This document shows positions 1-37,075 of a stretch of 37,075 nt of DNA, one piece after another (positions within the stretch are counted from its first letter, which is position 1; every line of letters starts with the position of its first letter). The position numbers and the translations under genes were made by a program. This DNA is from an uncultured Lachnospiraceae bacterium (lineage in GTDB: Bacteria > Bacillota > Clostridia > Lachnospirales > Lachnospiraceae). The DNA is taken from assembly GCA_947626435.1 (NCBI GenBank), contig CANQSB010000029.1:1-37075 (forward strand), written 5' to 3'. The notes under the pieces were generated by a model. It had not been told where the DNA came from. It saw only the letters and a list, made by a program, of their open reading frames with translations, and searched no databases.

Positions 1-41
1 AACCTCCTGTGCGTCCATGTATGTGTCATTTACACTTAGAA

Positions 42-416
42 TTATGCACTCCACCTTGCGGAACCGTACTCCACGCCATGCCGGAACTTCTTGGCATTCT
101 TGGCTTTGAAATACACTGCAAGCCTCAAAGCAGCGCCGCAGCATACCCCGATCAACAGGTCTTTCGGATGAAAGCTCGGCAGGGGATCAGCAAACAGCCC
201 GTTCATTCCCTCCATGACCGCCATCATCTTTGCGGAAGCGTCCTGCCCCGGCGATACCCGCCACAGCCACGCCATCTTGTCGCAGAAATATCCGGCAAGC
301 ACATAAGGCAGGCTCATCAGGACAAGCTTCTTTTTGTCGATGTTCCCGGTCTTTGCCTTTAGGCTCTTTGGAATGGCTTTCAGATCTTTGGCAATGCCGT
401 TTATAATATTGCTCAT
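42..416 (-). pseudogene. Truncated VirD4/TraG-type conjugative coupling protein, N-terminus only
   Basis: The 124-residue product matches the start of the VirD4/TraG coupling ATPases of Firmicute conjugative elements. These are normally about 600 residues and link the relaxosome to the secretion channel at the membrane. Visible are a basic N-terminus, two hydrophobic segments (around residues 31-45 and 86-100) and the family-typical YGSARW motif at the end. In relatives GSARW is followed by the Walker-containing ATPase domain. Here translation stops two codons later, so the catalytic part is missing. The start overlaps the pcfB stop as ATGA, the usual coupling. The sequence left of position 42 does not continue the family. 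An insertion, such as a group II intron or other mobile element, or an assembly join are the likely causes. Family call is confident; the cause of truncation is inference. Confidence 0.7.
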
Positions 417-889
417 AGGCTCTGCCCCCTGTCCTTGTTTTTCTCCCGGCTGCGTTCCCGGTTCTTGTCCTGTGATGCCGCTTCCCTGAAATGCTTCAAT
501 TTCTCCCTTACGGAAACCCTTCCTTTCTTTTTCTCATTGCCATAAACAAATTCCTTGAATGCCTGTGCGATCACATCGGCATCCCTGCCCTTGAAAAACA
601 CCAGATATTTGGGCGGTTCGGCTGTCTTGTCTTTCTTAATGGCAAAATCAACATTGTACTTTTTTGCGACACGCTCAAAAGATCTGATGTTGCCGTCAGT
701 GACTTCAATCGACGATACGCCTGCGCCCTCCCCAACGAGCTTTTTTACAGAAGTTTTTCCATGCGTTTTCTGTGCTTTCTGCTTACGGTGGTTCAGATAC
801 ATCCTCATTGCAGCTTTCAGCACGTTGGCGTCTAACTTTGCGGTCTTAATCACAAGGGCAATCGTTTTTTGTGTTACTTCCTCCTGCAT
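413..889 (-). CDS. pcfB: PcfB-family conjugation protein (DUF3801)
   Basis: A 158-residue basic protein of the PcfB/DUF3801 family, encoded directly upstream of virD4-type genes in Firmicute conjugative elements. In pCF10, PcfB is an accessory factor that helps the coupling protein receive substrate. The start beginning MQEEVTQKT is chosen because AAGGAGG lies 8 bases upstream; an in-frame ATG at 925 lacks such a site. The C-terminus is a highly charged Lys/Arg/Glu tail, consistent with nucleic-acid or relaxosome contact. It overlaps the truncated coupling-protein gene by 4 bases, indicating translational coupling. Confidence 0.8.
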   Translation of the reverse strand: MQEEVTQKTIALVIKTAKLDANVLKAAMRMYLNHRKQKAQKTHGKTSVKKLVGEGAGVSSIEVTDGNIRSFERVAKKYNVDFAIKKDKTAEPPKYLVFFKGRDADVIAQAFKEFVYGNEKKKGRVSVREKLKHFREAASQDKNRERSREKNKDRGQSL

Positions 890-928
890 TAAGCACCTCC
901 TTGTTACGTTCCGGAGAAAAACCATGCG

Positions 929-985
929 CTAAGGCGGAATCCCCCGGCAGATAATGCCGCATACGGTATTCAGTGCAGCGTACAT
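929..985 (-). CDS. Possible 18-residue leader peptide upstream of pcfB
   Basis: A short reading frame (MYAALNTVCGIICRGIPP) with a very good ribosome site (AAGGAGG, 6 bases before ATG). It lies between the 25-bp palindrome at 1002-1026 and pcfB and is too short for usual gene callers. It could be a translated leader or a coupling peptide for pcfB. I recognise no family, and only the strong ribosome site supports it. Confidence 0.3.
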   Translation of the reverse strand: MYAALNTVCGIICRGIPP

Positions 986-1001
986 TCTGTCCCTCCTTTC
1001 C

Positions 1002-1026
1002 ACTTCTGGACATCATGTCCACAAGT
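1002..1026. promoter_or_regulatory. 25-bp palindrome, copy 1 (operator or centromere candidate)
   Basis: Core TCTGGACATCATGTCCACA (1005-1023) is a near-perfect palindrome about one central base. Symmetry extends to 25 bp with ACTT and AAGT at the ends. It sits just before the transcription unit for the leader peptide, pcfB and virD4, and overlaps the stop of the upstream gene. A second copy lies at 2250-2274 in an equivalent place. It is a candidate operator for an element-encoded repressor or a binding site for the element's ParB. Confidence 0.55.
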
Positions 1027-1684
1027 TATGACCTTCCTTTAAGCAGTAGATGGTATGGAGATTGGCGGACAGCCGCCTGCCGCCGTACTCCACATCGTCA
1101 AGCAGAAGCGCCTGGAAAAGCACGTCCCCAACGCCGTCAAGCCGCACAATCCCCTGCTCCGCTCCCGTAAAATCTCCCGTCTGCGTGGATGCCGCCTCTT
1201 TCCTTGCCGCCACGCAGCAGGTAAACAGTCCGAGGATATACTTATTCGACATGGGAAAGGCATACGTTTCCTGCCCGTCATAGACTGCCCTGTGTCTTTC
1301 CGCCTCCCCGTCCGGCAGCGTGAAAATGCACTGTGCCGTTTCAAGGCATACCCTGCCGCCATAGTCCGGCTGTATCTTCTTTTTGTGCCGCTGCGCCCCC
1401 GCATAAACCCTCTCCCGTTCCATGACGGAATGGGTGCGCTTAAACTCCGGCTTCCTGCACAGCAGGTCCATGTCCATGTATACGTTATTGATGACTGTCT
1501 TTCCCGCAAACTGGCTGAACGATCTTACCCGCAGAAGATAGGCAAGCACCTCATCCAGTTTTTCCTCTGTCGTGATGGTCTGGAAAGGCTTTCCGCCAAA
1601 CTCCAGCCTGTCAAACATAAGCGGGCAGCTCCCTTTTTTCGCTTCACGCTCCATCGCCCTCTTGATGTCCCTCAATGATTCCAC
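1013..1684 (-). CDS. Conjugative-element protein of unknown function (223 aa)
   Basis: I do not recognise this 223-residue protein. It is soluble-looking, without signal peptide or membrane segments. The reading frame stays open upstream to 1750, but that part crosses a rho-independent terminator. I therefore start it at a GTG (1682-1684), which has AAGGAG 6 bases upstream; the product begins (M)ESLRDIKRAMER. Its position between the replication/partition genes and pcfB, in the same orientation, suggests an accessory function of the conjugative element. Function cannot be assigned. Confidence 0.6.
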   Translation of the reverse strand: MESLRDIKRAMEREAKKGSCPLMFDRLEFGGKPFQTITTEEKLDEVLAYLLRVRSFSQFAGKTVINNVYMDMDLLCRKPEFKRTHSVMERERVYAGAQRHKKKIQPDYGGRVCLETAQCIFTLPDGEAERHRAVYDGQETYAFPMSNKYILGLFTCCVAARKEAASTQTGDFTGAEQGIVRLDGVGDVLFQALLLDDVEYGGRRLSANLHTIYCLKEGHNLWT

Positions 1685-1722
1685 ATCCCTCTCCTTCCTG
1701 TTCCCAATGCACTGATCGGAAA

Positions 1723-1766
1723 CGTAAAAAAGGCGGCTATAAATCTGCACAGACTTATAACCGCCT
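1723..1766 (-). terminator. Rho-independent terminator after the 129-aa gene
   Basis: On the minus strand a stem of about 11 bp (GGCGGTTATAA pairing with TTTATAGCCGCC, loop about 12 nt) is followed by TTTTTTAC. The arms are 1732-1742 and 1755-1765. It ends the transcript of the gene at 1807-2196. It also shows that the next gene must start downstream of it, which fixes the start at 1684. Confidence 0.75.
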
Positions 1767-1806
1767 TTACGCTGTTCCCATATATAGTTTTTTAAGACAG
1801 AGGGTT

Positions 1807-2196
1807 TTACCCTCCGTATTTCTCTATCTCTATTCCCGCCATGTCCGCAAAATGCTGTTTCCTGCCTATAAGCTCATCCTTCTTTTCTTCTGTCAGGCAT
1901 CTGAAAACATCATCATAGGAAATGTCATTCATGCCCATTTCCCCTGCAAGCGTGATAAGCTGTGTGTGCAGCCATTCCTCCCACAGATCTTCAAACAGCG
2001 CCCTGCTGTCCGTAAAGGTAAAGTCATTCTCAAATCCTGTCGGCGGCGTGTAGTATTGCAGCTTCACAAAGCCGTACCTCCCGGCATCGACCACTACAAT
2101 GTCCGCATCTTCAAGCTCTGCAAACGCCTCTGCAACTTTCCGGCATTTTTCCCGTTCCTCATCCGTGATATATGTTTTTTTCTCCATGCTTCCCAT
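1807..2196 (-). CDS. Conjugative-element protein of unknown function (129 aa)
   Basis: An acidic protein of about 129 residues with no family that I recognise. Residues about 5-35 look like a charged helical region, followed by a short beta-rich part (ADIVVVDAGRYGFVKLQYY) and an acidic C-terminal half. No signal or membrane segment. The ATG at 2194-2196 is preceded by AAAGGAACGG; an ATG three codons later (2187) is also possible. It is monocistronic in appearance: the second 25-bp palindrome is upstream and a strong terminator lies 40 bases after its stop. This suggests separate control from the rep-par genes. Confidence 0.6.
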   Translation of the reverse strand: MGSMEKKTYITDEEREKCRKVAEAFAELEDADIVVVDAGRYGFVKLQYYTPPTGFENDFTFTDSRALFEDLWEEWLHTQLITLAGEMGMNDISYDDVFRCLTEEKKDELIGRKQHFADMAGIEIEKYGG

Positions 2197-2249
2197 CTCC
2201 GTTCCTTTTCTCCATAGCTCTATCATACACGCCATTCGGAAAATCTTCC

Positions 2250-2274
2250 ACCTCTGGACATGATGTCCAGAAGT
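2250..2274. promoter_or_regulatory. 25-bp palindrome, copy 2 (operator or centromere candidate)
   Basis: TCTGGACATGATGTCCAGA (2253-2271) is a perfect 19-bp palindrome about its central base. Copy 1 (1002-1026) shares the arms and part of the flank, including GTGGAA on the minus strand. It lies between the stop of the rep-like gene and the start of the 129-aa gene. Two independent copies at transcription-unit starts within 1.3 kb suggest protein binding. Confidence 0.6.
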
Positions 2275-2290
2275 CTGGCATTCTATTTTT

Positions 2291-3457
2291 CTATGTAATC
2301 CCTTTTTCTGCCCACCCGCCGCCGTACATATCGTGCTGCACTTCCTGCTGGTAATAATGGCTCATGGTTGCGGGCGCATTGTAGAGCGCCGTGATCAAAT
2401 AGGCACGAATGTTTGCGATCTTTGTGGTGGTGTCCTTCATGCGCTCCATGACATACTCCACATGGCTGCTGTCCAGTTTCAGGAAGCGTGACTTTACAAG
2501 CTCATACGGGTAATCCTCCCCATTGATGCGTATTGTCCTGCGCTTCACGCAGACCACATCGCAGATGGTTTCGTAGATTTCCTCGAAGATCTCCCTGTCC
2601 CCGCGGCTGCCGTATTTCATGTAGTGTTCATACTCGATATTTCCACGGATCAGTGCCATATAAGCGGCTGTTTCCTCTGTCCCATCCATCCTATCAATCC
2701 TATCCATATCCGCTTCTTTGGGCTTTACGCCACTCTCCGCAGATAGATTGATAGGATTGAACTCTCTGACAGTAATTGCTGAAGAAGTATCTGTATTTGT
2801 CCCTCCGTTTTGGGAAGCAGGTGCATCCCGTCTGGGAGGGAGGGTATCACCCGTTCCGGCATATCCTCCACCCTTTTGGGGAGATACCTGTGTCCTTTTT
2901 GGCACACCCCTCCCTCCCAAAATTTCCATAGGGGTATCCGCTTTTGTAGGGAGGCTCCCTCCCTTTTTGTTGCCAGCCCCTTCCGCATACGAAATGTCCA
3001 TCCTGTCCGCATCCGGTATTTTTTCAGGAAATGTAAGCCGATACAGTGTATCCGGTATCAGTTCCACATACATCACGTTATTTGAAACCAGTCCCTCGCC
3101 AAAAGCAACCGTCCGAAACTCCCGCCTGATGACTTTCAACTGCTCCAGCCTGTCCAGCGCCATTTTGACTGTTTTCTTTGACTCCCCGAACAGCTCAGAA
3201 TAATACTGATAGCTTTGCCTTAATATATCCTCTGAAAACTTCTTTTTCCACCCAAGGATGTGTCCTGTGCCCTGATCCCGCACTTCCGTAGGACGGTACC
3301 AATACACAATATCCGCAAGAATGACAATCGCAAGGAGATACGGTTTCCCGCTCTCCTTCGTGATTGTCTTGTACCACACGGACGGAACGATATTTCCTGA
3401 TATATTGATCGTTCCCATTGCGTCAACGATCTCATTCCCGCTGGTCAAGCACCTCAT
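2291..3457 (-). CDS. DUF6017-domain replication initiator-like protein of the mobile element
   Basis: A protein of about 388 residues with the two-part layout of replication-initiator-like proteins from Clostridia conjugative elements. The N-terminal part (about residues 15-150) resembles the winged-helix RepA_N/DnaD-like initiator region. A low-complexity Gly/Pro/Ser/Thr linker follows. The C-terminal DUF6017 region has the signatures INGEDYPYELVKSRFLKL and YLITALYNAPATMSHYY. Such proteins are thought to start replication of the excised element. The ATG at 3455-3457 begins MRCLTSGNE and has AAAGGGG about 10 bases upstream. It follows parB by 2 bases, so par and rep are probably co-transcribed. 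Start is fairly secure; biochemical role is by family analogy. Confidence 0.7.
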   Translation of the reverse strand: MRCLTSGNEIVDAMGTINISGNIVPSVWYKTITKESGKPYLLAIVILADIVYWYRPTEVRDQGTGHILGWKKKFSEDILRQSYQYYSELFGESKKTVKMALDRLEQLKVIRREFRTVAFGEGLVSNNVMYVELIPDTLYRLTFPEKIPDADRMDISYAEGAGNKKGGSLPTKADTPMEILGGRGVPKRTQVSPQKGGGYAGTGDTLPPRRDAPASQNGGTNTDTSSAITVREFNPINLSAESGVKPKEADMDRIDRMDGTEETAAYMALIRGNIEYEHYMKYGSRGDREIFEEIYETICDVVCVKRRTIRINGEDYPYELVKSRFLKLDSSHVEYVMERMKDTTTKIANIRAYLITALYNAPATMSHYYQQEVQHDMYGGGWAEKGIT

Positions 3458-3459
3458 CT

Positions 3460-4338
3460 TCAAACAGCCCCTTTCTCTTTCCATTTCTCCAAAAGGGACA
3501 TGATGATGTCCTCAATCTCTTTTTCTGAATATTCCTCTGTAAAAAACTGATTGATGCGGTCAGCCTTGATCGTTACCTTTCTTTCCTTCGGCTTTTCCTC
3601 CGCCAGTATCAGCCTCGCCATTGCCAGTGTCAGCTCGCCGCTTTTCCCATATTCCTTCAGCTTTGCCGACTGTGCATTGGATACCGATGCGCCTGTTTCC
3701 TGAAGCACCGCCAGAACGTACTGCTGCTGTTCTTCCGGCAGGAAAGAGATGTCAACTCCCTGCGATATGCCAAGCTTCTTTGCATCCACCATGTCAAGCA
3801 GCTCATCAGAGAGCCTTGCCAGCCACACATACCGCTGCACCGTCTTTCCGCTCTCCCCTGCGGCTTCCCCGACTTCATCAAGGGTGCTGCCGCCTTTGCT
3901 GCCCTGATGCTTCATGGCTTCGTATTTCATGGCATACGCCCTTGCTTTCTCGCTCGGCAGGATATCCTCCCTCTGAATGTTGGAATCCACCATGATGATC
4001 GTAGCTTCATCGTCCGTGTAATTGCGGACAATCACAGGCATCTTGTCCAATCCCGCCAGTTCTGAGCCTCTTTTCCGCCTGTGCCCCGCTATGATCTCAT
4101 ATCCGCCTCCTGCCCTCGGTCTTGCGATCCCCGGCACAAGGACGCCATGCTGCCGTATGCTCTCTGCTGTTTCCTCCATCTTCTCATCATCGAGGACACG
4201 GAAAGGATGTCCCTTGAACGTATGCAGGTCGGACAGTTTCACTTGGATGATCTGCTCCCCCGCTATATTCTCTGTGCTTCCAAACAGGTCATCAAAACTG
4301 TTCAGCCTTACTTTCGACGCACTTCCGGTCTTATTCAT
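3460..4338 (-). CDS. parB: ParB/RepB/Spo0J-family partition protein
   Basis: A ParB-family protein of about 292 residues. The N-terminal ParB/sulfiredoxin-like domain (about residues 30-125) carries the conserved GHRR motif (IIAGHRRKRGSELAG). A helix-turn-helix follows, around ESGKTVQRYVWLARL. Such proteins bind centromere-like palindromes and work with ParA in segregating or stabilising the element. The ATG at 4336-4338 is preferred over the TTG two codons earlier, because GGAGG lies 9 bases upstream of the ATG. It overlaps parA by 8 bases. The palindromes at 1002 and 2250 are candidate targets, which is inference. Confidence 0.85.
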   Translation of the reverse strand: MNKTGSASKVRLNSFDDLFGSTENIAGEQIIQVKLSDLHTFKGHPFRVLDDEKMEETAESIRQHGVLVPGIARPRAGGGYEIIAGHRRKRGSELAGLDKMPVIVRNYTDDEATIIMVDSNIQREDILPSEKARAYAMKYEAMKHQGSKGGSTLDEVGEAAGESGKTVQRYVWLARLSDELLDMVDAKKLGISQGVDISFLPEEQQQYVLAVLQETGASVSNAQSAKLKEYGKSGELTLAMARLILAEEKPKERKVTIKADRINQFFTEEYSEKEIEDIIMSLLEKWKEKGAV

Positions 4339-5113
4339 TGCCAAGCACCTCCTCCGTCAAGGATTCGTATGCCCCCGCAACCCTGCCTTTGGGATCGTGC
4401 CGATAGATGCTCACGCCCTCTGCGGAGGTTTCCGCAGCCCTTACCGACATCGGTATGCTGTTCTCAAATATCCGAACCCTGCTCCCGTAAGTTTCAATGA
4501 GCAGCGCCGTAATATCCCTTGCATAATTGGTGCGGCTGTCCACCATTGTCAGCAATATGCCCTCAATCTCCAGCGCCGGATTGATCTGCCTCTTGACCTT
4601 GCCGATGGTCTTGATAAGCTGTTCCAGTCCTTTTACGGGCAGATATGCCGCCTGCACGGGAATGAGTATGCTGTCAGCACAGGCAAAGGCATTGATGGTG
4701 ATCATGCCAAGCGAGGGCATACAGTCGATCAATATGTAATCATACCTGTCCCTTATCTGCTCTACATAGCTTTTCAGCACCAACTCCCGGCTCATAATAT
4801 TCACAAGCGACACTTCCAGTCCCGACAACTCAATATTGCCTGGCATCAGGTCAATCCCCTCGTCGTGCGTTAAGATACCGTATCCCGTTTCCATTGCTTC
4901 ATCATTGATGACCTTTTCCAGTACATTTGCAAGCGTGACCTCCAGCTTGTCCGGCTCCGTAAAGCCGAGACTTGCGGTCAGGCTGCCCTGTGCGTCTGCG
5001 TCGATCAGCAGGACTTTCTTTCCCCTCTTTGCCAAACCGATCCCCAGGTTGCTGGCTGTGGTGGTCTTGCCCACCCCGCCTTTCTGATTTGCGATTGCTA
5101 TAATTCTGCACAT
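4331..5113 (-). CDS. parA: ParA/Soj-family partition ATPase
   Basis: A 260-residue ParA/Soj ATPase. The deviant Walker A motif KGGVGKTTTASNLG lies near residues 11-24, the switch region LLIDADAQGSLTASLG near 35-50, and the Walker B-like sequence ILIDCMPSLG near 127-136. It forms ATP-dependent dimers on DNA and moves ParB-bound DNA. The length is that of small plasmid/chromosomal-type ParA without an N-terminal DNA-binding domain. GAGGAG lies 7 bases before the ATG. parA, parB and the rep-like gene form one tightly packed unit. Confidence 0.92.
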   Translation of the reverse strand: MCRIIAIANQKGGVGKTTTASNLGIGLAKRGKKVLLIDADAQGSLTASLGFTEPDKLEVTLANVLEKVINDEAMETGYGILTHDEGIDLMPGNIELSGLEVSLVNIMSRELVLKSYVEQIRDRYDYILIDCMPSLGMITINAFACADSILIPVQAAYLPVKGLEQLIKTIGKVKRQINPALEIEGILLTMVDSRTNYARDITALLIETYGSRVRIFENSIPMSVRAAETSAEGVSIYRHDPKGRVAGAYESLTEEVLGNE

Positions 5114-5130
5114 GATAATTCTCCTCTCTA

Positions 5131-5307
5131 CTATCTTTCTGATTTATTACTTTTTATTACTTCTACATACGCTCTGTAATACTTGTTTGTACCTTTATTC
5201 TGGTACAATTCTGAGAACTCCGTCACAACAACTTTGGGATGTCTTTTTAATATCTTTCCAAACCATTTGATGTCATTCTTTGTCCCCATCAATCTGACTT
5301 TCAGCAT
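5131..5307 (-). CDS. Small DUF3970-like protein (58 aa)
   Basis: A short gene encoding a 58-residue protein that starts MLKVRLMGTKNDIKWFGKIL and contains NKGTNKYYRAYVEV. This matches my memory of the DUF3970 small proteins found beside parA on Clostridia plasmids and conjugative elements; their function is unknown. GGAGG is 9 bases before the ATG. The start overlaps the preceding DUF6075 stop by one base (TGATG), so translation is probably coupled. parA begins 17 bases after its stop. Confidence 0.7.
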   Translation of the reverse strand: MLKVRLMGTKNDIKWFGKILKRHPKVVVTEFSELYQNKGTNKYYRAYVEVIKSNKSER

Positions 5308-5780
5308 CAATCCCGTCCTCCAAACAGGTCGTACAATTCGTGATTATATGTCGCATATTCCGGATACCTAAGTTGCACAGCCTGCCAAAAATACGGTGCA
5401 TAGGCACAACAGAATAATTCCTCTGCTGTGTAATTTCTGCACTCATCAACCTGTTGCTCCGCATCCTCATAGTCAAATACGCTCGGCGTACCATTGCAAT
5501 ATAGATTAAATGCCATCCTGACCACTCTCATACTGCCGCTTGTCTGCCATCCTTCATGCAGGCACTCCGTTTTTACGCAGCCCGTCTTGAAATCATAGAT
5601 ACGGTAAATGTTGTTTCTGGTGTCTGCGTTAATACCAAGGCAATAGCAAAGTGCCTGATGGTAAACGTCCGGACACCGGACTTCTTTCAATTTTTCGTAG
5701 TAGAATTTTTCATGTGCATCACTGATAAATGTGATATTTTGAGCTTTTTCAGCTCTTGCTCCTAACGCTGTACTTGTCAT
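5307..5780 (-). CDS. DUF6075-family mobile-element protein
   Basis: A 157-residue protein matching the DUF6075 family of conjugative elements in gut Clostridia. Recognisable conserved stretches are FYYEKLKEVRCPDVYHQALC, KTECLHEGWQTSGSMRVVR and CAYAPYFWQAVQLRYPEY. Function is unknown. The protein is Cys- and aromatic-rich with no membrane segment. The ATG follows GGAGG by 9 bases. It is the first gene of the DUF6075-DUF3970-parA-parB-rep operon and lies just after a terminator. Confidence 0.7.
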   Translation of the reverse strand: MTSTALGARAEKAQNITFISDAHEKFYYEKLKEVRCPDVYHQALCYCLGINADTRNNIYRIYDFKTGCVKTECLHEGWQTSGSMRVVRMAFNLYCNGTPSVFDYEDAEQQVDECRNYTAEELFCCAYAPYFWQAVQLRYPEYATYNHELYDLFGGRD

Positions 5781-5874
5781 TTTGCATGACCTCCTTCTTT
5801 TTATTTAATGTACGGAAATCCTGCATAATCTGTCGCCGGATTATCCCATTACATTCTCCATATCCCACAGTCGG

Positions 5875-5917
5875 AAAAGAAAAAAGACATCAGCTCTCGC
5901 TAATGTCTTTTTTCTTT
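5875..5917 (-). terminator. Rho-independent terminator (probably works in both directions)
   Basis: A stem of at least 12 bp (GAAAAAAGACAT at 5879-5890 with ATGTCTTTTTTC at 5903-5914) and a 12-nt loop, with A- and T-runs forming part of the stem. On the minus strand it ends the AbrB-like gene and isolates the DUF6075 operon. Confidence 0.75.
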
Positions 5918-5936
5918 CCTCTATTCATGTTTTGCG

Positions 5937-6152
5937 CTATAACCCTAAACGGGTGGCAAATTCCACTATGCCATTGACAAATAAATCTTCTCTGGCTTGC
6001 TTGGAATCCGCAGTTTCACACGCTTTTTCATGTTCTGTCAATGTTGTCAGTAACGGGTCAGCTTCCCTTATCCTCAGAGTCCTTCGTATCTCCTTTGGTA
6101 TAACCACACGCCCGAGGTCGTCAATTCTACGCACTATTCCCGTAGCCTTCAC
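5937..6152 (-). CDS. AbrB/SpoVT-type transcriptional regulator with unusual C-terminus
   Basis: The first about 30 residues (KATGIVRRIDDLGRVVIPKE, then IRRTLRIRE) are the swapped-hairpin DNA-binding domain of AbrB/SpoVT regulators. The GTG at 6150-6152 is chosen because relatives begin at this Lys-Ala-Thr-Gly and GGAGG lies 8 bases upstream. Normally the domain continues as GDPLEIF and a further dimerisation part. Here it changes after ADPL to a sequence I do not recognise in the family (TEHEKACETADSKQARE and onward), ending at 71 residues. This may be a gene fusion or decay near the edge of the mobile element. Two direct repeats upstream suggest autoregulation. Confidence 0.6.
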   Translation of the reverse strand: MKATGIVRRIDDLGRVVIPKEIRRTLRIREADPLLTTLTEHEKACETADSKQAREDLFVNGIVEFATRLGL

Positions 6153-6173
6153 CGATATTTCCTCCATTTCAAA

Positions 6174-6240
6174 ACTAGTATTTACAACGGCTTTTCTCTT
6201 TACAAGCTGTAACACTAGTATTTGTAAATGCCGGCTTTTT
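6174..6240. promoter_or_regulatory. Paired direct repeats upstream of the AbrB-like gene
   Basis: ACTAGTATTTACAA (6174-6187) and ACTAGTATTTGTAAA (6214-6228) are spaced exactly 40 bp apart, about four helical turns, and each is followed by a CGGCTTTT box. They lie within 90 bases upstream of the AbrB-like start, so they are good candidates for an autoregulatory operator. Confidence 0.45.
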
Positions 6241-6247
6241 ATACCGA

Positions 6248-7609
6248 TTAAAGCTTTAAAATATTTATAAGCAAAATCCACGCCAAACCATAATATGTAA
6301 CAACACCGACCAAATCGTTCACCGTAGTAATAAGAGGTCCCGACGCAACCGCAGGGTCAACTTTAATTTTATGGAAAAATATAGGAACTATCGTACCCAC
6401 AAGGCTTGATATCGTCATGGCGACTATCAGCGCCGCTCCCGCGCAGCCCGATATGGCAAACGCCTGCGTTAATGCCCTGCCCTTGAACGCCGCCAAATAT
6501 AAACCTATAAGCACAAACGACAACGCGCCAAGTATAATACCGTTAAAAAAACCAATGCGCATTTCGTTAATCACTATCATAAATTTCTGCTTTGCGCCAA
6601 GATTTTCATCCATCAAAAGCCTTATCGTCACAGCAAGCGACTGCGTCCCCACATTCCCCGCCATATCAAGCACCACTGACTGAAAACTTGCAATAATAAC
6701 AAGCTGCGCAATAACCCCCTCAAAAAGCCCCGTCACAGAAGATACCGCAATCCCCAGCGCCAGCAACACCAAAAGCCACGGAAGGCGTTTTTTGATGCTC
6801 TCCGCAAGCGATTCCTCAAGCTCAGCCTCCTCGGTCATACCGGCAAGCTTAGCATAGTCCTCACCCATCTCATCATCTACAGCCTCCACAACATCCTGAG
6901 CCGTAATTACGCCAATGAGCTTGTTTTCATCATTTAAAACCGGTATATAATCCTCAGAATATTCCTTCAGCTTGTCAATAGACTCCCCAATATCGTCAGT
7001 ATCCTTTACATACGGAAATGAATGTGCAATAAGCGTCTCAAGCTCCACATAATTCCTCGCAATAATCAAATCCTTTAAATCAATCGCCCCATAAAACGTA
7101 CCGTCATCATCCCGCACAAAAATCGTCGTAATATTATCATTGTCCTCCGCCTGCGCAATCAAAGCGCGCATCGCCTGCTTTATGGTAAGCCTCCGCTCTA
7201 TCTCTATGAAATTGGTAGTCATCCGGCTGCCTATCTCATTATCCTTGTATGAAAGGATTAAATTAATATCCTCCTTAGACTCGTCATCAATCAAATCAAT
7301 AAGCTGATTCCTAGTCTCCTCGTCCATCTCCCCAAGGACGTCAACCGCGTCATCAGCGTCCATCTTTTCAATAATATCCGCAGCCCGCTCCGGCTCCAGC
7401 TCACCCAGATACTTCTGCGGGTCATCAAGATACGCAAATATCTCCGACACCCGCTCAATCCCCAAAATCCGATAAAGAACACTACGCTCCCTCTCATCAA
7501 GCTCATCCAAAATATTCGATATATCATTATCATGATAATCATTAAGCTTCTCCGCAATCACATTAGGCGCATTCCCACTGCGTATCAACTCTACAATCTC
7601 ATTCCCCAC
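6248..7609 (-). CDS. mgtE: Magnesium transporter MgtE
   Basis: A 453-residue MgtE-family Mg2+ channel with the full layout. The N-terminal superhelical acidic domain spans about residues 1-130, with repeated LGELEPERAADIIEKM-like motifs. Two CBS domains cover about 135-255. Five membrane helices from about residue 280 form the pore, including the conserved MAGNVGTQSLAVTIR. It takes up Mg2+ at the cytoplasmic membrane and closes when cytosolic Mg2+ binds the N and CBS domains. The GTG at 7607-7609 is the likely start but the ribosome site is weak (GGGGG). The 5' part of the gene has extreme G/T third positions, unlike the rest. No Mg2+ riboswitch was seen upstream. Confidence 0.9.
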   Translation of the reverse strand: MGNEIVELIRSGNAPNVIAEKLNDYHDNDISNILDELDERERSVLYRILGIERVSEIFAYLDDPQKYLGELEPERAADIIEKMDADDAVDVLGEMDEETRNQLIDLIDDESKEDINLILSYKDNEIGSRMTTNFIEIERRLTIKQAMRALIAQAEDNDNITTIFVRDDDGTFYGAIDLKDLIIARNYVELETLIAHSFPYVKDTDDIGESIDKLKEYSEDYIPVLNDENKLIGVITAQDVVEAVDDEMGEDYAKLAGMTEEAELEESLAESIKKRLPWLLVLLALGIAVSSVTGLFEGVIAQLVIIASFQSVVLDMAGNVGTQSLAVTIRLLMDENLGAKQKFMIVINEMRIGFFNGIILGALSFVLIGLYLAAFKGRALTQAFAISGCAGAALIVAMTISSLVGTIVPIFFHKIKVDPAVASGPLITTVNDLVGVVTYYGLAWILLINILKL

Positions 7610-7743
7610 ACCAACACCCCCATTTCACACAACCATTCCCAACAACATAATCCCAAAAGGCAACATACCCCTCTCCACAATCACATCCACCACATCCCCA
7701 CCAACACACAAGCATTCTATAATCAGTTATTTCCAATAGCCTA
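7610..7743. other. G/T-rich leader between the structured element and mgtE
   Basis: A 134-bp spacer with almost only A and C on the plus strand, so G and T on the mgtE coding strand. Closely spaced G-runs on the minus strand (GGTGGGGATGTGGTGG) could allow a two-layer quadruplex. I see no convincing promoter or gene in it. Confidence 0.4.
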
Positions 7744-7928
7744 GCCCGAACAGGGTCATACACCCCATGAAGACCCTTGGGAAACGTCGGCACTTAGCGA
7801 AACATGCTACAAAGAGCGTAGCACGCGTAAAAGCGCAGTTCCTTTTACAGCGCTGCCGAGCTTAGTGTCCGCTACGTTTCCCACAGAGCGAGAGCGAGTC
7901 TGAATGGGGTGTATGACCCTGTTCGGGC
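7744..7928. repeat. 185-bp structured palindromic element with 25-bp terminal inverted repeats
   Basis: Perfect 25-bp inverted repeats at 7744-7768 and 7904-7928 bound the element. Inside is a second stem, GGGAAACGT (7779-7787) with ACGTTTCCC (7874-7882), then imperfect pairing of CACTTAG with CTTAGTG. Small hairpins include GCTAC/GTAGC around 7806-7822 and GTAAAAG/CTTTTAC around 7827-7848. It would fold into a branched structure in DNA or RNA. It begins 3 bases after the phosphatase stop codon and encodes no protein. A MITE-like or REP-like mobile palindrome, or a structured terminator/RNA, fits best. Confidence 0.75.
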
Positions 7929-7931
7929 GGC

Positions 7932-8594
7932 CTACTGCAATTCCAATTCCAATATCAAATCCTCCAACCCAACCAAATTCTCCACCACCCCATACAACAT
8001 CGGCAAAACCTCCTCATCAGGCCCAGTCAAATCCGGCACCATCACAACCTTACACCCCGCCGCATACGCCGCCCTAATCCCATTCGGCGAATCCTCCACA
8101 GCAATACAGTCCTCCGGCCTCTCCCCAATCTCCTCACACGCATACAAATACACATCCGGCGCCGGCTTCCCATTCTCCACCTGCTTAGCGCTCACAATCT
8201 TATCAAACTTATCCCGTACCCCAATCCTCTCAAGATGCTGCAGCGTAAGCTCAATCGGCGTCGCCGTCGCCACAGCCGCCTTTATTCCCCTACTATGCAA
8301 AAACGCGAGTATCTCATCGATACCCGTCTTCTTTTCAAGCCCGTATTTTTCCAATCTCTCCGCAACAATCTCCCGCCTTATCTCCCGTATAGCACAGTAG
8401 TCAAACCCTTCTCCAAATATCTCCTTCATAAGCTTAGCCGCAAGCCTCGCATCAAGACTTCTAAGCATAAGCGCGTGTTCCCTAGTAAAATCCGTAAAGC
8501 CTGCACGCGCCGCCGCCTCGCACCACGCTTTGTTGTAATGCTTCTCCGTATCTATAATCACGCCGTCCATATCAAAAATCACAGCCTTAACCAT
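7932..8594 (-). CDS. HAD-family hydrolase, beta-phosphoglucomutase/phosphatase-like
   Basis: A 220-residue HAD phosphatase/phosphomutase with a C1-type helical cap. Motif I is DMDGVIIDT (Asp8 nucleophile, Asp10 acid/base), motif II is in AVATATP, motif III the Lys in NGKPAPDVY, and motif IV is VEDSPNG. It would act on a small phosphorylated sugar or metabolite in the cytoplasm; the substrate cannot be told from sequence. GGAGG precedes the ATG, and the start overlaps the end of the BrxD-like gene by 8 bases, so the two are probably co-translated. Codon usage drifts along the gene until third positions near the 3' end are almost only G or T. Confidence 0.85.
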   Translation of the reverse strand: MVKAVIFDMDGVIIDTEKHYNKAWCEAAARAGFTDFTREHALMLRSLDARLAAKLMKEIFGEGFDYCAIREIRREIVAERLEKYGLEKKTGIDEILAFLHSRGIKAAVATATPIELTLQHLERIGVRDKFDKIVSAKQVENGKPAPDVYLYACEEIGERPEDCIAVEDSPNGIRAAYAAGCKVVMVPDLTGPDEEVLPMLYGVVENLVGLEDLILELELQ

Positions 8595-9846
8595 ACAGTA
8601 TTTCCTCCTTTGTGAGATTTTGATTTTGCTGCAGCAAATTCAAAAGCGAAATATAATTCTTTATCATATCCCTGGGCGTGACGCCCTCATCTTTCTCCGC
8701 TTTTGCATACTGCTTCTTCAAGAAATATATATAGTCATCATGTTCAAGAGTAGACTTATACCCGTAAAGCGTGCTATGTATCGCCGCAAGCTTCTCAAGC
8801 AGCACATACATCTCACCGGGATTTAACGGCGCCAGCCTTATGATTGGCGATGCCATATCCTGCAGATTAGCAGTATTTTCCTCCTCTATGGACGATGTCG
8901 CAAGCCTCGACCTAAGCGGCTCAAAACTGAACACCCCGCGCACCTTGTCCTCCATGGCTTCCTTTGTCACGCTTATGATAATGCCAAGGTTTGACGCCTT
9001 GCCCTGAAGCGCGTCATTATATATGGAAAGAAGTTTATTGTAATTGTACTCGCGTCCTACGCGGCTCGGTATCTCGTAGAGCGTCGCCAGCTCGTCCATG
9101 CACACGTATAATCCCGCATAGCCCGCCTTTACCGCAAACACCGCAAACAGCTTGATGAAGTCATACCAGTTTTCGTCCGTAATTATAAGGTTCACGCCAA
9201 GCTCGTTTTTGGCCTCCGTCCTTGTCTTATACTCGCCGCACAGCCATCTAAGCGCCCGCTTTTGTAAATCGGTGTCACCCGTCCTATGTCCTTTGTAATA
9301 CGCGGCAAGCACCTTGCCAAAGTCAAAACCGTTTACCCGCTCCTCCATCGACGAGGTTATCTTGTATATCTTCTGGCTCACCCTCACATCAAAGACCTCA
9401 TGCCCGGGCACTAACCCCTCGTACTGCACTACCTCGTTTTCAAGCGAGCCAATCCATTTGTCCAAAATAAGCTGCAGCGCGCCATTGTCAGGGCACGACC
9501 TCGTAGCCATGTTCCTGATAAGCTCCCTGTAAGTGGCAAGCCCCTGACCCTTATTGCCGACAAAGCGCTTATCCACCGAAAGCTCCACATCAGTCACGAT
9601 AAAATTCTTCTCCATCACATGATTTCTCAATGCGTGCATCAGAAAGGTCTTACCACTGCCGTACTTGCCCTCGATAAAGCGAAACGCCGCCCCGCCCTGC
9701 TCGATAATGGAAACGTCCTGCAAAAGCGCCTGTATCTCGCTGCGTCTGCCGACGGTGATATATTCAAGCCCCACCCTCGGCACGACCCCGCTTTTTAATG
9801 AATTTAAAACTGTAGCAGCCTCTACCGCCGTTATTCCATTCCCCAT
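8587..9846 (-). CDS. brxD: BREX-type ATP-binding protein BrxD (DUF2791 family)
   Basis: A P-loop ATPase of about 419 residues. The start (ITAVEAATVLNSLKSGVVPR, then VGLEYITVG) and the Walker A motif GKYGSGKT (Gly60-Thr67) are typical of the DUF2791/BrxD family. YVCMDELATL is the Walker B region. BrxD proteins belong to BREX and related systems, usually with a BrxHI helicase and a TerB-N protein. Here there is no helicase, methyltransferase, PglZ or TerB-like gene; only a DUF4391-like gene precedes it by 34 bases. The ATG at 9844-9846 has GGGGGAC upstream. Function is uncertain: an orphan defence component or a different small system. Confidence 0.75.
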   Translation of the reverse strand: MGNGITAVEAATVLNSLKSGVVPRVGLEYITVGRRSEIQALLQDVSIIEQGGAAFRFIEGKYGSGKTFLMHALRNHVMEKNFIVTDVELSVDKRFVGNKGQGLATYRELIRNMATRSCPDNGALQLILDKWIGSLENEVVQYEGLVPGHEVFDVRVSQKIYKITSSMEERVNGFDFGKVLAAYYKGHRTGDTDLQKRALRWLCGEYKTRTEAKNELGVNLIITDENWYDFIKLFAVFAVKAGYAGLYVCMDELATLYEIPSRVGREYNYNKLLSIYNDALQGKASNLGIIISVTKEAMEDKVRGVFSFEPLRSRLATSSIEEENTANLQDMASPIIRLAPLNPGEMYVLLEKLAAIHSTLYGYKSTLEHDDYIYFLKKQYAKAEKDEGVTPRDMIKNYISLLNLLQQNQNLTKEEILYG

Positions 9847-9880
9847 CTGCAATAGTCCCCCAATGCCTGATGCACAAATT

Positions 9881-10558
9881 CTATGCGGTATCCCTTACCG
9901 CCTTTGAAGTCCCTGCCGGTCTCACCACACGCAGCTGCGACTGCACGAAGTCCGCATCCGCCCTTATCTTGTCCAGATTTTCAAGGCTGAATTCAAACGA
10001 AAGTATCTCACTTTCAGCGCTTTCTACAGGCGAAAGCCCCTCGTACGCCTTTTCAATCATTATTATGCGCTTCTGCTGACGGATTGTAGCAAAAATTCTT
10101 TTATGTATCTGGTCAGTATTCCTGTTGCTGTCCTTTTCATAGTCCATGATTTCTATCATGCGTCCCGCGTCATACGGGTAAAAATCCGTAGAACACATCC
10201 TGCCCGTCGTACCCTTGCCCATCGGAATAAAGGTTCCCATCGAAAGCTCACCGTTGCACAAATACACAAGCACCATCGAACGCTGCAAAAGCCCCGCAAA
10301 AACCTCCGTAAGTAAATCGGGGGCAATCTTGCGCTTGAGCGACACTTCAAATACAGACAGACCTTTTTCTTTTACAAGCTCCGCAATGCCAGAAATACCC
10401 GCCTTGTCGACTATGTTGTATTTCCACGTGACGCACTCGACTTCCGCCTCAAAAACACGACGGCACTTGGGATTATCAATCCGCTGAAACAGCGCGTCCA
10501 GCGGCATACCCTTGTCAACCTTGTACTGCCTGGGAATATTGTACCTTCCCTCGTCCAT
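9881..10558 (-). CDS. DUF4391-like protein paired with BrxD
   Basis: A soluble protein of about 225 residues. The pattern CVTWKYNIVDKAGISGIAEL followed by a beta-rich FEVSLKR segment and a later hydrophobic VLVYL strand resembles DUF4391, a family of unknown function sometimes found in restriction/defence loci. The assignment is from memory of the pattern and is tentative. The C-terminal about 70 residues look helical and charged. Start is ambiguous: the ATG at 10558 is 11 bases after GGAGG, and a TTG two codons upstream (10564) is 5 bases after it. It is the first gene of a short operon with brxD and the HAD gene. Confidence 0.5.
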   Translation of the reverse strand: MDEGRYNIPRQYKVDKGMPLDALFQRIDNPKCRRVFEAEVECVTWKYNIVDKAGISGIAELVKEKGLSVFEVSLKRKIAPDLLTEVFAGLLQRSMVLVYLCNGELSMGTFIPMGKGTTGRMCSTDFYPYDAGRMIEIMDYEKDSNRNTDQIHKRIFATIRQQKRIIMIEKAYEGLSPVESAESEILSFEFSLENLDKIRADADFVQSQLRVVRPAGTSKAVRDTA

Positions 10559-10614
10559 GTCCAATCATTCCTCCATTCGCAAATCGCTATCGAACAAGCT
10601 CTTAATCGGTCTTA

Positions 10615-10643
10615 ATTATAATATATTATTAAAAAAATATCTA
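10615..10643 (-). promoter_or_regulatory. Predicted promoter of the DUF4391-brxD-HAD operon
   Basis: TAGATA (-35, 10638-10643) and TATAAT (-10, 10615-10620) are separated by 17 bases in a very AT-rich spacer after mfd, about 57 bases upstream of the first start codon. Confidence 0.45.
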
Positions 10644-10744
10644 CATATTTAATTAATTTGTTATAATTTTTTAAATATTTAAGCCGAATGCCAAATTCAC
10701 TGAAAATCATATCCGCGCTGATTCCACTCGAATTTCCGCACAAA

Positions 10745-13700
10745 TCAATAAAGCACAGCCATATCGTCAAGTATGTCGTTCGTGTTTTTTATCATAAGCT
10801 CGGCCTCTTTCTCCACAAGCCCGTACTTCTTGTACCTGAGCGTAAAGCTCGGCGTCCCCTTTGCCGAAAAGCCAAGCGCGTTTTTGTGCTTTTCCAGAAG
10901 TTCAGGCAACCTCTCCACTTTCACAGGCGCAAACGGCTCCATGAAAAAGGTTATCTGCCCTGCCTTGCCTTTTATCTCAGTCACATAGCGCGCATGCGCC
11001 ATCACGCGTATAAGCGATATCCGTATAAGGTTCTCAACCGACTGCGGCACGCTGCCAAAGCGGTCTTTAAGTTCCTGCCGCATATCCTCACATTCAGCCT
11101 CGTTTTCAAGGCTTGCTATGCGCTTGTATATATCAAGCTTCTGCACCTCGTTTACGATATATTCCGATGGAATAAAGGCATCCACGTCCATATCCACGTA
11201 CGTGTTAAAGTCCTCGTCGGCGCGCTTTGTTCCCTTGAGCGTCTTTACTGCCTCATTGAGCATTTTGCAGTAAAGGTCATAGCCTACTGCCTCCATATGC
11301 CCATGCTGGCGCTCGCCCAAAATATTGCCCGCGCCCCTTATCTCCAAGTCACGCATCGCGATTTTAAATCCACTTCCGAGGTCAGAAAATTCCTTGATTG
11401 CCTGCAGGCGCTTCTCCGCCACTTCTTTCAGCATCTTGTCTTTTTTGTACATCAGAAACGCGTATGAAGTACGGTTTGAACGTCCCACGCGCCCACGCAG
11501 CTGATAGAGCTGGGCAAGCCCCATATTGTCGGAATCATGCACTATCATCGTATTTACATTAGATATATCAAGCCCCGTCTCTATGATGGTAGTGGACACA
11601 AGCACGTCTATCTCACCGTTTATGAACTCAAACATTATCCTTTCAAGCTCGCTCTCTTTCATCTGCCCATGAGCATAGGCGACCGTCGCCTCCGGGACAA
11701 GCGCGGCGATTCTTGCCGTTATATCCGAAATATTGTTCACTCGGTTATACACGTAATACACCTGTCCATGGCGCGAAAGCTCCCTCAATATGGCTTCGCG
11801 CACCATTTCCTCGTTGTATTCCATCACATAGGTCTGTATCGGCTGGCGCTCGTTCGGAGCCTCCTCAAGAACGCTCATATCACGTATGCCGACAAGACTC
11901 ATATGTAGTGTGCGCGGTATCGGAGTGGCGGTAAGCGTGAGTACGTCCACATCGTCCTTTATCTGCTTTATCTTTTCTTTATGACGCACGCCAAAACGCT
12001 GCTCCTCGTCAATCACCAGAAGTCCCAAGTCCTTATATTTCACATCGTCCGACAAAAGCCTATGAGTGCCAATCACTATGTCCACAATACCCTTGCGCAA
12101 GTCATTTAATGTCTTTCTCTGCTCAGCCGATGTCCTAAAACGCGAAAGCATATCTATCCTTACCGGAAAGTCTTTCATGCGCTGCACAAACGTATTGTAA
12201 TGCTGCTGCGCAAGTATAGTAGTCGGTACAAGGTACGCTACCTGTTTGCCGTCCTGTACCGCCTTAAAAGCGGCTCTTATGGCTATTTCTGTCTTGCCGT
12301 AGCCCACATCTCCGCAGATAAGCCTATCCATTATGCGCGGGCTTTCCATATCGCTTTTTGTCGCCTCTATCGCCTGCAGCTGGTCACTCGTCTCCTCAAA
12401 CGGGAACATCTCCTCAAACTCCTGCTGCCACACAGTATCCTTGCCAAATATAAAACCTTTTTTCTGCTGGCGCACAGCATAAAGCTCCACTAAATCACGC
12501 GCCACCTCGTCCACAGCGTTCTTTACGCGTGTTTTCGTCTTGGTCCACTCCTGCGTGCCGAGCTTATTAAGCTTAGGCTTCTTTGCCGCATCGGATGAAG
12601 CGTACTTTTGGATTACGTCAAAGCCTGTCGCAAGTATGTAAAGATTACCTCCGTCCCTATACTCTATCTTCATGTAATCCCTTACTACCTTGTCAACCTC
12701 GACCTTTTCAATACCGCGGTATATGCCAAGTCCATGGTTTTCATGCACCACGTAATCGCCTACCTTGAGTTCCGAAAAGTCCTGTATTTTCTGCCCCTCA
12801 TAGCGTTTCTTCTTTTTCTTCCTCTGCGACTGCCTGCCAAATATATCGGTTTCAGAGATAACTACAAATCTTAAGAGCGGATATTCAAAACCCTTCAACA
12901 CGCTTGCATTGTACGTCATTATTTCGCCCGCCTGCAGCTCCCTGTCCGGATTTTCCGAATAAAAGGCATTCAACTCCTCGTCAATAAGGTCAGCCGCCAG
13001 ACGCCTTGCCCTTGTAGCGGACGCCGATAAAAGTAAAACGCGAAAGCCTCTGCTTTTATAGCTTTTTAAGTCTTTCACAAGCTCCGCAAAGCTGTTGTTG
13101 TACGGCGATATGCTCCTTGCATTCACAGAAAAGCGGTTCGGGAATTTAATCGCAAAGCCTTTATATTCCATTGCCGCAAGCGCCAACAGCCGCTTATGTT
13201 CAAGCCTTGCCATAATCTCATTTTTGCCAAACAGCACCTCCATCTGTCTTGGAAGTATGTAGCCCTTTTCGGCGCGGCTCGTCATGCTTTCACGAAACTC
13301 CAGCTCTACCGCGTTTGCATGCTCCTCTATCCTCATGGGCTCGTCAAGGTAAAAGCAGCACTGCCTCCCCTCGAACAAATCCATAAAGGACATGGTATCA
13401 CCGTAAAAATATCCCATATAGCTTTCCAAATTTATATAATTCTTGAACTCCGTCACCTGCTCGCAAAGTTCGTCCACATACTGCTCTATACGGTGCGCCT
13501 CCTCCGGCATGTCATTATCGTGGAAATATTTCGCCCGCGCCTTACAGTCCTTTTTTATATCGTATATGCCCGCCTCCAGCTTTGCGTTTGAAAGCATGAG
13601 TTCCGTCGCGGGATAAATTGACACTTGTGTCATATTTTCCTCAATGGAACGCTGGCTCAATATGTCAAAAGAGCGTATTGACTCTACCTCGTCGCCCCAC

Positions 13701-14278
13701 AATTCTATGCGGACAGGGTTTTCCGAAGTCAGGTCAAAAATATCTATTATGCCTCCCCTTATCGAAAACTGCCCCGCCGCCTCCACCTGATACGTCTTCT
13801 CATAGCCCATGTCAACAAGCTTACCGGCAAGCGCCCTCTCCTCAACGATGCTGCCTTTTGCTATGTCCACAATGTTATCCTTTATAACGGAAAGCGGGAG
13901 CTGATGCGCCATAAGCGCGGCAAAAGTGGTGACGACGGTAATCGGCTCGCCCTCAAGTATGCGCCGCAGCACCTCGACGCGCTCCTTCGTGAGCTGGTTC
14001 CCATGAATATCCGCCTGATAAAAAATCAAGTCCTTTGCAGGATAAAAATACGCCTCCTTCGTGTACAGGGCGCAGTCCTCCAGAATCTCACGCGCCCTTA
14101 TGTCGCTGTAGGTCACGATAAGCTTTGCGTCGAACCCCTTATCAGTGCCATATATCATATGAATTTTCTGCGAATCAACGCAGCCGCTTATGCTCGCTTT
14201 CCCGCCGTCATTGTCCAGAGCCTTCATAATCCCATCGTAATCCCCAAGCTCCCTAAGCGGTGCCAATATTGTATTCAC
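10745..14278 (-). CDS. mfd: Transcription-repair coupling factor
   Basis: A 1177-residue Mfd of normal full length. In order: UvrB-homology modules (about residues 1-350); the CarD-like RNA-polymerase interaction domain around residue 500 ([20 protein letters not shown]); the SF2 translocase with Walker A GDVGYGKT (656-663) and DEEQ (from 757); the TRG motif region ([20 protein letters not shown]); and the C-terminal autoinhibitory domain. It removes RNA polymerase stalled at lesions and recruits UvrA. The start is GTG with GAGG 6 bases upstream. It follows pth by 41 bases, the common pth-mfd arrangement. Confidence 0.97.
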
Positions 14279-14319
14279 TGTTTACCTCATTTCCGCGCTG
14301 CTCTTTACGCTTTAAATAT

Positions 14320-14892
14320 TTAAGACTTCTTTGTGTTGTACTCATTCATGGCCGCGTCAGCCTTACCCTCCAGCATGAGCCGCAGCGCCCCGTCAGCCTT
14401 TTCAAGGCTCTCTTTGATAACCGCAAGCTCCTCGCTGCCAAAATGCCCCAACACATAATCGACAAGGTCATAGCCTTTCGGCTTTTCGCCAACGCCGATT
14501 TTTATGCGCATAAACATGTCATGCCCCAGATTGGCAATTATATTTTTAATGCCGTTGTGCCCGCCCGCACTGCCTTTTTTCCTTATGCGGAGCTGTCCCA
14601 CGTCAAGGCTTATGTCGTCATATATGACGATAAGCTCGCTTTCCGCGTCAGCCTTGTAGTAGTCAACTATCTCGCGTATCGCCTCCCCGCTCAGGTTCAT
14701 ATATGTGAGCGGCTTTACGAGCACGACCTTCACGCCGTTTATCACGCCCTTGCCGATAAGCGCCCTGTGCTTACAATTTGTGACACTAATGTCATATTTA
14801 TCCGCAAGCATGTCTATCGCCATAAAACCTATGTTGTGCCGCGTATTCTCGTATTCCCGCGTAGGATTTCCCAGGCCCGCTATAATATACAT
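14320..14892 (-). CDS. pth: Peptidyl-tRNA hydrolase
   Basis: A 190-residue Pth that hydrolyses the ester bond of peptidyl-tRNA released by drop-off, recycling tRNA in the cytoplasm. Motifs: GLGNPTREYENTRHNIGF with the catalytic His19 and Asn9, PLTYMNLSGEA, and GSAGGHNGIKN. The ATG at 14890-14892 is preferred because GGAGG lies 6 bases upstream and family proteins begin here; an upstream ATG-like extension adds five non-family residues. It probably forms an operon with mfd. Confidence 0.96.
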   Translation of the reverse strand: MYIIAGLGNPTREYENTRHNIGFMAIDMLADKYDISVTNCKHRALIGKGVINGVKVVLVKPLTYMNLSGEAIREIVDYYKADAESELIVIYDDISLDVGQLRIRKKGSAGGHNGIKNIIANLGHDMFMRIKIGVGEKPKGYDLVDYVLGHFGSEELAVIKESLEKADGALRLMLEGKADAAMNEYNTKKS

Positions 14893-14960
14893 TATAATCC
14901 TCCCCACAGCCTTTTTATGCCGCTGTAAATAATGAAAAATGTCTGCCCGATTAGCAGTTA

Positions 14961-14990
14961 TAAAAGAGGCACCATTTCTGATGCCTCTCT
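14961..14990 (-). terminator. Rho-independent terminator of spoVG
   Basis: AGAGGCA (14965-14971) pairs with TGCCTCT (14982-14988) around a 10-nt loop. On the minus strand it is followed by TTTTA. It lies between the spoVG stop and the pth start, separating the two units. Confidence 0.75.
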
Positions 14991-15027
14991 AACCCACATT
15001 TCGTTAATTTTCTATCCGACTGTATTT

Positions 15028-15306
15028 TTAAAATACTTCCTCGTCAGGCTCTAAAAGCGCCTTCTCATAACTCTCGAGAATAGTCTTCTGGATAGTTTCT
15101 CTTGTGTTTTGGTTGATAGGATGTGCGATATCCCTGTACTCACCATCTGCAGATTTCTTGCTGGGCATAGCTATAAACAAGCCTTTCTCGCCCTCTATCA
15201 CCTTGATGTCATGTACTACAAACTCGTCATCAAGCGTGATTGAAACTACTGCTTTCATTTTACCTTCTTTGGTAATTTTGCGAACTCGAACATCTGTAAT
15301 TCTCAT
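15028..15306 (-). CDS. spoVG: Septation/sporulation regulator SpoVG
   Basis: A 92-residue SpoVG-family protein ([44 protein letters not shown]). The family is a small site-specific nucleic-acid-binding regulator that affects septation, sporulation or virulence gene expression depending on the species. AAAGGGGG lies 8 bases before the ATG. It ends at a clear terminator, so it is probably transcribed alone or at the end of the glg operon. Confidence 0.95.
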
Positions 15307-15369
15307 TCTAGGATCCCCCTTTGCAAGTCATAAAAATTTAATTTTTTAAAATGTAAAAAACAACATCAC

Positions 15370-16488
15370 TTATAAAACGTACCTTTCATTCTTTTCCACA
15401 ACGACCTTTATTCCAGTTTCGCCTACGTGGTTAGAGTTGGCTCTTATGGTATCACGGCTCTCTACTATACAGTTTTCAATGTGGGTGTTATCGCCTAAAT
15501 ACACATCGTTTAAAATGATGGAGTTTTTGATAGTACAATTATTTCCTACGAACACTTCCTTAAACAGTATGGAATTTTCTACCGTACCGTTTATTATGCA
15601 TCCGCTGGAAACAAGGCTGTTCCTGACCTGCGCGCCCGGATTGTATTTGGCGGGCGGCAAATCGTCAACCTTCGAATATATGTCAGGATATTCCCTAAAG
15701 AAATAATCTCTTATGTCTTTTTTGAGGAAGTCCATATTGGTCGCGTAATAGTCCTCCACAGTGGCAATATTGCGCCAGTAAGAATTAATTTTGTAGCCGT
15801 ATATCCTCTTAACATCCTTGTAGCGTATAAGGATGTCCTGCACCAAATCGTAGCGTCCCTCCTCAGCGCTCTTTTCAAGCAGCTCTATAAGCTGTCTGCG
15901 CCTGATAATGTAAATGCCGCAGGAAACAGTCCTTGACTTAGCTACCATGGGCTTTTCGTCATATTCCTCAATACGGCCCTCATCGTTCATCTTGACTACG
16001 CCGTATCTGTCTATATTGGCATTTTCGGGCATATCCTTTACGACTACCGTAATGTCGGCCTTCTTCGCTATATGGTACTCAAGCACCTTGTTGAAATCCA
16101 TCTTATACACGCAGTCGCCCGTCGCGATAACGACATACGGCTCATGGCTTCTCTTTAAAAACAAAATATTCTGATAAATGCTGTCCGCCGTACCCATGTA
16201 CCAGTTGCTGTTTTCGGGAGTAACCGTCGGGGTAAAGGTATAAAGCCCGCCCTGCTTGCGCCCGAAATCCCACCACTTTGACGAACTCAAATGCTCGTGA
16301 AGGCTGCGGGAGTTGTACTGCGTGATAACAGCCACCCTCTGTATGTGAGAGTTTGACATATTACTCAAAACGAAATCTATGCTTCTGTAGCTGCCCGCTA
16401 TCGGCATGGCGGAGATTGCCCTCTTGTGCGAAAGCTCTCCCATGCGCCTGCTGTTGCCGCCCGCCAAAACAATGCCTAATGCTCTCAT
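15370..16488 (-). CDS. glgD: Glucose-1-phosphate adenylyltransferase subunit GlgD
   Basis: A 372-residue ADP-glucose pyrophosphorylase homologue with an N-terminal nucleotidyltransferase fold and a C-terminal left-handed beta-helix (hexapeptide-like repeats from about residue 280). The substrate loop reads [10 protein letters not shown] instead of the GGQGSRLG type seen in the adjacent GlgC. In Firmicutes GlgD has little or no catalytic activity alone and boosts GlgC as a heteromeric partner. Its ATG overlaps the glgC stop as ATGA, so the subunits are translationally coupled. Confidence 0.94.
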
Positions 16489-17759
16489 AGCGTCTCACCT
16501 GCCTTTATCAAAGTCTTGCCGCTGTCCAGGCAGCCGTCCTGATAGTCTCCTCTGCCCGTCTCGCCTGCAATAACGGTATTTTTACCTATCTTTACATCGC
16601 CCGGTATAACGCTCTTCTCGCCTATGGTCACCAAACCGCTGTTGTAAATGTCAGGTCTCGTGTCGTTTGGCTTTTCAGGCATGAGCCCGATTTCCACGTT
16701 GTCGCCAATATTTACATTCTCATCTATGATAGCCTTTTCAATGTTGCAGCCGCTGCCTATCTGAGTGTGGTTCATGATAATCGAGTTGCTCACAATCGTG
16801 CCCTCGCCTATGGTAACGCCGCAGCCGATAACCGAATTGTACACCTTGCCGTAAATCTCAGAGCCCTCGCCTATAAGGCAGCGCTCAATCACGCTGTCCG
16901 ACGATATAAACTGGGGCGGGAGCACGTCGCTCTTCGTATAAATCTTCCAATACTCCTCATAGAGATTAAACTCAGGCACAATGTCGATAAGCTCCATATT
17001 CGCTTCCCAGTAGGAACTGAGCGTGCCGACATCCTTCCAATAACCGTTAAACTCATAGGAATAGAGTGGAAGTCCCTTCTCGTGACAGTACGGTATAATG
17101 TGCTTGCCAAAGTCGAGATTAGGCTGGTCCGCCTTGGCGATAAGCGCCTCCTTGAGCGTCTTCCAAGTGAATATATAAATGCCCATCGACGCAAGGTTGC
17201 TCCTGGGGTGTTCGGGTTTCTCCTCGAAGTCAATAATCTTTTTATTTTCGTCGGTGATAACTATGCCAAAACGCTTTGCCTCCTCCATCGGAACCGGCAT
17301 TGACGCAATCGTGACCTCTGAGCCGCTCTCCTTGTGGAAGTCAAGCATAACCTCATAATCCATCTTATAAATATGGTCGCCCGACAATATAAGCACATAG
17401 TCGGGATTGTAGCTCTCCATATATTCAATATTCTGGAAAATAGCGTTCGCCGTACCTGTGTACCACTCGCTCTCTCCGCTCTTTTCGTAAGGCGGCAGAA
17501 CCGTCACGCCGCCGATATTTCTGTCCAAATCCCATGGAATGCCTATGCCGATATGCGTGTTAAGCTTCAGCGGCTGGTACTGCGTAAGCACCCCGACCGT
17601 ATCTATGCCCGAATTGATGCAGTTGCTGAGCGGAAAGTCGATTATCCTGTACTTTCCTCCAAACGCAACCGCGGGCTTTGCCATTTTGGCTGTCAGTATG
17701 CCAAGCCTTGAGCCCTGTCCGCCTGCCAGAAGCATGGCAATCATCTCTTTTTTAATCAT
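16485..17759 (-). CDS. glgC: Glucose-1-phosphate adenylyltransferase catalytic subunit GlgC
   Basis: A 424-residue ADP-glucose pyrophosphorylase making ADP-glucose from ATP and glucose-1-phosphate, the committed step of glycogen synthesis. Visible are [19 protein letters not shown] (nucleotide loop), the GDHIYKMDY motif, DFEEKP and the C-terminal beta-helix with hexapeptide repeats. GGGGTGACGAC precedes the ATG. It is the first gene of the glgC-glgD pair. Downstream glycogen genes such as glgA or glgB are not in the window. Confidence 0.95.
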
Positions 17760-17812
17760 GTCGTCACCCCTATTTGCATAATCATCATGGGTTTGGAAAC
17801 ATACCCATTGAC

Positions 17813-17841
17813 ATTATAGCATACAATTTTCATAAATGGAA
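17813..17841 (-). promoter_or_regulatory. Predicted extended -10 promoter of glgCD
   Basis: TATAAT (17813-17818) is preceded by TGC, giving an extended -10 box. A weak -35 (TTCCAT, 17836-17841) sits 17 bases upstream. It is 54 bases upstream of the glgC start in the divergent AT-rich spacer shared with murC. Confidence 0.5.
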
Positions 17842-18011
17842 TAATAATTTTTAGTAATTTTTAATTTTTTTTGCATTTATGCGAATGAATTTTTGGCTAT
17901 TTTTACTATTGAATTTGATTCCGGATTTTTTTGGCATTTTTGTGGAAAAATCGGCGGTTTGGGTGTATTATGTATAGAAACAGATGTGTTTTGGAGGTTT
18001 TTAAAGCAAAT

Positions 18012-19394
18012 ATGTATCAGATAAATTTCAGCAAACCTATTCATGTACATTTTATGGGAATCGGCGGCATAAGCATGTCGGGGCTGGCGCAGATTTTGAT
18101 TGACGCGGGCTTTACTGTGAGCGGCTCGGACAGAAAGGTTTCGCCGCTTACTAAGCAGCTTACGGAAATGGGCGCAAAAATCGCCTATCCGCAGAGCGCG
18201 GACAATATCACCGACGACATTGACCTTGCCGTATACACTGCCGCCATAGCCCCCGACAATCCCGAATTTATGGAGGCGCAGCGCAGGAATATTCCCATAA
18301 TGACGCGCGCCGAGCTTCTCGGGCAGATTATGAAAAACTACGATATTCCTATAGCGATAAGCGGCACTCATGGCAAGACGACTACCACATCAATGGTGTC
18401 GGAGGTACTACTGAAAGCAGACGCAGACCCCACGCTCTCTATAGGCGGCATACTGAAATCAATAGGCAGCAACATACGCGTGGGCAAGTCCGAATACTTC
18501 GTCACCGAAGCGTGCGAATACACAAACTCATTTTTGAGCTTTTTCCCGCGCATCGGCATCATACTTGATATAGAAGAAGACCATATGGATTTCTTCAAGG
18601 ATATAAATGACATACGCAGCTCTTTCAGGAGATTTGCCCAGCTTATCCCTGAGAACGGTGCGCTTATAATCAATGGAGATATTGACAATGTTTCTGAGCT
18701 TACCAACGGGCTTAAATGCAGAGTAATTTATTTCGGCTCAAACCCTGCTTTTTCAAAATATAGCTACAAGGACGCTTCATATGATGAACTTGGGCGCGCC
18801 TCATACACTCTGCTTGTAGACAACGCACCCGTCCGCAAAACGGCGCTTGGCGTAGTAGGCGAGCACAATATAGTTAATTCGCTTGCCGTCATCGCGCTCA
18901 TGGATTTGCTTGATATTGACAGAGAGACTGTTTTTAACTCGCTTCACGATTTTTCCGGAACGGACAGACGCTTTGAGTTCAAGGGTAAGCTCGGCGGCAT
19001 AACAATATTTGACGACTATGCGCACCACCCGACAGAGATTAGGGCTACGCTTACGGCTGCCGCAAACTACCCACACAGCAGATTGTTGTGCGTGTTCCAG
19101 CCGCATACCTACACAAGGACAAAGGCTTTCCTTACAGACTTTGCCAAGGCGCTCTCACTCGCCGACATGGTCATCCTTACAGACATATACGCAGCGCGTG
19201 AAAAAAACACCATCGGCATTTCATCGCTTGACCTGAAAGCGGAGCTTGATAAGCTCGGCGTCCCTTGCAGATATTTCAGAACCTTTGACGCCATCGAAAA
19301 TTTTTTGTTGGAAAATTGTATCGACGGTGATTTGTTGATAACTATGGGCGCGGGAGATGTCGTAAAAATTGGGGAAAACCTCCTCGGAATTTAG
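18012..19394 (+). CDS. murC: UDP-N-acetylmuramate--L-alanine ligase
   Basis: A MurC of about 460 residues that adds L-Ala to UDP-MurNAc in peptidoglycan precursor synthesis. Motifs: GIGGISMSGLA near the N-terminus, the ATP loop ISGTHGKTTTTSM near residues 115-127, the DYAHHPTEI motif of Mur ligases, and FQPHTYTRT in the C-terminal domain. I start at the ATG of MYQINFSKPIH, where family members begin. The nearest GGAGG is 14 bases upstream, longer than usual, so an upstream in-frame start (17970) cannot be excluded. Divergent from glgC; a terminator follows closely. Confidence 0.94.
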   Translation: MYQINFSKPIHVHFMGIGGISMSGLAQILIDAGFTVSGSDRKVSPLTKQLTEMGAKIAYPQSADNITDDIDLAVYTAAIAPDNPEFMEAQRRNIPIMTRAELLGQIMKNYDIPIAISGTHGKTTTTSMVSEVLLKADADPTLSIGGILKSIGSNIRVGKSEYFVTEACEYTNSFLSFFPRIGIILDIEEDHMDFFKDINDIRSSFRRFAQLIPENGALIINGDIDNVSELTNGLKCRVIYFGSNPAFSKYSYKDASYDELGRASYTLLVDNAPVRKTALGVVGEHNIVNSLAVIALMDLLDIDRETVFNSLHDFSGTDRRFEFKGKLGGITIFDDYAHHPTEIRATLTAAANYPHSRLLCVFQPHTYTRTKAFLTDFAKALSLADMVILTDIYAAREKNTIGISSLDLKAELDKLGVPCRYFRTFDAIENFLLENCIDGDLLITMGAGDVVKIGENLLGI

Positions 19395-19412
19395 ATATCC
19401 ACAATATCCACA
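19395..19412 (+). promoter_or_regulatory. Two tandem DnaA-box-like 9-mers
   Basis: Two adjacent copies of ATATCCACA (19395-19403, 19404-19412), each one base from the DnaA box TTATCCACA. An inverted copy (TGTGGATAT) lies at 19442-19450. The second copy also forms an arm of the murC terminator, so its DnaA role is less certain than for the cluster at 19537. Confidence 0.4.
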
Positions 19413-19455
19413 TTTTTTATGCCGTATTCAGGCAGAAAAAGTGTGGATATTTTTT
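19403..19455 (+). terminator. Rho-independent terminator of murC
   Basis: AATATCCACATTTTT (19403-19417) pairs with the sequence ending at 19452 (AAAAAGTGTGGATATT) with one mismatch, around a loop that can itself pair GCC with GGC. A run of T follows. Confidence 0.7.
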
Positions 19456-19536
19456 CACTTATTCCACAAACGCACTGATTAAATTGCAAATGTTATAAAT
19501 GCGCTTTAGCAAGGCTTTCAGATTATTTCTTAAGCT

Positions 19537-19563
19537 TTGTCCACAATATCCACAATATCCACA
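19537..19563 (+). promoter_or_regulatory. Three tandem DnaA-box-like 9-mers upstream of the dnaD-dnaI operon
   Basis: TTGTCCACA, ATATCCACA and ATATCCACA follow each other without gaps (19537-19563). Each differs by one base from the DnaA-box consensus TTATCCACA. They lie about 130 bases before a replication-initiation operon, so DnaA control of that operon is a sensible hypothesis. Confidence 0.5.
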
Positions 19564-19691
19564 AGCATACGAAACGCCCTTTTTCAAAGGGTCTGAAGGC
19601 TGTTCGGGGCTTGCTTTTTTCTACGGTTATGTTAAAATACACTTACCCGCAGAGACAAGCGGGAATACCTTTCAGAATGGGAGAGAATGTG

Positions 19692-20729
19692 ATGAACCGC
19701 GTCAACATCTACCGCTCGGCCTCAAAGAGCCAGACCTCTGTGCCAAACCTTTTTATTGATGAATATATGAAGGACGCAAATGACGCCCAGCTAAAAATTT
19801 ATCTGTACCTTATCCGAATGATGAATGACAATCTCCCTACGAGCATTTCAGATATCGCGGACAAGTTTAATTACACAGAAAAAGATGTTGAGCGCGCACT
19901 CGCGTATTGGGAGTCAAAGCAGCTTCTTTCCCTCAATTATGACGCGGCGCACAATCTGTCCGGCATCGAGGTGCTGCCGCTTGAAAACGCAGCCAAGACC
20001 GTCCGCACGACGCCCGTCCTTTCATTTGTGAAGCCCGCAAAAACTGAGGCAGAGCCTGCGACGGCCATTGCCTCTGCCGCGCCCTTGGCAAAATGCATTG
20101 AGCCTAATGAGGACATCGAGCAGATTACGGCGATTGCCGAGCAGTATGTCGGCAGGCCGCTCACCAAAAGCGACGCGGACAAGCTGCTTTTTATATATGA
20201 TGAGCTTGGGTTTTCGGTCGAGCTTATCGACTATCTCGTGCAGCACTGCGTAGAGCGCGGCAAAAAGGATTTCCGCTATATGCAGAAAGTGGCAGTCAGC
20301 TGGCATGAGCAGGGAATCACTTCGCCCGGAGAGGCGCAGGATGTTTCACGCAGACATGACAAGGTAGTTTACACAATTATGAAGTCGCTCGGCAAAAACT
20401 CCAGTCCCGCGACGAAAGAGCTTGATTACATAGACAAGTGGACTAAGGACTACGGCTTTTTGCTCGATGTGATTCAAGAAGCATGCGACAAAACTACGAT
20501 GTCGACAGATTCGCACCGCTTTGAATACGCCGACAGCATCCTAAGCCGCTGGTATAAAGCAGGCATACGCACAAAGGCGGATATCGAAATCGCAGAAACT
20601 GCTTACAAGAGCTCACGCCAGGCACAGCCTCAAACGCAGCAGCCCAAGGCAGCAAAAAATAAATTCAACAATTTCTCACAAAACAGCTACGACTTTGACC
20701 AGCTTGAGAAAAATATTCTCAGCAATTAA
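19692..20729 (+). CDS. DnaD-domain replication initiation protein
   Basis: A protein of about 345 residues with an N-terminal winged-helix region (VPNLFIDEYMKDANDAQLKI to about residue 90), a low-complexity Ala/Pro/Glu linker, and a C-terminal DnaD/DnaB_2-type region with duplicated helical DnaD-like segments (about residues 140-310). A Gln-rich tail follows. DnaD-family proteins remodel the origin and help load the replicative helicase. The start (MNRVNIYR) follows GGGAGAG; a GTG one codon earlier and an ATG six codons earlier (19674) are alternatives. It lies 24 bases upstream of a DnaI-like loader gene, which supports the role. Confidence 0.85.
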   Translation: MNRVNIYRSASKSQTSVPNLFIDEYMKDANDAQLKIYLYLIRMMNDNLPTSISDIADKFNYTEKDVERALAYWESKQLLSLNYDAAHNLSGIEVLPLENAAKTVRTTPVLSFVKPAKTEAEPATAIASAAPLAKCIEPNEDIEQITAIAEQYVGRPLTKSDADKLLFIYDELGFSVELIDYLVQHCVERGKKDFRYMQKVAVSWHEQGITSPGEAQDVSRRHDKVVYTIMKSLGKNSSPATKELDYIDKWTKDYGFLLDVIQEACDKTTMSTDSHRFEYADSILSRWYKAGIRTKADIEIAETAYKSSRQAQPQTQQPKAAKNKFNNFSQNSYDFDQLEKNILSN

Positions 20730-20753
20730 CGCGCAGCTAAAGAGAGGTAAAAC

Positions 20754-21719
20754 ATGCCGCTTACAAACAGCCAATACGACAGTATAATGCGCTCCTATGA
20801 AGAAAAGCAAAGACGAGCGCGGTATCTTCTCGCCGAGAGGACAAAGCTTATATATGAAAAAATACCTGCCTACGAACAGCTCGACAGGCAGGTTTCTTCT
20901 ATTTCAATCCAAAAGGGCAGGCAGCTGCTAAATGGCGACGCAAACGCTCTTTCCGAGCTCAAGGAGGAGCTTAAAACGCTTTCGCGTCAAAGAGCCATCC
21001 TCCTGCGGGAAAACGGATATCCTGACGACTATCTCGCGCCGGTATATGAGTGCGGCAAATGCTCGGACACAGGATACATAGACGGACGCAAATGCTCATG
21101 CCTCCGCGCTGCCGAGGTTGAGCTTATATATGAACAGTCGCACATAAAAAATCTTCTCGAAACTGAAAACTTTTCGCAGCTATCTTATAGTTATTATGAA
21201 GGAGAACATCTCGAAAAATTTAAAAAAGCTGTACAAATATGCCAAAATTTTATAAAAAGCTTTAATTCAGACTACCAAAATTTATTCTTTTATGGTACAG
21301 TAGGTACGGGGAAATCTTTTTTGTCGTGCTGTGTAGCCAAGGAGCTTATAGACATGGGAAATCTTGTCATATATTTCAGCGCCGCACAGCTTTTTGACAC
21401 ACTTTCCAAGAGTACCTTTGAAAAGGACAGCAAGGAAGCCGCTGCCGGAATAGCTGAAGATGTATATGGCTGTGACCTCCTTATTATAGATGATTTGGGG
21501 ACGGAGCTTACCAATTCGTTTGTTTCCTCCCAGCTTTTCTCCTGCCTGAACAACAGGTTTTTGAGAAAAAAATCCACGATAATTACCACCAATCTTTCGC
21601 TTTCGGAGCTGCGCGACAGATATTCGGACAGGATATTTTCACGCATCACAAGCAATTATGAGGTGTGCAAGCTGACAGGGAACGACATACGCATGAAAAA
21701 GAAAACGGATAGAAAGTGA
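20754..21719 (+). CDS. DnaC/DnaI-type helicase loader ATPase
   Basis: A 321-residue AAA+ ATPase. The N-terminal part is a charged coiled region. A Cys cluster, CGKCSDTGYIDGRKCSC (Cys100, 103, 114, 116), fits the zinc site of Gram-positive DnaI-like loaders. Walker A is GTVGTGKS (181-188) and Walker B is LLIIDDLGTE. It would load the replicative helicase at the origin. GAGAGG lies upstream of the ATG, and it follows the DnaD-like gene by 24 bases. The pair mirrors the dnaB/dnaD-dnaI pairs of Firmicutes. Confidence 0.88.
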   Translation: MPLTNSQYDSIMRSYEEKQRRARYLLAERTKLIYEKIPAYEQLDRQVSSISIQKGRQLLNGDANALSELKEELKTLSRQRAILLRENGYPDDYLAPVYECGKCSDTGYIDGRKCSCLRAAEVELIYEQSHIKNLLETENFSQLSYSYYEGEHLEKFKKAVQICQNFIKSFNSDYQNLFFYGTVGTGKSFLSCCVAKELIDMGNLVIYFSAAQLFDTLSKSTFEKDSKEAAAGIAEDVYGCDLLIIDDLGTELTNSFVSSQLFSCLNNRFLRKKSTIITTNLSLSELRDRYSDRIFSRITSNYEVCKLTGNDIRMKKKTDRK

Positions 21720-21729
21720 GGAATTGCCA

Positions 21730-22914
21730 ATGCCGACTCGCGAGGAAAAAAGGAACTTAAATTCCATACCGGTAGGTTCACTCGGAGTCATACCGATGCA
21801 GGGCTGCGTCGATATGGGCGCCGCGGTTGACAAGTACCTTGTCAAATGGAGGACAGAGCGCGAAAACGAACACAAGGAGTCACTCGCTTTTGCGGGTTAC
21901 CAGCGCGATTCTTATATTTTGAAAGCTAAAGTGCCACGCTTCGGCACTGGTGAGGCAAAGGGTATCATCCTACAGTCGGTGCGCGGATATGATTTATATA
22001 TCTTGGTCGATGTGACGAATTACAGCCTTTCATATTCACTCTGCGGCCACGAAAACCGCATGTCACCTGACGACCACTATCAGGATTTGAAAAGAATTAT
22101 CGCGGCTGTCGGCGGAAAGGCAAGGCGCATAACGGTGATTATGCCGTTTTTGTACGAGAGCCGCCAGCATAAGAGAACCGCACGCGAATCACTTGACTGC
22201 GCGCTTGCGCTGCAGGAAATGGTCAAGATGGGTGTTGACAACATCATTACCTTCGACGCACATGACCCGCGTGTACAGAACGCCATACCGCTGAACGGTT
22301 TTGAAACGGTACAGCCGACATATCAGTTTATCAAAGGACTTTTAAATCATGTGCCCGATTTGACTATAGATGCCGACCATATGATGGTGGTTAGCCCCGA
22401 TGAGGGCGGCATGAGCCGCGCAATTTATATGGCAAATGTCATGGGGCTTGATATGGGCATGTTTTATAAGCGTCGTGATTATACCCGCGTGGTAGACGGC
22501 AGAAACCCTATCGTAGCGCATGAATTTCTCGGCAGCAATATCGCGGGCAAAGATGTCATTGTCGTGGACGATATGATATCCTCAGGCGACAGCGTGCTGG
22601 AGGTTGTAGCCGACCTAAAGAAACGTAAGGCCAACAGGATATTCGTAGCCGCTACCTTTGGCTTATTCACCGGCGGACTGGAAAAATTTGACAAAGCATT
22701 TAAAGAAAGAAAGATATACAGAATACTTACCACAAACCTTATCTACCAGATGCCCGAGCTGCTTGAAAAGCCCTGGTACATAAGCTGCGACATGAGCAAG
22801 TATATCGCGTATATCATCGATACCCTCAACCACGATTCATCAATAAGCGACCTGCTCAATCCCAACGACAGAATACACAGCATCATCGAAAGATATAAAA
22901 AAGGATTGCTGTAA
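21730..22914 (+). CDS. prs: Ribose-phosphate pyrophosphokinase (long clostridial form)
   Basis: A protein of about 394 residues that makes PRPP from ribose-5-phosphate and ATP, for nucleotide, His and Trp synthesis. Motifs: MPFLYESRQHKR in the ATP/active-site region, the DAHDPR motif, and the PRPP loop DVIVVDDMISSGDS. It is about 75 residues longer than the usual 315-residue enzyme. The extra residues are at the N-terminus and between core blocks, as in other long Clostridia versions I recall. GAGG lies 8 bases before the chosen ATG. It follows the dnaI-like gene by 10 bases, so it is in the same operon. Confidence 0.88.
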   Translation: MPTREEKRNLNSIPVGSLGVIPMQGCVDMGAAVDKYLVKWRTERENEHKESLAFAGYQRDSYILKAKVPRFGTGEAKGIILQSVRGYDLYILVDVTNYSLSYSLCGHENRMSPDDHYQDLKRIIAAVGGKARRITVIMPFLYESRQHKRTARESLDCALALQEMVKMGVDNIITFDAHDPRVQNAIPLNGFETVQPTYQFIKGLLNHVPDLTIDADHMMVVSPDEGGMSRAIYMANVMGLDMGMFYKRRDYTRVVDGRNPIVAHEFLGSNIAGKDVIVVDDMISSGDSVLEVVADLKKRKANRIFVAATFGLFTGGLEKFDKAFKERKIYRILTTNLIYQMPELLEKPWYISCDMSKYIAYIIDTLNHDSSISDLLNPNDRIHSIIERYKKGLL

Positions 22915-22938
22915 AATAATTGAACAAAAATCATAAAA

Positions 22939-22984
22939 AATAAACTCCCAAGCCATATAGTACATACGCTTAGGAGTTTATTTA
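22939..22984 (+). terminator. Rho-independent terminator after prs
   Basis: AATAAACTCCCAAGC (22939-22953) pairs with GCTTAGGAGTTTATT (22968-22982) with one mismatch and a 14-nt loop, A-run before and T-run after. It is suited to terminate the dnaD-dnaI-prs transcript and could work on both strands. Confidence 0.75.
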
Positions 22985-23061
22985 ATGCATATTTTCTATT
23001 ATTTATAAATTCAGGCACATACAGAGAAGCATGAAAAACGCCGCCCTTGCGTTTTTCTAAA

Positions 23062-23120
23062 CATTTAGGAAGTCTTAGGCAGCGTCCTTTGCTGCCTTAG
23101 AGTTCCTTAATGTTTTTTTT
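23062..23120 (+). terminator. Long hairpin with T8 between convergent prs and galE
   Basis: Arms at 23062-23083 and 23091-23112 pair over about 22 bp with few mismatches (core CTTAGGCAGC/GCTGCCTTAG). Eight T residues follow on the plus strand and run into the galE stop codon. It is a second plus-strand terminator that could also end galE transcripts. Confidence 0.6.
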
Positions 23121-24135
23121 AGCCTTCGTATCCATTCGGATTGTTTGACTGCCATCTCCAACTGTCGGCGCACATATCCTTGATGTCATACTGTGCCGTC
23201 CAGCCAAGCTCTTTCTTTGCTTTGGAAGCGTCAGCGTAGCAGGTCGCAATGTCGCCCGCGCGTCTTGGCTTGATTTCGTAAGGTATCTTGACGCCTGTAG
23301 CTTCCTCAAAATTCTTTACTATGTCAAGCACGCTGTAGCCTTTTCCTGTGCCGAGATTGTAAATGCACAACCCCGCCTTTTCCTCAATCTTCTTTAATGC
23401 CTTTACATGGCCTATCGCAAGGTCTACTACATGAATATAGTCCCTGACACCTGTACCGTCGGGCGTGTCGTAATCATTGCCGAATACGCCGAGCTTTTCA
23501 AGCTTGCCTACGGCAACCTGCGTTATATACGGCATGAGATTGTTGGGTATGCCGTTGGGATTCTCGCCCATCGTGCCGCTCTTGTGAGCACCGATTGGAT
23601 TGAAGTAGCGAAGCAGGATGACATTCCACTCCGGGTCGGCTTTCTGCATATCCGATAATATCTGCTCCAACATGGACTTTGTCCAACCGTACGGGTTAGT
23701 GCACTGTCCCTTGGGACATTCCTCCGTAATGGGAACGAATGCGGGGTCTCCGTACACCGTAGCCGATGATGAGAATATGATGTTTTTGCAGCCATGCTTT
23801 CTCATGACGTCTACGAGCGTCAGGGTGCCCGCGATATTGTTGTTGTAGTATTCCCAAGGCTTGGCGACTGACTCTCCCACTGCCTTTAAACCTGCAAAAT
23901 GTATGCATGAATCTATCTGCTCTTTAGCAAATATCTTCTCCAAACCTTCTCTGTCAAGTATGTCAGTCTTGTAAAACGTGACCGGCTTTCCCGTTATCTT
24001 CTCTACGCGCTGCAGTGCTTTGGCGCTTGAGTTTGAAAGGTTGTCAACCACTACCACGTCATAACCCGCATTTTGAAGCTCGACTACGGTGTGGCTTCCG
24101 ATAAAGCCCGCCCCGCCTGTTACCAAAATTGCCAT
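23119..24135 (-). CDS. galE: UDP-glucose 4-epimerase
   Basis: A 338-residue GalE of the extended short-chain dehydrogenase family, interconverting UDP-glucose and UDP-galactose with bound NAD. Motifs: GGAGFIGSH at residues 7-15, SSSATVYG with the active Ser/Thr, and the YxxxK pair in [10 protein letters not shown]-terminal substrate-binding motifs include [10 protein letters not shown] and [19 protein letters not shown] lies 10 bases before the ATG. It is monocistronic, with its own predicted promoter and a 13-bp tandem repeat in its leader. It fits galactose use or cell-surface sugar synthesis. Confidence 0.96.
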
Positions 24136-24149
24136 AGATAATTACCTCC

Positions 24150-24186
24150 GTTTGATATTGTCGTTTGATATTGTCGTTTGATATTT
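24150..24186. repeat. 13-bp tandem repeat in the galE leader
   Basis: GTTTGATATTGTC occurs twice in full (24150-24162, 24163-24175) and once in part (24176-24185). It lies between the predicted galE promoter and the ribosome site, overlapping the G of GGAGG on the minus strand. Copy-number change would alter leader length. Confidence 0.7.
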
Positions 24187-24188
24187 CT

Positions 24189-24217
24189 ATCATATAACTT
24201 TTGAAAAAATAAAACAA
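24189..24217 (-). promoter_or_regulatory. Predicted galE promoter
   Basis: TTGTTT (-35, 24212-24217) and TATGAT (-10, 24189-24194) with a 17-base spacer, about 54 bases upstream of the galE start. Confidence 0.5.
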
Positions 24218-24255
24218 TAGCCAAATCTAAAAATCTGCCAATGCCAAAGGGGCCG

Positions 24256-26277
24256 TTAATTTTTTTCAAACACAGGCATATACTCGATAGGAGCGGCAAC
24301 TGTCACAGTCTGACCTCCGCTGTATTTTTCGCCTGTAGACGTAAGAGTCCATGTTCCTGCGGGAAGGTATACCTCTCTTTCAAACTGATTAAGGTGGAGT
24401 ATCGGCGCTGCCAGATATTTATCCCCAAACATATATTGATCCTTTAACTCCCAGCATTTAGGGTCATCAGGAAATTCATAAAACATCGTGCGGATAAGCG
24501 GCGAACCGTTTGTGTGCGCTTCCTCATACAGCTTTTTGATGTAATCATGCATACCGATACGGATATCGTAATACTTCTTCATAATCCTGTAATTGTCCTC
24601 GCCATAGCTCCAAAGCTCATTTGGCTGACCTGTATGAAGATATCCGCCGCCCCAGTCGCGGTCGTCAAGAGGAGGAATATTGTACGGTCCCCTGTCGCCA
24701 TGCATACGAAGCACAGCCGAATATACGGCAAACTGATACCATCTGATAAGCAACTGCCTGAAATCAGGATCATTTACGTCATCCGTCATAAATCCGCCTA
24801 TATCGGTCGTCCACCATGGAATGCCCGCAAGCCCCATGTTCAGACCACACTGCAGCTGATCCTCAAAGGCTTCAAAGGTAGACGGAACATCTCCCGACCA
24901 GACAACGTTGCCGTATTTCTGAGAACCCGCCCACGCGCACCTGAGCAGGTTTACAACAGGCTTTCCGTCTTTTTTCATCTCATCATAAAACGTGCGGCTG
25001 TACATCTGCGGATACATATTGCTGACGGCAAGCGCAGGCCCCGCGCAATACCTGTAATTTTCAAAATCATATACGCCATAATCGGGCTCGGAGTTGTCAA
25101 GCCAGAAAGCATCTATGCCATAGTCATAATAATTCTTTTTGCATACTTCCCAGACATATTTGCGCGTTTCGGGATTGAACGGGTCAATCTCCACGCAGTC
25201 GCCCTGATAGTCGTAGGTCTGTGCCGCGCCCCTCTCCGTCCTGATGAGAAGCCCTTTTTCCATCATAGGGCCAAAATTCTCACTCTTTCTGTCCACTGAC
25301 GGCCATACAGATACTATGACCTTGATTCCCATTCCGTGCAGCTCGTCCACCATTGCCTTGGGGTCAGGCCAATATTTGGTGTCAAACTTCCAATCGCCTT
25401 GGACGGTCCAATGGAAAAAGTCAATCACAATCTGGTCAATCTTGATGCCCTCTTTCTGATACTGACGCGCTACCGACAATACCTCGTCCTGAGTCCTGTA
25501 TCTTAGCTTGCACTGCCAAAGCCCCATAAGGTCTTCGGGGAACATATCCGCGCGCCCTGTCGCGGCGGTATAATTGCCGATAATGTCCTTGGGCGTATCA
25601 GCGACAGTGATATAATAATCCATTTCGCGCGTAGCCCTTGCAATCCACTCCGTATAATTTTTGCCAAACGTGACACGCCCGACTGCGGGATTATTCCACA
25701 AAAAACCGTAGCCAAGCGATGAAACAGCAAACGGAACGGATATCTGTGAATTGCGCTGCGCCAGTTCGAGCACGCAGCCCTTTAAATCAAGGCAGTTTTG
25801 CTGATATTGCCCCATGCCGAATATTTTTTCATCGGGATTAGGGTCAAATTTTACATTCAAGGAATATTCAGTCCCGCCGATAATGCCCTTCCATTCACGA
25901 TTGATTACTTTCAGGCAGCGACTGCTTCTGGAAATTGTCCCGTCATACATGCGGAAATATTCGCGGAGAATTAGCTTATCGTCTTTATAGAAAGATATAA
26001 TACCCACAAAATTAACGACAGCCTTGATTCTCCCGTTGATTATGCAGGCTTCTTCGCGCTGGTCGATATCACCGTTGCCTACCCAATGGTCTACTTTTTC
26101 AACCTTGACTGTCGTTTCCGTTTTGACCGGGGTTTCGGTAAGCGCCCAGTCATTTCCCGTAAGCTTTCCCAGCATGGTGCTTCTGACCCTGAGCGAATCC
26201 TTTCCCCATGCCTCAATCCTGAGCATTTCGCCATTATTGTAGCATACCAATGCTCCGTTATCATTTTCAAATTTCAT
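24256..26277 (-). CDS. Glycoside hydrolase family 31 (alpha-xylosidase/alpha-glucosidase type)
   Basis: A 673-residue GH31 enzyme. The N-terminal beta-sandwich spans about residues 1-235, the (beta/alpha)8 catalytic barrel follows, and a C-terminal beta domain ends it. The nucleophile is Asp394 in WLDNSEPD and the general acid/base is Asp463 in WSGDVPSTFEAF. IPWWTTDIGGF completes the signature. There is no signal peptide, so it works in the cytoplasm on imported alpha-linked oligosaccharides. The exact substrate (alpha-xyloside, alpha-glucoside or isoprimeverose-like) cannot be fixed from these motifs. GGAGGAGG precedes the ATG. No transporter or regulator gene is adjacent. Confidence 0.9.
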   Translation of the reverse strand: MKFENDNGALVCYNNGEMLRIEAWGKDSLRVRSTMLGKLTGNDWALTETPVKTETTVKVEKVDHWVGNGDIDQREEACIINGRIKAVVNFVGIISFYKDDKLILREYFRMYDGTISRSSRCLKVINREWKGIIGGTEYSLNVKFDPNPDEKIFGMGQYQQNCLDLKGCVLELAQRNSQISVPFAVSSLGYGFLWNNPAVGRVTFGKNYTEWIARATREMDYYITVADTPKDIIGNYTAATGRADMFPEDLMGLWQCKLRYRTQDEVLSVARQYQKEGIKIDQIVIDFFHWTVQGDWKFDTKYWPDPKAMVDELHGMGIKVIVSVWPSVDRKSENFGPMMEKGLLIRTERGAAQTYDYQGDCVEIDPFNPETRKYVWEVCKKNYYDYGIDAFWLDNSEPDYGVYDFENYRYCAGPALAVSNMYPQMYSRTFYDEMKKDGKPVVNLLRCAWAGSQKYGNVVWSGDVPSTFEAFEDQLQCGLNMGLAGIPWWTTDIGGFMTDDVNDPDFRQLLIRWYQFAVYSAVLRMHGDRGPYNIPPLDDRDWGGGYLHTGQPNELWSYGEDNYRIMKKYYDIRIGMHDYIKKLYEEAHTNGSPLIRTMFYEFPDDPKCWELKDQYMFGDKYLAAPILHLNQFEREVYLPAGTWTLTSTGEKYSGGQTVTVAAPIEYMPVFEKN

Positions 26278-26604
26278 GCTTTACCTCCTCCTGCTCTGTA
26301 AATATATATCATTGTTTTATAGCAGCCGCCCGCGTTTATGTGTGAATGTGTGTTGAGGCTTACAATGTATTATGTTTACTGAATTTTGCGCTGCTATGTT
26401 ATTATTATATCAGATTGGGAGAGATTAACAACAGGCTTTTGTAAATTTCCGGTTTTCAATATATATGTTATCCTGTTTTTACAAGCTTCATGCCTCTCTG
26501 CAAATTCGTGCAACATTTTAACCAAAAACAAAACCACTGATTGTGAAGCCAATTCTATGCGCTATATCAGGTGCCCCGTTGTTGTTTTTTATTTAATTGT
26601 AGGT

Positions 26605-26694
26605 CTATTTTCGATACGTCTGCCTGCTATAGATAGCTGTAAGCCCTTCCCTTCGTCCTTCTTCTATACCTTCGTCTTTTGCAATCCGCCTTGC
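26605..26694 (-). pseudogene. Degenerate tail of an Rpn-family nuclease/transposase
   Basis: The minus-strand frame reads ARRIAKDEGIEEGRREGL and stops shortly after. EG-repeat helices of this kind are typical near the C-terminus of Rpn-family (PD-(D/E)XK) proteins. A stop codon precedes it in frame and no start is present, so it is a remnant. Confidence 0.4.
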
Positions 26695-26747
26695 CTACTG
26701 CACATTATTCGTACAGTCCTTAAATTCTGTAACTGCCTCCTTTAAAA

Positions 26748-26849
26748 TCAGTGCATAGCCTCACGATATCTGAAAAACGCCTTGCACATCGCGTCATATT
26801 TCTGCTTTCCGTCCATCGTGTCTATAAGCTGTATTATTTTCTCGTTCAT
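26748..26849 (-). CDS. Possible 33-residue small protein or remnant
   Basis: A 33-codon frame (MNEKIIQLIDTMDGKQKYDA and on to REAMH) starting 29 bases after a predicted promoter that matches the one before the DUF4132-like pseudogene. The composition is protein-like but the ribosome site is weak. It may be the leftover start of the Rpn-like remnant just downstream, in another frame. No family recognised. Confidence 0.3.
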   Translation of the reverse strand: MNEKIIQLIDTMDGKQKYDAMCKAFFRYREAMH

Positions 26850-26877
26850 CAATTAAATTATGCCTTTCTGCAATTTT

Positions 26878-26906
26878 AATATATCAACTATACGTGGGGA
26901 TTTCAA
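26878..26906 (-). promoter_or_regulatory. Promoter module, copy A
   Basis: TTGAAA (26901-26906), 17 bases, TATATT (26878-26883), followed by AAAATT. The same module occurs at 29836-29864 with nearly the same spacer and flanks, which supports both. Confidence 0.55.
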
Positions 26907-27038
26907 AATTATAAAGCCAAACTATTGTTTTTAAAACTTTTTGATTTTGATATACAGAGCGAAAATGATTTATCTAAAAAAATACAACGCTCACATTTTG
27001 CCTTACACGAGTATCATATAAGAATGTCATATGATTTC

Positions 27039-29618
27039 TTAATGCTCCTTCCAGTTCTCGTCATACCCATCGCTTGACGCTGTAGCATTGGCAAGCTGCA
27101 ACGCTATTTCGCTGAAATACCTTGGCGGTATGTCCTTTAGCGGGATTATTTTGTCGCCTTTTGCCTCATCATAGCAGTAACTCCCGCGCTCTATCGTGCC
27201 CGCCTTGTAAAATCTCGCGTCGTACACAGTTATCTCCTCGCCGCCGCCATAGCCTGAGCCTACGAAGCTTCCCAAAAAATGAAGCTCCACGCCAAGTCCC
27301 GTTTCTATGTCCTCACAGTAAAACGTGTCAAAACCGCCTCCGTCCTGTACCGAACCTCTGTACCAGCCTGCGCCTGTAAGCCTGCTCGTCAGTGAAAGGT
27401 CATTTATTTTAATTCCGCCAAAGCGCTCTAAGGTCGGCATTTCCTTCTCTGCGTCAGTCAGTCTATATACTTGCCTGTACAGCTGTGTTATAGGCTGTGT
27501 TATCTCATAGTCCTCCAGCTGCTGCCGCCATTTGGAAAGTGACACGTCTGTCAGTTCTATGGGGTGTGCAAGGGATATTGTTTGCGCACACGGAGCAGCT
27601 GCGCTCTCTGGCAGTATGTACTCCTCCTCGTCCTCTGTGTTAAAGCTGCCATCCTCCATATACCTAAAGCTCTGGATAAGCTTGCCATCCTCATAAACGC
27701 CCCATATCAAGCCTGTCGCAAACTGATGCATTATCGGATTTTTTACAAAAAGGGATTTCCAGGCCTGCGCTGTCCACTCGCGTTTTGCCATAAGCGCATA
27801 TTCAAGCCGTGATTTCTGGTTTCCCGCTATAAGCTTTATCTGCTTTTTCATCTGCTTAAACTCATCAAGCGCCGCCTTGCCTAATGCCTCGTCGTCCTTT
27901 TTATTGACTGCTGGCAGGTTTTTTAGTTTTTTGCCCGTCTCGTCAAATACTTCTATTTCAAGCGCGGGTGTGATTGTCACCTTGAATTTGCGCGCTCCAT
28001 AGTCAAAGACTCTTTCAATATTTTCATCAAAGCCAAGGTCTGGTATCATCCTGTCCGCAAGCTCCTCGCCCGTAAGTCCAAGGCGTGACGCGGCATTTTC
28101 AAGGGCTTTTTGGGCAGCCGATTTTACTGCTTTCGACTTGTGCTTTCTTGACATATTGTCAATGAGGATAAGCGTGTCCGACGCGGGGTTCAGGGCAAGC
28201 GCGTCTACGGCGTCCATTGCTATAGATGTCCGCGCATTTTGCGCCCATTCGTCTATCTGCCGTTTGATTTTTGCGGCAATCGCATTTTTGCCATAGATTG
28301 ACGCGGCATAGAGTACTCAGCGCTTTTTTGCCTCCGCGCCGAGCGCAAGCCATCTGTCGTACAGCTCGTTTACAAACGCCGCAAGCTCATCCTCCTTCAA
28401 GCCGTCCGCAAGAATTGACGCGTCTTTGACTATGCCGTATTCATCTGATGTAGAATAGCAGAGTAGAAATGCCTGCATATAATCATCGCCAGCCGCTGCG
28501 CCATCCTTTTTATGCACTGTGATAAACGGCGTCTGGTATGCCCATTCAAGCATGCGCTTTCTGTTGCCTTTGTGCATTTTGGCAATTAAATTTTCCGCAG
28601 TAACTACGCCTGCGGCTGATACATCATCTGCTTTTGAAGCGGCGGTACTTTCTTTTCCATTTGCTGTGCCTGTTTTTGATAAACAGCTGTCTGCTTTTCC
28701 ATTTGCAGCGCTTTCTTGGGCTGATGCTTTGTTTTTATCTGCCATCGCAATATTTTCCCGCTCGCTTAGCGTGTCCTGCAAAAGCTTTATAAGCTTAGCG
28801 TTTTTCTCTTTTTCAAGCATTTCAGATAAAATTTCTGTGTAGTCTGCTCCGCCTTTTTGCCACTTTACCAGCACGCGCACGGCAAGCTCCCGCTCGCCAA
28901 GCTTTTTTGACAAGGCAAGCTTTTTTATGTCCGCTTCCCACTCCTTTTTGGCATAGAGTATGTCGGCAAGGCGATTGCGCACGGCATTTGTCGAATCTGG
29001 CGCATAGCTTAAAATCTCGGCTTTGTTTTCGTCAAGGTTCTGCTCCAGCACAGTCAGCGCAAACCAGCGTCCAAGCGCGCCCGCTCCGCGGAAAGCCGCC
29101 AACGTTTCCTCGCGTCTTTGGCTTAGATACCTGCTGAATATTTTCCGTAAAATCCTGCCTCTTTCCAATGCGCTCGGATCGCCTACATAGGAGGCGTCGC
29201 ATGCCATCTCCGCCAATGCCATCTGATATTTCAGGCTGAGCTTTTCTTTTTCAAGATCCTCAAAAAACGGTTCTATATTGCCAAGGTTATGCTGTCTCAT
29301 TATCGTCCTGCCTATGAAATAGACATCCTGCCTAAAGACATAAAAAACCCCGCATCTTCGCAAGAAATCACGGTCATTGTACTCGTCCATAAATGCATCA
29401 ATAAATTTAAACTCGTATTCCCCATTCCCGTTTGGACTGTACTGCAGCTTTATGTTGTCTGCTATTGGGTAGAGTAATTCAAGCGCTCCTTCGCCCATAA
29501 GGTATGATTTTATGATTGCTATTTCGTCCGCAGGCAGGCTTGTCCTTTTGCCTGGGCGGTACGGCTCAAGCAGATGGTCTACTGTCTGTTCCATTTTAAT
29601 GTAATGGCTGTCTTCCAT
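27039..29618 (-). pseudogene. DUF4132-like protein gene interrupted by one in-frame TGA
   Basis: Two frames (29618-28317 and 28217-27039) lie in the same phase, separated by a single TGA at 28317-28319. The intact paralogue at 34214-36715 has TGG (Trp) at this place (KKRWVLYTASI). The translation continues in homology right after the stop (VLYAASIYG, then EWAQNARTSIAMDAV). The rejoined product would be about 859 residues: alpha-helical HEAT-like repeats, then a C-terminal DUF4132-type beta region (GAGWYRGSVQDGGGF, FVGSGYGGGEE). Downstream codons look intact and the C-terminal third is almost identical to the paralogue. This suggests recent breakage, gene conversion or a sequencing error. The start at 29616-29618 has AAAGGAG 9 bases upstream. 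Function unknown. Confidence 0.75.
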
Positions 29619-29690
29619 TGTAGCACTCTCCTTTATCATGTATTCTCGCCCCACTTCACCCATCTTATCAACATCGTTTTTGATTTGCAG
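29619..29690 (-). pseudogene. Rpn-family fragment fused into the leader of the DUF4132-like pseudogene
   Basis: The frame upstream of 29618 reads LQIKNDVDKMGEVGREYMIK. This aligns with PQIREEVDKMSGMGQTIYDRG in the Rpn-like fragment at the right window edge. It is the same gene tail in the same relative place, upstream of each DUF4132-like gene, and shows that the duplicated unit includes this fragment. Confidence 0.5.
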
Positions 29691-29835
29691 AGCTGTTTAT
29701 GTCTGTGTATTTTTGGATATTATCCTTATAGAAATAAAATATCACGTTTGGATATTTGGTTATATCAAAACCAGACGCTTTATTCTTACACCTGATTATC
29801 ACTACCTTTATTAAGCCATATCTTTCTATAATTTT

Positions 29836-29864
29836 AATATATCATCTATATATGTGGATTTCAA
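29836..29864 (-). promoter_or_regulatory. Promoter module, copy B
   Basis: TTGAAA (29859-29864), 17 bases, TATATT (29836-29841), followed by AAAATT. It lies about 220 bases upstream of the DUF4132-like pseudogene and directly after the terminator of the lipoprotein operon. Between promoter and gene there is only the Rpn fragment and unrecognised AT-rich DNA. Confidence 0.55.
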
Positions 29865-29929
29865 GATTATAAAGTTAAGCTTTCTGTTTTTGATTTTATG
29901 TCTTTGATTGGCAATATGAGAATAATTTA

Positions 29930-29973
29930 TCAAAAAAATATGGCACTCACAATTTGCTCTATGCGAGTGCCAT
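29930..29973 (-). terminator. Rho-independent terminator of the lipoprotein operon
   Basis: TGGCACTC (29941-29948) pairs with GAGTGCCA (29965-29972), 16-nt loop, followed on the minus strand by ATATTTTTTTG. It ends the transcript of the LRR and MBL genes. Confidence 0.75.
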
Positions 29974-30021
29974 GTCAAATTAGCATATATAATTAAGAAA
30001 TGTAAACTTAAATGCAAAGGA

Positions 30022-30074
30022 TTAAAACATCTCCCTGAATTTGCCGTTTAACAGCCTTTCAGGAAATGCCGCAT
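30022..30074 (-). pseudogene. Remnant of a second MBL-fold gene
   Basis: The minus strand reads AAFPERLLNGKFREMF and stop. The intact MBL protein has AAFPERLLNSKFREMLKPF near residue 45. The remnant directly joins the hairpin that follows LRR lipoprotein 1. Downstream DNA (taaatgcaaa-type) resembles the 3' flank of the intact MBL gene. A second LRR-MBL unit therefore lost nearly all of its MBL gene. Confidence 0.65.
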
Positions 30075-30084
30075 TAGGCGGCAT
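30066..30084 (-). repeat. Hairpin after LRR lipoprotein 1
   Basis: ATGCCGC and GCGGCAT around a 5-nt loop. It is identical to the hairpin at 32862-32880 after LRR lipoprotein 2. The T-run is poor, so it is more likely an RNA-stability or processing hairpin than a full terminator. Confidence 0.6.
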
Positions 30085-30105
30085 CCGCATTGATTGTCTG
30101 AAATG

Positions 30106-31263
30106 CTATTGATTTACGGTCACGCCGTTATCAAATGCAGTTTTATCCACTATTGCACTGGCATTGGGTATTGTGACCTCGGTCAGGGGACACCAAGCAA
30201 AAGCACTGGCGCCAATTTCCGTTACGCTTTCAGGGATTGTCACGCTGGTCAGGTTATAGCACCCATTAAAAGCACTGTCTGCTATTTTCGTTACCCCATC
30301 GGGAATTGTTACGCTGGTTAAGCCTTTGCATTGCATGAAAGTCAGAGTCCCTATTTCCGTTATTCCTTCGGAAATCGTTATGCTGGTCAAACTGGCGCAA
30401 CCGTTAAAAGCATTATCCATTTTTGATACGCTACTTGGAATTGTTATGCTGGTTAAGCCGCTGCTCTGAAAAGCACACTCACCTATTTCTATTAAACCTT
30501 CAGGAAGGGTTATGCCAGTTAAATTCGGACAGTGGTAAAAGGCTTCGCCCCCTATTTTCGTTATCCCATCAGGGATTGTTGCATCAGTTAAGCTAATACA
30601 GCTGCAAAAAGCGCTTTCACTTATTTCTGTTACCCCGTTAGGAATTGTTACATCGGTTAAGCCAGTACAGCTGTGAAAAGCGCCCTCACCTAATTCTGTT
30701 AGGCTTTCGGGGAGGGTTATGCTGGTTAAATTCGGACAGTTGAAAAAAGCTTTCTCTCCTATTTTCGTTACTCCTTCGGGAATGGTTATGTCCATTAAAC
30801 TGGTGGATGAAAAAGCCTCGTCACCTATTTCCGTTATGCCTTCTTCCAGTACCACCTGCAAATCTCCTACTTTCCAGATTACATCTTTAGCTCCGCAATT
30901 CTCCAATGCCTCATTATCCAGAACGCCACTGCCTGAAATAGTCAGCACTCCGCTCTCGTATGTATAGGTAAACTCCCCGCTGCCTTTCTCAGTCTTTGTC
31001 TCCTCTACGACTGTGCTTTCTTCTGTCTCCTCAGTCTGTGTCTCCTCGACGGCTGCGCTTTCTTCTGTCTCCCCAGCCTGTGTTTCCTCAGCGGCTGTGC
31101 TTTCTTCCGTGTCGCTGTCAGTGTCCTCCTCCTGCGCTGCCGTCTCAGTCTGCATAGTCTCCGCCGCGTCCTGCGCCGTCTGTGTTTCTTTATTCCCGCA
31201 TGCACCCAAAGCCAGCGCCGACGACATAAGCCAAACCGCTATAAATAATTTCTTTTTCATCAT
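30106..31263 (-). CDS. BspA-type leucine-rich-repeat lipoprotein 1
   Basis: A 385-residue predicted surface lipoprotein. The signal peptide ends in the lipobox LALGAC, with lipidated Cys22. Residues about 30-95 form an acidic Thr/Glu-rich linker of 14-residue repeats (EETQ and EESTVVEET-like). The rest is about ten LRR_5/BspA-like repeats of about 23 residues (pattern LTSITLPESLTELGEGAF). Such proteins are exported and usually bind partners at the cell surface. GGAGG is 6 bases before the first ATG of the ATGATG start. It follows the MBL gene by 64 bases. The last about 50 residues are identical to lipoprotein 2, showing recent duplication or conversion. Confidence 0.85.
   Translation of the reverse strand: MMKKKLFIAVWLMSSALALGACGNKETQTAQDAAETMQTETAAQEEDTDSDTEESTAAEETQAGETEESAAVEETQTEETEESTVVEETKTEKGSGEFTYTYESGVLTISGSGVLDNEALENCGAKDVIWKVGDLQVVLEEGITEIGDEAFSSTSLMDITIPEGVTKIGEKAFFNCPNLTSITLPESLTELGEGAFHSCTGLTDVTIPNGVTEISESAFCSCISLTDATIPDGITKIGGEAFYHCPNLTGITLPEGLIEIGECAFQSSGLTSITIPSSVSKMDNAFNGCASLTSITISEGITEIGTLTFMQCKGLTSVTIPDGVTKIADSAFNGCYNLTSVTIPESVTEIGASAFAWCPLTEVTIPNASAIVDKTAFDNGVTVNQ
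30991..31115. repeat. 42-bp in-frame tandem repeat in LRR lipoprotein 1
   Basis: Three copies (30991-31032, 31033-31074, 31075-31115) of a 42-bp unit coding for a 14-residue Thr/Glu-rich motif between lipobox and LRR domain. Copy-number change would keep the frame and alter the length of the surface stalk. Confidence 0.75.
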
Positions 31264-31327
31264 TAAAATCCTCCTATAAGAAAAGTAAGCTTAAATGCAA
31301 AAAATTAAAAATAGGACAAAATCGTAT

Positions 31328-32830
31328 TTATTTATCTTTTATAATGAAATCATTTCCATTGAGGTTTTTGTCATCAGTCCTCAAAACCTTTCTGAATTTA
31401 AGCATATTTTTATCTTCGTATATATCAATGACATTTTTATTCGGATGCCCCCATTTATTATAGCCTACGCATATTACGGCTTTATCCCTGCCGCTTTTGG
31501 CGGCTGCTTTCTGCAGCTCTTTCGGCACTGCGCCGATTTGCTTCAACGATTTACCTGATGCGTGGTGCGGTACTATGATATTTTTGACAGTATTAGGCTT
31601 GGCTGCATTAATCTGATTAATCTGCCAATTTTCATAGCCGCAGTCTCCCGTCAGGAGCGTGTTATTCATCTTCAGCATAAGACCGCTTTCGTTCAAATTT
31701 TTTCCTTTCCCACGACACATTATGTAATCGCCTGAGGTTTGAGAATATCCTGGGTATTTTTCGGATACCAAAAATATTTTCTGTTTTTTGGCGAGAAAAA
31801 CTATCAGCCTGTTTAAAGATGCGTTGCATTTTCCCTGAGCGCACACTGGCGCTATCCATTCCGAGGCGGATTTCCCGTTGAATACGCTCCGTTTTAGGGT
31901 ATATGCTGCCTTGTAATGATCCTGATGCCAGTGCGAAATGATTATCAGATCTGGCGCAAGAATATTCCCCACATAAGCATCATCATAAATGCCTGTAGCG
32001 GCTTTATCGATCTGCCCGCCCGTTGAAAATCTCAGGTTAATATCAATCGGGAAACCTACGTCAAACGCAAAGCATTTGTTGCTGCCGTCTGCCATAGTGT
32101 TGTAACCGCTCACGCAGTTTGCCTGTCCTACGCGGTGTACCATCAAATAGCTTTCAGATACATTTTTAAAGAACTTGTCCATCACATTATTTATTTTGCC
32201 GTCAGCATCCGCTGGGATTGTTATATCATCCAACTTATAGGATATATCAGGATCTGCCTTTTCTATCCTTTGGATATAGACTTCCTTGAACTGAAAGAGA
32301 CTTGCTGCAAATGCCAGTCTTCCTTTTTTGCCATTTGCGCCTTCATTACCGACGTTCTTTGACAAGACGACCTTTTGCCATTCGCAGCCTATTTCCAGGT
32401 CTTCATCTGAGCATAATTCATAGAAATATGGCTTATATAGTATATCCAGTACTGAACGCGCGTCAGATGTTTCCAGATTTTCAAAATACACATTATCAGT
32501 CTCAAGCATCCCTGGCGTAATTGCCATATAACGATAACCGAATTTTTTGCTGCTATTTTCATCATTTTCTTTATTTTCTTCATCTTCTTCAAGTTCTTCA
32601 CTAATATACCGTCTGCAGTATATGGTCTTGCTGCCTTTTTCAAATATAAACGGCTTCAGCATTTCCCTGAATTTGCTGTTTAACAGCCTTTCAGGAAACG
32701 CCGCATTAAATACGGGCGAGCTGATAATCTCATCAAAGCTTTCCTTGTCCCACATATGCTCTTTTAATACTTCCAGTTTAGGATTTTTAAGCATTTCACT
32801 TATCTTATTTATTTCTTCCAATATCTCCAT
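31328..32830 (-). CDS. Metallo-beta-lactamase-fold hydrolase with unknown N-terminal region
   Basis: A 500-residue protein without signal peptide. Residues about 1-230 match nothing I recognise and include an acidic stretch (EELEEDEENKENDENSSKK). The C-terminal half is an MBL fold of the ComEC-like type. It has His300-x-His302-x-Asp304-His305 (SHWHQDH), LTGDCGYE as the next metal-binding segment, and IIVPHHAS. The metal site looks complete, so it is probably an active metal-dependent hydrolase; nuclease, phosphodiesterase or other activity cannot be chosen. GAAGGA precedes the ATG. It lies between two LRR lipoproteins in one operon, and its link to them is unknown. Confidence 0.75.
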   Translation of the reverse strand: MEILEEINKISEMLKNPKLEVLKEHMWDKESFDEIISSPVFNAAFPERLLNSKFREMLKPFIFEKGSKTIYCRRYISEELEEDEENKENDENSSKKFGYRYMAITPGMLETDNVYFENLETSDARSVLDILYKPYFYELCSDEDLEIGCEWQKVVLSKNVGNEGANGKKGRLAFAASLFQFKEVYIQRIEKADPDISYKLDDITIPADADGKINNVMDKFFKNVSESYLMVHRVGQANCVSGYNTMADGSNKCFAFDVGFPIDINLRFSTGGQIDKAATGIYDDAYVGNILAPDLIIISHWHQDHYKAAYTLKRSVFNGKSASEWIAPVCAQGKCNASLNRLIVFLAKKQKIFLVSEKYPGYSQTSGDYIMCRGKGKNLNESGLMLKMNNTLLTGDCGYENWQINQINAAKPNTVKNIIVPHHASGKSLKQIGAVPKELQKAAAKSGRDKAVICVGYNKWGHPNKNVIDIYEDKNMLKFRKVLRTDDKNLNGNDFIIKDK

Positions 32831-32861
32831 AATGTCCTTCTCTCTTAATCAAAATTTACGG

Positions 32862-32880
32862 ATGCCGCATTAGGCGGCAT
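32862..32880 (-). repeat. Hairpin between LRR lipoprotein 2 and the MBL gene
   Basis: ATGCCGC (32862-32868) and GCGGCAT (32874-32880), loop ATTAG. It is an intercistronic hairpin without a strong T-run, identical to the one at 30066-30084. It may limit read-through from lipoprotein 2 into the MBL gene. Confidence 0.6.
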
Positions 32881-32901
32881 CTGCATTGATTGTCTGAAAT
32901 G

Positions 32902-34020
32902 CTATTGATTTACGGTCACGCCGTTATCAAATGCAGTTTTATCCACTATTGCACTGGCATTGGGTATTGTGACCTCGGTCAGGGGACACCAAGCAAAAGC
33001 ACTGGCGCCAATTTCCGTTACGCTTTCAGGAATTGTTACGCTGGTTAAGTTATTACAGTAACCAAAGGCAACGCTACCAATTTTTGTTACCCCCTCGGGG
33101 ATTTCTACGCTTGTTAAAACAGCACATTGTCCAAAAGCGCCATCTCCTATTTCCGTTACCCCTTCAGAAATTGTTATGCTGGTTAAGCCACTTCTAGGAA
33201 AAGCATTTTCCTCTATTTTTGTCACTCCACCAGGAATTGTTATGCTGGTTAAGCCACAATTTTCAAAAGCTCTCTGACCTATTTCTATTAAACTTTCAGG
33301 GAGATTTATGCTCGTCAAATTGTAACACTCAAAAAAAGCACACTCCCCTATTTTTGTTACTCCTTCGGGGATTTCTACGCTTGTTAAATTAGTACATTGT
33401 TGAAAAGCGTAGTTACCTATTTCCGTTACTCCTTTAGGAATTGTGACGCTGGTTAAGCCAGTACAGCCGTCAAAAGCATGATCACCTAATTCTGTTAGGC
33501 TTTCGGGGAGGGGTATGCTGGTCAAGTTCGGACACATGTAAAAGGCGTTCGCGCCTATTTTTGTTACTCCTTTAGGAATTGTTATGCTAATTAAACCACT
33601 TCCTCTAAAAGCGGAGTTACCTATTTCCGTTACTCCTTCTTCCAGTACCACCTGCAAATCTCCTACTTTCATGACTACATCTTTAGCACCGCAAGCCTCC
33701 ATTGCCTCACTATCCAAAACACCCTTGCCTGAAATAGTCAGCACTCCGCTCTCATATGTATAGGTAAACTCCCCGCTGCCTTCCTCAGTCTGTGCCTCCT
33801 CAGCCTGTGTCTCCTCAACGACTGTGCTTTCTTCTGTCTCCCCAGCCTGTGTTTCCTCAGCGGCTGTGCTTTCTTCCGTGTTTTCCTCCCGCACTTTTGT
33901 TTCGGTCTGCCTAGTCTCTCCCGCTTTCTGCGCCGTCTGTGTCTCTTTACTCCCACAGGCGCTTACCGCAAGCGCCGACGACATAAGCAAAGCTGTCATA
34001 AATAATTTCTTTTTCATCAT
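32902..34020 (-). CDS. BspA-type leucine-rich-repeat lipoprotein 2
   Basis: A 372-residue surface lipoprotein. The signal peptide ends in the lipobox LAVSAC (Cys22), followed by a shorter Thr/Glu-rich linker and about ten LRR_5 repeats (pattern LTSITIPGGVTKIEENAF). It is paralogous to lipoprotein 1, with near-identical ends and divergent middle repeats, as if repeats were shuffled. The frame stays open upstream to 34293, but the ATGATG at 34020 has AGGAGG 6 bases before it and the signal peptide begins there. It is the first gene of the LRR-MBL-LRR operon and is controlled by the poly-G spacer promoter at 34069-34100. Confidence 0.87.
   Translation of the reverse strand: MMKKKLFMTALLMSSALAVSACGSKETQTAQKAGETRQTETKVREENTEESTAAEETQAGETEESTVVEETQAEEAQTEEGSGEFTYTYESGVLTISGKGVLDSEAMEACGAKDVVMKVGDLQVVLEEGVTEIGNSAFRGSGLISITIPKGVTKIGANAFYMCPNLTSIPLPESLTELGDHAFDGCTGLTSVTIPKGVTEIGNYAFQQCTNLTSVEIPEGVTKIGECAFFECYNLTSINLPESLIEIGQRAFENCGLTSITIPGGVTKIEENAFPRSGLTSITISEGVTEIGDGAFGQCAVLTSVEIPEGVTKIGSVAFGYCNNLTSVTIPESVTEIGASAFAWCPLTEVTIPNASAIVDKTAFDNGVTVNQ
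33787..33885. repeat. 42-bp in-frame tandem repeat in LRR lipoprotein 2
   Basis: Two full copies (33802-33843, 33844-33885) and a partial one (33787-33801) of the 42-bp unit found three times in lipoprotein 1. The copy number differs between paralogues. Confidence 0.7.
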
Positions 34021-34068
34021 TAAAATCCTCCTATATATTTTTTGTTTATGATTAAACATACATATCAC

Positions 34069-34100
34069 ATTATACCCCCCCCCTCGTACATATTTGTCAA
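34069..34100 (-). promoter_or_regulatory. Promoter with a nine-G tract in its spacer (candidate phase-variable switch)
   Basis: On the minus strand, TTGACA (34095-34100) and TATAAT (34069-34074) are both perfect consensus boxes. They are separated by 20 bases, of which the nine next to the -10 are all G (34075-34083). Loss of three G would give the optimal 17-base spacer. The -10 box is 49 bases upstream of the lipoprotein 2 start. Repeated TGACAAA motifs lie upstream of the -35. Confidence 0.7.
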
Positions 34101-34164
34101 GCATTTTGTCATATTTTGTCAAATACATAAAGTAACCGCAAAATAACCTCCATTCTTTGAACGC

Positions 34165-34200
34165 AAAAAAGCAACCGCCCCTTTGGCGATTGCCTTTTTT
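34165..34200 (-). terminator. Rho-independent terminator after the DUF4132-like gene
   Basis: On the minus strand GGCAATCGCC pairs (with G-U pairs) with GGCGGTTGC, short AAAGG loop, then TTTTTT; a run of A precedes. It isolates the DUF4132-like gene from the lipoprotein operon. Confidence 0.8.
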
Positions 34201-34213
34201 ATATTCTTCCGCC

Positions 34214-36715
34214 TTATCCCGCGTGATGCCGAAAAGCATTTGAAGATTTCCAGCTCTCGTCGTATCCGTTGCTTGACGCTGTGGCATTGGCAAGCTGCAG
34301 CGCTATCTCACTGAAATACCTCGGCGGTATGTCCTTCAGCGGGATTATTTTGTCGCCTTCCGCCTCATCATAGCAGTAACTCCCGCGCTCTATCGTGCCA
34401 GCCTTGTAAAATCTCGCGTCATACACGGTTATCTCCTCGCCGCCACCATAGCCTGAGCCTACAAAACTTCCTGAAAAATGAAGCTCCACGCCAAGCCCCG
34501 TTTCTATGTCCTCTCGGTAAAATGTGTAAAATCCTCCCGCGTCCTGTACCGAGCCTCTGTACCAGCCTGCGCCTGTAAGCCTGCTCATCAGCGAAAGGTC
34601 ATTAATTTTAATTCCGCCAAAGCGCTCTAAGGTCGGCATTTCCTTCTCTGCGTCAGTCAGTCTGTATACTTGTCTGTACAGCTGTGTTATAGGCTGTATT
34701 ATCTCATAGTCCTCCAGCTGCTGCCGCCATTTGGAAAGTGACACGTCTGTCAGTTCTATTGGGTGGACAAGTGATATTGTCTGCGCACACGTGGCAGCTG
34801 CGCCATCTGGCAATATGTACTCCTCCTCATCCTCTGTGTTAAAGCTGCCATCCTCCATATACCTAAAGCTTTTGATAAGCTTGCCCTCCTCATAAACGCC
34901 CCATATCAGCCCTATCGCAAACTGGTGCATTATAGGATTTTTCACAAAAAGCGCTCTCCATGCATCTGCTGTCCATTCGCGTTTTGCCATAAGCGCATAT
35001 TCCATGCGCGCCTTCTGGCTCGACACTGACGCTTTCATCTGCTTTTTCAGCTGTTTAAAGGCATCAATCGCTGCCCTGGCTTTTTCCTCATCATCCTTTT
35101 TGCCGACAGAAGGGAGGTTTTTAAGCTTTTTGCCCGTCTCGTCAAATACCTCCGCTTCAAGGGCAGGAGTGAGCGTTACCTTGAATTTTCTCTCGCCGTA
35201 GTCGAAAATCCGCTCCATATTTTCATCAAACCCAAGATCTGGCACGATTTTGTCCGCAAGCTCCTCGCGCGTGATGCCAAGCTGTTCGGCGGCGTACTCC
35301 ATAGCCTCGCCCGCAGCCGCCTTTACCTGTTTAAACTTGTACTTTCGCGCCATGCCGTCCACTGTCAAAAGCGCGTTTGGGAAAGGATTGAGGGCAAGCG
35401 CCTTTACCGCCTCGGCGGCTATCGCTCCCCTTAAATTCTGCGCCCACTCGCCAATCTGCCGCACAAGCATGTCCACTATCTCACTGCCGCCGTGGATAGA
35501 TGCCGTGTAGAGTACCCAGCGTTTCTTCGTGTCCGCGCCAAGCGAAAGCCATCTGCTGTACAGCTCGTTTACATACGCGGCAAGCTCATCCTCTCTAAGG
35601 CTGTCTGCAAGCAGCGCACCGCTTGCGCTTATGCCGTTTTTGTCCGCTGTCGAATAGCATAGCAGAAACGCCTGCATATATTCCTCGGAAGCGACCGTGC
35701 CGTCATTTTTATGTACCGCGCCAAACGATGTCTGGTATGCCCATTCAAGCGAGCGCTTTCTGCCGCCCTTGTGTAACTGTTTCACAAGCTCGTCAGGTAT
35801 AATTTCATTTTGGCTGCGGACTGTGCTTTTATCCGCAGACTCTCCTGTAGCTGTATTTTCTGAGATTGAGTTTCGTATCAGGGCTGCCAGCTTTGCGCTT
35901 TTTTCTTTTTCAAGCATATCGAACAAAGTTTTTGCACAGTCTATACCGCTACTATGCCATTTTATCAGCACCCGTGCGGCAAGCTCGCGTTCGGCAAGCT
36001 TCTTTGATATGGCAAGCCTCTTTATGTCCTCCGCCCAGTCCTTTCTTTCACACAGCATGTCAAACAGGAGATTTCTCACTATGCCCGAGCCGTCCTGCGC
36101 ATATGAGATGATTTCGCTCTTATTTTCCTCTGATTTCTGTGCCAGCACTGTAAGCGCAAACCAACGCGCCAGTGCGCTTGCGCCCGCAAATGCCTCCAGC
36201 GTCTCCTCGCGCCTTTCGTCCAAATATCTGGTAAAAACCTTCCTTAATGCATCAGCCAATACTTCCTCATCATTTACCTTGTAACCTCTTTCCTCCATTA
36301 TGTCGATTATGTATAACTGGTATTTAAGCATCAGCTCTTCTTTTTCGTAGTCGGCAAACAGTTTTTCGATTTTCTCGGGCGAAAACTGCTGCCAGTTTTC
36401 ATGCTCAATCAAGCATCTATGCACTTCATTGCCCATTTGCATAAGAGTATTGACAACCATACATCTGCGGAAAAATTCCTCGTCATTGTATGTCTTATCA
36501 AATTCAAAAATCCCTGAATCAATGAAATGCCACCACTTTATAGGCATATTGTCAGCAAAGCTGTAAAGCTCGTCAAGCTTTGCAGAACCCATAATGTACT
36601 CTTTGATTGTGTTCTTTTCAGCATCAGCGAGTAAGCTTACATTATTGTTGAGCGAATATCTGCTTATAAGCTTGTCCGCTATTTTTCCCATTTCTTCGGT
36701 TTTTTTGTCACTCAT
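34214..36715 (-). CDS. DUF4132-like protein with HEAT-like repeats, intact copy
   Basis: A protein of about 833 residues, no signal or membrane segments. The first about 550 residues are helical, HEAT/Armadillo-like (for example ALARWFALTVLAQKSEENKS, then KRLAISKKLAERELAARVLI). The C-terminal region, about 600-820, has the features I associate with DUF4132 (GAGWYRGSVQDAGGF, GVELHFSGSFVGSG, PPRYFSEIALQL). DUF4132 is best known at the end of WGR-containing proteins such as MolR/YehI, but no WGR domain is seen here. The start at 36713-36715 has GAGG 6 bases upstream; the frame is open to a TTG at 36733. It has a broken paralogue at 27039-29618. Function unknown. Confidence 0.65.
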   Translation of the reverse strand: MSDKKTEEMGKIADKLISRYSLNNNVSLLADAEKNTIKEYIMGSAKLDELYSFADNMPIKWWHFIDSGIFEFDKTYNDEEFFRRCMVVNTLMQMGNEVHRCLIEHENWQQFSPEKIEKLFADYEKEELMLKYQLYIIDIMEERGYKVNDEEVLADALRKVFTRYLDERREETLEAFAGASALARWFALTVLAQKSEENKSEIISYAQDGSGIVRNLLFDMLCERKDWAEDIKRLAISKKLAERELAARVLIKWHSSGIDCAKTLFDMLEKEKSAKLAALIRNSISENTATGESADKSTVRSQNEIIPDELVKQLHKGGRKRSLEWAYQTSFGAVHKNDGTVASEEYMQAFLLCYSTADKNGISASGALLADSLREDELAAYVNELYSRWLSLGADTKKRWVLYTASIHGGSEIVDMLVRQIGEWAQNLRGAIAAEAVKALALNPFPNALLTVDGMARKYKFKQVKAAAGEAMEYAAEQLGITREELADKIVPDLGFDENMERIFDYGERKFKVTLTPALEAEVFDETGKKLKNLPSVGKKDDEEKARAAIDAFKQLKKQMKASVSSQKARMEYALMAKREWTADAWRALFVKNPIMHQFAIGLIWGVYEEGKLIKSFRYMEDGSFNTEDEEEYILPDGAAATCAQTISLVHPIELTDVSLSKWRQQLEDYEIIQPITQLYRQVYRLTDAEKEMPTLERFGGIKINDLSLMSRLTGAGWYRGSVQDAGGFYTFYREDIETGLGVELHFSGSFVGSGYGGGEEITVYDARFYKAGTIERGSYCYDEAEGDKIIPLKDIPPRYFSEIALQLANATASSNGYDESWKSSNAFRHHAG

Positions 36716-36729
36716 TTTAATCCTCACTT

Positions 36730-37075
36730 TCAAACCGTCTGTTTACCGAATTTCTCCAGATACTCATGTGCCTTTTGGAGTGATGCGCCAAGCTGCGCCT
36801 GAAGCTGTTTTATAATTTCACTATCTGGCAGCCCGAGATCATAGCCCATTTTAATGATGCCCTGCATAACGCCTTGCTCTATTCCCTTTTCCATTCCTTG
36901 CTCTATTCCCTTTTCCATTCCCCTGTCATATATAGTCTGCCCCATTCCACTCATCTTATCGACCTCCTCTCGGATTTGCGGGTTTCTGTCCATGTCTATA
37001 AATTGTACCCCTTGTCAAGGACATTTTTTTAATCTGTTATAGGGAATGTATGTTTGCCTTTGCTTTCGTTCACAA
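36730..37075 (-). pseudogene. Rpn-family nuclease/transposase fragment at the window edge
   Basis: The 87-codon frame from 36993 has no ribosome site and reads as the C-terminal part of an Rpn-family protein: DRNPQIREEVDKMSGMGQTI, then EKGIEQGMEKGIEQG heptads and a helical end. Family-like sequence continues upstream of the ATG (GVQFID), then breaks at a TGA. A different frame continues as NVLDKG, and further up NESKGKHTFPITD, to the window edge. One or more frameshifts, one probably in the run of four G near 37009-37012, have destroyed the gene. It ends 14 bases before the DUF4132-like start. Confidence 0.6.

Follow-up and report, generated by a model that had tools for sequence, protein, structure and literature searches.

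A poly-G spacer between consensus promoter boxes upstream of a BspA-type LRR lipoprotein gene: a candidate slipped-strand switch in gut Bacillota

A promoter at 34069..34100 on the minus strand of the window (the whole stretch of DNA that was analysed, 37,075 nt) carries nine consecutive G directly against its −10 box and precedes LRR1, the gene of a BspA-type LRR protein. It is probably a sigma-A-type promoter in which a slippage-prone G-tract determines the length of the spacer, and the layout points to slipped-strand phase variation of LRR1. During replication the tract would gain or lose one G, which would alter the spacing of the −10 and −35 boxes by a single base; this would change the engagement of both boxes by RNA polymerase, and output of the BspA-LRR surface lipoprotein would then differ among clone-mates in a random, reversible way. 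The window promoter would in that case be one of a recurring set standing before secreted-protein genes in its genus and in many gut bacteria. Much of the switch promoter proposed in the initial annotation is supported by the recurrence of the layout, its use of G rather than C, the placement of the tract at the −10 box, the secreted-type genes behind it and the length differences between copies, while the operon and the 17-base optimum that formed part of the same proposal are not.

The slipped-strand mechanism itself is known. On our best reading, what is new is a widespread class of such promoters in gut Bacillota that is tied to genes of secreted type, those of BspA-LRR proteins first among them; among the openly available papers listed by a literature search, none describes poly-G spacer promoters in Lachnospiraceae or other Clostridia. 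The wider proposition, that these promoters form a widespread and overlooked class of switches in the gut Bacillota as well as in certain other bacteria, acting mainly on secreted or surface genes (BspA-LRR foremost) and lying 1–3 bases off a 17-base spacer, we regard as evenly balanced.

Anatomy and recurrence of the promoter

Direct reading of the minus strand from 34100 to 34069 confirmed the annotated arrangement of an exact TTGACA −35 box (34095..34100), a 20-base spacer (AATATGTACGAGGGGGGGGG; 34075..34094) and an exact TATAAT −10 box (34069..34074), the G9 tract proposed as the slippage site (34075..34083) adjoining the latter. The distance from TATAAT to the ATG of LRR1 is 48 bases. A single A breaks the G run after its first G (TACGAGGGGGGGGG), and an older, longer tract may therefore have been interrupted here. 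The window holds only this one TTGACA-N14..22-TATAAT pair, with 0.13 expected, and the pair alone is only mildly unusual because 13 of 100 shuffles of the window contain at least one. The G9 tract is the window's sole run of seven or more G or C, and the combination of boxes and tract is far from chance. A second TTGACA, at 34117-34122 and 42 bases upstream of the −10 box, lies within TTGACAAAATATGACAAAATGCTTGACA, a stretch that looks as if it were a partial repeat of the −35 region.

The same architecture recurs in related genomes. Fourteen tract promoters were found in 6 of 38 genomes of the genus, and an order-level sample of 392 genomes, which includes this genome's own three promoters, gave 19 matches in 15 genomes; the read-backwards control returned 0 in both cases, as in every search for tract-bearing boxes, and C8 in place of G8 in the same box pattern matched in none of the 392 order genomes. 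Across the 20 positive genomes, 27 spacer tracts were found, of which 25 run unbroken up to the −10 box, one is interrupted and one lies elsewhere in the spacer, the 27 matches having been classed by eye and the mid-spacer control pattern also catching adjacent tracts of more than 7 and missing prefixes of more than 9. A lone promoter at G181:C127:9073-9104 has a spacer of 20 with a G10 tract near its −35 box rather than its −10 box.

A scan of named genomes with the pattern TTGACA-N3..12-G8-TATAAT, which demands exact boxes and a spacer of at most 20, returned at least 119 stretches, with 3-5 expected by chance over the whole collection, and at least 126 promoters within them; the viral collection held one stretch with this pattern, and a locus-specific pattern with tract length left free had 0 matches in viral contigs. 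The matches listed are not a random sample, many coming from rabbit-gut MAGs and a few from environmental genomes. Assigned by hand from record titles, the 126 promoters among them divide into 45 from Clostridia outside Lachnospiraceae, 9 from Lachnospiraceae and Clostridiaceae, 45 from Bacilli and relatives, and 27 from elsewhere (Saccharibacteria, Spirochaetes, Streptobacillus, Helicobacter and a few environmental lineages).

Poly-G spacer promoters are linked to secreted-type genes. A gene starts at most 250 bases downstream of 113 of the 126 promoters listed, the other 13 being left out, and a crude hydrophobicity rule assigns a signal- or TM-like start to 87 of these 113 genes among the matches listed; for the remaining ORFs of those loci the figure is 117 of 467. 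In loci L057-L204 the corresponding counts are 2/19 for genes behind perfect promoters that lack a tract and 15/53 for genes behind promoters matching 11 of 12 positions. BspA LRR_5 is the commonest Pfam family behind the promoters, with 10 of 113 genes (best 25 of 69 families); the control set, in which 113 of 142 secreted-type ORFs were scanned, has a single LRR_5 protein among the 113 (best 25 of 132 families; p 0.01). Within the genus, where N-termini were read by eye, nine of the 14 promoters precede secreted-type proteins and five precede proteins with no visible signal peptide; behind the promoters, Pfam confirms LysM domains in a single protein from each of three genomes, G051, G052 and G003, and the other G051 copies resemble the LysM protein by eye.

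Spacer length, tract length and known systems

Seventeen bases had been annotated as the favoured spacer length, a view at odds with its rarity in the class. The spacers of the 126 promoters listed, limited to at most 20 bases by the pattern, measure 14 in 2 cases, 15 in 14, 16 in 22, 17 in 7, 18 in 32, 19 in 37 and 20 in 12, whereas tract-free exact box pairs peak at 17. That length is seen in 15 of 39 such pairs from the fetched loci (Fisher p 2e-6 for the rarity of 17 in the poly-G class) and in 24 of 64 from this genome (p 6e-8). In the genus, 17 is found in 0 of 14 promoters and 19 in seven of 14, and the order sample has 17 in 2 of 19. The 17-base spacer accounts for 3/45 promoters in Clostridia, 3/45 in Bacilli, 0/9 in Lachnospiraceae and Clostridiaceae and 1/27 elsewhere. 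The Clostridia have two modes, at 15-16 and 18-19, and the Bacilli mainly one at 18-19, so taxon plays a part in spacer length. Given the rarity of 17-base spacers, a simple model of slippage to 17 is unproven, and two readings remain, namely that most assembled genomes have caught the promoter away from its optimum or that the optimum is longer when the spacer is poly-G.

The absent 17-base state is a clear puzzle for promoter physics. If the proposed switch class is real, either most cells would be low by design, with a slip of one or two bases raising the gene, or the poly-G helix would shift the optimum to about 19, and either alternative would be a new rule. With the searchable signature, ordinary metagenomes would reveal the switch states of surface proteins, and commensal surface variation towards immunity, phages and mucus would become testable.

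Tract length was compared between homologous copies, defined by BLAST across the site at E 1e-12 or better, which gave 37 pairs among 144 promoters; the pairs share members (48 promoters), so the pair counts are descriptive rather than independent. The tracts differ in 15 of 36 pure-tract pairs, twelve by one base and three by 2, 3 and 4 bases, and are equal in 21; the remaining pair of the 37 holds an interrupted member. Where prefix length is equal, 8 of 23 pairs differ in the tract. One promoter shared by G003 and G005 has G9 in one genome and G10 in the other. For the window promoter we infer slippage within the population, an effect on expression and reversibility. Among paralogous promoters of G051 (L237/L238), the copy with an interrupted tract leads into a frame with a premature stop and the copy with a pure G12 into an intact 351-aa frame.

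Published accounts offer several partial parallels. Neisseria, named in the initial annotation as a precedent for switching by a spacer homopolymer, does provide one in the porA promoter of Neisseria meningitidis, where a change from 11G to 10G brings a 2-fold reduction and 9G variants stain negative (PMC3639595). As in porA, a homopolymer lies between the −35 and −10 boxes of the gene's own promoter at LRR1, and the target is a surface or secreted protein, here a BspA LRR_5 protein with a lipoprotein-type signal; in porA, tract length changes the amount of a major surface protein. Unlike the case here, the porA effect was shown experimentally, and it concerns a single Gram-negative outer-membrane porin and not a promoter class (PMC3639595). 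The other close precedent is PPA1880 of Propionibacterium acnes, a secreted protein of a Gram-positive commensal with a G-tract in its putative promoter spacer, although the host is an Actinobacterium: the tract is 11, 13 or 15 G long and the spacer correspondingly 18, 20 or 23, and in this comparison of three strains and one gene the protein was secreted by the 18-base strain only, not by those with 20 or 23, the authors also proposing a frameshift reading (PMC3224659). In the gut commensal Bifidobacterium breve, slippage of G-tracts controls a surface structure, the pilus, and tracts of differing length coexist in the population and change in mice, but the tract is intragenic and acts by frameshift (PMC9187656). 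BspA-like surface proteins are under repeat-length phase variation in Candidatus Mycoplasma girerdii, but there the repeats are mostly dinucleotide and act by frameshift, not as a spacer tract (PMC5476646). For Clostridioides difficile, a review describes phase variation via DNA inversion (PMC11868660).

The strongest competing explanation is that the architecture is fixed, the poly-G spacer setting promoter strength through helix geometry or binding a regulator, with the differences between species reflecting slow drift and no switching in the population. The equal tracts in 21 of 36 pairs would fit such an arrangement, as would the grouping of the 126 listed spacers around 18-20 and 15-16 rather than 17. 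The same is true of a second promoter of this genome, C45:4341, which is conserved with its gene at G017 C87:9427, G051 C10:15817 and G052 C51:1787 and has G10 in all four species. Tract variation in P. acnes was, moreover, judged to follow clades and to represent slow change rather than active switching (PMC4746626). Against fixity, the 15 pairs that differ do so mostly by a single G; 26 of the 32 tracts of this genome other than the window's sit within an ORF on their own strand that is 100 aa or longer (hand count), where spacer geometry cannot be the reason for them; and the B. breve tracts show that poly-G does switch in vivo in a commensal (PMC9187656). We therefore regard a fixed architecture as unlikely, though deserving of serious attention, and retain slipped-strand variation of LRR1 as the preferred reading.

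Genes around the promoter

LRR1 (32902..34020, minus strand) lies directly behind the promoter and encodes a 372-aa BspA-type LRR protein (LRR_5, PF13306, E 1.2e-119), its ATG at 34020 being preceded at 6 bases by the ribosome binding site AGGAGG (34027..34032, minus strand; score 6 of 6). The N-terminus has a lipoprotein-type signal (..AVSACGS) with a lipobox judged by eye, in agreement with the LRR lipoprotein gene annotated at this position. Its paralogue LRR2 (30106..31263, minus strand; 74% identical, LRR_5 E 1.8e-88) is the second gene after LRR1, and with 394 bits for LRR1 and 293 bits for LRR2 against a cut-off of 27.7 both belong to the BspA-like LRR family (PF13306). DNA homology between LRR2 and the start of LRR1 begins only downstream of the promoter, so LRR2 has no copy of it. 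Among the matches listed in the genus, of whose 38 genomes 37 have one at E 1e-20, LRR1 has no close orthologue, and its best listed match outside its own genome is 53% over part of the protein. The interrupted-tract promoter G051:C4:101211 was considered as an orthologue of the window promoter and dropped, a different secreted-type protein standing behind it.

The gene between the two LRR genes (31328..32830, minus strand; 500 aa) matched 0 families in Pfam and NCBIfam at E 0.001. It contains an SHWHQDH motif, spotted by eye, and HxHxDH is a motif that we take to be a sign of the metallo-beta-lactamase fold; the MBL-fold identity given to this gene earlier thus has the motif in its favour and no matching curated model. 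A GC-rich hairpin with a weak U-tail (32861..32881, minus strand; −16.5 kcal/mol, z −4.91), possibly a weak terminator, separates LRR1 from this gene. Because it follows LRR1, only LRR1 is securely behind the promoter; the three-gene operon suggested at the outset is unproven, and membership of the transcript is uncertain for both the middle gene and LRR2. On the other side, a hairpin with a U-run lies behind the upstream DUF4132 gene (34165..34199, minus strand); it folds at −21 kcal/mol (z −5.25), which none of 200 shuffles equalled. This terminator-like structure would insulate the promoter from the DUF4132 gene. It was missed by a rule-based terminator scan because the scan wants a T-run after the stem, and here the T-run pairs.

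These features bear on a second alternative, in which the G9 would be coding and slippage would cause a frameshift. A mechanical ORF list does give a 463-aa frame with a TTG start (32902-34293) that runs through the tract into LRR1, and most other G-tracts of the genome lie in ORFs. Such an extension would, however, have to cross the strong hairpin at 34165..34199, while AGGAGG, the ATG at 34020 and the lipoprotein signal mark the real start, homology with LRR2 begins downstream of the tract, and exact promoter boxes flank the G9 on both sides. A coding role for this tract is accordingly very improbable.

G-tracts elsewhere in the genome

The genome contains 33 distinct tracts of eight or more G (a hand count from 93 overlapping G8 matches), comprising 3 G8, 16 G9, 7 G10, 3 G11, 2 G12, 1 G14 and 1 G15, so that G9 tracts outnumber G8 tracts, the reverse of chance decay. 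Ten of the 26 proteins encoded by tract-bearing ORFs were scanned; they include three acyltransferases, a family-2 glycosyltransferase, a UbiA prenyltransferase, a methyltransferase and one DUF6492 protein, and three of the ten had no family match. Loss of mismatch repair was considered as a cause of the tracts and rejected, since MutL is present and, judged on MutL alone, there is no mutator background.

Three of the 33 tracts lie between exact boxes and touch TATAAT: that of the window, C7:39054 (G10, spacer 16) and C45:4341 (G10, spacer 19). With independent bases, the expectation for 33 tracts is about 0.012 in contact with TATAAT and 4e-5 flanked by both boxes. C7:39054 precedes a 725-aa BspA-LRR protein with a signal peptide, so that two of the three tract promoters of this genome stand before BspA-LRR genes. 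C45:4341 precedes, by 237 bases and with a second TATAAT in between, a 397-aa protein that matches no known family in Pfam or NCBIfam and has no visible signal peptide. The protein behind the four G10 promoters of the C45:4341 set is of a 395-aa class beginning MALNIWNSINN.., with its start 122-237 bases on.

Poly-G artefacts occur in two-colour sequencing, and one of the 33 tracts, the G15, sits at a contig end; the window tract, by contrast, lies inside its contig with ordinary sequence on both sides, and the same arrangement turns up in unrelated assemblies, always with G and nearly always at the −10 box, so that an assembly or sequencing artefact is even harder to credit than a coding tract. 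Chance placement of a G-run can be put aside as negligible: the box pair alone does arise in 13 of 100 shuffles, but three of 33 tracts have both boxes against 4e-5 expected, and at least 119 stretches were found in named genomes against 3-5, with controls at 0.

Two intragenic clusters of G-tracts were also observed, four tracts in 12 kb at C1:151500-163500 (L057) and seven in 17.5 kb at C17:33000-50500 (L070). Nearly all are covered by ORFs, several of them with acyltransferase, glycosyltransferase or prenyltransferase domains, and both clusters are candidate intragenic contingency loci of the surface-glycan type. Within the second, a G9 tract at C17:40039-40047 (L070:7040) stands 11 bases upstream of a 376-aa gene's ATG, where a ribosome-binding site would be expected and slippage could possibly control translation.
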